Part shown: one piece after another, positions 1-64,000 of the stretch
Numbering within the stretch: position 1 is the first letter of the stretch
Layout: each line of letters starts with the position of its first letter
Assembly (NCBI GenBank): GCA_022824865.1
Contig: JAJDZD010000041.1
Coordinates: 1 to 64,000 of the forward strand
From: Chloroflexota bacterium
GTDB lineage: Bacteria > Chloroflexota > UBA11872
DNA: 64,000 bases
Direction: 5' to 3'
Made by a program: the position numbers and the translations under genes
The notes under the pieces: model-generated
Database searches by the model: none
Told to the model about the DNA's origin: nothing
The model's input: only the letters and a program-made list of their open reading frames with translations

Positions 1-117
1 AAGGCTGAGTTACAGGAGCTTGAACTTCGTCTCACGATTCGCACAGGCGTGATGATCGCGGCATCGTCCACGATCACGACTGCGCTGATTGTGGGCCTGA
101 TTCGACTCCTGCCCTGA
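1..117 (+). CDS. C-terminal fragment of a small coiled-coil, membrane-anchored protein
   Basis: The first reading frame is open from base 1 and ends at a TGA at 115-117, giving 38 residues with the start outside the window. The visible part begins with a charged, leucine-heptad-like stretch (KAELQELELRL) followed by one hydrophobic segment (about residues 17-36) and a short tail. This layout of coiled coil plus C-terminal membrane anchor is typical of small DUF1640/CCDC90-like proteins, but that family link is inference from a fragment. It is convergent with frdD, whose stop lies 15 bases away. Confidence 0.5.
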   Translation, partial: KAELQELELRLTIRTGVMIAASSTITTALIVGLIRLLP

Positions 118-132
118 CGAGGCAGCAAGGCG

Positions 133-489
133 TCAGACGAGAGCCAGGAAGACTGCGGTGAGGACTGCGACGGCGGCCGCGCCGCCGTAGGCCACCACCC
201 CGATCAGGCCGGACGGAAGCGGCGCGTGGAGGTCAATGGCCAAGTGGCGGAGCCGGTGGCAGGCGTGGACGGCGATGAGGGCGATGACGGCTCCAATGGC
301 CAGCCGCACGATGGCGTGCTGCAGTAGGTCGCGGATTCCGTTGTGGGTAAACGCGTCGGCGAACCAGCGCCAGCCGAACGGTCCGAAGACCGAAGTCACC
401 AGAATGAGCGCCGGCACGATCACGGCGGCGAGCACGCTGCCGACCACGAACAGCGACCAGAACAGCGGCTCGTGCGAGCGACCGCTCAT
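133..489 (-). CDS. frdD: Fumarate reductase/succinate dehydrogenase membrane subunit D
   Basis: 118 residues with three hydrophobic segments (about 10-35, 60-78, 95-117), the size and layout of the FrdD anchor of quinol:fumarate reductase. With FrdC it anchors FrdAB to the membrane and forms the quinone site. The ATG at 487-489 overlaps the frdC stop in an ATGA (486-489), so translation is probably coupled. A longer open frame continues upstream inside frdC, but this start gives the family length. It is the last gene of the frdABCD run. Identification rests on size, topology and position next to an unmistakable FrdAB, because this subunit is poorly conserved. Confidence 0.85.
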   Translation of the reverse strand: MSGRSHEPLFWSLFVVGSVLAAVIVPALILVTSVFGPFGWRWFADAFTHNGIRDLLQHAIVRLAIGAVIALIAVHACHRLRHLAIDLHAPLPSGLIGVVAYGGAAAVAVLTAVFLALV

Positions 490-881
490 GTCGCCCCGAC
501 CCAGGCGACCCAGAGGAAGAGAAGCAAGGTAACGGCCGCCAGCCCGGCAAATTGCTGGCCGATGATGAAGGCTGCGGGGATACGCCGCCCGGCGACCTGG
601 TTTGGAAGCGCGTTGGGAGCGATCAGGAAGAACGAGACGGTGTGCCAGAGGGCGAACGCGAGCGCCACGAGGTGGAGCACCACCATCAACGGATGCCAGA
701 GAAAGTCGCGGTAGGCCAGATAGGTCTCCGCGTCCTGTCCGGCCTTGTGAATCAAGAGCATGAAGAGCACGACCTCGGCCAGGATAAAGGCCGACGTGGC
801 TTCGCGGAGAAAGATGCGGAAATAGGACCCGTTCCGGGTCCACCAGGTCCAGCCCAGGCGCCGGTCCAGCGGCCGGTTCAC
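486..881 (-). CDS. frdC: Fumarate reductase/succinate dehydrogenase membrane subunit C
   Basis: 131 residues from a GTG at 879-881 that overlaps the frdB stop (GTGA, 878-881). The N-terminus [19 protein letters not shown] matches the FrdC pattern WW-x-Y-x-F-REAT before the first membrane helix. Three hydrophobic segments follow (about 30-48, 66-90, 105-129). The second contains [11 protein letters not shown], where FrdC proteins keep histidines near the quinone-binding region. It pairs with FrdD to anchor FrdAB and exchange electrons with menaquinone. The family assignment (FRD rather than classic SDH) fits the very E. coli FrdA/FrdB-like partners. Confidence 0.9.
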
Positions 882-1624
882 GAGCGCCTGGCCCAGGGCG
901 TGAGCAGCCGCTTGTAGTAATCGAACGCGCCTTCCAGCTTGGCCTGTTGAATCGCGCCCGCAGGGTCGACGTGCTTGGGGCAGACCTCGGAGCACTCGCC
1001 CACGAAGGTGCACTCCCAGATGCCCTCGTTCTGGAAGATCACGTCCTGCCGCATCTGCTTGCCCTGGTCGCGAGAGTCCAGGTTGTAGCGCTGGGCCAGC
1101 GCAAGCGCGGCCGGTCCGATGAAGTCGTCGACGCGCCCAATCACGGGGCAGGCGGCGTAGCAGAGCATGCAGTTGATGCACATGCTGAACTGCTTGTAGC
1201 GGTCCAGCTGGGTCGGCGTCTGCATGTATTCGGCGCTCAGGTCGTCCGATTCGTCCTCACGTACCAGGTAGGGCTTGACGTGGTCGAGTTTCTCCATGAA
1301 GCCGTTGATGTCGACCACGAGGTCCCGCTCGACCGGGAAGTTGACCAGCGGTTCCACGCGAATGGGACCGGGCATGTGGTCGCGAAGGAACTCGGCGCAG
1401 GTCAGGGACGGTTCGCCGTTGACCTGCATGCCGCAGGAGCCGCACACGCCCATGCGGCAGGACCAGCGGAAGCTCAGTGAGCCGTCGATGTAGTTCTTGA
1501 CATAATTCAACGCGTCCAGCACGACCCAGTCGTCGTGATACGGGACTTCGTAGGACTGGAAGGTCGGGCCGCCGTTGTCGGGGCGGTAGCGGAAGACCTC
1601 GAGCTGGATAGTCGTCTCGCTCAC
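878..1624 (-). CDS. frdB: Fumarate reductase/succinate dehydrogenase iron-sulfur subunit
   Basis: 248 residues, the normal length. It carries electrons between the FAD of FrdA and the quinone through three clusters. The [2Fe-2S] motif is [11 protein letters not shown] with a later C in PSLTC. The ferredoxin-like half has [12 protein letters not shown] and [17 protein letters not shown] for the [4Fe-4S] and [3Fe-4S] clusters. The wording [17 protein letters not shown] is that of FrdB rather than SdhB. ATG start at 1622-1624, five bases after the frdA stop; its own stop overlaps the frdC GTG. Whether it runs as fumarate reductase or succinate dehydrogenase in vivo cannot be read from sequence. 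Next to an aerobic-type complex III, succinate oxidation is likely. Confidence 0.95.
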
Positions 1625-1629
1625 GGTGC

Positions 1630-3405
1630 CTACTTCCCGTCCTTCCCAGCGGACGATCCGTACACGCGGTCGGCGGGCGGCCAGCGTGTGATGACGACAT
1701 CCTTGTACTCGATGCGCGGGTCGCCTTCGGTGCGATAGGCCATGGAGTGCTTGAGATAGTTGGCGTCGTCGCGGGCCGCGTAGTCGGTGCGCTGATGCGA
1801 GCCGCGCGACTCGGTGCGGTCGAGGGCGGCGTGGGCCAGCGCCCGCGAGATGTCGACCATGCCGTCGATTTCGAGCGCGCTGATCAACTCGGTGTTGTAG
1901 ACCGGGCTGGTGTCGTCCAGCGAAATGCGGGCCGCGCGCTCTTCCAGTTCACGAAGGGTCGCGCAGCAGGCGGACAGCGATTCTTCGTCGCGGAAGATTC
2001 CCGCGCCGGCTTCCATGGCCGTATTCAGGTCGTCGCGGATGACGGCGATGCGCTCTCCGCCGGCCGGCCGGGCGCGAAGCTCGGCGATGCGGTCGCGTTC
2101 GGCGGCCACCTGCCGGTGAATCTCCGGCCCGACGGACAGCGGCTGTCCAGCGACCGCGGCGGCGGCGTGGCGTCCGGCACGCGCGCCGAAGACGACGAGT
2201 TCCGTCAATGAGTTGGATCCGAGCCGGTTGGCGCCGTTGATGCTGACGCAGGCGCACTCGCCGGCGGCGTAGAGGCCCGGCAGCGTGGTCGCGCCGTGCA
2301 CGTCGGTGTCGATGCCGCCCATCGTGTAGTGCACGACCGGTCGAACCGGAATCGGCTCGACGACCGGATCGATGCCGGCGTAGTTGGAGGCAAGCTCGCG
2401 AACGAACGGGATCCGCGTGTCGATCCGGTCCTCGCCGAGGTGACGCACGTCCAGCTGCACGTAGTCGCCATACTCTCCGTCGAATGTCCGTCCGGCGGCC
2501 TGCTCGTGCATGAACGCCTGCGACAGACGGTCGCGCGGTCCGAGTTCCATGGCGCGGTTCTGGGGGTGCCGCGGGTCATTGACATCCAGCGGCTCGCCCA
2601 GGTCGTAGTCCTGCAGGTAGCGCCGGCCCTCGTTGTTTAGCAGGATTCCGCCTTCGCCGCGGGAGGCTTCCGTGATCAGGATGCCGGTACCGGGCAGGCC
2701 GGTGGGGTGGTATTGCACGAACTCCATGTCCTTGAGCGCGACGCCGGCGCGGTAGGCCAGGGCCAGGCCGTCGCCGGTCTTGATGGAGCCGTTGGTGGTG
2801 AACGGGAATATGCGGCCGAACCCACCGGTGCAGATGATGACGGCATTGGCGCGCAGCACGTGCAACTCGCCCGTGCGTAGTTCCAGCGCCACGCAGCCCT
2901 GGCAGCGGCCGTCTGCGGTGAGCAGGCTGGTCGCGAAGTACTCGTCGTAGCGGGTGATCTGGCTGAACTGCAGCGAAGTCTGGAAGAGCGCGTGCAGCAC
3001 GTGGAATCCGGTCTTGTCGGCCGCGTACCAGGTGCGTTCGATCTGCATGCCGCCGAACGGACGGACCGCGACGTGGCCGGAGTCTTCCCGGCTCCAGGGG
3101 CAGCCCCAGTGCTCCAGCTGGATCAATTCGCGCGGGGCCTCGTCCACGAACATCTCGACGGCGTCCTGGTCGGCCAGCCAATCGGAGCCGCTGATCGTGT
3201 CGTAGATGTGGTGCTCGCGGGCGTCGTTGTCCTTGATGACGGCCGCCATGCCGCCTTCGGCGGCCACCGTGTGGCTGCGCATGGGGTAGACCTTGGACAC
3301 GAGACCGATGGAGAGGTCGGGGTTGGCCTCGACGACGGCCATGGCGGCACGCAGACCGGCGCCGCCGGCGCCGATGATGAGTACGTCGTGTCGGATTTCG
3401 TTCAC
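1630..3405 (-). CDS. frdA: Fumarate reductase/succinate dehydrogenase flavoprotein subunit
   Basis: 591 residues from a GTG at 3403-3405 ([20 protein letters not shown]). A TTG further out, at 3439-3441, would add 12 unlikely residues. The FAD-binding GAGGAG lies at the N-terminus. [16 protein letters not shown] holds the covalent-FAD histidine. [21 protein letters not shown] and the active-site region around [10 protein letters not shown] and [10 protein letters not shown] are intact. The C-terminus has [11 protein letters not shown] and LPPA-like endings of the family. It closely follows E. coli FrdA throughout. It interconverts succinate and fumarate on the cytoplasmic face. It opens the frdABCD block; about 100 bases separate it from the upstream unknown gene, so a local promoter is possible. 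Confidence 0.95.
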
Positions 3406-3504
3406 GAAAGTGATCTTAGGGACGCCGGGCGGGGGCCGCAATCTGCGCGCTCGGTCCGTCCGATTGGGCCGGTCGAAACAGGGGACTGTTCCTTCGACCT
3501 TGGC

Positions 3505-4701
3505 TCACGTCTCGTCCGACGGCGTCTCGCGCGGCGAGCGGCCGGAGCGCCGGAGGTCGCCCAGCACCTCGGGGCGCCGCTCCAGGAGAGCCAGGAGCGC
3601 GTGCTTGGCGGCGGCCCGGCGCTCCGGCGCGTCCGAGTCACCGGAAGCATCCAGCGCGCGCAGGTCCGCAAGCAGTTCGGCGGCCTGGGCCTCGGGGTCC
3701 GTGGCCGGTCGACGGCGCCAGCCGCGCCGCCAGATCACGAGCGCCAGCCCCGCGACTAGCGCCGGCACCGTGGCGAAGATCGCCCAGCGGTCGGCGGTCG
3801 TGGCGCGCAGCGTGCGCACGATGCCGGGGAGCGACGTGTCGGTGATGCGGACGGCAAACGACTCGCGCGCGGCAACGTCTTCCTTCTGCCAGCGATGCAC
3901 CTGGTTGCCGCCGAATGAGTCAGCGCCCCGAGCTTCCAGGCCGGTGATGGTGGAAGTCAGCTGGCCCGTCTCAACCAGCAGGATTGCGATGTCGGTATTC
4001 AGCGCCGGCGCCCAGTCAAAGGCGACGGTCCCGCCGTCGAGCGCCAGCTGGTAGCCGTAAACCATCGTCGTCACGCCCGGTTGGAGTCCGGCAAAGACCG
4101 CGAAACCGGGACCGCCGATGACGGCGTCGCCGGGCCCGAAGCCGGCGACCGGCTGCAGGTTGAACGCGCCGTCGGGCACGCCGAAGCGCAGCGGCGGCGG
4201 CGATCCCGGCTGCTGCACCGGCAGGTAAGCGCGATTGCCCGGGACATGGACCTCGGCGACTTCGACAACGGAGAGCGTGTCGGCCGTCTGGCGCCTGAGC
4301 AGCCGGGTGAGGCTTCGAAAGCTGATGCCGGGATCCATCTCGGTGACGGCGAAGACGTCAATCTCGACGAGGGACTGCTCGCCGGACACGACCTGCAGGA
4401 CGTCGCTGCTGTAACGCACGCCCTCCGCCACTAACGAGATGAGATAGGCGTATTCGCCGCCGGCAGCCACGTCCGGGAAGACGAAGAGGCCATCGGCGCC
4501 AACCGCGGCCTCGCTGGTGGGCAGGCGATCGGTCTGACGGAATCCGTCAAGCTGGACCACCAGGCCGGACTGCAGCGCCGCGCCCGGCGTGGCCGGCCGC
4601 AGGCGCCCGACGATCTCGCCGCTGCCCTCGGCCCTCACTCCGGCCACGGCGACGATGGCCAGAAGAACCAGCACGGCGGCCAGCCCGATCGCTCGTCTCA
4701 T
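3505..4701 (-). CDS. Exported, membrane-anchored protein of the cytochrome c maturation cluster, function unknown
   Basis: 398 residues. An N-terminal signal or anchor segment (MRRAIGLAAVLVLLAIVAVA) is followed by a large extracytoplasmic part, a second membrane helix near residues 313-330 (IFATVPALVAGLALVIWRR) and a basic, Arg/Ala-rich cytoplasmic tail. The first third looks like a carboxypeptidase-regulatory or transthyretin-like beta fold (GEIVGRLRPATPGAALQSG), judged only from pattern. The ATG overlaps the stop of the upstream CcmI-like gene in an ATGA (4698-4701), so it is translated with the ccm genes. I do not recognise a characterised family. Position suggests a role in heme or apocytochrome handling, which is inference. 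Confidence 0.7.
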   Translation of the reverse strand: MRRAIGLAAVLVLLAIVAVAGVRAEGSGEIVGRLRPATPGAALQSGLVVQLDGFRQTDRLPTSEAAVGADGLFVFPDVAAGGEYAYLISLVAEGVRYSSDVLQVVSGEQSLVEIDVFAVTEMDPGISFRSLTRLLRRQTADTLSVVEVAEVHVPGNRAYLPVQQPGSPPPLRFGVPDGAFNLQPVAGFGPGDAVIGGPGFAVFAGLQPGVTTMVYGYQLALDGGTVAFDWAPALNTDIAILLVETGQLTSTITGLEARGADSFGGNQVHRWQKEDVAARESFAVRITDTSLPGIVRTLRATTADRWAIFATVPALVAGLALVIWRRGWRRRPATDPEAQAAELLADLRALDASGDSDAPERRAAAKHALLALLERRPEVLGDLRRSGRSPRETPSDET

Positions 4702-5936
4702 CGCCAGGTGGTTCCCGCGTCACGGCTGCGGAAGACCGACCCGTCAGCCGCGATGGCGTACAGCGTGCGTCCGCTGATCGCCAGCGCGCGCACGTCCGCA
4801 CGCAGGGAGAGCTGCACCCACGACTGCATGCCGTCGACGGACTTGAACACGCCGGCGTCGGTGGCCACGAAGGCGGCGCCCTCGAATTGCTCACCGGACG
4901 CGGAACTGTAGGAGTCGCCCGTCTCGGGCTCGTAGACGATGGCCCGGATGGTGATGGTGGGCAAGACGCCGTTCACAAACCCATTGGCGCCGCGCCAGCC
5001 GCCGCTGGACTCGGATGCAAGAACGCCCTCCGCGCCCGTGGCCGCCAACAGGAACGGGGCGCCGAAGTCGACAACGGCCAGTCCCGTGAGGCTGCGCGGC
5101 GCGTCGGCGGGGCCCAGCGCCCAGGTGCGGCCCAGGTCGTTGCTGACGAAAAGGGACCCGGCCTCATTGACGCCCGCGAGTTCCTGGGTTCGCGATCCAA
5201 TGGCGAGTCGCCGCAACCGGGGGAAGTCGGACTCGCGGCCCCAGGTGGCGCCCTGATCGAGACTGGACCACACGCCGTTGCTGGCGAGCACATAGAGCGC
5301 GTCGGAGCCAGCGGCCGCGCCCACGGCTTCTCCCGGACCCTCGGTCGGCGTCCAGGTCCGGCCGCCGTCGCGGCTCAGATGCGCGCCGGTGGCGTGGCTT
5401 ACGAGCAGGAGATCGGCATTGCCGGCCGCTACCGCCGCGCCCGAGACTGCGGCGACGCCCACGTTCCCCACGGGCTCCTGTTCGGCGGCGGAGGATCGGG
5501 CTCCAACGGTGATGACGACGACCAGCGCGCCCAGCAGTGCCACCAGCGCGATGCTGGGCGCGACCCAGGCCACGGTCCGGGCGCGCGTCGGCGTGCGAGC
5601 CGCGGCCGGGACGGTGGCCGGTGCCGCGCCTCCAACCAGGGCTTCGACCGCGGCGTCCAGTCGTTGGCGTCGCTGGTCGCGGTCGTGCAGACGCTGCGCC
5701 GTGTCCCGGCGAACGTCGCCGCTGACCCGCTCAAAGTCCGGCTCGCTGATGGCGCCGCGGTCGCGTTCGGCCTGCAGGTCATCCAGCATTCGCAGCCCGC
5801 GCTCCACGGCCAGGTCGTCTTCGGTTCCGAGTGAGTCGTCGGGTGCGAGAGATCGGCGCAGCAACGGCGCGACTATCCAGGTCAGTCCGGCAAGGGCGAT
5901 CAAGAGGACCGCCAGGCTCAGCAGCGGCGCGGTCAC
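4698..5936 (-). CDS. CcmI-like membrane protein fused to a Ycf48/BNR-type beta-propeller
   Basis: 412 residues from a GTG at 5934-5936, which overlaps the ccmH stop (GTGA). Residues 3-25 are a membrane helix. Residues 35-100 form a charged helical segment (LAVERGLRMLDDLQAERDRG, then ISEPDFERVSGDV) like the N-terminal domain of CcmI/CycH, which binds CcmFH in heme ligation. A second helix spans about 123-145. From about residue 165 to the end there are five Asp-box repeats (SRDGGRTW, SLDQGATW, SNDLGRTW, SVDGMQSW, SRDAGTTW), marking a sialidase/Ycf48-type propeller facing outside. CcmI normally carries TPR repeats there, so this looks like a replacement of the apocytochrome-holding module. A far longer open frame upstream is antisense or out-of-frame noise over ccmH. 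Confidence 0.8.
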   Translation of the reverse strand: MTAPLLSLAVLLIALAGLTWIVAPLLRRSLAPDDSLGTEDDLAVERGLRMLDDLQAERDRGAISEPDFERVSGDVRRDTAQRLHDRDQRRQRLDAAVEALVGGAAPATVPAAARTPTRARTVAWVAPSIALVALLGALVVVITVGARSSAAEQEPVGNVGVAAVSGAAVAAGNADLLLVSHATGAHLSRDGGRTWTPTEGPGEAVGAAAGSDALYVLASNGVWSSLDQGATWGRESDFPRLRRLAIGSRTQELAGVNEAGSLFVSNDLGRTWALGPADAPRSLTGLAVVDFGAPFLLAATGAEGVLASESSGGWRGANGFVNGVLPTITIRAIVYEPETGDSYSSASGEQFEGAAFVATDAGVFKSVDGMQSWVQLSLRADVRALAISGRTLYAIAADGSVFRSRDAGTTWR

Positions 5937-6418
5937 GCTGGGGGTGGCGAGTTGCGCCCCGCCCGGCGCAGGTCGTCGACCTGCCGCTCGTAGGCCTCCA
6001 GATCGCCGGTGGCTGCCGCCTCCGCCGGTCGACGTCCCCGAGCCAGCGCCCAACCCAGCAGCAGGATGCCCAGGCCGACGATGACGACCGGTCCGATCCA
6101 GACGCCCAGCGCCAGGCCCTCTCGAGGCGGCTCGCGCAGTACGCCGGGCCCGTAACGATCCGCAAAGAAGTCCATGATCTGTTCGCGGGACTCGCCCGCC
6201 TGGAGCTTGATGAGAATGATTTCGCGCATCTGGGCGGCGAGTTGGGCGTTGGACTCTCGCACGGACTGTCCCTGGCAGACCGGGCAGTCGAGCCGTTCGG
6301 CAATTGACCACATGCGCTTGCGGGTTGGCAGGTCAGGCTCGTCGGCGGCACGGACGGGGAGTGCCAGGGCCACGGCCGTCAGCAGACCCAGCAGCAGGCT
6401 CGCGCGGTACCGCTTCAC
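5933..6418 (-). CDS. ccmH: Cytochrome c maturation protein CcmH (CcmH/CycL type)
   Basis: 161 residues from a GTG at 6416-6418 that overlaps the ccmF stop (GTGA). An N-terminal signal segment (residues 6-24) precedes the conserved domain with RLDCPVCQGQSV, where Cys45 and Cys48 form the redox pair that reduces the apocytochrome CXXCH before heme attachment. SNAQLAAQMR and FFADRYGPGVL are standard for the family. A C-terminal membrane helix spans about 102-125. It acts with CcmF as heme lyase on the outer face of the membrane. The open frame extends further upstream, but that part has no family similarity and lies inside ccmF. Confidence 0.92.
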   Translation of the reverse strand: MKRYRASLLLGLLTAVALALPVRAADEPDLPTRKRMWSIAERLDCPVCQGQSVRESNAQLAAQMREIILIKLQAGESREQIMDFFADRYGPGVLREPPREGLALGVWIGPVVIVGLGILLLGWALARGRRPAEAAATGDLEAYERQVDDLRRAGRNSPPPA

Positions 6419-8415
6419 GATGCGGCGGGCTGTGAAGCGACGCCCGGAATCGCCGCCGTTTCCCGACGCTCGACCGGCCAGGCGATAACGAGGATGCCGA
6501 CGAAGTAGACGATTCCGCCGATCCAGAGCAGGACGACAAGCGGATTGACGAGCAAGCGAATGGTCGCGGATGCGCCGCTTCCATCCCATGAACTCAGCAG
6601 CACGTACACGTCGTCCAGGTGGGGCAGCGTCGTGCTGACCGCTACGTCGGCGGTCGGTTGGTTTTCCCAGCCGGCGTGGATACGACGGGAGGGGGACAAG
6701 CGGTCGATGACTGCGCCGTCGCGCAGAACATCCACCTCAGCGACGACGGTATTCAGACCCGGCTGCACGCTGCTGCGGAGACCCTGGAAGACGACATCGT
6801 ACGGTCCGAGGCTCACGGCCTCGCCGCGCTCGACGTTTGCGGCGGTCTCCTGGCTGAAGGCGGCGGAAGCGATGATTCCAAGCGCCAGGATGGCGACGCC
6901 CAGGTGCACGAGATAGCTGCCCAGCCGCCGCCGGTTGCCCACCATGAGCGGGTAGGGTCCGGTTGTCGCTTGGCGCCGGCGGGCGAGTCCCGCCCGCATG
7001 CTGCGCACGTACTCCAGGGCGACACCCACCGCGACGGCCGCGGTGAGCCCGATGGCGATGATTGGCAAGCCGTCGCGCATACCCAGGACCGCCAGCAGCA
7101 CGGAAACGAGCGCGAGCGTGGCGATGGGCCAGCGCGTGGCCCGCCAGGCGGCGCGCAAGGACGTGCGGCGCCAGGCCAGCAGCGGCCAGATGGCCAGCAG
7201 CCCAAGCGTGGCGACCAGCAACGGCACGTTGACCTGGGTGTAGAAGGGCGGGCCGACGGCGATGCGGGCGCCCTGCACGATCTCGGTAACCATGGGGAAA
7301 ACCGTGCCCCAGAAGGTTGCCGCGGCTATGGCCAGCATTAGCAGGTTGTTAATCAGGAAGCCCGCCTCTTTCGACGCGACATCGGTAATCGGTTCGTCCG
7401 AGCGGATGAGGGGCAGGCGGTAGATGAAGAGCGCGGCCGAGAGGATCAGGAGGGCGCCGACAAAGACGAAGAAGATCGGGCCAACGTCGGACAGCGCGAA
7501 GTTGTGCACGGACGACAGAATGCCGCTACGAACCACGAAGGTGCCGAAGATCGCCAGCGCGTAAGTCACCAGCACCAGGCCGATGGCCCAGGCCCGCAGC
7601 TGGCCGCGCCGCTCCTGCGCCAGCGCGGAATGCAGATAGGCCGTGGCCACCAGCCAGGGCAGCAGCGCCACGTTTTCCACCGGATCCCAGCCCCAGTAGC
7701 CGCCCCAGCCCAGCACGCGGTAGGCCCACCAGGCGCCCAGCAGCAGCCCGGCGCTCTGGATGGCCCAGGCCAGGAGCATCCAGTTCCGCATTTCTCGCAG
7801 CCAGGGCTGGGTGACGCGTCCGGCCAGCAGCAGCCCGGCGGCAAACGCGAAGGGGATTCCGAAGCTCATATAGCCGGAGAGCAGCATTGGCGGGTGGATC
7901 TGCATGCCGCTGTCCCAGAGCAGCGGATTGAGGCCGCGGCCCTCGGCCGGCGCGGCCACTAGGCGCGCGAAGGGTGACGAGGTGAAGACGAGCACGCCCA
8001 GGAAGAACAGCTGCAGGCCGCTGAGCACGACGATTCCGTGCGGGCCGACGACGCCATCCGCCGTCAGCATGCGGCGGGTGGCGACCGCCGCGAAAAGGCT
8101 CATAGACCAGGTCCAGAAGAGCAGCGAGCCTTCCTGGCCGCCCCACAGCGCGGCGATGGTCAGGCCGGTGGGCATGGCCGAACTGGAGTGGTCGGCCACG
8201 AACTGGATGGAAAAGTCGCGGGCCAGGAAGCCGGCCGCCAGGCCCGCAACCACAACAGTCAGCAGGGCCGCCTGCACCGACGCCGCATTGGCGGCGCTAC
8301 GACTCAATTCCGGCGTGCGACGTACGGCGCCGGCGAGTCCAAGCAGCACTTGAAGCACGGCGACGCCGAAGGCGATACCGAGTCCCAGCCGGCCGGCATC
8401 GACGAGATCAGGCAT
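6415..8415 (-). CDS. ccmF: Cytochrome c heme lyase CcmF
   Basis: 666 residues with about 15 predicted membrane helices, the usual CcmF size. It transfers heme from holo-CcmE to apocytochrome c. Conserved features include LWGGQEGSLLFW (91-101), GLNPLLWDSGMQIHPPML with His174, and the tryptophan-rich WWD-type motif WGGYWGWDPVENVALLPWL beginning near residue 237. The ATG is at 8413-8415, 47 bases after the ccmD stop. Its stop overlaps the ccmH GTG. The protein is complete with all expected motifs, so I see no reason to doubt function. Confidence 0.95.
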   Translation of the reverse strand: MPDLVDAGRLGLGIAFGVAVLQVLLGLAGAVRRTPELSRSAANAASVQAALLTVVVAGLAAGFLARDFSIQFVADHSSSAMPTGLTIAALWGGQEGSLLFWTWSMSLFAAVATRRMLTADGVVGPHGIVVLSGLQLFFLGVLVFTSSPFARLVAAPAEGRGLNPLLWDSGMQIHPPMLLSGYMSFGIPFAFAAGLLLAGRVTQPWLREMRNWMLLAWAIQSAGLLLGAWWAYRVLGWGGYWGWDPVENVALLPWLVATAYLHSALAQERRGQLRAWAIGLVLVTYALAIFGTFVVRSGILSSVHNFALSDVGPIFFVFVGALLILSAALFIYRLPLIRSDEPITDVASKEAGFLINNLLMLAIAAATFWGTVFPMVTEIVQGARIAVGPPFYTQVNVPLLVATLGLLAIWPLLAWRRTSLRAAWRATRWPIATLALVSVLLAVLGMRDGLPIIAIGLTAAVAVGVALEYVRSMRAGLARRRQATTGPYPLMVGNRRRLGSYLVHLGVAILALGIIASAAFSQETAANVERGEAVSLGPYDVVFQGLRSSVQPGLNTVVAEVDVLRDGAVIDRLSPSRRIHAGWENQPTADVAVSTTLPHLDDVYVLLSSWDGSGASATIRLLVNPLVVLLWIGGIVYFVGILVIAWPVERRETAAIPGVASQPAAS

Positions 8416-8462
8416 GTCCGGTTCGCCCTAGGGACGCGAGCGTCGTCGCCGCCGAGTCTGAA

Positions 8463-8630
8463 TCAGTGGCTCGACGCTTCCCGCCCCGCCTGTGGCGCGT
8501 CGAGCTGCCCGCGCAGATCATGCAACTCGTCGCGCACGTTACGCACGCGGCCGGTGACGTAGACCAGGTAGCCGAAAATCCCGATCCACACGGCACTGAA
8601 GCCGATGAAAAGATACAGCAGATCGCTCAT
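8463..8630 (-). CDS. ccmD: Small cytochrome c maturation protein CcmD
   Basis: A 55-residue gene between ccmC and ccmF, read as MSDLLYLFIGFSAVWIGIFG at the N-terminus, then a short charged helix (GRVRNVRDELHDLRGQL). One membrane helix at about residues 5-24 followed by a positively charged cytoplasmic helix is the CcmD layout. CcmD stabilises the CcmABC transporter with CcmE and helps release holo-CcmE. The ATG at 8628-8630 overlaps the ccmC stop (ATGA, 8627-8630), a strong sign that this short frame is real. Position between ccmC and the heme lyase genes is the standard one. Confidence 0.88.
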   Translation of the reverse strand: MSDLLYLFIGFSAVWIGIFGYLVYVTGRVRNVRDELHDLRGQLDAPQAGREASSH

Positions 8631-9373
8631 GCGGATTCCTCGTTTCGTTCGTGCAGCCGCTCGCGCAGGCTTCCCAGTTCGGTCGCGGCCAGTTCAAGCT
8701 GCATGCGTTGTCGCAGCAGCACGACGTAGAAGACGGTAAAGGCGGCGACTGACACCATCAGCGTCGTCAGCATCTCGCGCGGCATGCCGCCGCCGGGACT
8801 GGTGACCGACGGCGTGGGGTGCAGGCTGCGCCACCATTCCACCGAGAACCACACGATCGGCACGCTGACCACGCCAACGATGCCCAGCACGGAGGCCATG
8901 CGCTGGCGGGCGTCCGGGTCGTCGATATAGGAACGCAGCGCCAGGTAACTCACGTAGATGAACCACATGATCAGGGTTGTGGTGAGCCGTGGATCCCACT
9001 GCCACCACACGCCCCAAACGCTGCGGCCCCAGACGGAGCCGGTGACCAGGGTGAGGGTGGTGAACAGCACGCCGATCTCCGCCGAGGCGAGCGCGAGGCG
9101 GTCCCAGCGGGATTTCCCGCGAACGAGGTACATCACGCTGCCAACGGCCACCACGCCGAAGGCGGCGAACGCCAGCCAAGCGCTGGGCACGTGCACGAAG
9201 AGCAGGCGGTAGACCTCGGCCTGTACCCGCTCGGCCGGCGCGAAGATGAACGCCATGAACAGCGCCAGGCCCATGCTCAGCAGCAGTGCTGCGTAGAGTG
9301 CCGCGGTCCCGGGGTGCCGGAGCGCGCCGAGCCACCCGGGCCTAGCCAACTCCGACGTGCGAACCTGACTCAT
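8627..9373 (-). CDS. ccmC: Heme exporter/heme-handling protein CcmC
   Basis: 248 residues with six predicted membrane helices. CcmC presents heme to CcmE. The WWD motif is intact (VWGVWWQWDPRLTTTLIMW, about 119-137), flanked by the two conserved external histidines: His61 in FVHVPSAW and His185 in SLHPTPSV. ATG at 9371-9373, 12 bases after the ccmA-ccmB fusion stop. The stop overlaps ccmD. Order ccmE-(AB)-C-D-F-H differs from E. coli only by the early position of ccmE. Confidence 0.95.
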   Translation of the reverse strand: MSQVRTSELARPGWLGALRHPGTAALYAALLLSMGLALFMAFIFAPAERVQAEVYRLLFVHVPSAWLAFAAFGVVAVGSVMYLVRGKSRWDRLALASAEIGVLFTTLTLVTGSVWGRSVWGVWWQWDPRLTTTLIMWFIYVSYLALRSYIDDPDARQRMASVLGIVGVVSVPIVWFSVEWWRSLHPTPSVTSPGGGMPREMLTTLMVSVAAFTVFYVVLLRQRMQLELAATELGSLRERLHERNEESA

Positions 9374-9385
9374 TCCTGCCTCCAG

Positions 9386-10774
9386 TTAGCTACGGGCCGC
9401 GTGCGGGTAGAGCACCGACCCGAGAGCCAAGAATACGACCGTCACCACCGCCAGCAACCCGAACCAGGCGCCTAGTTGACCGGCGGGAGTGACTTCCAGC
9501 GCTCCGAGCGTGATTCCCACACCGGCCAGCAGCACCGGAACCGCCGGAGGTATGGCCAGCAGGGGCATGAGCATCTCGCGCGCGCGGGCGTTGACGACCA
9601 GGGAACTCTGCAGAGCGAGGATGGCGCTGATTGCCGCGGCTGCCAGGACCACCGCACCTATCGTGCTTGCCTGAAACAGGGAAACGTTCAACAGCAGGCT
9701 GAGAAACACCAACTGGGCGACCCCGACGAATGCCGTTTCCAGCGCCAGCAGCGTGAACTTGGCGAGGTAGATTCCGCTCGGGTCGACTGGCGCAACCAAC
9801 AGTCCGTCCAGCGTGCCCCGCTCATGCTCGGTGGCGAACAGGCGGGTGCCCGCCAGGGTTGCGGCCAGCAGCACGCTGATCCAGAGGACCCCGACGGCGA
9901 CAGCGGCGACCTCGGATCCCAACGCGGCAATGAACGCCATGTCGAATACGACGGCGGCGAGCAGCGTGAACATCAGCAGCGTTGGGACCTGCTCGCGCGC
10001 CCGCCACTCGACGCGAGTGTCCTTGGCAATCATGGCCCAGACGGCGCGTCCGAAGCTCGGGGGACGCGGTCGGACTTGTGTGGGGACAGTTGGCGGAGTC
10101 AGATCTGGCGTCTTGCGCGGGTCATCCGTGAGGCGTCCGGCCTCGAGCCGCACAATGCGGGCGCCCAGCGCGTGGGCCACGCGCTCGTCGTGGGTGCTGA
10201 AGAGCACGGCTGCCTGGGGCGCCAGCGCGTCGAGCATTCGCGGAAGGTCGTCAACGCCGGCCGAATCGAGGCTGGCGTCGGGCTCGTCCAGCAGGACGAC
10301 GTCAGGTTCGGCCAGCAGAGCCAGGGCGAGTCCCAGGCGCTGCTGCATTCCGCGCGAGAAGTGGCGCACCAGGCGGTTGGCATCCGCTGCCAGTCCCACC
10401 GTTTCCAGGGCGCTTTGGATGCGTTCGGCGCCCTCAGGCACTCCTTGCAGACGGGCCGCGAAGGCCAGGTTCTCGCGGGCGGTGAGATGCGGATAGAGCG
10501 GGGGACGGTGTCCCAGGAAGCCGAGTCCGCCGCGCGCGGCGGGGTCCTCCGGACTCTGGCTGCCCCGCAACGCCACCCGGCCGCGACGTGGGCGCAGCAA
10601 ACCCGCCAGGGCGCGCAGGAGCGTGGTCTTGCCCGCGCCGTTAGGTCCGACGACGGCCATCCGTTCGCCGGGCGCCAACGCCAGCGATACGCCGCGCAGG
10701 ACATTTCGCTGGCCCAGCCGAACATGCAGGTCGTCCGCGACTATTGCCGGCGAGGTCGTGCGTGTGGTTTGCAA
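9386..10774 (-). CDS. ccmAB: Fused heme ABC exporter: CcmA ATPase plus CcmB permease in one chain
   Basis: 462 residues. Residues 1-220 are a CcmA ATPase: Walker A GPNGAGKTT (43-51), signature FSRGMQQR (139-146), Walker B VVLLDEPDASLD (159-170) and the switch histidine in STHDER. After a proline-rich linker (about 222-241), residues 244-462 are a complete CcmB permease with about six helices and the family string FATEHERGTLDGLLVAP. No stop or frameshift separates them. The ATPase releases holo-CcmE from CcmC. The start is a TTG at 10772-10774; no ATG or GTG precedes it in frame after the ccmE stop. The two proteins are separate in most organisms. A sequencing deletion is unlikely because the linker reads cleanly. 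Confidence 0.9.
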   Translation of the reverse strand: MQTTRTTSPAIVADDLHVRLGQRNVLRGVSLALAPGERMAVVGPNGAGKTTLLRALAGLLRPRRGRVALRGSQSPEDPAARGGLGFLGHRPPLYPHLTARENLAFAARLQGVPEGAERIQSALETVGLAADANRLVRHFSRGMQQRLGLALALLAEPDVVLLDEPDASLDSAGVDDLPRMLDALAPQAAVLFSTHDERVAHALGARIVRLEAGRLTDDPRKTPDLTPPTVPTQVRPRPPSFGRAVWAMIAKDTRVEWRAREQVPTLLMFTLLAAVVFDMAFIAALGSEVAAVAVGVLWISVLLAATLAGTRLFATEHERGTLDGLLVAPVDPSGIYLAKFTLLALETAFVGVAQLVFLSLLLNVSLFQASTIGAVVLAAAAISAILALQSSLVVNARAREMLMPLLAIPPAVPVLLAGVGITLGALEVTPAGQLGAWFGLLAVVTVVFLALGSVLYPHAARS

Positions 10775-10809
10775 GGCGGCGATTGCGGGTGCCGTGACCT
10801 CGTCGGGCC

Positions 10810-11256
10810 CTACTGTGCCGGGATTTCGCGCGGCTCGAACTCAGGCCCGTGTTTGACGATCAGGCTTCGGGCGCGGAAGGCGCCGCTCGGCTCAAGCTGG
10901 CCCTCGACGATCACTTCCTGGTAGCGGTCTTCGGCTGAGTATCCGAACAGGTCAGGCGGGGTGCCGCGGTATTCCACGGGCAGGCGGCCGGAGTCGTCCT
11001 GGAGGTCAAAGCTGATCACGTTGCCGTCGCTAGACGTCTGGATCGATCCGTCGGCGACGATGCCATTGACTCGAATCAGGCGGTAGTACGCCTCCGAGTC
11101 CATGGCGCGCACCTCGCCTACCGTGTGGTAGTACACCGTGGCACCCTGGGTGCCCGTCCAGATCAGGAATCCCACCGCTGCCGCGAGCGCGGCCGCCAGT
11201 AGCAGCAGTTTCCCCGACAGCCTGGGGCGGGGTGATGTGGTCGTCGCAGCGTTCAT
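10810..11256 (-). CDS. ccmE: Cytochrome c maturation heme chaperone CcmE
   Basis: 148 residues. One N-terminal membrane helix (16-33) is followed by an OB-fold domain outside the membrane (VRVNGIVADGSI, then VISFDLQDDSG and LPVEYRGTPPDLF). CcmE binds heme covalently through a histidine near its C-terminus and passes it to CcmF. That histidine is His136 in LIVKHGPEFEP. The tyrosine normally four residues later, an axial ligand, is Phe140 here. ATG at 11254-11256. It lies at the head of the ccm block, 16 bases after the CopD-like gene. Confidence 0.9.
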   Translation of the reverse strand: MNAATTTSPRPRLSGKLLLLAAALAAAVGFLIWTGTQGATVYYHTVGEVRAMDSEAYYRLIRVNGIVADGSIQTSSDGNVISFDLQDDSGRLPVEYRGTPPDLFGYSAEDRYQEVIVEGQLEPSGAFRARSLIVKHGPEFEPREIPAQ

Positions 11257-11272
11257 TGGGTCCGGGTCCAGC

Positions 11273-11746
11273 CTAGCCGACGGTTCTGAAGCTGAGCTCG
11301 GCCATTTCGTTCAGGATCAGCGACAGCAGGTAGATCGCAAGTCCGAGGCCAACGATCAAGGCCGTGCGACTTTGCCACCAGGGCCGGCGGTCCGACGAAG
11401 CAGCCCGGGATTCCGCAGGCCGGCGGCCGGGAATCGCAAGCCGGAACATGGCCAGCGCAAGCAGCGCCTTGCTTGCCAGCACCGCCACGTAGGCCGCGTC
11501 GATCGACTGCTCCGCGAGGCGATTGAACGTCAGGAGCACGCCTGTCACCACGAACACGGCGAAGCCCGTGCCGACCAGGCGTCCCACGGTGCGTCCGAGG
11601 ACGGCCTGGGAAACGCCTGCCAGCGGCGCCATGTTTGGCGCCGCACGCGCGGCCAGCACGACGATCCCGCCGCCCACCCAGAGGGCCGCCGCCAGGACGT
11701 GGACGAAGCGCAGCACGACCAGCAAGGCGACCGGACTCTCGGCCAT
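11273..11746 (-). CDS. CopD-like four-helix membrane protein
   Basis: 157 residues with four hydrophobic segments (about 8-31, 53-72, 81-100, 126-146). The first has LRFVHVLAAALWVGGGI, a pattern seen in CopD/DUF-type membrane proteins of cytochrome and copper clusters, with a histidine that could bind metal or heme. It sits between the last alternative complex III gene (actE, stop 14 bases upstream) and ccmE (16 bases downstream), so it belongs to the respiratory transcript. A role in copper supply or in stabilising cytochromes is possible; no specific function can be assigned. Confidence 0.65.
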   Translation of the reverse strand: MAESPVALLVVLRFVHVLAAALWVGGGIVVLAARAAPNMAPLAGVSQAVLGRTVGRLVGTGFAVFVVTGVLLTFNRLAEQSIDAAYVAVLASKALLALAMFRLAIPGRRPAESRAASSDRRPWWQSRTALIVGLGLAIYLLSLILNEMAELSFRTVG

Positions 11747-11760
11747 GGGACCGCTTCCGC

Positions 11761-12318
11761 TCAGGCGGCGTCAGGCGCCGGCGACTCCTGGATCGACCGT
11801 ATGTAGTTGACGAGCGACCACCGCTCCTCGGCCGTCAGCAGAGAACTGAACGACGGCATGCGGTTCACGCCATTCGTGATCGTCCAGAAGAGCGCTCCGT
11901 CCTGCTGGTCCGCCAACTCGGCACGGCGCAGCGATGGCGGGGCCTTCTCCTGGTATTGCTCGAACTGCCTGGCCACGAAGCTGTCGCCATCGGCGTTGGC
12001 GCCGTGGCACATGGCGCAGTTCGTCTCAAAAACCGCGCGCGCGGCGTCAATCGACTCGCCCGTGAACGGCACCGGGTTTTCCTTCGCGATCATGGCCACG
12101 AAGTCCGTGACGGGCAATTCGCCGCCGGTCGTCGGGATCGATCCCTCGGGTGCTCCGGGGTGCGACGGCTCCTGTGTCCGGTACGAGGCTTGATAGTGCA
12201 TCTCCGGAAAGAGGTCGATCGGGTAGGCGCCCGTCTCGCAGCCGACGAGCGCCAACGCAGCCACCAGCCCTACGGCCAGGGCGGCGAGGTTGCGGAGTCC
12301 GAAGCGGGGTAGCGTCAC
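11761..12318 (-). CDS. actE: Alternative complex III monoheme cytochrome c subunit
   Basis: 185 residues. A lipoprotein signal peptide ends in the lipobox LVGC (Cys27), so the mature protein is anchored outside the membrane. A single heme site CAMCH and a distal methionine in NRMPSFSSLL mark a class I cytochrome c. ActE passes electrons from alternative complex III to an oxidase or carrier. The start is a GTG at 12316-12318 overlapping the actD stop (GTGA). It follows actD directly, as in known act clusters. Confidence 0.88.
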   Translation of the reverse strand: MTLPRFGLRNLAALAVGLVAALALVGCETGAYPIDLFPEMHYQASYRTQEPSHPGAPEGSIPTTGGELPVTDFVAMIAKENPVPFTGESIDAARAVFETNCAMCHGANADGDSFVARQFEQYQEKAPPSLRRAELADQQDGALFWTITNGVNRMPSFSSLLTAEERWSLVNYIRSIQESPAPDAA

Positions 12319-12875
12319 GTGGTTCCCGGGGCGTGCATCAGGCTGCCCTCCTTGGAGAGCAGGTCGATTGGTGAGGCTTCTTCCAGGGCGATCTGGGCGT
12401 CCGGCAGCCGGCGCTCGCGCGCCATGACCGAGATGCCGATGTAGCCCTCCGAGATACGGTCGTCGTAGAGACCCACGCCGTCGGGCAGGCGCGATTCGAA
12501 CAGCACGCCAAGGACGGTAAAGAGCACCGCGCCCAGCAGGGTGCCCTCGTAGAGAATCTGGATGATCGCCGGAACCGCCACCACGGGCTTGCCGCCGGTG
12601 ATGATCGGCAGGGAAACCTGCGCGCCCACGATCCAGGCGATGCCCACGGCCATTCCGCAGGCGGCTCCCGCGAACGGGAAGGCGAACAGCCGGTGCTTGG
12701 TGTGACCCTCGCCGAACGCGCCTTCGGGATAGGGCGTGCTGCTCAGGATCTCGATGTCGTTGTCTTCGAACCCGGCGCTATGCAGGCGCTCGACCGCGTC
12801 GGCGGCCTGGTCCGGCTCCTCGTAGAGGGCCAGCAGTTCGCGTTTGGCTTGGGACTGCATTGCCATAGACCTCAC
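12315..12875 (-). CDS. actD: Alternative complex III subunit ActD (DUF3341)
   Basis: 186 residues. An N-terminal soluble segment (LLALYEEPDQAADAVERLHSAGF, read in two parts) resembles a small ferredoxin-like fold. Two membrane helices follow (about 65-87 and 103-126), then a C-terminal soluble tail. This is the DUF3341 layout of ActD, a membrane subunit of the menaquinol:acceptor oxidoreductase. A GTG at 12873-12875 overlaps the actC stop (GTGA); an internal ATG three codons on is the alternative. Its own stop overlaps the actE GTG. Confidence 0.85.
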   Translation of the reverse strand: MRSMAMQSQAKRELLALYEEPDQAADAVERLHSAGFEDNDIEILSSTPYPEGAFGEGHTKHRLFAFPFAGAACGMAVGIAWIVGAQVSLPIITGGKPVVAVPAIIQILYEGTLLGAVLFTVLGVLFESRLPDGVGLYDDRISEGYIGISVMARERRLPDAQIALEEASPIDLLSKEGSLMHAPGTT

Positions 12876-14245
12876 TCCCGCATGGCGGCCGGGACGTTCG
12901 CCCGCCCGACTCTAATGCGGTCGGCCAGAATCTGGCCTTCCTTGATATCCGCGGCCGGCATGATCGGCAGCAGTTTCGAGAACGTCAGGAACCCGAGAAT
13001 CACCAGGGCAAACGATGCGGCGACCAGGATGAACTCGGATAACGAGGGGGCGTAGTCGCCGTACGTGAACGTGAGGCCGCTCTTTCGCTCAAGCGCCGGC
13101 ACCACCACCATGTAGCGCTCCAGCCACATGCCCACGTTGACCAGGATGGTCGTGACGAACATCCAGAAGAAGTTCCGGCGGATGGCGCGGAACATCCACA
13201 TCGGCACCGGGATGATGTAGGCGCAGATGATGAAGGTGATGGCGATCACCACCCAGGGCGGTTCGACCAGTCGCCGCTGCCAGGTGTCGACTTCCGCCGG
13301 CTCCGTGCCGTAGAGGCCGAAGAAGAAGTCCAGCAGGAAGAAGAACAGCCAGACCGTCGCCACCACGATCAACAGGCGGGCCAGCGAGTCGATGTGGTCC
13401 CGGGTGATGAATCGCTTCAGCCCGAAGGCGTAGCGCATCACGATCATCACGGTCACCACCGCCGACACACCCGAATGCACGGCCCCGATCACGAAGTACG
13501 GGGCAAAGATCGTGTTGTGCCAGCCGGGTACCGACGTGACCGCAAAGTCCCAGGACACGATCGAGTGCACCGAGACGAAGATCGGCAGGATGATGGCCGA
13601 GAGCAAGAGCCCGGCAACAGTCTGGATCCGCCACTGGCGGGTGGTTCCTCGGAAACCCATGGCCAGCACGCCGTAGATGGCCCGGCTGACCGGGTTGGGC
13701 GCGCGGTCGCGAGCCAGTGCCAGGTCGGGCAGCAGCGCCACGTAGACGAACAGAATCGTCGAGGTCAGGTAGGTGAAGATTGCCGACGGGTCCCAGACCA
13801 GCGGTGAGCGCGGGTTGGGCCAGGCGCCCCGGTTCCAGTCGTACGGGAACGTCCAGTACATCGTGCGCCACGGTCGGCCGGAGTGGATCAGCGGGAACTG
13901 CACGGCCGTCAGCAGCGAGAAGATCGTCAGGACCTCGGCGGCGCGTGTGACGGGCCGTCGCCACTCGGCCTGGGTCAGCCGCAGGATGGCCGACACCATG
14001 ATTCCGGCGTGGCTGACCCCGATCCAGAACACGAAGTTGACGATCAGGAAGCCCCAGTAGACCGGATGCGAGTACCCCAGGAACTGAAGGCCGAACATCA
14101 GCATGAGGATTACGACGACGAAGGCCGCCACCAGCAGGCCGTTCAGCGCGCCGCCGACCGCGAAGAACCACGCCGGCCAGGCAAATACGAAGTCCAGCAG
14201 CTCGCGGTTCGAGGTCTTGGTGTCGGCGACGACCGGTTCTTGCAT
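12872..14245 (-). CDS. actC: Alternative complex III NrfD-type membrane subunit ActC
   Basis: 457 residues with about ten membrane helices. ActC is the NrfD/PsrC-family subunit that holds a menaquinol site facing ActB. Family strings include YWGFLIVNFVFWIGVSHAG, LLTAVQFPLIHSGRPW, RSPLVWDPSAIFTYLTST and VALLPDLALARDR. The ATG at 14243-14245 shares one base with the upstream TAA. Its stop overlaps actD. Two NrfD-type genes stand in tandem here; this one matches ActC best because of its length and the RPW and DLALARDR motifs. Confidence 0.9.
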   Translation of the reverse strand: MQEPVVADTKTSNRELLDFVFAWPAWFFAVGGALNGLLVAAFVVVILMLMFGLQFLGYSHPVYWGFLIVNFVFWIGVSHAGIMVSAILRLTQAEWRRPVTRAAEVLTIFSLLTAVQFPLIHSGRPWRTMYWTFPYDWNRGAWPNPRSPLVWDPSAIFTYLTSTILFVYVALLPDLALARDRAPNPVSRAIYGVLAMGFRGTTRQWRIQTVAGLLLSAIILPIFVSVHSIVSWDFAVTSVPGWHNTIFAPYFVIGAVHSGVSAVVTVMIVMRYAFGLKRFITRDHIDSLARLLIVVATVWLFFFLLDFFFGLYGTEPAEVDTWQRRLVEPPWVVIAITFIICAYIIPVPMWMFRAIRRNFFWMFVTTILVNVGMWLERYMVVVPALERKSGLTFTYGDYAPSLSEFILVAASFALVILGFLTFSKLLPIMPAADIKEGQILADRIRVGRANVPAAMRE

Positions 14246-15594
14246 TAGTCCGGCTTCCCGATCACGTACACGTGCGTCTTCATGAACGTTCGTTCTTTAC
14301 GGAGCATGGCTCCCTGGCGCATTTCCCAGCCGTTGAGGACGGGAATGCGCGAGGCGGCATACACGAAGACCGCGACCATCAGTCCAATGAACCCGATGAC
14401 GAACAGCACGTCCAGCGCGTTGGGCCAGTACGGCGCCGGCAATTCGTGCATGGCGTGGCCGAACGGCGACGGATTCGCCATGGGTGCGACGAAAAATCGA
14501 ATCCGGTCGAACAGCAGGCCCACCACAATCAGCGCCGATACTCCCGCGATCAGCGAAAGCGACTGGCGGACCCTGTTGAAGATGAGCAAGGCCAGGGGCA
14601 GCGCAAACATCAGCAGGCCCGTGAGCGCAAACGGCAGGATGTAGGTGATGGCCACGGTGACTTGCATTGCGGCGACTTCACTGGGGAGCCGGGCATACCA
14701 GATCAGCAGGAAGTCGGACCAGAAAAAGTAGAACCACATCAGCGTGGCGGCCACCAGGATCTTGCCAAGCGCCGCCGCTTGCTCATCGCCGATAAAGCGT
14801 CCGGCTTCGGGCGAAAATCGGCGCATCAGTGCCGCCGTGAGCAGCGTGATGGCGATGCCGGCCTGGATGCCCGTCACGGCGCTGTACACGGGAAAGATGC
14901 CTGAGCGCCAGCCTGGCAACAGGCTCTGGCCCAGGTCGGTCGTCAGCAGCATGTGCACGAACGCGTAGCCCATCAGGTAGAAGGCCCCGAGCGCGAGGTT
15001 GGCGGCCCGCAGAACCTTCCACTGGCGGGCTGTCCCCGACCAATTCAGGAAGAGCAGTCGCTGCCAGCGCCCCATGGCCCGAACGCGGCTCGGCGGGCCG
15101 GCGAGGTCCGGCACGGCCGAGAACCACAGGAGGGCCATGCCGGTCAGGAGCAGGATCGCCAGCGCCAGGGCGTCGGTGAGGAATGGCGCGCCGGCTCTGA
15201 ACTCGAACCACAACGTGGAACGGCCGTCGAGCGGCGGCAATGACGCCATGATCGGAATCAGCAGCACGAAGCTGAGGAGCGACGGCACGGCATAGAGCGC
15301 CGCCACGCGTCGCAGCGGAAGCGCCCAATAGCCCTTGGCCATGCGGGAGGCGTAAGCGATCAGGGGCGCGGCGGTTGCTGTGGACAGGATGAACATCAGC
15401 ACGACCGTCGGATAGGCCCATTCGGCTCGGTCGCCCCAGGCCGTGATCAGCTTGATGATGTACACCACGACACCCAGCACGCCCAGCGCCGCCAGCAGCG
15501 CGACGCCTGCATGGTTCAGCGAAATTCTCAGCGCCTGCGGCCGGTAGGGCGGGCGCAGGGACATCTTCAGTCCGGCGGCTTCCGGAGCGATCAT
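14245..15594 (-). CDS. actF: Second NrfD-type membrane subunit of alternative complex III (ActF-like)
   Basis: 449 residues with about ten membrane helices from an ATG at 15592-15594 overlapping the actB2 stop (ATGA). It shares the NrfD plan (AWAYP-like first loops, FLTDALALAILLLTGMALLW, WSGTARQWKVLRAANLALG) but is clearly different from its tandem neighbour ActC. ActC and ActF form the two related membrane halves of alternative complex III. Here actF lies before actC rather than after actE. The open frame extends upstream into actB2 without similarity, so I use the overlapping ATG. Confidence 0.75.
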   Translation of the reverse strand: MIAPEAAGLKMSLRPPYRPQALRISLNHAGVALLAALGVLGVVVYIIKLITAWGDRAEWAYPTVVLMFILSTATAAPLIAYASRMAKGYWALPLRRVAALYAVPSLLSFVLLIPIMASLPPLDGRSTLWFEFRAGAPFLTDALALAILLLTGMALLWFSAVPDLAGPPSRVRAMGRWQRLLFLNWSGTARQWKVLRAANLALGAFYLMGYAFVHMLLTTDLGQSLLPGWRSGIFPVYSAVTGIQAGIAITLLTAALMRRFSPEAGRFIGDEQAAALGKILVAATLMWFYFFWSDFLLIWYARLPSEVAAMQVTVAITYILPFALTGLLMFALPLALLIFNRVRQSLSLIAGVSALIVVGLLFDRIRFFVAPMANPSPFGHAMHELPAPYWPNALDVLFVIGFIGLMVAVFVYAASRIPVLNGWEMRQGAMLRKERTFMKTHVYVIGKPD

Positions 15595-16427
15595 GCGTGC
15601 GCCCCGGCGTGCACGTGCTCGTCTTCGTGAATCTCGGCGTGCGGGTCCACCTTCTTGAGGTAGATAACGCCCGGATCGGTCCCAAAGTGCTCGAGCAGCG
15701 TGTAGCTGCGGCCGGCTTCGGCTTCCGCCAGCTGCGCGGGCGCGCTCTCCGGGTCGTTGAGGTCGCAGAAGACGAGCGCGCTGGTCGGGCACGACTGGGC
15801 GCAGGCGGGCTGCACCTCGCCGGACCGGATTTCACGGCCCTCGGTCTTGGCGGTGACCTGGACGCGGTTAATGCGCTGCACGCAAAAGGTGCACTTCTCG
15901 ATGATGCCCTTGGTCCGGACCGTCACGTCCGGATTGAGCTGGTTGTTCATCGGCTCCGGCCACTCCGGGTTCCAGAAATTGAAGTAGCGCACGGAATACG
16001 GACATCCGTTGGCGCAGAAGCGAGTGCCGATACAGCGGTTGTAGACCTGGACGTTCAGGCCTTCGTTGTTGTGGTAGGTGGCCCACACCGGGCAGACGGT
16101 CTCGCAGGGTGCGTTACCGCAGTGCTGGCAGAGCACCGGGATGAAGCGCGCCTTGGCGTTGGGGAACTCGCCTTCCCAATATCGCTCGATGCGGATCCAG
16201 GTCTTGGCCCGGCGCTCCAGGACCCGCTGTTCTTCGTTGAGGGCGATGTTGTTCTCGGCCTGGCAGGCCACCACGCAGGCCTGGCAGCCCGTGCAGCGGT
16301 CCAGGTCCACCACCATGCCCCAGCGCACCCCCTCCGGATGGCCGACTTCGGCATCCGTGGGGATTGTTTGCCCCATCGACGACACGGCGCTCGCGCGGGA
16401 GGCAGCTTCGTTGGCTGAGCTACTCAT
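15591..16427 (-). CDS. actB2: Alternative complex III iron-sulfur subunit, ferredoxin half of ActB
   Basis: 278 residues. It has the four-cluster ferredoxin arrangement of the PsrB/DmsB family: CTGCQACVVACQAENN, CQHCGNAPCETVCPV, CIGTRFCANGCPYSVRYFNF, then CTFCVQRI and CAQSCPTSAL. In most alternative complex III operons this part is the C-terminal domain of a long ActB; here it is a separate gene whose ATG overlaps the actB1 stop (ATGA, 16424-16427). It relays electrons from the menaquinol sites in ActC/ActF towards the heme subunits. A His-rich tail (HAEIHEDEHVHAGAHA) is present at the C-terminus. Confidence 0.9.
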   Translation of the reverse strand: MSSSANEAASRASAVSSMGQTIPTDAEVGHPEGVRWGMVVDLDRCTGCQACVVACQAENNIALNEEQRVLERRAKTWIRIERYWEGEFPNAKARFIPVLCQHCGNAPCETVCPVWATYHNNEGLNVQVYNRCIGTRFCANGCPYSVRYFNFWNPEWPEPMNNQLNPDVTVRTKGIIEKCTFCVQRINRVQVTAKTEGREIRSGEVQPACAQSCPTSALVFCDLNDPESAPAQLAEAEAGRSYTLLEHFGTDPGVIYLKKVDPHAEIHEDEHVHAGAHA

Positions 16428-18643
16428 TTGTGATGGTCACCGTTGCCATTCGTGACTTGCACGATTACTTCCTCGACATCGTTACGGGCGTTTGGCAGGA
16501 CCTCGATCGTGGGGAGTTGCCGGTAGTCGCCGGTCGCACGCACGCGAGCCCGCGTGGCCGCCCAGGCAAGGCCGCCGGAGCCGGCCACCGTCAGCGGCGC
16601 GAGGCTGGCCAGCACGTTCGAGCCGCGGTCCTCGCGCCAGCGGCCGCCGAAGTTATGACCCTGGCCGATCGGCACGCCCAGCACGCCGGGCGCGGCGGCC
16701 GGCGAGATGTACACCCCCGCCTCGAATTCGCCATGGGCGGTCTCGATCCGCACGACGTCGCCGCGCGAGACGTTCAGCGCCGCCGCGGTCGACGGATTCA
16801 TCTCGACCCAGGTCGTCCAGGTTGCCGTGGAGATCGGGTCGGGTGTGGCCTGCAGCCAGGGGTTGGCGGTCTCGTCGCCGCCGCCCAGCGCCACGCCCTC
16901 GAATGGGATCAGGTGCAACGGGTAATCAAGGCCGTTATCGCTGAATGCCGGCTCGGCCAGCAGGTTGATGTGCCAGTCCGGACTACTTCTGAATTCAGGC
17001 GCCCAATCGTCGTTCCAGCCGCCGCCGTTCTTCAGCAGTTCCACCCAGCGCTCATTGAAGTCGCCGCCCCGGAATACTTCGGCGGCGTTGGCCCGTACCG
17101 CGTCGCGCATGGTTTCCCAGGGCGGAGCCAGGTTAGGCCGCAGGTCGTGCCACAGGGTCAGCAGGATGTCGCCAAAGCTCCGACCGGACGTTGTCGGCCG
17201 GACTACCGGCTGTTGCAGACCCACCACGTGCTGTCGCGGCGCCGGGTCGGGCACGTAGTCGCCCCACTCCTCGAACGGATGCGAGGAGGGCAACACCAGG
17301 TCGGAGTGCCCCAGCGTCTCGCTCATGATCGTGCCGATACCGACAACGAACGGGATCTTGCCGAGCGCGTCGGCAAAGCGCGTGGCTTCGGGCATGCCGT
17401 AGACGGGATCGGCCTCGAAGACAATCGCCACGTCGGGGGGCTCGCCCTCCAGCCAACTGTTGCCGCGCCCCGCCAGATCGGCGAAGGACGTCGGTTCCGT
17501 GGGCGGTGTCACCGTGCTGCGCAGGTTCGGGTTCGGCAGCAGCCCGCCCGGCTGCCCGACGCTTCCGACCATGTGGTTCAGCAGCATGGCGGCGAGGCCG
17601 TTGTCCAGCCCGTTGGTACTGGCCAGGGCCGGGCCGCCGGCGATGGCGAAGCCGGGCTGATGGCTGGCGAACTCGCGGGCAATCTCCTGGATTCGCTCCA
17701 CCGGCACGCCGGTTCGCTGGCTGACGCGGTCGGGTGCATAGGCATTGAGCGCATCCAGGCCGCCGACTTCGCTCACGACGTTGAACCAGTTGTCCGGCGG
17801 CGCCAATCCCTCGGCGGCGATTACCTGGGCGATCGAGAGCGCCAGCGCGCCTTCCTGCCCCGGATGCACGTACACCCAGGAATCGGCATTGGCGCCGGTC
17901 AGCGACATGCGCGGCTCGACCTGGATGAGGCGTCCACGCTCGCCGTGTCCCTGGCGGAACTCGCCGTAGCCGACGCCGTATTGCGTGGGTGACACCCAGG
18001 TCGAAAGAAAGTCGGCGCCAAACGAAAGGATCGAGTGCGCGTTGGCAATGTCGAGATACGGGAGGCGCTGCGCGCCCAGCCCGTCTTGCACGGTCTTGCG
18101 CCAGACCGTCGACTCCAGCGTTTCGTACACCACGTGTTCGCCGCCAAAGGCCGTGGCGAAGTCGCGGGCAATGCGCGCCCGCGTACCGCTGATCGGCCCG
18201 GTGATGACCACGACGCTACGGGCTTCCGACATCTTCTCGGTGAGCAGATCGAGCCCGGCCGGCCACTCCAGGTCCTCGAATTCGTTCGCCCCGCGCAGGC
18301 CGCGCCGGCGCTTGGGAACCGTCAATCGATCCGGGTGATACAACGACTGCACGCCAGCCTGGCTGCGTACGTTCAGCTTGCCCTGGTTGACCGGGAAGGC
18401 CGGGTTGCCCTCCACCTTCTTAGCGCGCCCGTCGATGGTGCGTACCACGACGCTATTGCCGCAGGACGAGTGCGCGCAGGTCGTGGCGAACCAGAGTTCC
18501 TGGCCCGGCAGCGACAGCTCCGGCTGGAGGACAAAGCTCTGGACCTGGGACTCACGCTCGGGGGCGGCACAGGCCACCACCGTGGCGCCGCCGGCAAGCG
18601 CGGCCGAGCCGACGAGGAAACGCCGTCGTCCGAGGCCGCTCAT
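16424..18643 (-). CDS. actB1: Alternative complex III molybdopterin-oxidoreductase-like half of ActB
   Basis: 739 residues from an ATG at 18641-18643. A twin-arginine signal (GRRRFLVGSAALAGG) directs export of the folded protein. The body follows the molybdopterin oxidoreductase fold: HSSCGNSVVVRTIDGRAKKVEGN near the start, NAHSILSFGADFLSTW, DLVLPSSHPFEEWGDY and a C-terminal domain with RGDVVRIETAHGEFEAGVYI. ActB proteins of this complex keep the fold but are known to lack the molybdenum cofactor, so the role is structural. It is 13 bases after actA and overlaps actB2. Confidence 0.9.
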   Translation of the reverse strand: MSGLGRRRFLVGSAALAGGATVVACAAPERESQVQSFVLQPELSLPGQELWFATTCAHSSCGNSVVVRTIDGRAKKVEGNPAFPVNQGKLNVRSQAGVQSLYHPDRLTVPKRRRGLRGANEFEDLEWPAGLDLLTEKMSEARSVVVITGPISGTRARIARDFATAFGGEHVVYETLESTVWRKTVQDGLGAQRLPYLDIANAHSILSFGADFLSTWVSPTQYGVGYGEFRQGHGERGRLIQVEPRMSLTGANADSWVYVHPGQEGALALSIAQVIAAEGLAPPDNWFNVVSEVGGLDALNAYAPDRVSQRTGVPVERIQEIAREFASHQPGFAIAGGPALASTNGLDNGLAAMLLNHMVGSVGQPGGLLPNPNLRSTVTPPTEPTSFADLAGRGNSWLEGEPPDVAIVFEADPVYGMPEATRFADALGKIPFVVGIGTIMSETLGHSDLVLPSSHPFEEWGDYVPDPAPRQHVVGLQQPVVRPTTSGRSFGDILLTLWHDLRPNLAPPWETMRDAVRANAAEVFRGGDFNERWVELLKNGGGWNDDWAPEFRSSPDWHINLLAEPAFSDNGLDYPLHLIPFEGVALGGGDETANPWLQATPDPISTATWTTWVEMNPSTAAALNVSRGDVVRIETAHGEFEAGVYISPAAAPGVLGVPIGQGHNFGGRWREDRGSNVLASLAPLTVAGSGGLAWAATRARVRATGDYRQLPTIEVLPNARNDVEEVIVQVTNGNGDHHK

Positions 18644-18656
18644 GCTTCCCGACCGA

Positions 18657-19217
18657 TCACTTGTGACATGTCGCGCAATCCAGCGAGGCGGAATTCTCGC
18701 GGTGGCATCCCTGGCAGTCGCCCATGGCGAGGGAGCGTACCTGTTTGACTTCCTCCATTGAGGCCACGTCGCCGTGGCAGGTCTCGCACGCGACCCCGGC
18801 CTGAATGTGCGGTGCGTGGACGAAACGCACGTGGTCCGGCACCCGGTGCACACGCGCCCAGTTCACCGGTGTATTGGTATCCCAGTGCGCTTGCAGCAAC
18901 TGGATCTGTGGGCTGTCGGTCTTCACGACCGAGTGGCAGAACATGCACTGCTCGACCGACGGCACCGTAGCCGCCGCCTGGCTGCCGACGCCCCGGTGAC
19001 AGAACTCGCAGGGGATGGCGGCATCGCCCGCGTGGACCGAGTGATCGAACGCGATGGGCTGTTCAGGCGCCGGCGTTGCGGTGCCGCCGGCGGCCATCAG
19101 GTACAGCAGGATGGCCAACACGCCGGCGCCACCCACCAGTGGGGGCGCGGAGGCGCCGCCCAGGATTAGGGCCTGCTTGAGCGTAATGCGAGGCAGGAGG
19201 GCGGTCAGGTATTGCAT
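18657..19217 (-). CDS. actA: Alternative complex III pentaheme cytochrome c subunit
   Basis: 186 residues from an ATG at 19215-19217. One N-terminal membrane helix (about 22-42) is followed by a soluble domain with five heme sites: CEFCH, CMFCH, CETCH, CQGCH and CATCH, the last two residues from the end. Additional histidines (FDHSVHAGD, VHAPHIQAG) can serve as axial ligands. This is the heme-number and topology of ActA. It stands first among the recognised act genes, four bases after a small membrane protein gene. The open frame runs further upstream, but without similarity. Confidence 0.92.
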   Translation of the reverse strand: MQYLTALLPRITLKQALILGGASAPPLVGGAGVLAILLYLMAAGGTATPAPEQPIAFDHSVHAGDAAIPCEFCHRGVGSQAAATVPSVEQCMFCHSVVKTDSPQIQLLQAHWDTNTPVNWARVHRVPDHVRFVHAPHIQAGVACETCHGDVASMEEVKQVRSLAMGDCQGCHRENSASLDCATCHK

Positions 19218-19221
19218 ACCG

Positions 19222-19518
19222 CTATATCGCCAGCCGCGGGTAGATCTCGGGCAGGATGTCCAGCGCCAGCAGCGTGCCCTTGATCGCGAGTACCACGACC
19301 GCGACACAACCCATCGCCACGATTGAATACAGCGGGGCCCGCATGCGCCGAGCCACGGCCACCGGCAGATCGCCGGTGTCCATGAGCGAAGGAATCATGG
19401 CGTGCGCCAGCATGTACGTGAGACCGGTCACGATCATCGCCGCGGCGAAGAACCAGAGGTGGGCGACCAGTTCCGAGAGCCTGACCCAGTCGCCCTCCGA
19501 GAGTTCGCTCAGTTGCAC
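19222..19518 (-). CDS. Small two-helix membrane protein leading the act operon, function unknown
   Basis: 98 residues from a GTG at 19516-19518. Two membrane helices are visible (about 18-40 and 62-84) with a short loop containing a histidine (AHAMIPSLMDTGDLP). It is four bases upstream of actA and in the same direction, so it is probably the first gene of the whole respiratory transcript. I do not recognise a family. A small accessory or assembly subunit of alternative complex III is the natural guess, based on position only. Confidence 0.6.
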   Translation of the reverse strand: MQLSELSEGDWVRLSELVAHLWFFAAAMIVTGLTYMLAHAMIPSLMDTGDLPVAVARRMRAPLYSIVAMGCVAVVVLAIKGTLLALDILPEIYPRLAI

Positions 19519-19862
19519 CCGTGCGTCTCCGTCAGCAACCGGCGCGACACGTTCGGCGGCGCATGGTATCCGACCCGTGCGCCTGATGCGCGGGCGATGC
19601 GTCGATTATTGGCCCAACCGACAGAATGAGGGCAGGGCAGCATCAGGCGAATTTCGTCTCCGGGCCGGGCGACAACGTGAAATGTTTCACAAATCAACCC
19701 GGACCGCAAGAAACGCTTTCGGCCCGCGGATTATGGCCAGCCCTCCGGCGCGGCCGCGCCGGTGCTGTCACAATACGCTGACCATTCGTGGCGTCCCGTC
19801 GGGCGGGCGCCACGCCCCGTTTCACTCGCGACTTGACCGGGTCAGAAAGGACTCGAGTTTCC
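19519..19862. other. 344-base divergent intergenic region between the act operon and the aldehyde dehydrogenase gene
   Basis: The longest gene-free stretch in the window. It must hold the leftward promoter of the respiratory cluster and the rightward promoter of the aldehyde dehydrogenase gene. It contains one clear palindrome (19677-19690, listed separately). An AAAGGA at 19846-19851 fits a ribosome-binding site for the ATG at 19863. I see no convincing -35/-10 pair, RNA gene, or small frame with a good start. Confidence 0.5.
19677..19690. promoter_or_regulatory. Palindromic operator candidate GTGAAA-TG-TTTCAC
   Basis: Perfect 6-base inverted arms around a 2-base centre, flanked by A/T-rich sequence in an otherwise GC-rich gap. 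It lies 187 bases upstream of the aldehyde dehydrogenase start and 159 bases upstream of the leftward respiratory cluster, so it could serve either promoter. The size fits a helix-turn-helix dimer; the regulator is unknown. Confidence 0.4.
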
Positions 19863-21275
19863 ATGAAGATGTACATCGCCGGCGCCTGGACGAACGGGCA
19901 GTCGAGCATGGACGTGCTGAATCCGTACGACGGCTCCGTGGTGGACACCGTGCCGCGCGGTACCGCCGCGGACGTGGACCGCGCGCTGGATAGCGCCGTA
20001 CGGGGCGCCCGAGTTATGGCCGGGCTGACCGGCTTCGAGCGCTACGAGCTGCTGCACCGCACGGCCGATCTCATCAAGGCGAATGCCGAGGACCTGGCGA
20101 CGCAGCTGACCCGCGAAGAGGGCAAGATCATTTCCGAGGCGACGCTGGAAGTCGAGCGGGCCGCCGAGATCATCTACCTCTCCGCCGAAGAGGCCAAGCG
20201 GCTGGACGGCGAGGTCATTCCGCTCGACGGCGGTCCCGGCGTCAAGGGCAAGTTCGGCTTCACCATGCGCGTCCCCTGCGGCGTAGTTGCCGCCGTGACG
20301 CCCTTCAACTTCCCGCTGCACCTCGTCTGCCACAAGGTCGGTCCCGCCCTGGCCGGCGGAAACGCCGTGGTGGTCAAGCCGGCCAGCGACACGCCGCTGA
20401 TGGCGCTGCGCCTGGTCGAGCTGCTGCTCGAGGCCGGCGTGCCCGAGGAAGCCGTGCACTGCGTCACCGGCTCCGGCGCCGAAATCGGCGACGCCCTGGT
20501 GTCCGACCCGCGCGTTCGCAAGATCAGCTTCACCGGCAGCCGCGACATCGGCGAGCGCATCTGCAAGCAGGCCGGGATCAAGAAAGTCACGATGGAACTC
20601 GGCTCCAACGCGCCGGTGATCGTGATGCCCGACGCCGACCTGGACAAGGTCCGCACCGTCATTCCGCAGACGGCCTTCGCCAACGCCGGCCAGGTCTGCA
20701 TTTCAACCCAGCGGGTGATCGCGCCGGCGCCGGTCTACGACGAGCTCGTCGAGACGCTGGTTCCCGCCGTGGCCGCCCTGTCCACCGGCGATCCGCTCGA
20801 TCCCGCCACCTCCGTGGGCCCGATGATCCGGGAGTCGGACGCCGCACGCGTGGGGAACTGGATCGACGAGGCCGTCGGCGAGGGCGCCGAACTGCTGGTC
20901 GGCGGCGAGCGCTCGGGCCAACTCTTCGAGCCGACCCTGCTGGCCGGCGTCAGCCCCGAAATGCGCGTTTCCTGCGAAGAGCTGTTCGGCCCGGCCATGG
21001 GCGTGACCCGCGTGGACGACGTGGACCAGGCCATCGACCTGGCCAACGACTCGATCTACGGCCTGAGCGCGGCGATCTTCACCCAGGACATCGACACGGC
21101 GATGCGCTTCGCCCGCAGCGTCGACTCAGGCAACATCCACATCAACTGGGGCAGCCAGTGGCGCACCGACCTGATGCCCTACGGCGGCCTGAAGGACAGC
21201 GGCATGGGCAAGGAAGGTCCCAAGTACGCGGTCGAGGAGATGACCGAGTACAAGCTGGTGGTCATTCACGACTGA
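19863..21275 (+). CDS. NAD(P)-dependent aldehyde dehydrogenase
   Basis: 470 residues, full length for the family. It oxidises an aldehyde to the acid with NAD(P). The catalytic Cys279 is in FANAGQVCIST, the general base Glu245 in KVTMELGSNAP, the oxyanion Asn149 in TPFNFPLH, and the cofactor lysine Lys172 in VVVKPASDTP. The loops and SSDH/lactaldehyde-dehydrogenase-like wording suggest a semialdehyde or small hydroxyaldehyde as substrate, but specificity cannot be fixed. The ATG at 19863 follows an AAAGGA at 19846-19851; the frame is open further upstream without similarity. It ends by overlapping the convergent MFS gene by 10 bases. Confidence 0.9.
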   Translation: MKMYIAGAWTNGQSSMDVLNPYDGSVVDTVPRGTAADVDRALDSAVRGARVMAGLTGFERYELLHRTADLIKANAEDLATQLTREEGKIISEATLEVERAAEIIYLSAEEAKRLDGEVIPLDGGPGVKGKFGFTMRVPCGVVAAVTPFNFPLHLVCHKVGPALAGGNAVVVKPASDTPLMALRLVELLLEAGVPEEAVHCVTGSGAEIGDALVSDPRVRKISFTGSRDIGERICKQAGIKKVTMELGSNAPVIVMPDADLDKVRTVIPQTAFANAGQVCISTQRVIAPAPVYDELVETLVPAVAALSTGDPLDPATSVGPMIRESDAARVGNWIDEAVGEGAELLVGGERSGQLFEPTLLAGVSPEMRVSCEELFGPAMGVTRVDDVDQAIDLANDSIYGLSAAIFTQDIDTAMRFARSVDSGNIHINWGSQWRTDLMPYGGLKDSGMGKEGPKYAVEEMTEYKLVVIHD

Positions 21276-22504
21276 ACCGCACCGCGAACCCGAAGTCGGC
21301 TAATCGCCACAAGGGACGCCACGCCGGCCGCCGCGCCCGCCCAGAACAACAGGGCGGGCGCGGCGTCTCCGGCGGCAATGGCCAGTAACGCGGCGATTGC
21401 CACCCCGATGGAGTAGGCTGTCGAGTCGATGGCCATCGCCTGGCCCAGCCGGCCGTGCGGGGTCACGTCGGCCGCCAGCGCCACGATCAGTCCCTGGAAC
21501 ACGCTCTGCGTGAACGCATAGGGCACCCACAACGCCAGCAGCGCGCCGAACGCGTCGATCTGGCCGTAGACGGCCGTGTTGACGGCACCCACCGCCAATG
21601 CAACCGCCAACGCGCCGCGCCGACCCCAGCGGTCCGAGAGCGCCCCGACCGCCACCTGTGCGCTGGCCCCGCCCACGGCTGATAGAAACACCAGCCACCC
21701 AACCGCCGTCAGGTCGCCGCCCGCGTCCACCAGCTTCGGCCCGGCCAGGATGATGAACGCGCCGTACGTCACGGTCGTGCAGGCGCGGATGAACGCCAGA
21801 ATTCGAATTGCCGGCACTCGCGTGAGCTGAAGCAGTTCGCTTAGCTTGACTTTGCTGGCGCGCGGCGCCGCTGGAACGGCCGGCAGCACTGTCAGCGCCG
21901 CCAGCGCGGCCGCGCCGATAGTCACGGCCGCGACCAGCGCGAAAACCCGAAACCCAAAGGCATTCGCCAGCACGCCAAGGGCCAGTCCCCCGAGTCCGGG
22001 CGCCACCCCAACCGTGAAGCTGACCAGCGACGACGCCAGCCCGCGTCGCGCCGCCGGCGCCACCTGCATGGCATAGGTTTGCGACGCCGACCAGTGCAGC
22101 CCCAGCGCCAGGCCACCGAACGGCGCCGCCACGATGAAGAGGCCCAGGTCTGGCGTAAAGATCATCACGGCCACGAGGACGCACAGTCCGGCCAGGCCTA
22201 GCGCGTACGTCCGCTGGCTGCCGAACCGGGCGATGGGCACGGAAGCAAAGATCCCCAGCACCGCCCGAGCGCCGTGCATGGCCACCAGCAGCACGCCCGC
22301 GCCGGCCACGCCGCGCCCCAGGTCGTCGCGAATGAACAGCGACAGGAAATTGACGACCGGCAGCCAGCCGGCCACGCCCAACCCCATGATCGCGATCAGC
22401 GTGACGAAGCGTCGCGATCCCAGGCGCGTCGGCGGATCAAACGCCTGGCTGGTCGCCGCGCTCCCCAATTCGAGTCTCCGTCGTTGGCGCCGCCGAGATT
22501 CCAT
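21266..22504 (-). CDS. Major facilitator superfamily transporter
   Basis: 412 residues with 12 hydrophobic segments in two groups of six, separated by a loop near residues 205-225 (VPAAPRASKVKLSEL). The MFS loop motif is present in the second half as GALSDRWGRRGA, and a weaker version in the first (ASVPIARFGSQRTY). The N-terminal 30 residues are basic and cytoplasmic. Drug or metabolite efflux is typical of this subclass, but no substrate can be named. It converges on and overlaps the aldehyde dehydrogenase gene by 10 bases. Confidence 0.85.
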   Translation of the reverse strand: MESRRRQRRRLELGSAATSQAFDPPTRLGSRRFVTLIAIMGLGVAGWLPVVNFLSLFIRDDLGRGVAGAGVLLVAMHGARAVLGIFASVPIARFGSQRTYALGLAGLCVLVAVMIFTPDLGLFIVAAPFGGLALGLHWSASQTYAMQVAPAARRGLASSLVSFTVGVAPGLGGLALGVLANAFGFRVFALVAAVTIGAAALAALTVLPAVPAAPRASKVKLSELLQLTRVPAIRILAFIRACTTVTYGAFIILAGPKLVDAGGDLTAVGWLVFLSAVGGASAQVAVGALSDRWGRRGALAVALAVGAVNTAVYGQIDAFGALLALWVPYAFTQSVFQGLIVALAADVTPHGRLGQAMAIDSTAYSIGVAIAALLAIAAGDAAPALLFWAGAAAGVASLVAISRLRVRGAVQS

Positions 22505-22701
22505 CCCAGGGCGGCGTCGGGCGCGCGAACCGTAGCAGCCCCTCGAGTCGCCTGCCCGCCCGGGCTGTTGACGGCCGGCCGAACGCGACGGTAACGGAAA
22601 TCACCGTGACGGTCCGGCAGCGGCCCGTTCGCGCCTAGAATCCAGGCAGAGCGTCGTGACGCCCCGGGAGTATCGCGCTGGAGGCACTGGGCCGATTCAC
22701 G

Positions 22702-24873
22702 GTGCGTTGGCGCTGGCCCATCATCGCCGCCTGGTTACTTGCCGCGGCGCTCTCACTCCTGGCTCTACCCCAGGTTGGATCCATCCTGCGCGCCGGTGGA
22801 TTTTCCGCCGACGGCATCGAGTCGCAAGAGGCCTTCGACCGCTACGAAGAGGACTTCGGCGCCGTTGGCTCCCCTATCCAGATCGCCTTTCACCACGACG
22901 AATGGCTGGTTACGGACGAGGCATTCGCGGACGAGGCGGCTCGCGTTCTGGCGCCATTGGCGGCCTTGCCGGACGTCATGCGGGTTTCGACCTTCCAGGA
23001 CAACCCCACCCAGATCGCCCCGGACGGCCATACCGCGTACACCACGCTGTTCTTCGACCTGCACCCGGACGTAGCTCACCGCATCGTGCCCGAGCTTCGC
23101 GGGCGGCTGGCGCCGTCGGACCTCGACGTGCACATCGCCGGGTCGCCCGTCTACTACTCGGACATCCAGACCCTCAGCGAAGCCGACCTGCAGCGGGCCG
23201 AAACCGTGGGTCTGCCGTTCGCCCTGATCGTGCTGGTGCTGGTCTTCGGGTCCGTGGTCGCGGCCGGCATTCCCGTGCTGGCTGGCGGCGCCAGCGTAGT
23301 CGTCGGCCTGGCGCTGCTCTGGCTGTTCGGCCAGCAGGTCGGCTTTTCAATCTTTGCTCTAAACGTCGTGACGCTGGTGGGATTGGGCCTCGGCGCCGAC
23401 TACTCGCTCATCCTCGTCAGCCGCTTCCGCGAGGAACTGGCCGCCGGTCAGTCCGTCCAGGACGCGGTGCCGCGCACGGTGGCGACCGCCGGAAAAGCCG
23501 TGGTGTTTTCCGGGGCGGCGGTCCTGACGGGGCTCGCGTCCCTGATGGTGTTTGAGTTCATGATGCTGCGCTCCATCGGCGCCGGCGGCGCGCTGGTCGT
23601 GTTGATCGCCGTCGCGGCCGCCACGACCTTCGTGCCGGCCCTGCTGTCGGTGCTGGGTCCGCGCGTCAACATGTGGCGCGGCTGGCGGCCGGCGGTCGGT
23701 CCGCGTAACGGGTGGGCGCGGCTGGCTCGGGCGGTCATGCGGCGGCCCTTGCCGATTTTCCTGGGCGTCTCCGCATTCCTCGTAGTGCTTGGCCTGCCGT
23801 TCCTGCACGTTCGCCTCAACGCGCCGGACGCGAGGGTGCTGACGCCCGACTCGCCGTCCCGCGTGGCCTATGAATTCCTGCGGGATGAATTCGGCGAAGG
23901 CCACCAGACGCCGCTGTTCCTCGTGGCGCGCTTCCCCGAGGGCGCGCTCGCGCCTGAAGCCGTAGCCGCGCAGCACGACCTCACGCGCGCACTGGAAGCG
24001 GATCCGCGCGTCGCCAGGGTCGGCGGCATCACCGCCATCGATCCGCGAATCACGCTCGAGCAATACCAACTGCTCTACCGCTACGCGCCTGGAATCGGCG
24101 ACCCCTGGGCCAGGGCGCTTGCCGAGACGTTCACCCGCGAGAACGCCGCCTTCATGCTGGTTGAGCCCAGCGTGCCGTCAACCTCGCCCGAAGCCGAAGG
24201 CCTGGTTGAGGCCATCCGCGCCTACCGCGACGCCAACGGGCTCGACCTGTTGGTCGGCGGCGGCGCGGCTGGACTCAAGGACTTCGTCGACCGGCTCTAC
24301 ACCGACTTCCCCAAGGCCGTACTGCTGATCCTGGTGATCACCTACGTGGTGCTGGCCGTGCTATTCCGGTCGGTCGTGTTGCCGCTCAAGGCGGTCCTTC
24401 TGAACGTGCTGAGCCTGCTCGCCAGCTTCGGCGCGCTGGTGCTGGTGTTCCAGGACGGCTGGCTCTCGAACGTGCTGCGCTTCGAGCCGCTCGGCTACAT
24501 CGACTCCCTGTTGCCCGTCGTTCTGTTCGCCATGCTCTTCGGATTGAGCATGGACTACGAGGTGTTTCTGCTCTCCCGCGTCAAGGAAGCGCACGACGAA
24601 GGCCGCTCCAACACCGAGAGCGTGGCCATCGGCATGGAACGCAGCGGCCGCGTCGTAACCAGCGCGGCGCTGGTCGTCATTGCCGTCTGCCTGGCGTTCG
24701 TAACGGCCGACATCGTCCTCATCAAGGCGCTGGGCCTGGGTGCGGCCATCGCCGTGTTCGTGGACGCCGCCATCGTGCGCGCCCTGCTGGTGCCGGCCAC
24801 GATGCACCTGCTGGGCCGCTGGAACTGGTGGGCGCCGTCATTGCGCCGGCCGAGACTTCGGGCATCGACATGA
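22702..24873 (+). CDS. MMPL/RND-superfamily membrane exporter
   Basis: 723 residues. One N-terminal helix, a large external domain (about 30-170), five to six helices (170-330), a second external domain (about 375-530) and a second helix bundle. Signature strings are GLGLGADYSLILVSRFREEL and FGLSMDYEVFLLSRVKEAHDEG, the proton-relay helices of MMPL proteins. These export lipids or other hydrophobic compounds. A GTG at 22702 is the annotated start; family N-termini usually begin some eight residues earlier, and a CTG at 22678 in the same frame would supply them. TTGACG at 22568 with TAACGG at 22592 is a weak promoter candidate. It overlaps the next gene by ATGA, so the two products probably act together. 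Confidence 0.87.
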   Translation: MRWRWPIIAAWLLAAALSLLALPQVGSILRAGGFSADGIESQEAFDRYEEDFGAVGSPIQIAFHHDEWLVTDEAFADEAARVLAPLAALPDVMRVSTFQDNPTQIAPDGHTAYTTLFFDLHPDVAHRIVPELRGRLAPSDLDVHIAGSPVYYSDIQTLSEADLQRAETVGLPFALIVLVLVFGSVVAAGIPVLAGGASVVVGLALLWLFGQQVGFSIFALNVVTLVGLGLGADYSLILVSRFREELAAGQSVQDAVPRTVATAGKAVVFSGAAVLTGLASLMVFEFMMLRSIGAGGALVVLIAVAAATTFVPALLSVLGPRVNMWRGWRPAVGPRNGWARLARAVMRRPLPIFLGVSAFLVVLGLPFLHVRLNAPDARVLTPDSPSRVAYEFLRDEFGEGHQTPLFLVARFPEGALAPEAVAAQHDLTRALEADPRVARVGGITAIDPRITLEQYQLLYRYAPGIGDPWARALAETFTRENAAFMLVEPSVPSTSPEAEGLVEAIRAYRDANGLDLLVGGGAAGLKDFVDRLYTDFPKAVLLILVITYVVLAVLFRSVVLPLKAVLLNVLSLLASFGALVLVFQDGWLSNVLRFEPLGYIDSLLPVVLFAMLFGLSMDYEVFLLSRVKEAHDEGRSNTESVAIGMERSGRVVTSAALVVIAVCLAFVTADIVLIKALGLGAAIAVFVDAAIVRALLVPATMHLLGRWNWWAPSLRRPRLRAST

Positions 24874-25931
24874 TTCGTCGCGCCACGTGCCTGGTTCTGG
24901 TGGCGGTCTTGCTTGCGGCCTGCGGAGTAGTCGCGCCGCCGCTGCCCGAGCCGCCGCCGAACCAATTCGATGCCTCCGCGCTGCCCCCCATCGATCTGCC
25001 GCGCGACGACGCCCCGCACGCCAACCTGACCGAGTGGTGGTACGTCAGCGGCCATCTGCGGACGGCTGAAGGCGACCCCTTCGGATTCGAGTTCGCCCTG
25101 TTCCAATCAGTCCGTGCAGGCGCCCCGCCGGGATACGCCGCGCACTTTGCCGTCACCGACGTCGGCCGCCAGCGCTTCCACTTCGGCGAGCGCACGGAGG
25201 TGGCCGACCTCTTCGAGACGCGGCCTGCCCAGCCAACCGGCCTCGACCTCTCCGTGGAGGGCTGGACCCTGCGCGACGTTCCGGGAGGCTTTTCCATATC
25301 CGCCGGCCTCGACGCTGTCGCGCTCCAGGTGGAACTCATTCCCTCCAAGCCGGCCGCCATCCACAACGAGAACGGCATCCTGGACTTCTCGCCGTACGGC
25401 TGGAGCTACTACTACTCCTACACCCGGGCCGCCGTCCGCGGCGTTCTGCTGGACCGGGGCCTGCCGCGGCCGGTGACCGGCACCGCCTGGATCGACCACC
25501 AGTGGGGCGACTTCATCTCCGTCACGTCCGGCGGCTGGGACTGGTACAGCGTGCAGCTGGCTGACGGACGCGACTTCACCGCCTCCGTCGTCCGCGACGA
25601 GTTCGGCGTCACCCTGTTGCGGTACGGCACCCTGGTCGGCCCCGCTGGCGAAACGAGGCACCTGCGCGCCGACGAACTGGAGGTCCGAGCCACTGGCCGC
25701 TGGACCAGTCCGCACACGGGCGTTGTCTATCCGTCAGGCTGGACGATCTCGGTACCCGGTGAAGATCTGCGCTTGCGCCTGGAACCATTGCTCCGTGACC
25801 AGGAACTCGACACCCGTGCCAGCACCGGCGTGGTCTATTGGGAAGGCGCCGTCCACGTCAGCGGTGACAATGGCGAGGCTGGCCTGGGCTACGTGGAACT
25901 GACCGGCTACGGGCCGCCGCCTTCGGCGTGA
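24870..25931 (+). CDS. CrtC/AttH-like lipocalin-fold lipoprotein
   Basis: 353 residues. A lipoprotein signal ends in LLAAC (Cys18). The rest matches the AttH/carotenoid 1,2-hydratase-like family: an N-terminal lipocalin half with LTEWWYVSGHL, a middle with GWSYYYSYTRAAVRG, and the hallmark DHQWGDF followed by WDWYSVQL. Members bind or hydrate long hydrophobic molecules. Its ATG lies in the last codons of the MMPL gene (ATGA, 24870-24873). In other bacteria these lipoproteins are usually linked to MacB-like ABC transporters; here the partner is an MMPL exporter. An enzyme and a carrier lipoprotein are both possible. Confidence 0.85.
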   Translation: MIRRATCLVLVAVLLAACGVVAPPLPEPPPNQFDASALPPIDLPRDDAPHANLTEWWYVSGHLRTAEGDPFGFEFALFQSVRAGAPPGYAAHFAVTDVGRQRFHFGERTEVADLFETRPAQPTGLDLSVEGWTLRDVPGGFSISAGLDAVALQVELIPSKPAAIHNENGILDFSPYGWSYYYSYTRAAVRGVLLDRGLPRPVTGTAWIDHQWGDFISVTSGGWDWYSVQLADGRDFTASVVRDEFGVTLLRYGTLVGPAGETRHLRADELEVRATGRWTSPHTGVVYPSGWTISVPGEDLRLRLEPLLRDQELDTRASTGVVYWEGAVHVSGDNGEAGLGYVELTGYGPPPSA

Positions 25932-25986
25932 GTCCGTCGTCCGGCGTACTATCGACAGCCGCGCTGAATTGACGGAATCCAGAAAC

Positions 25987-27057
25987 ATGTCCGCTCGCCA
26001 AGCTCGCATCGGCGTCATAGGCGCCGGCTGGTGGTCCACCTACACGCACATTCCGGGACTCATCGAGAACCCCCACGCCCACCTGGCTGCCATCTGCGAC
26101 CGCAGCGAGGAGGCCTGCGAGCGCGCCACCACGGCCTTCCCCGGTGCGGCCGCCTACGTGGACGTCGAAACCATGCTTGCCGAAACCGAGCTTGACGGCG
26201 TGGTCATCGCTATTCCGCATGCCGCCCACTACGACGTGGCGGCGCGCTGCCTGGACGCCGGTCTCAACGTCATGTTGGAAAAGCCCATGGTGCTGACGGC
26301 CAAGCACGCCGCCGACTTGATTCGACGCGCCGAGGCTCAGGCCGTGGAACTCATCATCGGCTACCCCTGGCACTTCACCCGCACGGCCGTCCGTGCCCGT
26401 GAGGTCCTGGGTTCTGGCGAGCTCGGTGCCATCCAGCATGTCGTCTGCACTTTTTCGTCGATGGTGGTCGAGTTCTACCGGGGCAACGATGCGGCCTATC
26501 AGCCGGTATTCGACTGGACGGTCGCCGGACCTGGCGACGTGTATGCCCGCCCCGAGCTATCCGGCGGGGGCCAGGGGCACCTGCAGATCACCCACTCGTC
26601 GGGTCTTATGTTCTTCGTGACCGGTCTGCGCCTGCGGCGAGTTAGCGCCCTGATGAACTCGTTCGACGTGCCAGTCGACCTCGTGGACGCAATGACGGTC
26701 GAATTCGAAGGCGGCGCCTTGGGCGTCGTGTCCAGCACCGGCAATGTGCCCGTGGGCGACGCCGGCCAGCTGGACGTACGCGCCTACTGCGAACACGGCT
26801 ATGTGCTGCTGGACGCGATCGCTGGTGCGCTGGAGATCCACCGCCGCGACGGGTCCATCGAGCGCGACCAACTGTCCGCCGACGATACTTACCCTCGCTT
26901 CGCGACAGCCGCCAACCTGGTGGACGTGTGCCTGGGCCGCGAGCCCAACGGTTCGCCGGCCGAGTTCGGGCATCGTTCCGTTGAACTGCTGGATGCCGCC
27001 TATCGGTCAGCCGCGAACGACGGTCGCATGGTTGAGGTCAGCAATCTCTACGCCTGA
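25987..27057 (+). CDS. Gfo/Idh/MocA-family oxidoreductase
   Basis: 356 residues from an ATG at 25987. The N-terminal Rossmann domain has GVIGAGWWSTYTHIPG, and the conserved lysine sits in MLEKPMVLTAKHA. The second domain is the alpha/beta substrate domain with a catalytic-type motif in YPWHFTR. These enzymes oxidise or reduce sugars, inositols and related polyols with NAD(P). The exact substrate is unknown. The gene is followed by an IscA-like frame that overlaps its 3' end. Confidence 0.88.
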   Translation: MSARQARIGVIGAGWWSTYTHIPGLIENPHAHLAAICDRSEEACERATTAFPGAAAYVDVETMLAETELDGVVIAIPHAAHYDVAARCLDAGLNVMLEKPMVLTAKHAADLIRRAEAQAVELIIGYPWHFTRTAVRAREVLGSGELGAIQHVVCTFSSMVVEFYRGNDAAYQPVFDWTVAGPGDVYARPELSGGGQGHLQITHSSGLMFFVTGLRLRRVSALMNSFDVPVDLVDAMTVEFEGGALGVVSSTGNVPVGDAGQLDVRAYCEHGYVLLDAIAGALEIHRRDGSIERDQLSADDTYPRFATAANLVDVCLGREPNGSPAEFGHRSVELLDAAYRSAANDGRMVEVSNLYA

Positions 27058-27382
27058 GCCGGCAGACGAGCCCTCAACCGTCGCCGGCGAGCTCACGGTC
27101 ACGCCTGAGGCCGCCCTCGCCCTTCACACGGCGCTGCAGGACGGCAACGGGAGCGAGGATCTGGTCCGCGCTATCCGAATCTCGCTCGATACATCCAACC
27201 GGATGCGGCTGTCCGTAAGCGACATCTGGGAGGGCGACCGCAAAGTCGTATTCGACGGTCAAGTCATCCTGGTAGCGGAGCCGGAGGTGGCCGACGCCCT
27301 GGCCGGACGCACGCTGGCCATTCAAACCACGGGTGGACGAGCCGGCTTCACGCTCCGACCGACACGCGACGCGGAGGCCTAG
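27032..27382 (+). CDS. IscA/HesB-fold protein lacking all cysteines
   Basis: About 116 residues in a frame open well upstream; the best in-frame start near the conserved part is a TTG at 27032, inside the end of the previous gene. From LTVTPEAALALHTAL to the end the order of strands resembles A-type iron-sulfur carriers (RAIRISLD, KVVFDGQVILVAEPEVADAL, then RAGFTL). The three cysteines that bind iron in IscA/ErpA are absent, and there is no cysteine in the conserved region. It cannot be an ordinary cluster carrier. The stop TAG shares a CTAG with the convergent TlpA gene. The start is uncertain. Confidence 0.55.
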   Translation: MRSAISTPEPADEPSTVAGELTVTPEAALALHTALQDGNGSEDLVRAIRISLDTSNRMRLSVSDIWEGDRKVVFDGQVILVAEPEVADALAGRTLAIQTTGGRAGFTLRPTRDAEA

Positions 27383-28023
27383 GCCGGCGCGGCGGCCAGC
27401 ACCGGCGCGAGCAGTTCGTCAAGTTCTTCGTCGGTCAGCGGACCTACCCAGCGGCGCACCAGCACGCCCTGGCGGTCAATCACAAAGGTCTCGGGTAAGC
27501 CGGTCACGCCGAACTCGACCGGAATCAGTCGCGTGGCGTCTTCGGCATTCGGATAGGTCACGCCCATCTCGTTGAGAAACTCGATGGCCGCGGCCTCGTC
27601 GTCCCAGACGTCGATGCCCAGGAGGGTCACGCCGGCGGACTCCAGGCGCTCGGCGGCCCGCTGCAGCACGGGCGCTTCCACGCGGCACGGCGGGCACCAC
27701 GTGGCCCAGAAATTCAATACAACGATCCGCCCGCGATAGTCCGACAGTTGAATCCGCTGCCCGTCAAACGACGTCAGCACAAAGTCGGGCGCGGGTCGCG
27801 GACGGACGTCCGTGGCGCGGCCGATCGAGATGATCCCCAGGCCGCTCCTCTCGTTTCCGCCCCGCATAACCAGCCCGATTACCACGATCAACGCCACCAG
27901 CGCCGCCACGCCGGCGATCGCCGCCGCGAGCTGCGGCGCCGTAAGCCGCTGAGGCTGAGTCGGTTCCACCGGCTGGCTGCTCCTGAATCGTGATCCGTGC
28001 CGTCCGTCGGCGAATTCGAGCAT
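27379..28023 (-). CDS. Membrane-anchored TlpA/ResA-type thiol-disulfide oxidoreductase
   Basis: 214 residues. A cytoplasmic N-terminus precedes one membrane helix (34-53), and a thioredoxin domain follows with the active site WCPPC (Cys110, Cys113) in VVLNFWATWCPPCRVE. The cis-proline lies in VTGLPETFVID. It faces outside and reduces disulfides, in this genome most likely those of apocytochrome c, filling the CcmG role missing from the ccm cluster 17 kb away. ATG at 28021-28023. The divergent neighbour is a second TlpA, followed by CcdA. Confidence 0.9.
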   Translation of the reverse strand: MLEFADGRHGSRFRSSQPVEPTQPQRLTAPQLAAAIAGVAALVALIVVIGLVMRGGNERSGLGIISIGRATDVRPRPAPDFVLTSFDGQRIQLSDYRGRIVVLNFWATWCPPCRVEAPVLQRAAERLESAGVTLLGIDVWDDEAAAIEFLNEMGVTYPNAEDATRLIPVEFGVTGLPETFVIDRQGVLVRRWVGPLTDEELDELLAPVLAAAPA

Positions 28024-28133
28024 AGCCGCGACGCAATCTGGCCGCTTGTGTAGGCGATTTCACCACCGCAGACTCGCGTTGCCCCGCAGAATGTTTGAAT
28101 AATTGCCTACGGGCAGCACTCGGGGCGGACTGC

Positions 28134-28751
28134 ATGCGCGCACGCCGGAGCGAAGTGGGGCGACGTCGGGTATTGGCCGGTATCGGCGTGGGGGTGATTC
28201 TCACGGCCTGCGGCGAGACCGCTGTTTCCGAATCCACGCCTGCACCGACAACGGCGGCCTCGACCGACGTCTCCGGCTTTCCCGCGGGCGAGGCGCGCCC
28301 CGCGCCCGACTTCTCCTTCGAGGCCTACCAGGGGGCGGACCTGGTTGGCGGCGAAACCGTCCAGTTCAGCCAGATCCTCGCGGCCGGTAAGCCGGTGGTC
28401 CTCAACTTCTGGGCGGCGCAATGCCCCCCCTGCCGGGTGGAAATGCCGGAGTTCGATCACGCGTGGCAGGCGGCCAGGGACCGCGTGTTGCTGGTGGGTT
28501 TGGACGTTGGCCCGCTCATAAACCTCGGGACGCGCGCCGAGGGGGAGGCGCTGGCCCAGGAGTTGGGCGTAACCTACCCCGTGGGAACCACGTCGGACGC
28601 TACCGTCATGCAGCGATACCAGGTCTTGGGCATGCCCTCCACCCTGTTCATCACGACGCAGTCCCAGATCGTTCGCCAGTGGACAGGCAGCCTGGACGAG
28701 GCGGCGCTGAACGACCTGATCGACGAGCTGCTTCAGGCCTCCGGAGGCTGA
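28134..28751 (+). CDS. TlpA-family thioredoxin-like lipoprotein with a QCPPC active site
   Basis: 205 residues from an ATG at 28134. The N-terminus has both a twin-arginine-like string (GRRRVLAG) and a lipobox ILTAC (Cys26), so it is probably lipid-anchored outside. The thioredoxin domain carries Cys97 and Cys100 in NFWAAQCPPCRVEMPEF; the usual tryptophan before the first cysteine is glutamine, which should change its redox potential. The cis-proline is in LGMPSTLFI. It is 12 bases before ccdA and probably receives electrons from it. An upstream TTG at 28095 would add 13 residues. Confidence 0.87.
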   Translation: MRARRSEVGRRRVLAGIGVGVILTACGETAVSESTPAPTTAASTDVSGFPAGEARPAPDFSFEAYQGADLVGGETVQFSQILAAGKPVVLNFWAAQCPPCRVEMPEFDHAWQAARDRVLLVGLDVGPLINLGTRAEGEALAQELGVTYPVGTTSDATVMQRYQVLGMPSTLFITTQSQIVRQWTGSLDEAALNDLIDELLQASGG

Positions 28752-28763
28752 GGTGACCGCGCC

Positions 28764-29597
28764 GTGAGTGTCGGATCGGCGCGCAGTCCCTGGGTGGGAA
28801 CGGCATTGGGGTACGGCGTGCCGGCATTGCTCGTGGCCGTTCTGATCGGGGCGCTCATATCGGTTCAGGCCAATGCCGAGGCCGCCGTATCCGACTTCGC
28901 CGGGGCCTTGCCGATCGGGTTCGCCGCCGCCGCGGGTGTCGTGGCCAGTGTGAACCCCTGCGGCTTCTTCATGCTGCCGGGCTACGTGGCGTACCAGCTC
29001 GGAACGCAAGAAGCCGGCTACGACCAGCTCTCCGGCTTCCGCCGCGTCGGGCGGGCGCTGGCCGTGGGGTTGATGGCCACGCTCGGTTTCGTCCTGATCT
29101 TTGCCGCGGTAGGGGCGGTCATTGCCGCGGGCGGGAACTTCCTCGGCCGCGTATTCCCGTTCCTGGGACTCACCGTAGGCGTCCTGATGGTGATCTTTGG
29201 CGCCTACCTGCTCATCAGCCACCGCTACATCGGCGTGCTGGCCGCCAGCCGCATTCAGGTCACGCCCCAGCGCAATCTCGGCAACGCCTTTGTTTTCGGA
29301 CTCGGCTACGCCGTCGGGTCGCTCAGCTGCACCCTACCGATTTTCCTGGTCGTGGTCGGCGGCGCGCTGGGCGCCGCCGGTTTCCTGGCTTCATTCAGCC
29401 AGTTCCTTGCCTTCGCCCTCGGTATGGGCGTCGTCGTCATCGCCGTCACCATCGGTGCCGCCATCTTCCGCGACGCCGTGGCGCGCTTCCTGCGCGGCGC
29501 CCTGCCGCACGTGCACCGCGCCAGTTCGCTGTTTTTGGTCGGGGCGGGCGGCTACCTCATCTACTACTGGGTCTTCTTCGCCGGGCTGAACTTCTAG
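28764..29597 (+). CDS. ccdA: CcdA/DsbD-type membrane electron carrier
   Basis: 277 residues with an N-terminal helix and about six core helices. The two redox cysteines are Cys66 in ASVNPCGFFMLPGY and Cys189 in GSLSCTLPIF, the pair that moves electrons from cytoplasmic thioredoxin to outside thiol proteins. The GTG at 28764 has a GAGGTGA eight to nine bases upstream that overlaps the previous stop. With two TlpA proteins next to it, this forms the reducing branch for cytochrome c maturation and other exported thiol proteins. Confidence 0.9.
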   Translation: MSVGSARSPWVGTALGYGVPALLVAVLIGALISVQANAEAAVSDFAGALPIGFAAAAGVVASVNPCGFFMLPGYVAYQLGTQEAGYDQLSGFRRVGRALAVGLMATLGFVLIFAAVGAVIAAGGNFLGRVFPFLGLTVGVLMVIFGAYLLISHRYIGVLAASRIQVTPQRNLGNAFVFGLGYAVGSLSCTLPIFLVVVGGALGAAGFLASFSQFLAFALGMGVVVIAVTIGAAIFRDAVARFLRGALPHVHRASSLFLVGAGGYLIYYWVFFAGLNF

Positions 29598-29632
29598 ATC
29601 AGGTCAGAACGACCGCCTAATCGCCTCCGTCA

Positions 29633-30193
29633 CTAGCGAATCTCTTCCCACTCCTCCCGCAGGACCGCATAGATGACACCGGCTTCGCGGCGCTCGAGTT
29701 GTTCTCCTCTGGGCGCGTGCGGAATCGTCCCTTCGCAGGTCATGCCCAGTTTCTCCATGACGCGAATCGAGGCCGTGTTCCGGGCATTCGCCCCCGCTTG
29801 CACGCGTGCCAGATCGGGCAACGACGCGAACGCTGCGTCGATGACGGCTCGCACCGCCTCCGTCATGAAGCCGTTGCCCCAGTGACGTCGAGCGAGCGCG
29901 TACCCGAGTTCCCCTCGACGGTGCTGGTGATCGATCCGGAGGTTGATACCACCCGATGCGCGACCGGCAATCTCAATCGCCCAATCCGGGTTCGTCGACC
30001 AGTCCTCCAGCACCCACCCGGCCACTGCCTCCTCGGCATGGCGCCGCTCGTAAGGCTTGGGCACCGGCAGAAACCGCGACCACTCCGGATCGGCGGCGTA
30101 TGCCAGCACGTCGTCCGCATCCGCCAGCGACCACCGGCGCAGCACCAGCCGCTCCGTCTCGATTCGTTCCGGCAACATCGGCGCGCTGCTCAT
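29633..30193 (-). CDS. GNAT-family N-acetyltransferase (RimJ/RimL type)
   Basis: 186 residues. Family strings are IETERLVLRRWSLADADDV at the N-terminus, GYALARRHWGNGFMTEAVRAV at the acetyl-CoA loop, and NTASIRVMEKLGMTCEG. These enzymes acetylate protein N-termini or small molecules such as antibiotics; the target is not predictable. The ATG at 30191-30193 overlaps the stop of the upstream GNAT gene (ATGA), and the two have diverged, so this looks like an old tandem duplication. Confidence 0.87.
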   Translation of the reverse strand: MSSAPMLPERIETERLVLRRWSLADADDVLAYAADPEWSRFLPVPKPYERRHAEEAVAGWVLEDWSTNPDWAIEIAGRASGGINLRIDHQHRRGELGYALARRHWGNGFMTEAVRAVIDAAFASLPDLARVQAGANARNTASIRVMEKLGMTCEGTIPHAPRGEQLERREAGVIYAVLREEWEEIR

Positions 30194-30768
30194 GCGCCCG
30201 GTGCCCGCGGCGTCCAGTCGGTCCGCAGCATTCCGTAGACCGCCAGGTCGATCAGCTCGCCCTGGCGCACAAAGGCGCGGCGCATCACCGCCTCGCGTTG
30301 CATCCCTGCCTTTTCCAGTACCCGAACCGAAGCGACGTTGGGCGGGTCGACGCGACCCCAGACCCGTCCAAGCTGCGTGTCCAGGAACACGCGATCCACC
30401 ACGGCGCGGACAGCCTCCGTCGCCAGGCCCTGGCCTCGAAGGTCAGGCCGCATGGCGTAGCTCAATTCGGCTTGCGCGTGCTCGGGCTCGATGTTCAGCC
30501 CAACCCAGCCCACCATCCGGCCATCGATCTCGATGGCCCAGGTCGGCTCGGTTGGCCAGTGCGCCAGGAAGCGCCGGGCAACCCAGCGCTCGGCGTCGCG
30601 TCGCTGGTACGGCTGCCGCGCCTCTGGTAGCAGCCGCATCCAGATGTCCTCGCAGGCGAAGCTGAAGACGTCGTCCGCGTCCTCCAGGCGCACCCGGCGC
30701 AGCGTCAGGCGGCGCGTCCGGATGGCCGCCGGCAACTTGGCGACCTGGACTTCGTCAGCAACGCCCAT
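30190..30768 (-). CDS. GNAT-family N-acetyltransferase (RimJ/RimL type)
   Basis: 192 residues from an ATG at 30766-30768; a TTG ten codons upstream is possible. Conserved strings are IRTRRLTLRRVRLEDADDV, LSYAMRPDLRGQGLATEAVRAV (acetyl-CoA loop) and NVASVRVLEKAGM. Same fold and order as the gene after it, which it overlaps by four bases. The divergent neighbour is peptide deformylase 85 bases away, an intriguing but unproven link to N-terminal protein processing. Confidence 0.86.
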   Translation of the reverse strand: MGVADEVQVAKLPAAIRTRRLTLRRVRLEDADDVFSFACEDIWMRLLPEARQPYQRRDAERWVARRFLAHWPTEPTWAIEIDGRMVGWVGLNIEPEHAQAELSYAMRPDLRGQGLATEAVRAVVDRVFLDTQLGRVWGRVDPPNVASVRVLEKAGMQREAVMRRAFVRQGELIDLAVYGMLRTDWTPRAPGA

Positions 30769-30853
30769 TGTGTAGTCCCGCGTGCGCGAGTCTTGCAAGC
30801 ACCTGTAAGTCTGACTGATCGGCGTTCGGCCGGGCCGCTGCTAGCATCGCGTC

Positions 30854-31387
30854 ATGCTCCGTCGAGTTCTCGAACTCCCCGACCCCGTACTTCGAGAGGT
30901 CGCGGAACCGATTGCCACTATCACGCCTGAAGTCGAGGCGCTGGTCGACGACATGTTCGCCACCATGCACGCCAACCTGGGCATTGGGCTGGCCGCGCCC
31001 CAGGTCGGGGAACTCCTGCGGCTGGTCGTTATTGAACTCCCGCCCGACGAAAAGGACCCGCAGGCGGGCGTGCCATACGTTCTCGTCAACCCCGAGGTGC
31101 GCCGGCTGGGCGAGCGCGAGGAAATGTCCGAGGGTTGCCTCTCGCTGCCGGGCTTCCGCGCCCCGGTTGAGCGGGCGCGTAGCGCTACCGTGACGTACAC
31201 CGGAATCGACGGTCGGCCGGCCCGCCTTGACGCCCGAGGCCTGCTGGCCCAGGCCCTCCAGCACGAAATCGACCACCTTAACGGCGTCCTGTTTATCGAC
31301 CATCTGGATTCCCTCGCCGAACTCGAGCAGATACCTCCCGACGGCCTCAACTGGGTGCCTGCCGAGGACGACGAAGCCGAGTCGTAG
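30854..31387 (+). CDS. def: Peptide deformylase
   Basis: 177 residues. It removes the formyl group from the initiator methionine of new proteins. All three family motifs are present: GIGLAAPQVG (43-52), EGCLSLPG with metal ligand Cys95, and QHEIDHLNG with His137, Glu138 and His141. ATG at 30854. It stands alone, without fmt or other partner genes, and converges with moaB ten bases downstream. Confidence 0.95.
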   Translation: MLRRVLELPDPVLREVAEPIATITPEVEALVDDMFATMHANLGIGLAAPQVGELLRLVVIELPPDEKDPQAGVPYVLVNPEVRRLGEREEMSEGCLSLPGFRAPVERARSATVTYTGIDGRPARLDARGLLAQALQHEIDHLNGVLFIDHLDSLAELEQIPPDGLNWVPAEDDEAES

Positions 31388-31397
31388 AGGGCTTGGA

Positions 31398-31934
31398 CTA
31401 GCGCGAGACTTCGCGAATGAGGTGCCGCAACTCCGGCACCAGCAGATCGCCCAACGCCAGTTCCACCGCCGCCGTTGACCCTGGCGAGCACACCACCAGC
31501 CCCCGTCGATACTTGCCGGCCACCGCTCGCGACAGAATCGACGCCGCCCCGATCTGGTCCCAGCTGGCCCGCCGGAACCACTCCCCGTACCCGTCAAGCA
31601 CCTTTTCCAGCATCGGCGTCACCGTGTCCACCGTGATGTCCCGGTCGCCCAGCCCGGTTCCGCCCGTGCAAAACACGAAGCGGCACCCGGCCTCAATGGC
31701 GGCATCGACCGCCGCCCGAATGTCGTCGGCCTCGTTGCGAATCAGGGCCTCATGGATGACCTCGTGTCCGCCGGACTCGATGAGGGTGACCGCCGTTCGC
31801 CCGGACCGATCCGTCCGCTCGGTGCGGCTGTCGCTGATTACGATGACGGCGCAGGGCACGGCGCCAATCCCCTCGGCTTCGTGCCGGTGTTCGCGCGTCG
31901 ATGCCGATGCGTCGTGCTTTTGGTCGTCACTCAC
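31398..31934 (-). CDS. moaB: Molybdopterin adenylyltransferase MoaB/MogA
   Basis: 178 residues from a GTG at 31932-31934. The domain starts near residue 28 with AVIVISDSRTERTDRSG and has the nucleotide-binding TGGTGLGDRDITVDTV, then PGSTAAVELAL. It adenylates molybdopterin before molybdenum insertion. The first 25 residues are polar and His-rich, with no clear role. It is divergent from moaD-moaE, with 76 bases between, so the three genes probably share a control region. Confidence 0.92.
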   Translation of the reverse strand: MSDDQKHDASASTREHRHEAEGIGAVPCAVIVISDSRTERTDRSGRTAVTLIESGGHEVIHEALIRNEADDIRAAVDAAIEAGCRFVFCTGGTGLGDRDITVDTVTPMLEKVLDGYGEWFRRASWDQIGAASILSRAVAGKYRRGLVVCSPGSTAAVELALGDLLVPELRHLIREVSR

Positions 31935-32010
31935 GCGGCTCTCGCCTTGGCTGCAGGTTCAGACCGGAAATCATACCCAGCGGTTTAGCCGCCGCTGGTA
32001 GGCTCGAACA

Positions 32011-32310
32011 ATGGCCGGAACCAAGCCCCCGCCGTCCGCATCGCCCGCCGTGGCGCCCGCCGCCATCAGCGTGCGTGTCCTGTTCTTCGCCTCACTGGCC
32101 GACCTGATGGGCGAAAGGCGGCGCACTCTGAACCTACCTGCCGGCTCCACCATTGCCGACGCCCTGCGCGACATGGCAACTGATGTGCCCGATCTGGCTG
32201 TCCGTGCCCCGCACGTGTCGTTCGCGGTCAACGAAGCCTTCGTGACCGCCGACGCCCCCTTGTCGGACGGCGACGAACTGGCCCTCATCCCCCCGGTATC
32301 CGGCGGATGA
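32011..32310 (+). CDS. moaD: Molybdopterin synthase sulfur carrier subunit MoaD
   Basis: 99 residues with an N-terminal Pro/Ala-rich extension of about 18 residues, then a ubiquitin-like fold (VRVLFFASLADLMG) and the essential C-terminal Gly-Gly (PPVSGG), which carries the thiocarboxylate. The stop overlaps the moaE ATG (ATGA, 32307-32310). It supplies sulfur to MoaE to make molybdopterin. Confidence 0.92.
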   Translation: MAGTKPPPSASPAVAPAAISVRVLFFASLADLMGERRRTLNLPAGSTIADALRDMATDVPDLAVRAPHVSFAVNEAFVTADAPLSDGDELALIPPVSGG

Positions 32311-32738
32311 TTGTCGAACTCACCTCCGACCCCATCGACGTTCCGCGGCTGATAGCCCACGTCAACCAACCGTCCAACGGCGGCATCTGCACGTTCCTGG
32401 GCGTCGTGCGCGACAACGCTGAGGGCCGCCCGGTCGTCAAGCTCGGCTACGAGGCCTACGAATCAATGGCCGTCGCACAGATGCGCACGATCGTGGAAGA
32501 AGCCATGCAGCGCTGGGATCTTGACGCCGTGGCGCTGTCCCACCGCACCGGCGAATTGCAAATCGGCGAAGCCAGCGTCGCCATCGCCGTCGGCGCCCCC
32601 CACCGCGCCGAGGCGTTCGAAGCCTGCCGCTACATCATCGACACCCTCAAGACCCGCGTCCCCATCTGGAAGAAAGAGTTTTTCAAGGACGGCGCCGTTT
32701 GGGTTGAACCGGTGTCCTCGCAGCCGTCCGCAAGCTGA
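32307..32738 (+). CDS. moaE: Molybdopterin synthase catalytic subunit MoaE
   Basis: 143 residues. Motifs are GGICTFLGVVRDNAEGR, YEAYESMA, HRTGELQIGEASVAIAVGAPHR and PIWKKEFFKDG with the active-site lysines. With MoaD it converts cyclic pyranopterin monophosphate to molybdopterin. The neighbouring moaB acts later in the pathway. No molybdenum enzyme is coded in this window, since ActB1 is a cofactor-free relative. Confidence 0.94.
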   Translation: MIVELTSDPIDVPRLIAHVNQPSNGGICTFLGVVRDNAEGRPVVKLGYEAYESMAVAQMRTIVEEAMQRWDLDAVALSHRTGELQIGEASVAIAVGAPHRAEAFEACRYIIDTLKTRVPIWKKEFFKDGAVWVEPVSSQPSAS

Positions 32739-32793
32739 CCCACACTCGCGCGCTGCTGTTTCGAACTTAGGCCTAGACCGTAGCGCTGCCGGC

Positions 32794-34806
32794 TTATCCC
32801 ACATTCTCCGGCGGCTCATACCCCAACCGCGCCGCTTCCGCGTAGGCGGCCTGCGCTTCGTCCGCGCGGCCCAGTTCGTCCAGGATCTGCCCGCGCGTGT
32901 AGTGCGCGATTCCCAGTTCCGGATTCGCGGCCACCGCCGCCTCGATGTCCTCCAGTGCCAGCTCCAGGTCCCCCGACAACATCCGCGCGTCGGCCCGGTT
33001 GTTCAGGGTCACGGCGTCGCCAGGCCGCAGCTCAAGCGATCGGTCGTAGTCGGCAATCGCCTCGTCATAGCGCTCGGCCTGGTGGTGAAGCAGGGCCCGT
33101 GTCGCATAGGTGGCGGCACTCTCCGGATTGATCTCGATGGCGGCGGCCAGGTCCGCCAACGCACCGGTCTCGTCGTCCAGGGACATCCGGATGCTGGCTC
33201 GGACTTCGTAGGCCAGGGGCAGCCCGGGCACATCCTCGATCAGCGCGTTTACGACCACCAGGGCGTCGTCAAGGCGATCCATGATCCGCAGCACGTCGGC
33301 ATAGAGCAGCCGGACGCCCACCCGCTCCGGCGCCGCTTCTACGGCGCGCTCCAGGTCCGCCAGCGCCGGCTCGATGTTCTCGAGATTGAGATGCAGACGT
33401 GCCCGTTCTGCCAGGTAGTCGGGGTTGTCGCCGGCAATATCCAGCGCGCGTGTCAGGGCCTCGATGGCCCCCTCCGCGTCACCCTGCGCGTTGAGCGCCT
33501 GTGCCTGCCCGGCATGGGCCAGTGGATTGAGTGGATCGATACGCGCGGCCGCGCCGTAGTCCTCGGCTGCGCCCGCCGCGTCGCCTAGTGCCAGGCGTAT
33601 GTCGGCGCGCGTGAACAGCCCCGGCAGGAAGTCGGGCGCAATCTCCACCGCGTCGGTCGCCACCTCAAGCGCTCGCTCAAGGTCGTTCTCCGCCTGCAAG
33701 GTCAGGGCCAGGATGAGTGCCGGGCGCGGGTCGACCGGAGAAGCCTCAATTGCCATCTCCAGATCCCGAATGCTGGCTTCGATGTCTCCGAGCGCCCGGT
33801 GCAGGCGCGCACGCTCGATGAGAAAGCCGACGTTTTCTGCCTCGATATCGATTGCACGGTCTAGGGCCTCCAAGGCACCTTCCGGGTCGTTTTGCGCCGC
33901 CAGGGCTCGACCGAGTCCGTAGTGCGCTAACGCGTTGAGCGGCTCGATCCGAACCGCCGCCGTGTAGTCACCGGCGGCGGCCTCGAAGTCCTCAGCGGCC
34001 AGGTACAACCGCGCCCGCTCAATCCGGTACCTGGCGTTGTCGCCGGCAATGTCGACGGCACGAGTCAGTGCATCAATGGCGCCCTGAAGGTCGTCCTGCG
34101 CGGCCAGCGCCTGACCGTGTCCGTAGTGCGCCGCGTCGTTGAGCGGCTCGATGCGCACGGCTGCCGTGTAATCGTCGGCAGCTTCGGCAAAGTTTCCCAA
34201 CGCCAGGTGAATGTCGGCGCGCGTGATTAGCGCGGGCAGAAACTCGGGCGCCAGCTCGACGGCTCGCGTCGCCTCGGCCAGCGCGCCTTCCAGGTCGCCG
34301 GCGAACTGATCCGCCAGCGCCATCCCCATCAGGGGACGCGGGTCGTGGGGTACCGCCTTCGCGGCAGATTCGAATACCTTCCGAGCCTCCTCGAGATCAC
34401 CGCCCCGCAGAAGCTCCAGCGCGCGCTCGAGGTCGGCCTGAATCGATGCCGGCGTTGCGGCCGCACCCGGAGCGGCGGGTGGTGGTGCAAAGTCTGGCGG
34501 CGCCGTAATCACCGGACTGGCGGTTGGGGTCGCCGTGACGCGGCCGATGGGCCCGCCGGCCCGCAGGTTCACCGTCGGGAGCCGCGGCGGCGCGTCCGCC
34601 GCCGGCGACTGAGGTGCTGCTGGCGCAGCGGACGGCGTTATTGGTTCTGCGGCTGGCGAAGGGGTGTCCGCCGTCTCAGTGACGGGAGGCGGATCCGTGG
34701 GCGACTCACCGCAAGCCATCGCCGCGGCGGCCAGAAGCGCTCCCCCGAGCAGCAGGCCAGCGGCTTCCCGACGGCGCCGTGGGTGGGCAGGCGGACGGCC
34801 GGTCAC
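32794..34806 (-). CDS. Large TPR-repeat lipoprotein
   Basis: 670 residues from a GTG at 34804-34806 overlapping the upstream RACo stop (GTGA). A basic N-terminus and hydrophobic stretch end in the lipobox AMAC (Cys32). A Pro/Ala/Thr-rich linker runs to about residue 115, and the rest is about 15 tetratricopeptide units (such as DLEGALAEATRAVELAPEF and YDEAIADYDRSLELRPGD). Two long blocks, residues about 185-270 and 387-472, are near copies of each other, so the array grew by internal duplication. It is likely a surface-anchored scaffold; the partner is unknown. Confidence 0.85.
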   Translation of the reverse strand: MTGRPPAHPRRRREAAGLLLGGALLAAAAMACGESPTDPPPVTETADTPSPAAEPITPSAAPAAPQSPAADAPPRLPTVNLRAGGPIGRVTATPTASPVITAPPDFAPPPAAPGAAATPASIQADLERALELLRGGDLEEARKVFESAAKAVPHDPRPLMGMALADQFAGDLEGALAEATRAVELAPEFLPALITRADIHLALGNFAEAADDYTAAVRIEPLNDAAHYGHGQALAAQDDLQGAIDALTRAVDIAGDNARYRIERARLYLAAEDFEAAAGDYTAAVRIEPLNALAHYGLGRALAAQNDPEGALEALDRAIDIEAENVGFLIERARLHRALGDIEASIRDLEMAIEASPVDPRPALILALTLQAENDLERALEVATDAVEIAPDFLPGLFTRADIRLALGDAAGAAEDYGAAARIDPLNPLAHAGQAQALNAQGDAEGAIEALTRALDIAGDNPDYLAERARLHLNLENIEPALADLERAVEAAPERVGVRLLYADVLRIMDRLDDALVVVNALIEDVPGLPLAYEVRASIRMSLDDETGALADLAAAIEINPESAATYATRALLHHQAERYDEAIADYDRSLELRPGDAVTLNNRADARMLSGDLELALEDIEAAVAANPELGIAHYTRGQILDELGRADEAQAAYAEAARLGYEPPENVG
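33391..33648 (-). repeat. Second copy of the internal TPR superrepeat
   Basis: Codes residues about 387-472 of the TPR lipoprotein. It starts with the pattern PDFLPGLFTRADIRLALG and includes LTRALDIAGDNPDYLAERAR, matching the first copy residue by residue with substitutions. Spacing from the first copy is about 202 residues. Confidence 0.6.
33997..34254 (-). repeat. First copy of the internal TPR superrepeat
   Basis: Codes residues about 185-270, from PEFLPALITRADIHLALG to LTRAVDIAGDNARYRIERAR. A third, partial copy follows at residues about 275-335, with AAVRIEPLN repeated exactly in the first and third copies. Confidence 0.6.
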
Positions 34807-36656
34807 GACGGCGCCGGAAAGCCCATCGCGAACGCGAATTCGTCCTGAAAGTCGGGCACCGCCGAGAGTTCCACGTACGACACCCGAGCCGGCAGATCCA
34901 TCGCGCGCACACGCGCTGTGAGCGACAGCAGACACATGCGCGCCCCGTGCCCCGCGGCGTTGCCGACCGCGCGGATGGACTCAGGTCCGACGTCAGGCAC
35001 CAGGCCGATCGCGATGGCCCCGGCCGGATCGATGTAGCTGCCGAATGCGCCGGCGAGGATCACCTCGTCCAGGTCGTCGGCCGTCAGACCCGCGTGGTCC
35101 ATCAGCACGTTCACGCCGCAGCGAATGCTCCCCTTGGCCAGCTGCAGTTGCCGGATGTCCTGCGCGTGCAGCTTTATTGCTGCGTCCGAGTCGTCGGATG
35201 ATCCATGCAGCACGATCGCCCCACCCGTCTGGTCCGGGATGATCCGGTCGGCATGGGCCGGGACGGCCTGCTCGGCTTCTTCCTGCCAGAGCAAGCGCCC
35301 ATTCGGTGTCACAAGTCCGGTTCGCACCAACTCGGCCACGGCGTCGACCAACCCCGACCCGCAGATCCCGACGGGCTCGGCATTGTCGATCACGTCGACC
35401 TCTATCGCATCATCCTCAATGCGCACGCGCTCGATCGCGCCCGGCGCCGCCCGCATGCCCTGCGAGATTTCAGCGCCCTCAAACGCCGGTCCCGCGGGCG
35501 CCGCGGTGGCGAACAACTCCCGGCCCTTCTGCAATACGATCTCGCCATTGGTGCCCACGTCAATCGCCAGCACGTTGCCGCGCCGCCGCCCCAGGTTCGC
35601 GCTCAGCATCATGCCCACGATGTCGCCGCCCACGTAGCTCGCCACATTGGGCGATACCCACACCGAGGCTGACGGCAAAACGTCCAGCCCAACCTCGGCT
35701 GTGGTGGCCGTGATCGGGTCGACCATCGTGGGCACAAACGGCGAGTACGAAATCCTCGACGGATCCGCGCCAATCAGCAGGTGTTCCATCACCGTGTTAC
35801 CGACAAACGTGACTTCATACACCTCGTGCCGTGCAACGCCGCCGGCCTCCAGGCACCGCTCGATGATGTCGTTGACCGTCGACAGGACCGCCTGCGTCAG
35901 GCGCTCCACCCATTCCGGGCCGCGCATCGTCACGCTCATCCGGCTGATCACGTCGCCGCCGTAGATGTGCTGCCCATTCAGGCCCGACGCCACGGCCACC
36001 TCGTCACCCGTCACCAGGTTCATCAGCGCGCCCACGACGGTGGTGGTGCCGATGTCGAACGCCAGCCCGAAACCACGCTCGGTCGTGTCGCCCGGCTCTA
36101 CGGAGACGATGCGGTTCCCGGCAATCACGACGGTGATTCCCTTGTCGATGTCTTCGCCAATCGCCGCTAAGCGCCGCAAGGCCTCCAGCGACGGATCCAG
36201 GTCGCCCGCCACCGCCGCCAGTTCGTCCTGGATGCGCGACCAGTCCGCGCTCTGATCGTGCAGCGTGGGCTCGGCCGGCTTTACATAAATCTTCTGCACG
36301 TCCGGATCCAGCCGGATCCGGCCCAGTCCCGAACTCTCGACCACCCGAACGGCCCGCACCCCCACCGGGTGCGTATAGACCGCGCCCTCCACCAGCGGGT
36401 GCTGGCAAGCCAGCCGCCAGCCGTGCGCCAACTGCTGGTCCGACAGCCGTCGGCGGTCGTGCGCGTTCGGCAGGGGCGGCTCGGTCTCGCGAATCAGCAC
36501 CCGACAGGTGCCGCACGATCCCTTGCCCGAACAGACCGTCTCCACCGGAATGTCGTTGGCCTGCGCGGCGTCCAGGATGGTGACGCCCTCGGACGTGGTG
36601 ATCTCGCGGTCCTCGGGCAAAAAACGCGAACGGACGACAGGGTCGACGTTGATCAA
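34803..36656 (-). CDS. RACo-type ferredoxin-ASKHA ATPase (corrinoid activation/DUF4445 family)
   Basis: 617 residues. Residues 1-95 are a [2Fe-2S] ferredoxin domain with Cys42, Cys48, Cys51 ([10 protein letters not shown]) and Cys84. A linker is followed by an ASKHA ATPase-like domain (about 195-610) with [49 protein letters not shown] and [11 protein letters not shown]. Such proteins reduce the cobalt of corrinoid methyltransferases back to the active Co(I) state using ATP. No corrinoid protein is adjacent; the MtbA-like gene at 52104 is the only candidate partner here. The start TTG at 36654-36656 is the only one before the ferredoxin domain. Confidence 0.88.
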
Positions 36657-36784
36657 GGAAACCCACCGGGGCGGCGCAAGCGAACGGTGGGCCTGATCTT
36701 CGCATGCCCACGGCCCTGACCGATGCCAACGAGGCAGATGGGTACAATGAGCGGTCCACGCAATGGACCCAGGAGAGGCACGCC

Positions 36785-37411
36785 ATGGCGGACGCCCCCG
36801 ATCAGGGCGGAGAACACCGGCACGACTTCGGGCTCGACCAGATTCCGCTGGGCCACCAGCCCTGGGGCCGCGCCGATTTGGAGCTTGGCGAGGACACCAT
36901 TCCGCTCGTCCAAGCCACCAATGTCGTCGGCGGACTCGACATCATCACGACCACGGTGGACAAGCTCTTCACCTGGTGCCAGTCGAATTCCCTCTGGGCC
37001 ATGGGCTTCGGCCTCGCCTGCTGCGCGATCGAGATGATGGCCAGCGCCGCGCCCCACTACGACCTGGACCGCTTCGGCACCGTGTTTCGAGCCTCGCCGC
37101 GCCAGTCCGATGTCATGGTCGTCTCCGGCACCGTCACCAACAAGATGGCCCCGGTCGTCAAGCGCCTCTACGACCAGATGCCCGACCCGAAGTGGGTCAT
37201 CGCCATGGGCGCCTGCGCCACCTGCGGCGGCCCCTTCCGTAGCTACAGCACGCTTCAGGGCGTAGACCGTGTGGTTCCCGTCGACATCTACATCGCCGGT
37301 TGCCCGCCCCGCCCCGAGGCCCTGATCGACGGCATCATGGCCCTTCAGCGCAAGATCAACAGCGACGGCATCATGGGCACCGGGCGCAAGACGGAGCCGG
37401 TTCAGGCCTGA
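36785..37411 (+). CDS. nuoB: NADH-quinone oxidoreductase subunit B, isolated copy
   Basis: 208 residues from an ATG at 36785 with AGGAGAGG at 36771-36778. A TACAAT at 36743 may be a -10 element. NuoB holds the N2 [4Fe-4S] cluster near the quinone site of complex I. Its ligands are present: the adjacent Cys79-Cys80 in [12 protein letters not shown], Cys144 in MGACATCGG and Cys173 in AGCPPRPE. The N-terminal 40 residues are polar and longer than usual. No nuoA, nuoC or nuoD flanks it, so it is separated from the rest of complex I or serves another complex. The next frame, a PHP protein, starts at its stop. Confidence 0.88.
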
Positions 37412-38124
37412 CACCTCCCGCAAGCGAGGCGCAAGCCTCGACGTCCAAACGCCTGCGCGTCGAGCTTCACTCGCATACCCACGCGTCTCCGGATTCGCGC
37501 CTGTCGGCCGAAACCATCACGCGCGTCAACCGCGAGCGCGATATCGATGTCGTGGCTGTCACCGACCACAACACCATGGCCGGCGCCTTCGAGATGGCTG
37601 AGCGCCTCCCGTTTCCCGTAATCCTCGGTGAAGAAATCAAGAGCACCGAGGGCGACATCATTGGCCTCTTTCTCTCACACGAGATTCCTCGCGACATGTC
37701 GCCGGCTGAAACCGTCGCCGCCATTCGCGAGCAGGATGGCCTCGTGTTGGCCCCCCACCCATTTGACGGCCTCCGGCGCTCGGCGCTGGGGCGCGCCGCC
37801 GTCGATTCCATCGTCGACGACATCGACATCTTCGAAGTCTTCAACGGCCGCACCCTGCTGCGCCGCGACAACGCCGCCGCTGATCACTACGCGGAAGAAC
37901 ACGGCCTGATCAAGTCCGTCGGCTCCGACTCGCACCTCGCCGCCGAGATCGGTCACTGCTGCCAGTCCATGCGCCCCTGGGATGACCCACGGGACTTCCT
38001 GGCCTCCCTGCGCGAGGCCGAGCTCCACGCTTCCCTGGCCCCCGCCTGGGTCCATCTCGGAAGCTCCCTGCACGCCTATGCTGCCAAGGTCGAGCGACGG
38101 CTTCGACGTCTGACGCGGGCTTGA
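37408..38124 (+). CDS. PHP-domain metal-dependent phosphoesterase
   Basis: About 238 residues. The polymerase-and-histidinol-phosphatase motifs are all present: [49 protein letters not shown] and [12 protein letters not shown]. These residues bind two or three metal ions to hydrolyse a phosphate ester, possibly of a nucleotide or sugar. No ATG or GTG precedes the domain in this frame: the choices are a CTG at 37408 that overlaps the nuoB stop (CTGA) or a TTG at 37300 inside nuoB. Translation is likely coupled to nuoB. The end overlaps the next gene by four bases. Confidence 0.8.
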
Positions 38125-39488
38125 CCGGCGCGGCCGCAACCTCAGCGGCAACCGGCGCGAAGAACAGCACGCCATCGTTCAACCGGCGCGCGACCACGCT
38201 CCTTCTCCCCGCATCCCTGAATCTCGGCATCACCCACGTCCTCGCGCCGGCCCTCAACGGCCTCATGGCGCGCAGTGTCGAACCCGAAGCCGCCATCGGC
38301 GGCTACGCCATCGCCATGGGCGTCATGGGCCTGGTGGCCCTGCCGCAGATGCGCATCCAGCAACTGACACTGGTCTTCCTTGACGATCAGGGCTCGCTCG
38401 GCCGGCTCCGCCGTTTCGTCGCGTTCTTTGCGCTGCTCAGCGGCCTCGTGGCCGCCGTCGTCGCCTTTACGCCCGTGCTCGACCTGCTGCTGGACGGCGT
38501 CTTCGCCACCACCGGCGTCCTGCGCGCCGAATCCGCCGCCGCTCTGGTCGCACTTGCGCCCTTTCCTGTCCTGGCTATTGTCCGCACCCACTTGTACGGC
38601 GTCGCGCTCCGAATCGGCCGTCCGCGTCTCGTCTGGGTCGGCACCGGAGCCGGTGCGGTCACGGTCATCGTCGTTGCCGCGTTGGTGCTCTGGCTCGATC
38701 CGTCGGCTGGCGCGGCCATCGCCGCCATTGCCGTCACGGCCGGAGCCGGCGTGGAATCCCTTGTGCTGGTGGTCGGAACCACCGGTCCTCTGCGGCGCGA
38801 CCTCGAGCCGTCCGACGGTTCGCCGCCAACCTATGCCACCCTGCTCCGATTCTTCGGGCCATTGCTGGTGGCGGCCTTCCTGCCGTCCGTCACCCAGCCG
38901 GTCATCAACGCCATCCTCACGCGCGCCCCCGAGCCCGAGGCCAGCGTGGCCGCCGTGTCGCTCACGTTCGGGGTCAACCAGATATTCCTGATCGCCCTTT
39001 GGGGCGTGCAACCGACCTTGCTGGCGCTCATGGGCCGCGGCGAGAGTCCCGCCGCTGCTCGCCGCTTCGCCAACATCGTGGGCCTGATCACGATAGGTCC
39101 CGCCGCGGTGGTCGCGTTCATCCCTCCGCTCACCAGCCTCGTCGTCCACGACTGGCTGGGCGCGACCGGACGCCTGCAGGAAATGACCGAAGCCGGCCTG
39201 CGCATCCTGGCCCTGCTGCCGCCGATTCTCGTGCAGGAAGCCATCTTCACCAGCGCCATCCTGCGTGTCCGGCGGGCCCATTTCCTTGTCTACGTCAACG
39301 CCATCAGGCTCGTCGGGCTTGCCGCCATCCTGTTGATTGGTGTCAACGCCACGAATCTCTCTGGCGGTGTGATCGGCGTCATCGCCATCGGCGGCGCGCT
39401 GGTAATCGAAGCGATCGCAACCGTCGCCTTCGGCCTCGGCGCGCAGCGTCAGCTCGAACGCGGCTGGCAGCCGCAAACTTCGTTTTGA
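38121..39488 (+). CDS. MATE-like multi-helix membrane protein
   Basis: 455 residues from a TTG at 38121 that overlaps the PHP stop (TTGA). About 12 hydrophobic segments in two related halves fit the MATE/MOP flippase superfamily. NLGITHVLAPALNGLMAR and FLPSVTQPVINAILTR are equivalent positions in the halves. It may move a metabolite, drug or lipid-linked precursor across the membrane; resemblance to ANKH-like members is possible. The N-terminal 20 residues are a polar cytoplasmic lead. Confidence 0.75.
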   Translation: MTGAAATSAATGAKNSTPSFNRRATTLLLPASLNLGITHVLAPALNGLMARSVEPEAAIGGYAIAMGVMGLVALPQMRIQQLTLVFLDDQGSLGRLRRFVAFFALLSGLVAAVVAFTPVLDLLLDGVFATTGVLRAESAAALVALAPFPVLAIVRTHLYGVALRIGRPRLVWVGTGAGAVTVIVVAALVLWLDPSAGAAIAAIAVTAGAGVESLVLVVGTTGPLRRDLEPSDGSPPTYATLLRFFGPLLVAAFLPSVTQPVINAILTRAPEPEASVAAVSLTFGVNQIFLIALWGVQPTLLALMGRGESPAAARRFANIVGLITIGPAAVVAFIPPLTSLVVHDWLGATGRLQEMTEAGLRILALLPPILVQEAIFTSAILRVRRAHFLVYVNAIRLVGLAAILLIGVNATNLSGGVIGVIAIGGALVIEAIATVAFGLGAQRQLERGWQPQTSF

Positions 39489-39566
39489 CAGACGCAATTG
39501 CTCGCCTATCCTCAAGTTCACGGCCCGAGAACCGCTCCGGCCCGAACTACACCTGAGACTCGTCCA

Positions 39567-39635
39567 ATGCGATTCCGCCACCTGAACACCCCGGCCATGC
39601 CCGGCCGGAGCCAAACGAGTTCCGCCGTGCCCTGA
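39567..39635 (+). CDS. Possible 22-residue leader peptide
   Basis: A short frame from ATG 39567 to TGA 39635 with an uninterrupted reading MRFRHLNTPAMPGRSQTSSA plus two residues. It lies 24 bases before a terminator hairpin (39659-39702) and about 100 bases before the ABC transporter. The order short peptide, terminator, exporter is that of an attenuator. No strong ribosome-binding site is seen upstream, so this may be chance. Confidence 0.3.
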   Translation: MRFRHLNTPAMPGRSQTSSAVP

Positions 39636-39658
39636 CCCGCGTCCGTCGCACGCCGCCG

Positions 39659-39702
39659 CCGCGGATCAGGCGCCGAACTCATCGGGCGATCCGCGGTTTT
39701 TT
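39659..39702 (+). terminator. Rho-independent terminator or attenuator hairpin
   Basis: Left arm CCGCGGATC (39659-39667) and right arm GATCCGCGG (39688-39696) pair perfectly over nine bases with a 20-base loop, followed by six T (39697-39702). It lies 30 bases upstream of the ABC ATPase start and 170 bases after the MATE-like gene, so it can end the nuoB-PHP-MATE transcript or regulate read-through into the exporter. Confidence 0.75.
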
Positions 39703-39732
39703 GTTTGTCGCGAACTTTCAGGAATTGAGGCC

Positions 39733-40560
39733 ATGCAACCCGCTGTATCCATTGACCACCTGGTCAAGCAATTCGACCCCGCCGGCGTTGGCGGCGCGTG
39801 GCGGCGCGCCCTGGGCCGGCCGCTCAAGGATCCGATAGTGGCGCTTGACGCCATCAACCTCCAGGTCCAACGCGGCGAGGTGTACGGCATCGTCGGATCC
39901 AATGGCTCCGGCAAGTCAACGCTGGCTCGCGTCGTCGCCACGCTACTGCTACCGGACTCGGGCTCGGTCCAGGTCTTTGGCCACGACGTCGTCCGCGATG
40001 CCCGCACCGTCCGCCGCTTCATGAACCGCGTCTCCGTGGAGGCGTCGTTTTTCAAGAAACTCAGCCCGCTCGAGAACCTCACCTTCACCGCCCGCATCTA
40101 CGGCCTGCCGGCCGGCGAAGCCCACCAACGCATCTTTGAAATCCTCAAGCGCCTGGACATCGAGGAGAAGGCGATCCGCCGCCCCATGGACCAGATGTCG
40201 CGCGGCCAGCAGCAGAAGGTCGCCGTGGCGCGCGCCCTGCTCACCTCGCCCGTGCTCCTGATCCTTGACGAACCCACCACGGGTCTCGATCCACGCTCCA
40301 AGCGCGAAGTCCAGGACTTCGTCCGCGAGGTCTGCGACACCCACGACGCCACCGTCATCCTCATGACCCACGACATGGACGAAGCCGAACAGCTCTGCGA
40401 CCGCCTGGCCGTGATTGACAAGGGCCGGATCCTGATCGAAGACAAGCCCAGCGCCCTCCGCCTCGAGGGCGAGACGCTGGAAGACGCCTTCATCCGGCTC
40501 ACCGGCCACGCCGTCGAAGTGCACGAACCCGACAAAGCCGCCGCCGGCGGAGGAGGTTGA
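39733..40560 (+). CDS. ABC transporter ATP-binding protein (ABC-2 exporter type)
   Basis: 275 residues from ATG 39733 with GAGG four bases upstream. Walker A is GSNGSGKST (55-63), Walker B LLILDEPTTGLDP, and the switch histidine is in LMTHDMDEAEQL. The signature is MSRGQQQKVAVARALL, where the usual first glycine is arginine. A loop rich in Arg and Lys after residue 15 (GVGGAWRRALGRPLKDP) is typical of polysaccharide or daunorubicin-like exporters of this class. It powers the permease four bases downstream. The substrate is unknown. Confidence 0.9.
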   Translation: MQPAVSIDHLVKQFDPAGVGGAWRRALGRPLKDPIVALDAINLQVQRGEVYGIVGSNGSGKSTLARVVATLLLPDSGSVQVFGHDVVRDARTVRRFMNRVSVEASFFKKLSPLENLTFTARIYGLPAGEAHQRIFEILKRLDIEEKAIRRPMDQMSRGQQQKVAVARALLTSPVLLILDEPTTGLDPRSKREVQDFVREVCDTHDATVILMTHDMDEAEQLCDRLAVIDKGRILIEDKPSALRLEGETLEDAFIRLTGHAVEVHEPDKAAAGGGG

Positions 40561-40564
40561 CCGC

Positions 40565-41389
40565 ATGGTTGCCTTAGGACGTGAACTCGGCGCTTCCTAT
40601 GCCTTCGTCGAGCGCAACTTTCGCGCTGTGCGCCGCTATTGGGGCTGGGAGGTCGTGTTCCTCTTCTACTCCATCGTTAACGCGCTCACCGTCGCCTACA
40701 TCGCGCCCGGCGGCGTCCTCGTGGCGGGCCAGCAGTTCGACGCCGACCGCCTGATCCTGTTTCTCGTCGTCGGCACCGTGGTCTGGGCCTACCTGAACAG
40801 CGTGTTCGACTCGGTGGCCTTTATGGTCTCCTGGGAACGCTGGGAAGGCACGATCGAAAGCACCTTCATGGCCCCCATCCGCCGCGTGACCTTCATTGCC
40901 GGCAGTTCGGCGTTCGCGGTGCTCTACTCGTTCGCCCGCGCCGTCGTGATCCTGGTGGTCGTGGCGCTGTTCTTCAGCCTGGACCTGGGCGCGGCCAACT
41001 GGGTTGGCGCCTTCGCGGTCCTCGCGATCGGCAGCTTGGGCCTGCTGGGCATCGGCATCATGTCGGCCGCGTTGCCCCTGCTCTTCCTGGAACGTGGCTC
41101 GCAGATGACGGTGGTCGTCCAGGCCTCGCTGCTGCTTGTCTCCGGCGTCTACTACCCCGTGGAGGTCTTGCCTGACTGGCTGGAGTGGTTCTCCGTAATC
41201 TCACCCGCCACCTACGTCCTCAACGCCATGCGCGCCGCGGTGCTCGATGGCGTCACCCTGATCGACCTGCTGCCCCACTTCGGTCCCCTGATGCTCATCA
41301 CCGCCGTCACCATGCCCGTAGGTGTCTGGGTCTTCGGCTGGGCCGAACGCTACGCGTTGCGCCACGGCCGCCTGAAGCGCAGCGGCTGA
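40565..41389 (+). CDS. ABC-2 type permease
   Basis: 274 residues with six predicted helices and the ABC-2 pattern: an N-terminal amphipathic segment (FVERNFRAVRRYWGWE), VSWERWEGTIESTFMAPI near the middle, and VSGVYYPVEVLPDWLEWFSVISPATY before the last helices. GGAGG about eight bases upstream of ATG 40565 is a good ribosome-binding site. It forms an exporter with the preceding ATPase. It converges with the halogenase gene, 14 bases away. Confidence 0.9.
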   Translation: MVALGRELGASYAFVERNFRAVRRYWGWEVVFLFYSIVNALTVAYIAPGGVLVAGQQFDADRLILFLVVGTVVWAYLNSVFDSVAFMVSWERWEGTIESTFMAPIRRVTFIAGSSAFAVLYSFARAVVILVVVALFFSLDLGAANWVGAFAVLAIGSLGLLGIGIMSAALPLLFLERGSQMTVVVQASLLLVSGVYYPVEVLPDWLEWFSVISPATYVLNAMRAAVLDGVTLIDLLPHFGPLMLITAVTMPVGVWVFGWAERYALRHGRLKRSG

Positions 41390-41403
41390 GGTCGCTCGGC
41401 CGT

Positions 41404-43092
41404 CTACGCAACGCTGACAGCGCCCGTCTCCGCCAGGCGCTGCAGCGTCGTCGCCACCAGGTCGCGCAGGTCGGACTCAATCGGTGTGCCGGCGTAGCGC
41501 TCACGCAGGTCGGCCGCGATGTCCAGCCCGCTGCGGCGGCCGTCCAGCCGCTCCAGCACGGGCAGCGCCGCAATCGGCAGTTCGATGTGCTCCGGACCTG
41601 CGTTGGGATGCAGCCGCGTTACCCTCGTAATCGGGCGCAGGATTTCGTCATGCTCGGCCATGTGCGGACGAAAACTAATCGCCTCGCGAAGCCGTGGCCG
41701 GCCCCCGAGCACGGTCGTGGCTGTTGGCGCGCGCGCTGCGCCGCGGCCAAAACCCGCCTCGGCTTCCGATATCTCGGTCTGGCTGTCGGTATCCAGGTCC
41801 GTCGCCAGGTTGTCGTAGATCATTTCCAACTGCCGGGGGCTGTAGCCGCCCGCCGATCGCAGATTCCCGCCCGCCCCCTGCGTGCCGGTCACGCCTGCCG
41901 ACAGGTGAATGAAGGCCTGCCGGATTGAGAAGTTACGCGTCGGGTCCGCCAGCTTCTTGGCCCGCCAGAACCACGCGTCGGCGTCCGCGTGCCCGCCGTA
42001 CCAGTGCTCGGCAAGGTCCGCAAAGTCCGTGGCGATGCTCCGGTACTCCGTCTCGTACCAGTCCATCGCCATGCCCTGCAGCCACGGGGCCGACCGTCCC
42101 GTCCGGATCGCCCGAGCCGCCCGCAGTGCTCCATTCACCGCCAGCGTCACGCCCGTCGACAGGATCGGATCGATAAAGCACGCCGCGTCGCCGACCTGCA
42201 TGAATCCGGGACCGGCGAATCGTGAACAAAAGAACGACCAGTCGCTCAGCGCCTCGACCCGTCCGCTGACCCATGTGCCGCCTTCCAGCAGCGCGGCAAT
42301 CTCTGGGCACGCTCGCACCTGCTCCAGATAGTAGTCCGTCCGGCTAGCCGCGCTCAGGTTGGCCACCGCCTCCGGGTCCGTCACCACTCCCACGCTGCGC
42401 ATCGTGTGCGCGATCGGGATGTGCCAGATCCACCCGTCCGGCACCGTCACAATCAGGATGTTCCCCGAGTCCTTGGCGTCGTCGGACCCAAGCACCTGAG
42501 CCAGGTCGCGCCCTCCGCTCCAGTGCCCATAGAAGGCCACGTGCCGCAGCGCCGTGTTGTACTGGCGCGTCCGAAAGACCCGACCGAACAGCGCGTCCTG
42601 ACCCGTCGCATCGATGGTCAAGTCGGCGTGCAGCGCGCGTTCGCGCCCGTCGTCGGTGCGAACGCGCGCGCCCTGAACTGCGTCAACGGACCCCAGCGGC
42701 CCCAGTGCCGTCACCCCCTGGCGGACCTCCACGCCCTCGGCGGCGGCGTGGTCCAGCAACAACTTGTCGAACTTCGCCCGATCCACCTGCCATGCGAATG
42801 CCTGGTCCGGGTACACCTCGCTGAACTTCACCGTCCACGGCTCGCGCGTCCGGCCCCAGATGTACGTCGCCCCGTATTTCTGCGTGAAGCCCGCCTTCTC
42901 GACCAGCGGCAGTGCCCCGCTTGCGTCCAGCGCCGGCAGCACGCCCGGAATCAGCGACTCGCCCACGTGCGGCCGCGGCATGTGCTCCCGCTCCACCAGC
43001 GCTACCCGCAGTCCGTCTTGCGCCAGCAGCGTGGCCAGCGTCGACCCGGCCGGCCCGCCGCCCAGGATCAGCGCGTCGTACCCGTTGTTCAC
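41404..43092 (-). CDS. Flavin-dependent halogenase-like protein with a PqqD-like C-terminal domain
   Basis: 562 residues from a GTG at 43090-43092 overlapping the upstream stop (GTGA). FAD-binding GGGPAG is at 11-16, GESLIPGVLPALD at 44-56, and a lysine in TQKYGATYIWG (Lys72) is where halogenases have the catalytic lysine that makes the halamine. The halogenase motif WxWxIP is present as WIWHIP (221-226). GDAACFIDPILSTGV closes the FAD domain. Residues about 500-562 (LPIAALPVLERLDGRRSGLD, then a helix-rich end) look like a PqqD/RRE winged helix. Halogenation of a carrier- or peptide-bound substrate is plausible. No NRPS or radical SAM gene is adjacent. Confidence 0.82.
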   Translation of the reverse strand: MNNGYDALILGGGPAGSTLATLLAQDGLRVALVEREHMPRPHVGESLIPGVLPALDASGALPLVEKAGFTQKYGATYIWGRTREPWTVKFSEVYPDQAFAWQVDRAKFDKLLLDHAAAEGVEVRQGVTALGPLGSVDAVQGARVRTDDGRERALHADLTIDATGQDALFGRVFRTRQYNTALRHVAFYGHWSGGRDLAQVLGSDDAKDSGNILIVTVPDGWIWHIPIAHTMRSVGVVTDPEAVANLSAASRTDYYLEQVRACPEIAALLEGGTWVSGRVEALSDWSFFCSRFAGPGFMQVGDAACFIDPILSTGVTLAVNGALRAARAIRTGRSAPWLQGMAMDWYETEYRSIATDFADLAEHWYGGHADADAWFWRAKKLADPTRNFSIRQAFIHLSAGVTGTQGAGGNLRSAGGYSPRQLEMIYDNLATDLDTDSQTEISEAEAGFGRGAARAPTATTVLGGRPRLREAISFRPHMAEHDEILRPITRVTRLHPNAGPEHIELPIAALPVLERLDGRRSGLDIAADLRERYAGTPIESDLRDLVATTLQRLAETGAVSVA

Positions 43093-43979
43093 GTGCAGTC
43101 GTGTTTCCGGCGCAGCCGTCGGCTCTCCGCGTTGCGCCCCGCCGCATCCAGCAGCGCGGCCGCTCTGGCGTAAGCGGCCTTGTGGTTGGCGCTTCCGCTG
43201 AGATCCAGGGCGCGAGCCCGCGCCTGCCAGGCGCGGGCCGCTACCGACGGCGCTCGCCCGGCGTCCACGACCTTCAGCGCAATGTCCGCCAGCCCCACGG
43301 CCGGCGAAGCAAACTGCCGCGGATCGGTCTTGGGATGGTCCAGCAGCAGCCCGCTCAGCAGAAGCTGGCAACGCGCATGTGATGTGGAGTCCACGTCCGG
43401 AGTCAACGTAGCCGCCGCGCGGCGTGCGTGACCTACCGCCCGCTCGATCAGCGGGGCTCGATCATCGGCCGGGTATCGAGCGAAGACCTCGGCGATTTCC
43501 AGGTCCGTCCGCGCCGCCGCCTCGCGATCTCCTGCGGTCTGCTTGAACTGGGCGGCCGCCAGCAGGTCCATCGCCGCCGCCTCCAGCATGCGAGCGTCCA
43601 AAGCGTCCCCGCTCTCGGCGGCCAGTCGACGCGCGACCCCGCGCGCCTCCTGCGCATCGGCTCGGGCCTCCGCGTCGGATTGTTTCGTGTGCTCAATCCA
43701 GGACTCCGCGGCCTCGATGGCCTCCAGCGCCGCGACCCTGCCGACCGGTTGACCGGCAACCACCATCGCCCGCACGCCCCGCGCCAGCGCCTGAGCGGCA
43801 CCCACGGAAGCCTTTGGAAACGACTTGCTATCCAGAACCGCCCAGGCGCGCCGCGCTGCCGCAACCTCGTCTGGAGTGCCGGGCGACGTGTCGTCGGCTA
43901 CGCGCTGATCCGCCAGCGCCTCCAGGGCGAATCCCAGCGGATCTGCCGCCAGGTCAGCGGTCGACGCGTCAGGAGTCAC
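43089..43979 (-). CDS. All-helical repeat protein upstream of the halogenase, function unknown
   Basis: 296 residues from a GTG at 43977-43979. It is alanine- and arginine-rich and predicted nearly all helical, with degenerate TPR-like spacing (for example ARMLEAAAMDLLAAAQFKQT and LIERAVGHARRAAATL). There is no signal peptide or membrane helix. The stop overlaps the halogenase GTG, so the two are co-translated and may form a complex; a substrate-presenting or chaperone role is inference. No named family recognised. Confidence 0.65.
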   Translation of the reverse strand: MTPDASTADLAADPLGFALEALADQRVADDTSPGTPDEVAAARRAWAVLDSKSFPKASVGAAQALARGVRAMVVAGQPVGRVAALEAIEAAESWIEHTKQSDAEARADAQEARGVARRLAAESGDALDARMLEAAAMDLLAAAQFKQTAGDREAAARTDLEIAEVFARYPADDRAPLIERAVGHARRAAATLTPDVDSTSHARCQLLLSGLLLDHPKTDPRQFASPAVGLADIALKVVDAGRAPSVAARAWQARARALDLSGSANHKAAYARAAALLDAAGRNAESRRLRRKHDCT

Positions 43980-44099
43980 GACAGGGCCTGCTCGGGTGCG
44001 TGGACGTGTCGCGGAAGCATGGGAGAATCAGTCTAGCCGGAGGGTCGGTTGCGTCCGTCCACCCGTCGGACGCGCTCCGAACACGGGAAGGGACAGACC

Positions 44100-44891
44100 A
44101 TGGCCACGCAAACGCTCGCACGCCTGACGCCCGCGCAGGTCGACTCGTTTTGGCGCGACGGATACCTCGCCCTGCCGGACTTCCTGAGCGATGACGACAT
44201 CGCCACCCTGCGGACCAGCATGGACGCTCTGGAGAGTTGGGCGCAGAGCCATGAGCACCGCGACTTCCAGCGCGAACCGAATGCGCTCCACATCGAGCGA
44301 CTCGCGATCCGCAAAATCAACCACATTCACAAATACGGCGGGGTGATCTGGGACGAATTGATGCGCCGCGACGAAGTGCTGGACCTCATGGAGGATCTGA
44401 TCGGTCCTGACATCCGATTCCATCACTCCAAGATGATGGTGAAGCCGCCGTTCGAAGGCTCAGCCAAGCCCTGGCACCAGGACCTGCCGGAAGGCTTCAT
44501 CACGCACGAGGAAGCCGACCGTCTCCGCCCGTGGGGAACCGACTTGCAGCCCGAGCAGGTGCCGGTCGTCGCCATCCAGTATTACCTGGACGATTCGACG
44601 CTTGAGAACGGCTGCATCCAGGTCGTCCCTGGCAGCCATCGTCGCGGCCTGTTCGAAGATCCCTTGCACGAGTCGCTGATCGATCTGTCGGAGGTCGTGG
44701 CCGCCGAACTCAAGACTGGCGGCGCGCTGTTGTTTCACTGCCTGACGTACCACTATTCGGCGCCAAACACCTCTCCTAACGGGCGTCGCGGCGTCGTATA
44801 CGAGTACATGGCCCCGGCAACAGGCGTGGAGCTCTCCTACGACGTCGAAGCCGACGCTGGCTGGGGCACGCCGCTGCGAAGCGCCAACTAG
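44100..44891 (+). CDS. Phytanoyl-CoA dioxygenase (PhyH)-family protein
   Basis: 263 residues from ATG 44100 with GGAAGGGA upstream. This is an Fe(II)/2-oxoglutarate dioxygenase. The metal triad fits His126 and Asp128 in PWHQD and His218 in TYHYSAPNTS; an arginine after it (Arg229/230) can bind 2-oxoglutarate. GCIQVVPGSHRRG is a standard family string. Members hydroxylate fatty acyls, betaines or secondary metabolites; substrate unknown. It is followed by a Gfo/Idh oxidoreductase 95 bases on. Confidence 0.9.
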   Translation: MATQTLARLTPAQVDSFWRDGYLALPDFLSDDDIATLRTSMDALESWAQSHEHRDFQREPNALHIERLAIRKINHIHKYGGVIWDELMRRDEVLDLMEDLIGPDIRFHHSKMMVKPPFEGSAKPWHQDLPEGFITHEEADRLRPWGTDLQPEQVPVVAIQYYLDDSTLENGCIQVVPGSHRRGLFEDPLHESLIDLSEVVAAELKTGGALLFHCLTYHYSAPNTSPNGRRGVVYEYMAPATGVELSYDVEADAGWGTPLRSAN

Positions 44892-44986
44892 ACTCAGTCT
44901 CACGTCCGCCGGCGGTCGGCGGATTTGCCGACCAGGCTGCTGGCTTGTCACGCTGGGCGTCACACCGCGCCGTAGGAGCACCTCCC

Positions 44987-46114
44987 GTGGGCAGCAAGCC
45001 GACCTACAAAGTCGCGCTGGTGAGTTGCGCCATGCACCAGCCGCAGCAGTACGCCCCGACGTTTGCCAATCACCCGCGCACCGAGGTCGTCTGCGTGGCC
45101 GACGATCCCAGCGAGATCGACGACTACGTCGTCGAGACCAACCGGGCCGAGGCCGACCTCTACGGCGTTCCCTACGTCGAGAGCATAGACGCGGTGGCGA
45201 ACGATCCAACCATCGACATCGTCAGCGTCTGCCCGCAACTCGAACGCCGGGGCGGCGTGTCCGCCCGCCTGGCGGACGCCGGCAAGCACCTCTTCATGGA
45301 CAAGCCCAACGCTATCACCGTGGCCGAAGCCCGTGCCATTGCCGATGCCGCCCGCGCCCGTGACGTCCGAACCGTGATTTACGGGCGCCACCTGTCCTCC
45401 ATGATGCGGCAGATCAAGTCGGAACTGGACGCCGGCTCAATCGGCGAACTCAAGGCCATCCACTGGGACCTGATCTTCGCCAAGGGCCGGGCCGGCACGG
45501 TGCCCGATGACTGGACCACCGCGATATCGCAAGACCTCTCCCGCTTTACCTACCGCGCCCACGGATCCGATCCATCCGGGTCCGGGCACAACGTCTGGGC
45601 CAAGCGCGAACTGCACGAAATCGGGCTGTATCCCGTCGGGCAGGTGCAATACCTGGCCAAATCACCCGTCCGCGAGGTCTACGCGCAACTCGGACAGTAC
45701 TGGCTGGGCACCCACGCCGAGCGCGGCCTCGAAGACTTCGCCATCATGCACATGACCTTCGAGAACGGCGTCACCTCCACCATCACCACCGGTCGCTACG
45801 GCCGCGAAACCGACCCCGGCAGCGGCGTGGACAAGGTGTCCGTGGTCGGAACCGACGGATCCATCGTGGCCGACGGCTCACCGCCCACAGCCATGGCCTA
45901 CGGCCTTCCCGGCGACGACGGCAAGGGAGCCACCCGCATCGACGCCGCGGACTCGGGCGGCATCCAGGCGCTGATCGACGAATTCATCGTCTGCATCGAC
46001 GAAGGCAGGGAAACCCTCAACAACGCCGACGCAGGCGTTGCCCAGGTCGAATCGCTGCTCGCCGGGTACGCGTCCTACTTCAGCGGCCAGCCGGTCAGGC
46101 TGCCGCTGGGTTAG
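44987..46114 (+). CDS. Gfo/Idh/MocA-family oxidoreductase
   Basis: 375 residues from a GTG at 44987 with AGGAG at 44973-44977; a TTG at 44945 is less likely. The Rossmann domain starts with YKVALVSCAMHQPQQY, a form with the glycine motif altered. The conserved lysine is in FMDKPNAITVAEA. The substrate domain has GHNVWAKRELHEIGLYPVG. It probably works on a cyclitol or sugar derivative with NAD(P). Position next to PhyH suggests a joint catabolic step. It converges with the phosphatidyltransferase gene four bases on. Confidence 0.85.
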   Translation: MGSKPTYKVALVSCAMHQPQQYAPTFANHPRTEVVCVADDPSEIDDYVVETNRAEADLYGVPYVESIDAVANDPTIDIVSVCPQLERRGGVSARLADAGKHLFMDKPNAITVAEARAIADAARARDVRTVIYGRHLSSMMRQIKSELDAGSIGELKAIHWDLIFAKGRAGTVPDDWTTAISQDLSRFTYRAHGSDPSGSGHNVWAKRELHEIGLYPVGQVQYLAKSPVREVYAQLGQYWLGTHAERGLEDFAIMHMTFENGVTSTITTGRYGRETDPGSGVDKVSVVGTDGSIVADGSPPTAMAYGLPGDDGKGATRIDAADSGGIQALIDEFIVCIDEGRETLNNADAGVAQVESLLAGYASYFSGQPVRLPLG

Positions 46115-46118
46115 GCGC

Positions 46119-46739
46119 CTACTCCTTCGGCGAGTCCTCGGCGGCGACGTGCTTTTCGCGCTCGAGTTCGCGATGCACGTGCAGGATGCGTTGAACCGCC
46201 GTGACCTGCGTGACAACGCTCAGCAGCCACATGCCCGCGCTCAACAGCCAGGCCGGACCCAGCAGCGAGATGCCCAGCACCAGCAGCCGCTCCGGCCGCT
46301 GCAGAATCCCGATCTCGCAGTCCACGCCCAGGCCCTCGGCGCGGGCTCGCGTGTAGCTGATCAGCATCGACCCCACCATCGTGGTCACGGCCAGCACCAC
46401 CTCGATCCGTGCCTCCTGCGCCACGAAATACCAGACCAGGCCGGTGAAGATCAGTCCTTCGGCCCACCGGTCGAGCGTTGAGTCCAGGAACGCGCCGAAG
46501 CGCGATCCGTTCCCGCTCACCCGCGCCACCGCGCCGTCCAGCATGTCGAACCCGCCCGTAATCAGCACCAGCAGCCCGCCGGCCACGGTCCAACCGAAGC
46601 CGATACACACCGCCGTCACCGCGCTGACCACCAGGCCCGCAATCGTCAGCGCGTTTGGATCGATCCCGGTCCGCGCCAGCGGAACGACCAGTCGCTCAAC
46701 CGTTCGACGCGTACTCGCCTCGATGTGCGCCTTGTTCAC
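46119..46739 (-). CDS. pgsA: CDP-alcohol phosphatidyltransferase, probably phosphatidylinositol phosphate synthase
   Basis: 206 residues with about six helices from a GTG at 46737-46739 overlapping the glycosyltransferase stop (GTGA). The active-site pattern D-x2-D-G-x2-A-R-x8-G-x3-D-x3-D is complete: Asp65, Asp68, Asp86, Asp90 in DMLDGAVARVSGNGSRFG onwards. The enzyme joins CDP-diacylglycerol to an alcohol phosphate. In an operon with inositol-1-phosphate synthase, inositol 1-phosphate is the likely acceptor, giving phosphatidylinositol phosphate; glycerol 3-phosphate is the alternative. Confidence 0.88.
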   Translation of the reverse strand: MNKAHIEASTRRTVERLVVPLARTGIDPNALTIAGLVVSAVTAVCIGFGWTVAGGLLVLITGGFDMLDGAVARVSGNGSRFGAFLDSTLDRWAEGLIFTGLVWYFVAQEARIEVVLAVTTMVGSMLISYTRARAEGLGVDCEIGILQRPERLLVLGISLLGPAWLLSAGMWLLSVVTQVTAVQRILHVHRELEREKHVAAEDSPKE

Positions 46740-47923
46740 GACGGCGAGCCCCCGGCTCGTATCAGGTCCGCATCGGCCGACCAATAGGCTCCGCCAAGCT
46801 CTTCCTCGTTGAGAAGTTCCTCGTAGTACGCCAGCACCCGGTCGGTGATGGTGCTCCAGGTGAAGTCGAGGGCTCGCTGACGTCCGGCCTCGGCCATCCG
46901 CCGGCCTTTCTCGGGGTTGTCGGCGATCCGCATCAGGGCGCGCGCCAGCGCCACGTGATCCTTGGGCGGAACCAGGATTGCGGCTTCGTTGTCGGTCAGC
47001 ATGGTTCGGGAGGCCGGAATGTCCGAGGCCACCACCGGAGTTCCGGCGGCCATGGCTTCCAGCAGCGTGATGCCCTGGCTCTCGCCGCCCAGCGCCGGCC
47101 AGCAATAGATGTCGGCCGTCTGCAGGTACTGCCGCTTCTCTTCGTCGGAGACGAAGCCCTTGAACACCACGTGCCGCAGGCCGTGCTGCTGCACCTGCCG
47201 AAGATAGGCCCGTCGCTGGCCGGGTCGAAACGCGCCAATCACGATCAGTCGCGCCTGCGGTCGTAGCTGACACACCAGCGACATGGCTCGCAGCAGGTAA
47301 TCCAGCCCCTTGCGCTTCTCCAACCGGCCGACGAAGACGATGTTCAGCTTGCCGTCCTGCACTTCGCTGGCGGGCGGCTGCGGCGCGCCGTAAAAGTCGA
47401 CGTCGATGCCGTTCGGGATGATTCGGTAGGCGCCCTTGTACGAGCGAAACACCAGTTCCCTCGCCGCTTCCGAGACCGCAATCTTCCCGTGCAGGCGCCG
47501 TTGCAGGCGCCGGATCAGCGGCCGCGTGGTCCGGTAGAACAGCGCCGAATTGCGCGCGGCGTGAAACGTACCCACGTTCACGCTCGTCGAGTACTGAAGC
47601 ACGGTCAGCGGCAGTGCCGGTACCAGCGGCTCCTGCAAATGCACGATGTCAAAGCGCTCCTGTCGCAGGAAGCGCCGTACCCGCGGTACCAGCTGTGGCG
47701 ACAACGTCAGCCTCGCTCGCGACTGGTTGACCGGCAGCGGCACCACACGCGACCCGATGCGCACGAACCCCGGAAACTTCTCTTCGACCTGGTTGTCGGT
47801 ACTCGGCGCCATGATCGACACGTCGTGGCCCCGCGCACGCAGTTCCCGATCCAGATTCAGAATGTGTTGGGTCACGCCCCCCGGGTAGGGGAAGTCGTAC
47901 GGCGAGACCTGCAGAATCCTCAC
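46736..47923 (-). CDS. GT4-family glycosyltransferase, PimA-like
   Basis: 395 residues from a GTG at 47921-47923 overlapping the acyltransferase stop. It has the GT-B fold. The N-terminal half starts ILQVSPYDFPYPGGVTQHI, as in PimA. The donor-binding half has VFVGRLEKRKGLDYLLRA and the GT4 motif GESQGITLLEAMAAGTPVVASD. In this operon a phosphatidylinositol mannosyltransferase role is the best inference; the sugar donor is not certain. Confidence 0.87.
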   Translation of the reverse strand: MRILQVSPYDFPYPGGVTQHILNLDRELRARGHDVSIMAPSTDNQVEEKFPGFVRIGSRVVPLPVNQSRARLTLSPQLVPRVRRFLRQERFDIVHLQEPLVPALPLTVLQYSTSVNVGTFHAARNSALFYRTTRPLIRRLQRRLHGKIAVSEAARELVFRSYKGAYRIIPNGIDVDFYGAPQPPASEVQDGKLNIVFVGRLEKRKGLDYLLRAMSLVCQLRPQARLIVIGAFRPGQRRAYLRQVQQHGLRHVVFKGFVSDEEKRQYLQTADIYCWPALGGESQGITLLEAMAAGTPVVASDIPASRTMLTDNEAAILVPPKDHVALARALMRIADNPEKGRRMAEAGRQRALDFTWSTITDRVLAYYEELLNEEELGGAYWSADADLIRAGGSPS

Positions 47924-48786
47924 GCCTCAAGCGCCTCCGGCCACATTGGGCGAAACATGTACCACTGCGCCGGCGCCTTGCGAATCAGCGCTTCCAGGTC
48001 CCACATCACTTGCTGCATTGCCTCCTGTACCGCCTCCGCCGCCGGTCGGTCTTTGTCGATCGTGATCGGTGCCATGCCATGCGCCGAGTACGTACCGTCG
48101 GCGTACCGAATCATCCCACCGACCAGCAGCGGGCTGCCGGTATGCCGTGCCAGCACCGCCGCGCCCTCCGGCACCCAGACCGGCCGGTCGAAGAACATCA
48201 CTTGCACGCCCTTGCCCGGTGTGGGTCGATCCGCAAGCAGCGCCACGAACTCGCCGCGCCGCAACGTACGCAGAATCCCGCGCGCCGCATTTCCCAACTG
48301 GATGGTTCGCAGATTCTTGCGCGCTCGCACGTTGTCCAGCAGCGCGGTCGCCGATCGGCTGCCAAACGTCTCGGCCACGGCGTACGTGGGTTGGTCAACC
48401 GAAACCAGGCTGCCGCAGCAGTCCCAGCTGCCGAAATGCGCCGTGATCATGATGCCGCCGCGCCCCATGCTCTTGAACGCGCGTAGATGGTGCAGGCCCT
48501 CGATGGCCACGGTATAGCGAAGCAACTCCTCCGGCGTCATCCTGTAGGTCCGTAGGAAATCCACCATCATCTCGGCGTAGCTGATCACCGAGCGCATGGC
48601 CAGCGAGCGCACCCTGGGATCCGTGGGCGGCAGGTTCAGCACTACCGACATGTTGGCGGTGGTGTTCCGGCGAATGCGCGGAACCAGCCAGTACACCAGC
48701 ATCCCGAACAACCGGGCCAAGCCGAACTTGACCGGACGTGGCACCCATCGTTCGGCCTGCGCGGCTATGGCGACTAGGGTGATCAC
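47920..48786 (-). CDS. LpxL/PatA-type membrane acyltransferase
   Basis: 288 residues from a GTG at 48784-48786. The catalytic HX4D motif is His117-Asp122 in ITAHFGSWD, followed by DRPTPGKGVQVMFFDRPVWVP and the family's EGAAVLARHTGSPLLVG. The family acylates lipid A in Gram-negatives or phosphatidylinositol mannosides in mycobacteria (PatA). Position between inositol synthase and the glycosyltransferase supports the second. Its stop overlaps the GT4 start. Confidence 0.87.
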   Translation of the reverse strand: MITLVAIAAQAERWVPRPVKFGLARLFGMLVYWLVPRIRRNTTANMSVVLNLPPTDPRVRSLAMRSVISYAEMMVDFLRTYRMTPEELLRYTVAIEGLHHLRAFKSMGRGGIMITAHFGSWDCCGSLVSVDQPTYAVAETFGSRSATALLDNVRARKNLRTIQLGNAARGILRTLRRGEFVALLADRPTPGKGVQVMFFDRPVWVPEGAAVLARHTGSPLLVGGMIRYADGTYSAHGMAPITIDKDRPAAEAVQEAMQQVMWDLEALIRKAPAQWYMFRPMWPEALEA

Positions 48787-48789
48787 GCT

Positions 48790-49890
48790 CTATGCATCGC
48801 TCCTGGCGCCGGCGGCGATGGTCGCCGTGCGGATGAATTCGTCAGTCATCACGCGCGCCTCTTCGTCCGAATATTGGATCGGCGGCGACTTCATCAGGTA
48901 AGCCGATGGCCCTTCAACCGCGCCGCTCAGACCGCGGTCCATGGCGATCTTGCAGCAGCGCAATGCATCGATCACCACGCCGGCCGAGTTCGGCGAATCC
49001 ACCACTTCCAGCTTGAGTTCGGCGTTCAGCGGCTGCCCGCCGAACGACACGCCTTCCATCCGGATGTAGGCCCACTTGCGGTCGCCCAGCCACGGCACGA
49101 AGTCGCTCGGACCGATGTGCACGTTCTCAGCGCCAATGTCGTATTCGAGTTGGCTGGTCACCGCGTCGGTCTTGGAGATCTTCTTCGACTCCAGCCGCGA
49201 GCGCTCCAGCATGTTCTTGAAGTCGGAGTTCCCGCCGACGTTCAACTGGTAAGTGCGCAGAACCTTCACGCCCCGCTCCCGGAAGAGCCGGGTCAGCACG
49301 CGGTGAGTAATGGTGGCGCCTACCTGCGACTTCACGTCGTCGCCGATGATCGGAACCCCGGCATAGCGGAATCGTCCCTGCCAGTACTCCTCGCGCGCAA
49401 TGAAAACCGGCATGCAGTTCACCATCGCGCACCCGGCGTTGAGAATCTGTTCCACGTACCACTTGGTCGCCTCTTCGCTGCCCACCGGCAGGAAGTTCAC
49501 TACCACGTCCGTGTGCGTATCCCGCAGCAGTTCCACGATGTTGTCCGTCGCGCCTTCCGCCTTATACACCGTGTCCGCCATATAGGCGCCGATGCCGTCG
49601 TGCGTCATCCCGCGAACTACGGGCACGCCCAGGTGGCCGACATCCGCGAACTGCGGCGTGTTGTTGGGTGCGGCGACCATCGCTTCGGACAAGTCCTTGC
49701 CGACCTTGTCCCGATCGATGTCGATTGCCGCCGAAAACTCCACATCGCCGACGTGGTACGGGCCAAGCTGTGCGTGCATCAACCCGGGAATGAACTCATC
49801 CGCTGCGGCGTCGCGATAGAAGCTCACGCCCTGGACCAGCGACGAGGCGCAGTTGCCCACGCCAATGATCCCGACTCGGACTTTGGACAC
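48790..49890 (-). CDS. ino1: Inositol-1-phosphate synthase
   Basis: 366 residues from a GTG at 49888-49890 with AGGAGG about six bases upstream. It isomerises glucose 6-phosphate to inositol 1-phosphate with NAD as internal cofactor. The NAD site is [16 protein letters not shown]; other family strings are [53 protein letters not shown] and KISKTDAV. The short size matches the actinobacterial type. It is the first enzyme of the operon, two bases after arsR. Confidence 0.95.
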
Positions 49891-49892
49891 GT

Positions 49893-50267
49893 CTATCCTC
49901 CTACGGCCTTGGCCAGCGCGGGGGCTGGCTCGGCAGCTTCGGCATCGGCCACACGCGTTCCGGATGCCGTCAGATCGTCGATCAGGTTGCTGAGCGCCGC
50001 GTGGCGGGCGCTCAGGGTGGGGCGGTCCAGCGCGTAGAGCATGCGGCGTCCCTGTCGTCGCGCTCGAACAAGTCCCGCTCGCCGCAGGCGCCGTAGGTGC
50101 CACGACATCAGCGGCTGGCTGACCCCGACACGGCGCGACAGCTCGCTGACGTCCAGTTCGTCCGCCGAAGCCAACTCGTCCAGCGTCACCAGCCGCGTCC
50201 GCGAAGCCAGCGCGCGGGTATACGCGCGCATGGCGGCCAAATCCACGTTCACTGCCGCCTCACACAT
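49893..50267 (-). CDS. ArsR-family winged-helix repressor at the head of the inositol lipid operon
   Basis: 124 residues from an ATG at 50265-50267; a start seven codons upstream at 50288 is possible but lies across the operator. The winged helix-turn-helix is clear: [20 protein letters not shown], then [20 protein letters not shown]. The alpha-3 metal site ELCVCDL of arsenic sensors is absent; only one cysteine remains, near the N-terminus. The ligand is thus unknown. Its stop is two bases from ino1, so it is co-transcribed with and probably controls ino1, the acyltransferase, the GT4 and pgsA. Confidence 0.85.
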
Positions 50268-50272
50268 AAAGC

Positions 50273-50294
50273 AAAGTTTGATAAACAAAACTTT
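50273..50294. promoter_or_regulatory. Inverted-repeat operator candidate of the ArsR regulator
   Basis: Perfect 7-base arms AAAGTTT (50273-50279) and AAACTTT (50288-50294) separated by eight bases, in a short A/T-rich island directly upstream of the arsR ATG on the minus strand. The position, dyad and richness fit an autoregulatory binding site that would cover the operon promoter. Confidence 0.6.
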
Positions 50295-50354
50295 AGCACA
50301 AGTGTCAGGCGCGGCGGTCTGCCGCCCGCCGCTGGCCTCACCCGCGCGTCGCGC

Positions 50355-51905
50355 CTAGCGCGCGTAGTCCACCGCGCGCGTCTCCCGGATCGTCGTGATC
50401 TTGATCTGGCCCGGGTACTCCATCGACTCCTGGATGCGCTTGGCGATGTCGTTCGCCAGCCGCTGCACCCCGGCTTCGTCCACCTGGTCGGGCCGAATCA
50501 GCACGCGCAGTTCACGACCGGCCTGGATGGCATAGCAGTTGTCAACCCCGTCGAACGACCGCGCAATCTCCTCGAGCTTCTCCAGACGCTGCAGGTACCG
50601 CGTGACCGTCTCCCGCCGCGCGCCGGGCCGCGACGCCGAGATCGCATCCGCTGCCGCTACGGCAAACGCCTCAAAGCTGCGCAGTTCCACTTCAAAGTGA
50701 TGCGCCTCGGCGGCGTGCGCCACGTCTTCCGAGAGCCCCGACCGCCGCAGCAATGCCCCGCCGATCAGCGCATGCGGCCCTTCCACCTCGTGGTCGATCG
50801 CCTTGCCGATGTCGTGCAGGAAGCCCGCCCGGCGGGCCACCTCAACTTCACCGCCGATCTCGGCGGCCATCGTCGCCGCCAACATCGAGACTTCCACCGA
50901 GTGACTCAGCACGTTTTGTCCGTAGCTCGTGCGGAATCGCAAGCGACCCATGTAGCGAAGAATGTCGCGCGGCAGCGCCGGCGTGCCCGCGTCGTAGGCA
51001 GCCTGCTCACCTTCCCGCTCGATGATCTCCTCAACCTCGGACCGCGCCTTGGTCACCGTGTCCTCGATCCGCGCCGGGTGGATGCGGCCGTCTTCCGTCA
51101 GCCGCTGCAGCGCCACCCGCGCCACTTCCCGCCGCACCGGGTCGAAGCCCGACAGCACCACCGTCTCCGGCGTGTCGTCGATGATGATGTCGATGCCCGT
51201 GGCCGCTTCCAGAGCGCGAATGTTGCGGCCTTCCCGGCCGATGATGCGGCCCTTCATGTCGTCGCTCTTGAGGTCAACGACCGAAGTGGTGATCTCGGTC
51301 GTATGCGCGGCGGCCACCCGCTGCAGCGATACCCCGACCAGCCAACGTGCCCGCGCCTCGGCCGTCTCCTCCGCCTCGGACGTGATTTCACGCACGCGCT
51401 GGTCGCAGATTTCCCGAACTTCGCGCTCGACCGAGGCCAGCAACTCCGTCTTGGCCTCGTCGCGAGTCAGAGTGGCCACGGTTTCCAGCGCCGTGACCTG
51501 CTGCTCCCGCAAGTCCTCCAACTCCGTCTCGCGTTTATCCAGCCCGCGTTTGCGGTCATCGAGCGAGTCGTCGCGCCTCAGGAACTCGCGTTCCAGGTCG
51601 TCCAGGCGCTCCGAACGTTTGTCCAGCGTCTCCTCACGCTGTTGAAGACGCCGCTCCTGCTGGCGAAGCTCGCGACGGCGCTCGCGCGTCTCGCGCTCCG
51701 CATTCGCGCGCTCGTCGCGAATCTTGGTGCTGGTTTCCTTGATACTGGCTCGTTGTCGGGCTTCGACTTCTGCCAGCTCTTGCTCCACCCGGCGCGCGAA
51801 TTCGCGCCCGCGCGCCTGGGACAGTCGAACTTGATAGAAGTAGCCCGCCACGAGCCCTACTACGAGCGCCGCCAGGCCGGCGACGATCGCCAATAGGGCT
51901 TCCAC
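50355..51905 (-). CDS. rny: Ribonuclease Y
   Basis: 516 residues from a GTG at 51903-51905 with GGAGG upstream. The N-terminal membrane anchor (3-22) is followed by a long charged coiled coil (about 25-190), a KH RNA-binding domain with GRIIGREGRNIRALE (219-233), and an HD phosphodiesterase domain with His364-Asp365 in GFLHDIGKAIDHE. It starts mRNA decay by endonuclease cuts at the membrane. It is complete and its length matches the family. 87 bases separate it from arsR, so the two are probably separate transcripts. Confidence 0.95.
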   Translation of the reverse strand: MEALLAIVAGLAALVVGLVAGYFYQVRLSQARGREFARRVEQELAEVEARQRASIKETSTKIRDERANAERETRERRRELRQQERRLQQREETLDKRSERLDDLEREFLRRDDSLDDRKRGLDKRETELEDLREQQVTALETVATLTRDEAKTELLASVEREVREICDQRVREITSEAEETAEARARWLVGVSLQRVAAAHTTEITTSVVDLKSDDMKGRIIGREGRNIRALEAATGIDIIIDDTPETVVLSGFDPVRREVARVALQRLTEDGRIHPARIEDTVTKARSEVEEIIEREGEQAAYDAGTPALPRDILRYMGRLRFRTSYGQNVLSHSVEVSMLAATMAAEIGGEVEVARRAGFLHDIGKAIDHEVEGPHALIGGALLRRSGLSEDVAHAAEAHHFEVELRSFEAFAVAAADAISASRPGARRETVTRYLQRLEKLEEIARSFDGVDNCYAIQAGRELRVLIRPDQVDEAGVQRLANDIAKRIQESMEYPGQIKITTIRETRAVDYAR

Positions 51906-52103
51906 GGATGGCCTCCGGAAGTGTGTGTTGTACGAACAGTCGAATGAATCGCATTCAGGAACTACGCGGGCGGCGCCACGTGACGCCACCGCGAGACGAT
52001 GCTACTCGGCGCCCCAAATCGCGGTCAAAGACCGGACGCCGATCAGCCGTGAGTCGCCCGCGGCTTATACTTCGCCTGACGGTGCCCGCCTTGGAGTGAT
52101 TCC

Positions 52104-53273
52104 GTGAGTACAACCGAGACCAACGGCTCAATGACCGGTCGCGAGCGCTACCTCAACGCGCTCCAGGGCAAGCCCGTGGACCGCATTTGCGTTGGCAGTC
52201 CCACGTCCCTGGCGACCTACGAGGAAATGCGCCGCCTCGGCATCGAGTGGCCCGACGCCCACTATGAGGCCGAGCCCATCGCGCTCCTCGCCGAGCGCAG
52301 CTACACCGACCACGGCTACGACTCGATCATGCCCTACTTCAGCATCATCCTCGGCGCCGCGGCGCTGGGTGCTGAGATTGAGTGGGGCGAGGATCCCTGG
52401 GAGTTCGAAAAGAGCACCGGCAAGATCATTTCCGGCCCCCGCATGCCCGCCGTCAGCCCGCCAAATCCCTGGACCACGCCCGACGAGATCGTCATCCCCG
52501 ATGACTTCCTCGAACGCCGCGAAACCAAGGCCGTCATCGACTCCATCAGGATCCTGCGCGAACGCCATCCCGATGCCGCCGTCATCGGCAAGGTCATGGG
52601 ACCGTGGACGCTCTCCTACCACATGTTCGGCCCGCAGGAATTCCTGATTAACGTCATTCTCGACCCCGACTATGTGCATGCCTGCCTCGACCGCCTTATG
52701 CCGGCCTCCATTGAGTTCGCCAACGCCCAGATCGAGGCCGGCGCCGACGCGATCTGCCTGGCTGACCACTCCACCGGTGACCTGGTCCGAGCCGAGACTT
52801 ACCGGGATTTCCTGATGCCGGTCCACCAGAAGATCACGCCGCAGATTAACTCGCCCGTAGTCCTTCACTGCTGCGGCAAGACCCTCGACCGGATGCAGTA
52901 CATCAAGGACGCCGGATTCGAGGCCTTTCATTTCGCTACCGAGAACGACCCGCACGAGGCCAAGGCCGTCGTCGGTGACTTCAAGCTCGTCGGCAACGTC
53001 AGCAACTTCGTCACGCTGCTAAGCGGTCGTCCCGAGGACGTCGCATTTGAGGTCGAGGACATCGTGTCCGCCGGCATCGACATCATTGCGCCCGAATGCG
53101 CGGTTCCTCCGCAGGTCACCAATGCGAACCTGATGGCGGTGCCCGCCGCCGCGCGTGGCGAGTTTGAGGGCGATCCGTCCGTCACGAACCCCAGGAACAT
53201 GGCCCACGAGTACCGAGTGGACGTCGCCAAACAGAGCGCGGCAGCCTCGTCTGGACCGGCGCTCAGCCTGTAA
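52104..53273 (+). CDS. UroD/MtbA-family cobamide methyltransferase-like protein
   Basis: 389 residues from a GTG at 52104 with GGAG at 52092. The TIM-barrel fold of the uroporphyrinogen decarboxylase superfamily is clear (TGRERYLNALQGKPVDR, VIGKVMGPWTLSYHMFG, EAGADAICLADHSTGDL). It has the zinc motif H-x-C-x74-C of the methyltransferase branch: His255 and Cys257 in LHCCGKT and Cys332 in PECAVPP. That points to methyl transfer to or from a corrinoid or thiol rather than porphyrin decarboxylation. It has no partner gene beside it. Confidence 0.82.
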   Translation: MSTTETNGSMTGRERYLNALQGKPVDRICVGSPTSLATYEEMRRLGIEWPDAHYEAEPIALLAERSYTDHGYDSIMPYFSIILGAAALGAEIEWGEDPWEFEKSTGKIISGPRMPAVSPPNPWTTPDEIVIPDDFLERRETKAVIDSIRILRERHPDAAVIGKVMGPWTLSYHMFGPQEFLINVILDPDYVHACLDRLMPASIEFANAQIEAGADAICLADHSTGDLVRAETYRDFLMPVHQKITPQINSPVVLHCCGKTLDRMQYIKDAGFEAFHFATENDPHEAKAVVGDFKLVGNVSNFVTLLSGRPEDVAFEVEDIVSAGIDIIAPECAVPPQVTNANLMAVPAAARGEFEGDPSVTNPRNMAHEYRVDVAKQSAAASSGPALSL

Positions 53274-53377
53274 GCGGCGGCATCCGCTGCCCGCCCGCGG
53301 GTGCTTCCGATCTTCGGCGCCGCGGGTGCGCGCTGGAGTTGCTGGCTTGATATCCCGATGTGAGGTCGGGCAGCGAA

Positions 53378-54586
53378 ATGCCTGATCGACACTCCCGCTG
53401 GCGCGAAGTGTCGGGTATTCCCGTCGAAGCCCCGTTCCTTCGTGCGGTCGAAGCGCTGGGCGGCCCCGCGGTCCTCGGCTATCCAATCACCCCCGGCCTG
53501 TTCGCAGGCGACGCGTTGCACCAGTACTTCAACCACGGACGGCTGGACGTGCCCGGCCGTTCGAGCGGCCATCAGGTCGGCGTCCCGCGGCTCGCTGAGC
53601 TAGGTGAGTCCATGGCCCGGGCGCTGCACGCGCCGCCCGCCGGAGGCTCCGCCGGCCCCTTCGCCGATCCCTGGACCGACGAGTCGCGCCGCGACCGCGC
53701 CGGGTCGCCCGCCAGCGCACCCTTCGACTGGCGCGGCTGGCGTATGCGCCTCTATGAGCGCGAACTCGTCCGATTGCTGGACCGCTCACCCGTGGACGCG
53801 CGGCCAACCCCCGGACACCTGGGCGACCTGTTCGTCACGCTGGGTGACGAGTCTCGCGCTCGCGGCGCCAACGGTCCCCTGTCGGTTCAACGTCCGACCA
53901 CCGATGCGCCGACCGAGGTCCAGGCCACCATCCTCACCTACCACCGCACCGCCGGCCCCGCGGCCTTCCAGGCACAGCTCGAAGGGCTGATGGACGCCGG
54001 TCTCACTCCGGTCTCGTTCGAGCATCTGGTCGCGGCCATCGAAGGCTGGGCCGAGCTGCCCGACAAGGCGTTCGTCGTGTCGTTCGACGACGGCTGGCTG
54101 GACCAGATCGACGGCGCGCTGCCGGTGCTCCGGGATCTACGCGTGCCGGCCGTTTTCTTCGTTCTGCCCGGCTTCGATCGACATGGCCAGGGCCACATGA
54201 CGCTGGCCGACATTCAGTCCGTGCGCGCGGCCGGTATCACCGTCGGCTCGCACACCATCAACCACGCCGACCTGCCGCCGCTGTACCGGACCAATCTCGG
54301 CGCCGCCCAGGCCGAAGTCGTCGAGTCCCGCCAGTGGCTCGAAGCCGACGTCGACGGCGTCGACTACTTCGCCTATCCCCTGGGCCGCTTCGACCCCGAC
54401 GTCGTTGCGCTCGTTGCTGCTGCCGAGTATCGGGCGGCCGTCACCACGGTGCCCGGCATCGTGCACAACCTTGACCGCCTCTTCGAACTACGCCGCGTCG
54501 GCGTTGAAACCTGGTGGCCGCTGGAAGATGTCGAGCAGAAGATCCGGCAGGCCGCCGCCATCGACGGAGTCCCGTCGCCCGTCTAG
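53378..54586 (+). CDS. Polysaccharide deacetylase (NodB domain) with an N-terminal LGYP-type module
   Basis: 402 residues from ATG 53378; a GTG at 53360 would add six. Residues about 18-75 (EALGGPAVLGYPITPGLFAG) resemble short GG-x-LG-x-P modules found in exported chloroflexotal proteins, a pattern judgement only. From about residue 185 the NodB domain has ILTYHRTAG, VVSFDDGWLDQ with the metal aspartates, SHTINHADLPP with the two metal histidines, and YPLGRFD. It removes acetyl groups from a surface polysaccharide or peptidoglycan. No signal peptide is visible. The stop shares a CTAG with degV. Confidence 0.83.
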   Translation: MPDRHSRWREVSGIPVEAPFLRAVEALGGPAVLGYPITPGLFAGDALHQYFNHGRLDVPGRSSGHQVGVPRLAELGESMARALHAPPAGGSAGPFADPWTDESRRDRAGSPASAPFDWRGWRMRLYERELVRLLDRSPVDARPTPGHLGDLFVTLGDESRARGANGPLSVQRPTTDAPTEVQATILTYHRTAGPAAFQAQLEGLMDAGLTPVSFEHLVAAIEGWAELPDKAFVVSFDDGWLDQIDGALPVLRDLRVPAVFFVLPGFDRHGQGHMTLADIQSVRAAGITVGSHTINHADLPPLYRTNLGAAQAEVVESRQWLEADVDGVDYFAYPLGRFDPDVVALVAAAEYRAAVTTVPGIVHNLDRLFELRRVGVETWWPLEDVEQKIRQAAAIDGVPSPV

Positions 54587-55425
54587 GCCCGAGCCACGAA
54601 CGCGAACCCGAACGCCCCCGGTCCCGTGTGCGCCCCGACCACTGGGCCGATGGGCACGTTGGGAATGGTGTCGCCGTCGGCGTTCAGTCCGTCGGCCAGG
54701 TCGCGCTTCAGGCGGTCATGTTCGGCTTGAGCGTTCGCGTGCAGGATCGCCCAGCTTTCCACGCCGTTCGGTGCTTGCTCGCTCACTCGGTCCGCGATCG
54801 CCGCGTGGGCCTTGCGCATGGTGCGAACTCGTGTCACCGGCGCCACCAGGCCTTCGCTCACCTCAAGCACCGGCTTCACGTTCAGTAACGACCCCAGGAA
54901 CGCCTGCGCGCCGCCGATGCGTCCGCCCCGCTTCAGGTACTCCAGCGTCTGCACCACGAAAATGAGGTGCGCTCGCTCCGCGTGGTCGGCCACGATGCCC
55001 TGGATGTCCTCCAGGCTGGCCCCTTCGCGTCCGGCCCGTGCGGCCGCGATGACGCTGAACCCCATCGCCGGACCCACCAGCCGGGAATCCAACACGAGGA
55101 TCTCGCGATCCACCTCGGCCGCGCCCTGCCGGGCTGACTCGACCGTCTTGCTGAGGTCCGTTGAGACGTGAATGGACACGATGGGTCCATCGCCTTCGAC
55201 CTGGCCGAAGGTTTGCGCAAACTCGGCTGGGTTCGGCTGCGATGTCGTCGGGTGATCCGGGGACGTTTCCAGCAGCCGATAGAATTCGTCGATCTCAAGG
55301 TCCACGCCGTCGCGGTAACTCGTGGTCCCGAAACTTACGTGGGTGGGGATAACCGTAATGCCCAGTTCCGCTGCGAGTTCGGGGGGCAGTGAAGCGGTGC
55401 TGTCGGTAACGACTTGGATGGACAT
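54583..55425 (-). CDS. DegV-family fatty-acid-binding protein
   Basis: 280 residues. DegV proteins bind a fatty acid and present it to a fatty acid kinase. Strings are IQVVTDSTASLPPELAAELG, IVSIHVSTDLSKTVESAR, VLDSRLVGPAMGF, LEYLKRGGRIGGAQAFLGSL and HANAQAEHDRL; the fold's conserved serine and RGGRI loop are present. No fakA-like kinase is in the window. ATG at 55423-55425. It converges with the deacetylase and the two stop codons overlap in one CTAG (54583-54586). Confidence 0.9.
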   Translation of the reverse strand: MSIQVVTDSTASLPPELAAELGITVIPTHVSFGTTSYRDGVDLEIDEFYRLLETSPDHPTTSQPNPAEFAQTFGQVEGDGPIVSIHVSTDLSKTVESARQGAAEVDREILVLDSRLVGPAMGFSVIAAARAGREGASLEDIQGIVADHAERAHLIFVVQTLEYLKRGGRIGGAQAFLGSLLNVKPVLEVSEGLVAPVTRVRTMRKAHAAIADRVSEQAPNGVESWAILHANAQAEHDRLKRDLADGLNADGDTIPNVPIGPVVGAHTGPGAFGFAFVARA

Positions 55426-55458
55426 GACTGTTTACAGCTTTCAAGCCCGGCGTATGAC

Positions 55459-55722
55459 GTGGCGAGAATAATCCCGAGCACTCTCAAGGGCAAAATCCTG
55501 GCGGCACTGCTCGCCGTGATTACGCTCGTCATCCTGGCGCTCGTCCTCCTTGTGGTTTTCTGGACCTGGCTGTCATGGGTCCTGGTCGCGGCGTTCCTGC
55601 TGTATGGCGCCGTCATCGTGCTGCTCGCTGTGGGTCTCCTGGTCTACCTCGTGTGGAAGCGTCACAAGCTCACGGCGCTTCGATTGGACTGGATCGACCG
55701 CGAAGCGCAATCGCACCTCTAG
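55459..55722 (+). CDS. Small two-helix membrane protein, function unknown
   Basis: 87 residues from a GTG at 55459; a TTG at 55414 would overlap degV. Two long membrane helices (about 13-35 and 38-66) are separated by a tight turn, followed by a basic cytoplasmic end (VWKRHKLTALRLDWIDREAQ). It stands between degV and recF. No family recognised; the start lacks a strong ribosome-binding site. Confidence 0.5.
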   Translation: MARIIPSTLKGKILAALLAVITLVILALVLLVVFWTWLSWVLVAAFLLYGAVIVLLAVGLLVYLVWKRHKLTALRLDWIDREAQSHL

Positions 55723-55804
55723 TCCCCGGGTAGCCGGCCGTTCGAGCCTCCCGCGTGCGCCCCGAACCTCAGCCGTTCCGGTGCGACAATGCCGACAGAT
55801 CCCA

Positions 55805-56938
55805 GTGCGCGTCGCCCAACTCCAACTCGCTAACTTCCGCAACTACCGGCGCCTGACGCTGGATGTGCCGTCCGGTCCCAGCCTGATCGTCGGCGGCAAC
55901 GGCCAGGGCAAGACCAACCTGCTGGACGCGCTGCACATCCTCGCGTCCGCTCAGAGCCTGCGACCCGGACCCGAGGCCGCCTGGGTGCGCTTCGACGCTC
56001 CGGCTGCCGAAGGCTTCGCTCGCCTTCGCGCTGAAGTCGCTTCCTCCGCTGGAGCGTCCGAGGTCGAGATGATCGTTGCCCGCACCCGCCCCGATGACGG
56101 TGAATCCTCCGGCGTGCGCCGTCGTGCGCGGGTCGACGGCGTGGTCACTCGCCTGGCCGATCTCCCCGGCCGCCTCCTGGCCGTCAGCTTCGCGCCCCCG
56201 GATCTCAATCTGTGGACCGGTGCGCCCTCCGGCCGCCGCCGCTGGCTCGACCTGGCTGTCGCCCAGGTCGACCCGACCTACATCGCCCATCTCACCACCT
56301 ACGAGACCCTCCTCACCCGCCGCAATGCCCTGCTTCGACGCCTCCAGGGCGGCCTCGGCCGCCCGGCCGAGCTCGAATTCTGGGATGACCGGATTTCCGA
56401 GCCTGGTGTCGAGGTGACTCGCGCCCGGGCGAGCTACGTGGCCCGGGTGCGCGCGCCCGTCAGTGCGGGATTCCTCGCCATGCGGGGTGGCGCCCGTCTT
56501 GATCTTGCCTACCGCGCCGCCGGCCTTGGGCTGGACACTGAGGGATTCCAGGTGGCACTGCGAAAGCAGCGCAACCGCGACATCCAGCGTGGCACGTCCA
56601 GCCTCGGTCCCCACCGCGACGACGTCGAAGCCCGTCTGGACGGACGCCCGCTGGCCCACGTCGGCTCACGCGGCCAGCTCCGCCTGGCGGCCCTGGCCCT
56701 CAAGCTCGGCCAGCACGATGTGGCTTGTCGGCAGCGCGGCGAAACGGCCGTCCTGCTCCTGGACGACATCGCCGCCGAACTCGACCCCGCACACCGTCGG
56801 CTCCTCATCGACCAGCTACCCGGCGACGCACAAGTGTTGGTCACCACCGCTGACCTCGACTTGCTGAATGAGACATCCCTCCGGCATGCGGTCCACTTCC
56901 GCGTAGAGGATGGTGAACTCGAGCGCATTCGTGGCTGA
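55805..56938 (+). CDS. recF: DNA replication/repair protein RecF
   Basis: 377 residues from a GTG at 55805. RecF is a DNA-binding SMC-like ATPase that loads RecA at gaps with RecO and RecR. It begins VAQLQLANFRNYRRL and has Walker A GGNGQGKT (30-37), the signature region SRGQLRLAALALKLGQ and Walker B VLLLDDIAAELD. A domain insertion between carries LLTRRNALLRRL. The frame is open far upstream without similarity. Its 3' end overlaps dciA by 29 bases. Confidence 0.93.
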   Translation: MRVAQLQLANFRNYRRLTLDVPSGPSLIVGGNGQGKTNLLDALHILASAQSLRPGPEAAWVRFDAPAAEGFARLRAEVASSAGASEVEMIVARTRPDDGESSGVRRRARVDGVVTRLADLPGRLLAVSFAPPDLNLWTGAPSGRRRWLDLAVAQVDPTYIAHLTTYETLLTRRNALLRRLQGGLGRPAELEFWDDRISEPGVEVTRARASYVARVRAPVSAGFLAMRGGARLDLAYRAAGLGLDTEGFQVALRKQRNRDIQRGTSSLGPHRDDVEARLDGRPLAHVGSRGQLRLAALALKLGQHDVACRQRGETAVLLLDDIAAELDPAHRRLLIDQLPGDAQVLVTTADLDLLNETSLRHAVHFRVEDGELERIRG

Positions 56939-57269
56939 TCGACGCGAAGGCCGGCCGCGCAGCATGCGCGAGATGATCGACCGGATGTCCAGCCGCTCCG
57001 ACCTGCGCTTCGGCGCACGGCGCGTGGACGCCGTCGACGCTCTCAAGGAATCCCTTGACGAAGTTCTCGGCGCCAACCTCGCCGCCCGCTGCCGCATCGA
57101 GTCGATCTTCGGCACTGAGGCCCGCGTTGCCTGCCGCGACAATTCCACGGCCATGCGCGTTCGCTTCTATGTACCTGACATCCTTGAGGCCGTCGGCTCG
57201 CGACTCGACCCTGCCGACGTAACCGCCATTCGTGTGACTGTCAGCACCCACGGCTGGGACCACGCCTAG
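56910..57269 (+). CDS. DciA-like protein (DUF721)
   Basis: 119 residues from ATG 56910, inside the recF end, with GTAGAGG upstream. The C-terminal half has the DUF721 pattern (LDEVLGANLAARCRIESIFG, then LRFYVPDILEAVGSRLDP in part) as in DciA, which helps load the replicative helicase in bacteria that lack DnaC. recF-dciA is a recurrent pair in many genomes. dnaA, dnaN and gyrB are not beside it, so this is not the full origin cluster. Confidence 0.75.
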   Translation: MVNSSAFVADRREGRPRSMREMIDRMSSRSDLRFGARRVDAVDALKESLDEVLGANLAARCRIESIFGTEARVACRDNSTAMRVRFYVPDILEAVGSRLDPADVTAIRVTVSTHGWDHA

Positions 57270-57351
57270 CGTCCCAACGCCTGGCCGCGATGCATTGACC
57301 GCTTCGCGCACGGTTAGACTCCCCCATCCCCGTCAGCCTGGTCCCTTCCCA

Positions 57352-58734
57352 ATGCAATTCACCCGCTCGCTCGAAGTCATCGCCAGGCCCGATGTCCTGG
57401 TCGTCGGCGCTGGCTGCGCGGGCACCGTCGCGGCCATTTCCGCGGCGCGCGCCGGCGCTTCCACGCTTGTCGTCGAGCGCGGCGGTTTCGCCGGCGGCTA
57501 CATCACCGGAGTCGTTGGCGCATCGCTCGACGGCTTTGTGGACCTGCGTTCCGGCCTGCCCGTGGTGGGCGGCGTGGTCTTTGACCTGGCTCGCGCCGCC
57601 GCCCACACCACCGCCGCCGGAGACCTGGCCACCACCCGCTTCCGCTTCAACGCCGAGGTCGGCCAGTCACTCGCCAACCTCGATCGTCACGTCATCCACT
57701 TCGACATCGAGCGCTTCAAGCTTGAAGCCGACCGCCTCATGCAGGAGTCCGGCGCCCGACTCCTATACCACTCGGTGGTGGCCGACGTCATTCGTCAGGG
57801 CGACCGCGCCACTGGAGTCGTCGTGGCCAACAAGGGCGGCCTGGGCGTCATCGAGCCCAGGACCATCGTCGACGCCAGCGGCGATGCCGACGTCGCCGCC
57901 TTCGCCGGCGCCCCGTACGACCAGGACCTGGACGCCCAGCAGCCCATGAGCCTGCACTTCCGCGTCGGTGGATTCGACGCCACCCCCGAAGTCCGCGCGC
58001 ATTGCAGCGCCCTGCTCAAGCAGGCCGTCGCCGACGGCCGCCTCAAGCTCTATGGCGGCCCCTGGATGGCCCCCTACGCCGAGCGCGACTACTACTTCAA
58101 CGCCACCCGCTTCGCCGGCAACGGCACCGATCCGAACGACCTCTCAGCCGCCGAAATCCAGGGCCGCAAAGACGCCCGCCTGATGTTCGACCTATTTAAG
58201 GAGCACATCCCCGCCTTCAAGGACGCCTACTTCGTCACCTCGGGCCCGGTCGTCGGCGTGCGTGAAACCCGCCGCATCTGCGGCGACCAGGTACTCACCG
58301 CCAGTGACATCCAAAACGCTGTCGCCTATGACGACGCCGTCAGCCTGGGCGCCTGGTGGCTCGACCGGCATCCCGTCGACTCATCCGGCTACCACGAGCA
58401 CGTCATCACCCGCCCCTACGACATCTCCTACGGCACGCTCACGCCACAGGGTCTGTCAAACGTGTGGGTCGCCGGCCGGTGCCATTCCGCCGAGTCGGCC
58501 GCGCTTGCCTCCAGCCGCGTCACTGTCACCTGCATGGGCATGGGCCAGGCCGCCGGCACTGCCGCCGCCCTCTCCGCCGGCAGCGGCCTGGGTAGCCGTG
58601 AACTTGACATAACGCAGCTTCAGCAGCGGCTCCTGGACGACGGCGCCATCATCGGCCACCGCGCCGACGAGGTCCGCGCCGTCGGCGACGCCATGCGGCC
58701 CGAGGAACTGCCCTCAGCGGCCGCCAGCCACTAA
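57352..58734 (+). CDS. FAD-dependent oxidoreductase (FAD-oxidored family)
   Basis: 460 residues from ATG 57352. The FAD-binding motif is VLVVGAGCAGTVAAISAARAG; a second part has RTIVDASGDADVAAFAGAPY, and the C-terminal half has VGVRETRRICGDQVLTASD and GRCHSAESAALASSRVTVTC, all in the family usual for this fold in carbohydrate clusters. The substrate is unknown. It converges with a TIM-barrel isomerase gene. Together with the propeller protein behind it, these look like a catabolic set. Confidence 0.87.
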   Translation: MQFTRSLEVIARPDVLVVGAGCAGTVAAISAARAGASTLVVERGGFAGGYITGVVGASLDGFVDLRSGLPVVGGVVFDLARAAAHTTAAGDLATTRFRFNAEVGQSLANLDRHVIHFDIERFKLEADRLMQESGARLLYHSVVADVIRQGDRATGVVVANKGGLGVIEPRTIVDASGDADVAAFAGAPYDQDLDAQQPMSLHFRVGGFDATPEVRAHCSALLKQAVADGRLKLYGGPWMAPYAERDYYFNATRFAGNGTDPNDLSAAEIQGRKDARLMFDLFKEHIPAFKDAYFVTSGPVVGVRETRRICGDQVLTASDIQNAVAYDDAVSLGAWWLDRHPVDSSGYHEHVITRPYDISYGTLTPQGLSNVWVAGRCHSAESAALASSRVTVTCMGMGQAAGTAAALSAGSGLGSRELDITQLQQRLLDDGAIIGHRADEVRAVGDAMRPEELPSAAASH

Positions 58735-58747
58735 GGGCGGAAGCGCC

Positions 58748-59614
58748 TCAGTTCACGTTCGTTGCCGGTCGCGGCTTGCCCGTCGCGTCCAGCATCGCCA
58801 GCACCACGTCCCGCGCTTCCCGAAACAGGTCCAGGTGGTCGCGGCCGGCCCCGTACGCCGAGTTGTTCAGATGCGGCTCCAGCGCCAGGTCCTCGACCAC
58901 GTCTGGGTCGACCGCCTGCATGATCTGCGGCCACTGCCCGTCGCCTTGCCCAATCGGCACGATCGTGCCCGTCGCCGCCACGTAGTCCTTCAGGTGCAGC
59001 ACCCGCACCCACGGCGCCACCTTGTCCCACGCCTCGTCGAACGGCCGCGTCTCGCTGACCACGTACGCGTGCGCGTCAAACGCCAGGGCCACCTGCTCCG
59101 GCTCGTAGTCCGAGAGGATGTCCCGCGTCGTGTCCCCGTCCAGCGTATACATGCGGTAGTTGTTCTCAAGCAATGCCACCGCGCCGTCCCCATCGGTCTC
59201 GATCCGCCGTACCAGCCGCTCAAAAGCGCCCTTCACGGCATCGCGGTCCTCGGCGCCCGTTGAGCCATCACGCGGCGCGAACGAAAAGACCCGGATCCAC
59301 CGCGACCTCAGCACGTTCGCCGCCTCGATTGACCGTGCAATCTGCCGCTCCACCTTCGCTGGATCGGTGTCGACGGCGTACTTGCCCACCGGTGAGGTCA
59401 CGCAGTAGCACCCGATCCCGCTTGCGTCCAGCCGCTGTCGAAGTTCGGCCAGCTGCTCGTCGCTGAGCTCATCGATGGATAGCGACGGTCCGTCCGCCGT
59501 CAGGCTCAACTTCGTCAGGTTCGCTCGGGGGACCCCCAGAATCCGCAGACCGGCGATCTGCTCATCCAGCGGTCCGGCGATCTCCCCGCTCATCCCAGAC
59601 ATGCCCCAGCTCAT
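58748..59614 (-). CDS. Sugar phosphate isomerase/epimerase-like TIM-barrel protein
   Basis: 288 residues. AP-endonuclease-2/xylose-isomerase-like fold with metal-ligand candidates in ALLENNYRMYT, ALAFDAHAYV, VLHLKDYVAATG and LALEPHLNN. Such proteins isomerise or epimerise sugars and inositols, or act as dehydratases. ATG at 59612-59614, 42 bases after the propeller gene; both are on the minus strand and probably one unit. Confidence 0.82.
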   Translation of the reverse strand: MSWGMSGMSGEIAGPLDEQIAGLRILGVPRANLTKLSLTADGPSLSIDELSDEQLAELRQRLDASGIGCYCVTSPVGKYAVDTDPAKVERQIARSIEAANVLRSRWIRVFSFAPRDGSTGAEDRDAVKGAFERLVRRIETDGDGAVALLENNYRMYTLDGDTTRDILSDYEPEQVALAFDAHAYVVSETRPFDEAWDKVAPWVRVLHLKDYVAATGTIVPIGQGDGQWPQIMQAVDPDVVEDLALEPHLNNSAYGAGRDHLDLFREARDVVLAMLDATGKPRPATNVN

Positions 59615-59656
59615 GGACGTTCTCCTGACCTTCCGGCGAGGTCGCCGGGACGCATT

Positions 59657-60862
59657 CTAGGCTTCGGCCGGTGGCTCAACGGGAATCGCCTCCGCCGCCG
59701 CCAGCGCCGGTCCCAGGTCCACGATGTACATCTGCCGCGTCCCCTCGTGCACCGAGTCGATGCACAGCGCCGTCCCGTCCCGGTTCCACCGCGGATGCAG
59801 GTCCACCCGCAGCGGACCGTCCAACTCCGGCGGCGCATGAAACGCCGCCAGGTCAACCCGCAACCCGTCCGCCGCCCGAACGATCATTAGCCGGCGCAAA
59901 TTCTCACTGTCCGGGTACGTGTCATTCGCGATCCAGGCGCGGTCCGGCGAATACGAGCAGTGCCCGTCCTCGGTGAGCACATCCGTTGCATAAGCCTGCG
60001 GCTCGGCCCCAACATCGCTCACCCGCCAGAAGGCGTTCGCCGTCGCCGGTGCCCCGCCCCACACCAGGATCTCGTCCTCGCTCCGCCAGTCGTAGTGCGA
60101 CACCAGTCGCGCGTCCCAGATCACCCGCGCGTCCGACCCGTCCGGACTCAGTGTGACCAGCCGCGTCTGCCGCGGCCCCTCGGACGGCTGCCACCGGTGC
60201 AGCACCGCCACCCGAGTTCCGTCCGTATTGATCTGCGCGTGGTTCAGCCAGTGCTTCTGCCCGGCCATGTTCGCGTCGGATTCCAACTCGACGATCTCCG
60301 CCAGCGACAGCACAAGCTCCGCGCCACCGCTGTCCAGGTTGATCCTCCACACGCCGTCTTTGCCCGGCGCTCCCTCATCCGCCCACGCATCCGCCACGCC
60401 CTCGTACCCATACCCTGGCCGCTGCGTCGCCAACCGCGCAAAGTTCAGCCCAATCGCGTACCGCCCAGCCGGATCCACCGCATATACGGCCCGTTCCAAC
60501 TCCCGCCGGTCCCCGGTCGCTAGGTCCTGCACCACGCCCACAAACCGACCGGCCCGCCGCTGGTTGTAGACGACGCCGTCAGCTGCGCCCGGCACCCACT
60601 GCAGCATCGTCCCCTGCTGCCAGCACCACGCGTTTGTCGACGCGAACGGCTCGAACGCATCCAGACCCTGCGGATCGATCAGCCCCAACTCGATCTCATC
60701 GTCAGGCGTCGGCTGCCGGTCCCTGAACCCCGCCCGCATGCCCAGCAACTTCGTGCCGCACGGCGACCACGGCGTCTTCTCGTAGTACCCAAAGAAATGG
60801 TCGCCCGGCGGCTGCGTCACTCGCCGAATCGAAACGTCGGGTGCGGTCACGATCCTGGACAT
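59657..60862 (-). CDS. Beta-propeller protein resembling oligogalacturonate lyase (PL22-like)
   Basis: 401 residues without a signal peptide. Repeating WD-like strands with HWLNHAQINTDGTRVAVLHR, VSHYDWRSEDEILVW and TEDGHCSYSPDRAWIANDTY follow the oligogalacturonide lyase pattern, where histidines bind a metal and cleave unsaturated oligogalacturonates in the cytoplasm. Its identity is by motif only; it may process another uronate or be a non-enzymatic propeller. ATG at 60860-60862, divergent from the LeuB-like gene. Confidence 0.75.
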   Translation of the reverse strand: MSRIVTAPDVSIRRVTQPPGDHFFGYYEKTPWSPCGTKLLGMRAGFRDRQPTPDDEIELGLIDPQGLDAFEPFASTNAWCWQQGTMLQWVPGAADGVVYNQRRAGRFVGVVQDLATGDRRELERAVYAVDPAGRYAIGLNFARLATQRPGYGYEGVADAWADEGAPGKDGVWRINLDSGGAELVLSLAEIVELESDANMAGQKHWLNHAQINTDGTRVAVLHRWQPSEGPRQTRLVTLSPDGSDARVIWDARLVSHYDWRSEDEILVWGGAPATANAFWRVSDVGAEPQAYATDVLTEDGHCSYSPDRAWIANDTYPDSENLRRLMIVRAADGLRVDLAAFHAPPELDGPLRVDLHPRWNRDGTALCIDSVHEGTRQMYIVDLGPALAAAEAIPVEPPAEA

Positions 60863-60949
60863 GCGGCGAGTCTAGGACCCGCGATGACCTGCGTCTCCGG
60901 TATCCTCGCCCGCCTACCTCTACGCGGCCGCATTCGGCCAGGGCCCCTT

Positions 60950-62005
60950 GTGCATCGCATAGCTGTTATTGCCGGCGACGGAACCGGACCTGAAGTCACC
61001 GCCGAAGCGCTCAAAGTCCTCGAGGCCGCCGCCGCTGCGGAAGGCTTCACCTACGATCTCACCGAACTGGACTTTGGAGGCGAGCGGTACCTCCGTACCG
61101 GCGAGACTCTTCCTGACTCCGCATTGGAAGACCTCCGCAGCTTCGACGGCATCTTCCTCGGCGCAATCGGCCATCCGGACGTCGCGCCCGGCATCCTCGA
61201 GAAAGGCATCCTGCTCAAGGCCCGCTTCGAGCTTGACCAGTACATCAACCTTCGTCCCGTCAAGCTCTACCCCAACGTCGAAACGCCCCTCAAGGACAAG
61301 GGCCCGGACGAGATCGACTTCGTCGTCGTCCGCGAAAACACCGAGGGCATGTACACCGGCATGGGCGGCGTGCAATACGAGGGCACCGACCACGAGGTCT
61401 CCACCCAGATCCACTGCACCACCTGGCGCGGTGCCGCCCGCGCCGTGCGCTACGCCTTTGAACTCACCCGCCGTCGGAACGAACGCAAGCAGTTGCATCT
61501 CGTGGCCAAGACCAACGTGCTCACCAACGTTGGCGGCACCTGGTGGCGCGCCTTCAACGAGATCGGCGACAACGACTACCCCGACGTCACGCGCGAGTAC
61601 GCCCATGTCGACGCCGCTGCCATGTGGTTCGTCAAGAACCCCGAGTGGTTCGACGTCGTCGTCACCGAAAACCTCTTCGGCGACATCATCACCGACATCG
61701 GCGCCATCATCTCCGGCGGCCTCGGCATCGCCGCCGGTGGCAACATCAACCCCGAAGGCGTCTCCATGTTCGAGCCCATCGGCGGCTCCGCCCCCAAGTA
61801 CACCGGCCAGGGCGTCATCAATCCGCTGGCGGCCATCAACGCTATGCACATGCTCCTGGACCACCTCGGGGAGTCGGCGGGATCCGCTCGCGTCGAGGGC
61901 GCATTGGTCAGCGCCCTTCAAAGCGGCAAGATCAAGTCCATGAGCGCCGGTCGCATGGGCATGGGTACCGCCGAAGTCGGCGACCTGGTGGCCTCGCTCG
62001 TCTAG
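60950..62005 (+). CDS. leuB: 3-Isopropylmalate dehydrogenase-like beta-decarboxylating dehydrogenase
   Basis: 351 residues from a GTG at 60950; the frame is open upstream without similarity. It follows actinobacterial LeuB: IAVIAGDGTGPEVTAEALKV, LKARFELDQYINLRPVKLYP, VVVRENTEGMYTGMGG, KTNVLTNVGGTWW, NLFGDIITDIGAIISGGLG and MFEPIGGSAPKYTGQG. These oxidise and decarboxylate 3-isopropylmalate with NAD. Tartrate/malate dehydrogenase is a close relative, and no leuC/leuD is here, so specificity is likely but not certain. Confidence 0.82.
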   Translation: MHRIAVIAGDGTGPEVTAEALKVLEAAAAAEGFTYDLTELDFGGERYLRTGETLPDSALEDLRSFDGIFLGAIGHPDVAPGILEKGILLKARFELDQYINLRPVKLYPNVETPLKDKGPDEIDFVVVRENTEGMYTGMGGVQYEGTDHEVSTQIHCTTWRGAARAVRYAFELTRRRNERKQLHLVAKTNVLTNVGGTWWRAFNEIGDNDYPDVTREYAHVDAAAMWFVKNPEWFDVVVTENLFGDIITDIGAIISGGLGIAAGGNINPEGVSMFEPIGGSAPKYTGQGVINPLAAINAMHMLLDHLGESAGSARVEGALVSALQSGKIKSMSAGRMGMGTAEVGDLVASLV

Positions 62006-62023
62006 CTGCCGACCGACGCTGGA

Positions 62024-63088
62024 CTAGCTGTGGCTGCCGACGGGCTGCCTTGCCGCGTACCGGTGCGCCATCTCGTCTAGCGATACCACCGGCACGCCGC
62101 CGGCCTGGCCCACCATGCCGAACGCTTCCATTCGCGCCGCGCACACGTCCGCCATCGCCTCCCGCGCCGGCGTCAGGTATTGCCGCGGGTCGAACTCGCC
62201 GCGCTGCTCGGTCAGTACGCGCCGTACCGCACCGGTCATCGCCAGCCGGTTGTCCGTATCCACGTTGACCTTGCGCACGCCGTGCCGGATGCCCTCTTGA
62301 ATCTCTTCTAACGGCACGCCCCACGTCTGCCGCATTTCACCGCCGTACGTGTTGAAAATGTCCTGCAGCTTTTGGGGGACCGAGGAACTCCCGTGCATCA
62401 CGATGTGCGTGTTTGGCAGCCGGCGGTGTATCTCCCGGATGCAGTCCATCACCAGCACGCCCGCGTCCGGTTTGTGGCTGAACTTATAGGCGCCGTGGCT
62501 CGTACCGATGGCCACCGCCAGCGCGTCCACGCCCGTACGCTCCACGAAGTCCTCGGCCTGCTCCGGGTCGGTAATCAGCTGTTCGCGGTCCAGCACGCCT
62601 TCCGCTCCGTGCCCGTCCTCCTGGTCGCCCATGCCGGTCTCCAGGCTGCCTAGCACGCCCAGTTCGCCCTCCACGCTTACGCCGCGCACGTGGGCCAACT
62701 CCACCACCTCCCGCGTCACCGCCACGTTGTAGTCGTAGTCCGAGGGCGTTGAACCGTCTTCCAGAAGCGACCCGTCCATCATCACGCTCGTGTAGCCCTG
62801 ATCCATCGCGCTCAGGCAGGTCTCCGGGCTGTTGCCGTGATCCTGGTGCATAACCACCGGAATGCTCGGATTCAGTTCAAGCGCTGCCAGGATCAAGTGC
62901 CGTAGGTAGGCCTCGTTGGCATACGCTCGTGCGCCCCGGCTGGCCTGGATGATCACCGGCGAATCGGTCCGGCCCGCCGCCGCCATCACGGCCTGCACCT
63001 GCTCCATGTTGTTCACGTTGAAGGCCGCCACGCCGTAGTCGTTCTCGGCGGCGTGGTCCAGCAACACGCGCAGGGGAATCAGCGGCAC
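62024..63088 (-). CDS. fba: Class II fructose-bisphosphate aldolase
   Basis: 354 residues from a GTG at 63086-63088. It splits or forms fructose 1,6-bisphosphate. Metal and catalytic residues are in [14 protein letters not shown] (His81, Asp83, His84), with [35 protein letters not shown] and [15 protein letters not shown]. The long form with the 350-residue length is typical of CbbA/FbaA. It converges with the LeuB-like gene and is divergent from nagA. Confidence 0.93.
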
Positions 63089-63175
63089 GCCAGTAAAGCT
63101 CCCGGTCCCAAATGGCCGTTCGGTCGAAAGGGGTAACGCTTAGGATACTCCCACCGAGGCTGACTCCGCATTGAC

Positions 63176-64000
63176 TTGGCTGCACTCACGCCTTCCCACG
63201 CCCAGCATCCCTCCGAATCTCCGCCTATCCACTTCCGTTTCGTGGACGTGGCCAGCGGCGGCCGGATGCTCCCGCGCCGCCACGTGCTGGTCGCGAACGG
63301 CCGTGTCACCGCCGTAAGCGCCACCCCGCTCCAGGCGTCGTCCGGTGCGCTCACCGTTGACGGCCCCGGAGTCCTTGCGCGTGGATTCGTCGACACCCAC
63401 GTTCACGGCCGCGGTGGCTTAGACGTCATGCGTCCCGGCGACGTCGAAGCCCTATCGCTGGAGCTCCTGTCGCAGGGCGTCACCGGTTTCTTGCCCACCG
63501 TCGTGGCCGCCCCAGCAAACGAGCTGGCCGCGGCCTTGTCCGCCGCCAGCGGCGATCCCCTCGGCGCCCGCGTCCTGGGCATCCATGCTGAAGGCCCATT
63601 CCTTTCACCCGACCAGCCCGGCATGTTTCCTCCAGACGCATTCCGCGGCTACGACCGCGCGCTCTGGCGTGACATGCAGTCCGAGGCTGCCTCCCCGATC
63701 CGCCTCATGACCGTCGCCGCCGAACGTCTCACACCAACGCAAATCGATGAACTACGCGCCGATGGCGTCACCCTCAGCCTCGGCCACACCAACGCCACTT
63801 TTGACCAGGCGCTTGCCGCCTTCGACGCTGGCGTCACCCGCGTCACACACGCCTACAACGCCATGCGCGGCTTCCACCATCGCGCCCCCGGCGCTGTCGG
63901 CGCGTTGCTCGATCGCGGCGATATCGACGCCGAGCTAATCCTGGACGGCCTCCATGTCGCCCGCGCCCCTGCCCGCATCCTCGCCGCCACCCGCACCACC
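63176..64000 (+). CDS. nagA: N-acetylglucosamine-6-phosphate deacetylase, truncated by the window end
   Basis: 275 residues visible; about 100 more should follow. There is no ATG in frame; the start is a TTG at 63176 or a GTG at 63242. Family strings are GFVDTHVHGRGGLD (metal site), GIHAEGPFLSPDQPG with the metal glutamate, LSLGHTNATFDQA, VTHAYNAMRGFHHRAPG and ELILDGLHVA. It deacetylates GlcNAc-6-phosphate in amino sugar breakdown or cell wall recycling. No nagB is in view. The frame is open to the last base of the window. Confidence 0.9.
   Translation, partial: MAALTPSHAQHPSESPPIHFRFVDVASGGRMLPRRHVLVANGRVTAVSATPLQASSGALTVDGPGVLARGFVDTHVHGRGGLDVMRPGDVEALSLELLSQGVTGFLPTVVAAPANELAAALSAASGDPLGARVLGIHAEGPFLSPDQPGMFPPDAFRGYDRALWRDMQSEAASPIRLMTVAAERLTPTQIDELRADGVTLSLGHTNATFDQALAAFDAGVTRVTHAYNAMRGFHHRAPGAVGALLDRGDIDAELILDGLHVARAPARILAATRTT

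Follow-up and report, generated by a model that had tools for sequence, protein, structure and literature searches.

A flavin-dependent halogenase-like protein with a PqqD-like tail and a co-translated TPR-like partner in a Chloroflexota bacterium

What does a flavin halogenase-like enzyme act on when its C-terminus resembles a fold that often holds peptides and its gene overlaps that of a helical protein? The question is raised by Hal1, a CndH/CmlS/FasV-type protein of 562 aa encoded on the minus strand (41404..43092) of the window, i.e., the whole stretch of 64,000 nucleotides analysed here, from a Chloroflexota bacterium that is probably sponge-associated. The gene starts with GTG, and the four bases GTGA are shared with the stop of a 296-aa ORF (43089-43979, minus strand) here called P0002. 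Our best explanation, which we put forward tentatively, is that Hal1 works on a peptide- or protein-held substrate gripped by the PqqD-like tail together with the TPR-like partner.

The motifs expected of a flavin halogenase are intact in the sequence, as the first-pass annotation of this DNA had claimed. They comprise a GGGPAG FAD-binding motif at residues 11-16 (43045..43062, minus strand), whose G11, G13 and G16 are invariant in our alignment A2; the candidate catalytic Lys72 (codon at 42877..42879, minus strand), which sits within GFTQKYGATYIWG; and WIWHIP at residues 221-226 (42415..42432, minus strand), with W221, W223, I225 and P226 invariant in the same alignment. FIDPILSTG is likewise intact at residues 306-314. 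Lys72, whose lack of equivalence in other halogenases had been named as grounds for refutation, lies opposite a lysine in FasV (8zop), CndH (3e1t), CmlS (3i3l) and ChlB4 (7fco), the four solved halogenases with printed alignments, in a comparison of sequences and not of superposed structures, and its column is invariant in 44 of the 44 rows of A2 as aligned. The equivalent residue is presumably the catalytic lysine of CndH and CmlS. As for the tryptophan motif, WxWxIP is characteristic of flavin-dependent halogenases (PMC5945002). In PDB comparisons of sequence and of fold alike, the best matches are halogenases, led by FasV, CmlS and CndH and followed by RadH, ChlB4, PltA, Mpy16 and Bmp2, and both the GxGxxG FAD motif and the halogenase fold are present in Hal1. 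The CmlS equivalog model gives 216.5 bits against a cut-off of 900, which places Hal1 in the same branch and not as CmlS itself. Judged from its sequence and predicted fold, Hal1 is a flavin-dependent halogenase-type enzyme of the CndH/CmlS/FasV branch, halogenation itself being predicted. Flavin hydroxylases and halogenases have a common fold, which counts against taking halogenation by Hal1 for granted.

In this regard, Hal1 could be a peptidyl or protein hydroxylase like QhpG or LodB, inserting oxygen into a residue that the PqqD-like tail keeps in place, a reading we regard as improbable. The NCBIfam QhpG model does reach 191.5 bits on Hal1 (residues 8-380) and the LodB model 100 bits, and CmlS is the closest structure to QhpG (PMC7876137). 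However, the respective cut-offs of 240 and 400 are missed, many halogenase chains precede QhpG in the fold list of Hal1, where it first shows up at row 34, and Lys72 and WIWHIP, taken here as the marks of a halogenase, are intact and are invariant in A2.

The tail spans about residues 466-562 (41407..41697, minus strand). In the AlphaFold model, the last 90 residues form a confident beta3-alpha3 winged helix, with strands at 472-481, 484-495 and 498-506 and helices at 507-514, 522-532 and 537-555, and with block means of pLDDT of 91, 88 and 70 over 471-500 and of 87-97 over 501-562. The fold was assigned from the order of strands and helices in the full-protein model, and strand-strand-strand-helix-helix-helix is the order that defines an RRE (PMC12710340). 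The Pfam PqqD model PF05402 matches whole Hal1 with an E of 0.0027 and its last 98 aa with 2.2e-4 (22.0 bits), narrowly missing the curated cut-off of 23.4; it matches 10 of the 44 A2 members at E up to 0.1 and, among the three halogenase paralogs of this genome, reaches an E of 0.001 with the tail of Hal1 and not with those of Hal2 and Hal3. Profiles go further. When a profile of 27 tails (A4) was searched against the PDB, the top three of the 13 matches listed at E up to 5 were the PqqD structures 3g2b (3.1e-4), 5sxy (5.2e-4) and 5vrd (3.1e-3), and hhalign gave 85% when ten window-type tails were compared with five PqqD-family proteins, in contrast to less than 1% in every pair tried with three ArsR-type and two MarR-type winged-helix controls; the seven tails of family F reached 32% against PqqD at most. 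The proposal of a C-terminal PqqD/RRE-like fold therefore holds, the resemblance being weak by single sequence, better by profile, and specific with respect to the small ArsR and MarR controls.

The helical protein upstream (P0002, 43089..43979, minus strand) had also been described as co-translated with the halogenase, and its 4-bp overlap with Hal1 is conserved in 13 of 13 loci from genomes of the genus. Its model has 14 helices and a mean pLDDT of 88.4, and a Foldseek search returned nine matches at E up to 0.001, all of them TPR domains of LGN/Pins (best 3.5e-4), with TM values of 0.49-0.62 in the top ten rows. On this model, P0002 is a TPR-like helical-hairpin solenoid. No TPR family signature was found in its sequence at E up to 1, and its profile gave zero PDB matches at E up to 1. 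Among the partners of Hal2 and Hal3, whose TPR signatures are weak, Pfam TPR_11 is detected in 7 of 13 at E up to 1, the best TPR_1 match has an E of 3.2e-6, and the best PDB match is to the TPRs of O-GlcNAc transferase (E 0.0013). P0002 aligned with the joint alignment of these partners (A5) at 83% over 69 columns in hhalign, and with separate smaller partner alignments at 7.9% and 40%, so that homology between them is likely but not firm. A helical partner accompanies the Hal2-type gene in 12 of the 12 loci fetched; of eight Hal3 loci, four have it intact, one has a short remnant of it, and in the other three none was found.

Most of the 13 genomes of the genus carry the three halogenase paralogs. 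The genome studied, which is 92% complete, has two flavin reductases, both on other contigs. Across a gap of 14 bases (41390-41403), as previously noted, Hal1 faces a convergent ABC-type transporter pair on the plus strand (ATPase 39733-40560, permease 40565-41389). The suggestion that this exporter belongs to the system fared unevenly: the pair adjoins Hal1 also in the congener G002, but was absent within about 5 kb of Hal2 and Hal3 in the gene orders listed, where it is local to Hal1, so that its inclusion is not supported. In two loci, L030 and L037, ABC genes that fall into the same BLAST cluster do occur, at more than 5 kb from Hal3. A PhyH neighbour was discounted as evidence because the genome has 28 PhyH matches.

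The first-pass annotation had further called for precursor peptides to be sought near homologs. When ORFs of 18-150 aa lying outside genes between 34.0 and 50.5 kb were screened, none beside Hal1 resembled a precursor conserved across the genus, and the intergenic spaces at the locus measure 14 and 120 bases. A 50-aa ORF lying over the promoter (43969-44121) was ruled out as a precursor, since the 11 loci compared differ there by non-triplet indels. At 39498-39682, two overlapping ORFs had a match in L035 alone of 15 loci searched, apart from L013, to which the first of them showed a weak match. Below the size range of the screen, a putative mini-ORF of 14 codons (43976..44020, minus strand), whose stop overlaps the start of P0002, is equally long in all 11 close loci, with non-triplet indels upstream of it and a TAGACT box directly upstream. 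With no precursor found beside the gene, the peptide-bound reading draws its support from the tail, from the TPR-like partner and from the radical-SAM/TPR neighbourhoods in which distant relatives lie.

Proteins with such a tail occur in two separate clades of the tree. Hal1, Hal2 and Hal3 together with a sister group form clade A (19 rows, SH-aLRT 98). In one member, L112, TPRs are fused behind the halogenase and TPR genes flank the fusion on both sides; two others, L071 and L087, have radical-SAM genes and large TPR proteins around them, with TPR-radical-SAM frames in their number. Among the six other rows of clade A, the gene listings of three (L033, L055 and L065) show no TPR gene. Clade B, mostly of marine Dehalococcoidia, has the same two-domain architecture as Hal1 but stands apart in the tree; its loci are operons of hydrolase, luciferase-like and halogenase-type genes, and none of the TPR clusters was found in them. 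By the A4 profile, 40 of 80 named loci bear the tail, a count of profile detections and not of all winged helices, as those of L033, L055 and L087, recognizable by eye, are missed. A luciferase-like family occurs in 21 of these 40 loci, and AMP-ligase or ketosynthase-type genes occur in 3 of the 40 versus 19 of the 40 without a detected tail, a contrast that counts in favour of a peptide- or protein-held substrate. Since the tail is found in clade B with no peptide context seen, the tail alone is no proof of a peptide substrate.

The main rival arises precisely here, namely that Hal1 halogenates a free small molecule, which we consider possible, if rather doubtful. The tail would then be a lid, a dimer domain or a structural domain, and the TPR-like partner would stabilise or dock the enzyme. 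A tail present in two separate clades with differing neighbours, and the hydrolase-luciferase-like operons that host clade B, speak for it, as does the halogenase Amm3, for which a peptide was expected and a small molecule proved to be the substrate, in an ammosamide cluster that also includes a TPR protein (PMC12715798). The repeated link to TPRs in clade A, with its fusion and radical-SAM neighbours, and the specificity of the PqqD similarity against the small ArsR and MarR controls, argue the other way.

The first-pass annotation had also allowed for a carrier-bound substrate, and this part was not supported. Such a reading would make Hal1 a Variant B halogenase acting in trans on a carrier-protein thioester of a modular PKS. 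Substrates of this kind are used by CndH and PltA (PMC5945002), and the genome does encode a modular PKS frame of 3446 aa and an ACP-like ORF, as well as an ORF of 244 aa that by eye resembles an Sfp-type transferase. However, the PKS contig differs from that of each of the three halogenase genes, a condensation domain was not found in this 92%-complete genome, and long PKS matches are absent in G003 (76% complete) and in G002, a single-contig genome, 94% complete, in which the three halogenase genes persist. Taken together, the missing condensation domain and the congeners with no long PKS matches make a carrier-bound substrate very unlikely.

Returning to a peptide- or protein-held substrate, the reaction could proceed as follows. 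A flavin reductase acting in trans would supply FADH2, which with O2 would oxidise chloride or bromide to a hypohalite or a Lys72 haloamine, and the PqqD-like tail and TPR-like partner would grip the peptide or protein whose aromatic group receives the halogen. Hal1, Hal2 and Hal3 would each serve a different substrate. QhpG, LodB and GoxB are CmlS-like flavoproteins already known to act on residues of proteins (PMC7876137). A candidate RRE-like tail with a TPR scaffold, co-translated, adjacent or fused, occurs in the Chloroflexota genus of the window, in Elusimicrobia bins with radical-SAM genes and, as a fusion, in one further bacterium. That these represent an unnamed class of CndH/CmlS-type halogenases, with an RRE-like domain of their own and TPR scaffolds, modifying proteins or peptides, is a broader idea that we hold to be somewhat unlikely; if true, it would bring peptide halogenation to a branch so far known for carrier-bound or small substrates. 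No description of a halogenase-PqqD/RRE fusion was found in the open-access literature searched, and to that extent the system does appear undescribed, as first suggested. Few halogenases are listed as acting on Trp in peptides, and an enzyme with a built-in recognition domain and a TPR partner would open a new route to halogenated peptides, one that lends itself to engineering. Many brominated compounds occur in sponges, and the peptide reading, if true, would hint at substrates to seek in these probably sponge-dwelling bacteria.

Compared with known systems, Hal1 is like CndH, CmlS and FasV (3e1t, 3i3l, 8zop) in FAD fold and in sequence over about residues 4-411, the HMMER alignments to these solved enzymes ending at residues 402, 402 and 411, short of the PqqD-like tail; none of the three is known to have a helical partner. 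The substrate of CndH is carrier-bound (PMC5945002, PMC8407142). Four named enzymes, MibH, SrpI, MppI and ChlH, halogenate Trp inside peptides (PMC12715798), SrpI being free of an embedded RRE domain (PMC10858898). With the A2 profile, MibH (5uao) reaches only 4.2e-11, and CndH and CmlS come far ahead of it. Unlike PqqD and RREs, the tail of Hal1 is fused to a flavin halogenase-type enzyme, scores below the Pfam cut-off and has no precursor found nearby; like them, it has the same order of strands and helices, together with a PqqD-specific profile similarity. QhpG, LodB and GoxB are flavoproteins that modify Trp in proteins and share with Hal1 a CmlS-like fold, in their case with a protein as the substrate (PMC7876137).

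Hal1, the 562-residue halogenase-type protein of the window, is encoded by an unbroken ORF on the reverse strand (41404-43092), whose GTG start overlaps by four bases (GTGA) the stop codon of the 296-aa ORF of its helical partner P0002 (43089-43979, reverse strand), and its gene ends 14 bases from the end of a convergent ABC permease gene. Both the overlap and the short convergent gap had been described in the first-pass annotation, which also took the motifs GGGPAG, Lys72 and WIWHIP to be intact; all of them are present (Lys72 within GFTQKYGATYIWG), as is FIDPILSTG. Pfam places the protein in Trp_halogenase (E 6.9e-36). The equivalence of Lys72, for which the same annotation had suggested a check, appears to hold at the sequence level, since a lysine lies opposite in all four structures with printed alignments (FasV, CndH, CmlS and ChlB4) and the column is invariant in the 44 of 44 relatives of alignment A2. 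In CndH and CmlS this lysine is the catalytic one. Altogether, a halogenase-type chemistry is likely for Hal1. The operon is adjoined by a PhyH-family gene (44100-44891), a family of dioxygenases with 28 matches in the own 3.5-Mb genome and any match in just one of 14 control genomes.

Hal1 was found in all 13 genomes of the genus examined, the own genome counted, and the 4-bp overlap with the partner gene is kept in 13/13, while the enzyme was absent from the other sampled genus of the family (0/6). Eleven of these 13 genomes have three halogenase-type matches (some partial) and two genomes, G003 and G007, have two; in the own genome, the two additional copies share 44% and 48% identity with Hal1. 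A Hal2-type partner of ~613 aa lies directly upstream in 12/12 loci fetched for this paralog, a set without the G009 locus that includes L130 of G003, assigned by its partner. Of eight loci fetched for the paralog Hal3, four have an intact partner (L030, L124, L129 and, separated by one gene, L028) and one, L125, retains a remnant of 76 residues; the stretches fetched around L126, L127 and L128 yielded none. At the phylum level, an E threshold of 1e-60 finds relatives in 38 of 400 genomes. A wider scan of one genome per species (84,980 species) gave 436 confirmed relatives, and the best 80, those examined, come mostly from Chloroflexota and Dehalococcoidia bins and from actinomycetes; judging by bin names and by passages of papers on sponge Chloroflexota (PMC6306507, PMC6644159), several of these bins would come from sponges.

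The co-translated protein had been described as helical, and the predicted fold of P0002 (from a 13-sequence alignment, mean pLDDT 88.4) indeed comprises 14 helices. Its nine Foldseek matches at E up to 0.001 (best 3.5e-4; TM 0.49-0.62 across the top ten rows) are all LGN/Pins TPR domains, from structures solved bound to protein partners. For P0002 itself, the sequence-based family search gave no TPR match and the profile search no PDB match. The Hal2 and Hal3 partners, jointly aligned (A5), carry weak TPR signatures (TPR_11 in 7/13 members and TPR_1 in 6/13, E up to 1, best 3.2e-6), with O-GlcNAc transferase TPRs as best PDB matches (E 0.0013). P0002 aligned with A5 at 83% over 69 columns, against 7.9% and 40% with the two smaller partner alignments.

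Before the partner gene we find a 14-codon mini-ORF (43976-44020, reverse strand), whose TGA overlaps the partner start. It occurs in 11/11 close Hal1 loci, always reading M..RH and starting nine bases after a TAGACT box, an arrangement resembling that of leaderless transcripts; G002 has a nine-codon ORF in its place (by eye) and G003 no clear mini-ORF there. The mini-ORF is probably a leader coupling translation, a tiny precursor being a conceivable alternative. Synonymous changes make up 128/409 differing codon pairs in its frame versus 83/420 and 67/403 in the others, the differences show no bias towards third positions (26 first, 19 second, 24 third), and the preceding stretch shows indels.

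As for the C-terminal tail, the PqqD/RRE-like fold proposed initially is sustained by profile comparison, hhalign and the modelled fold, but not by the Pfam cut-off. The Pfam PqqD model gives E 0.0027 on the whole of Hal1 and 2.2e-4 on its last 98 residues (22.0 bits, under the 23.4 cut-off), picks up 10 of the 44 A2 members (E up to 0.1) and, in the own genome, reaches E up to 0.001 with the Hal1 tail alone. A PDB search with a profile of 27 tails returned PqqD proteins as its top three matches (E 3.1e-4, 5.2e-4 and 3.1e-3). In hhalign against five PqqD-family proteins from genomes of relatives, ten window-type tails reached 85%, 17 clade B tails 84.8% and seven family-F tails 32%; winged-helix controls (three ArsR-type, two MarR-type) stayed <1% in all pairs tried. 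With such profile matches and so few Pfam ones, the similarity to PqqD is real, though remote. The AlphaFold model built from A2 (mean pLDDT 84.2; <50 at residues 367-369, 403-433 and 447-452) has tail strands at 472-481, 484-495 and 498-506, and helices at 507-514, 522-532 and 537-555.

Among the best 80 of 436 relatives, 40 loci carry the tail by its profile (A4). AMP-ligase/ketosynthase-type genes, a cluster built through BLAST linkage, accompany 3/40 tail loci versus 19/40 tail-less ones (Fisher p 1e-4, treating related rows as independent), and the genes in two of those three loci (L044, L112) resemble acyl-CoA ligase and FabD-like genes by eye; luciferase-like genes occur in 21/40 versus 1/40. 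A quick tree of the FAD part (86 rows, no bootstrap, midpoint root) puts tail-bearing rows in two separate places, with mainly actinobacterial tail-less types between them. Because of the midpoint root, the tail may equally well have been gained twice or gained once early and lost later. The 19 rows of clade A (SH-aLRT 98) comprise Hal1-3 with genome G020 (13 rows) and the loci L033, L055, L065, L071, L087 and L112, whereas the 30 rows of clade B (SH-aLRT 99) come from Dehalococcoidia and SAR202 bins, plus a few from proteobacterial bins.

Where TPR or radical-SAM genes accompany the enzymes of clade A, the setting is one of scaffolding or protein modification. In L112, TPRs follow the halogenase within a single 795-aa frame (7971-10358, forward strand), flanked by TPR genes on both sides, and in two Elusimicrobia bins (L071, L087) the halogenase-type gene has several radical-SAM genes around it as well as large TPR proteins, among them single TPR-radical-SAM frames of 1297 and 1244 aa. 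In L033, from another Chloroflexota family, chaperonin-like (PF00118) and BNR/propeller genes stand just upstream (5452-9139, forward strand); L177, L178 and L179 have ORFs matching them in size and sequence start, and L180 similar ones. The gene listings of L055 and L065 contain neither TPR nor radical-SAM genes. These TPR/radical-SAM settings favour a substrate held by a peptide or protein. The strongest argument against deducing a peptide substrate from the tail alone is clade B, which carries the tail without them. Many of its rows share the order alpha/beta hydrolase, luciferase-like monooxygenase and tailed halogenase-type enzyme, with 0-2 genes between, seen mostly in Dehalococcoidia bins (L044, L047, L048, L049, L053, L056, L059, L068, L091, L094). 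A possible parallel for this luciferase-like gene is Amm4, a predicted F420-dependent enzyme likely involved in chlorination according to the ammosamide paper.

The carrier-bound substrate also envisaged at the outset loses ground: no condensation domain was found in the own genome (92% complete), and G002, a single 3.0-Mb contig, keeps all three halogenase genes without long PKS matches. A search with 700 aa from the N-terminal part of the PKS gave long matches of at least 57% identity in 11/13 genomes of the genus, and matches only at ~30% identity or less in G002 and the incomplete G003; the PKS is thus dispensable for keeping these enzymes. Two of the three PP-binding matches of the own genome fall in one modular PKS locus. 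The PKS of contig G000:C75 (3446 aa; L137, 8987-19327, reverse strand) is accompanied by two ORFs that, by eye, resemble an ACP and an Sfp-type transferase. The two flavin reductases of this genome lie on contigs other than that of Hal1. Given a halogenase-type chemistry, the chances that the substrate is held by a peptide or protein are about equal to those against, so that both together come out somewhat below even.

The architecture of Hal1, tail and partner is real and coherent and, as far as the open-access literature was searched, unreported. Among solved structures, Hal1 is nearest in sequence to FasV (8zop), CndH (3e1t), CmlS (3i3l) and ChlB4 (7fco), and in fold to FasV, CmlS, CndH, RadH, ChlB4 and PltA. 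CmlS is also the nearest NCBIfam model, yet Hal1 scores 216.5 bits against a cut-off of 900, followed by QhpG, with 191.5 bits against 240. In the case of the tail, the modelled order of elements equals the strand-strand-strand-helix-helix-helix order of the strict RRE definition given in PMC12710340.
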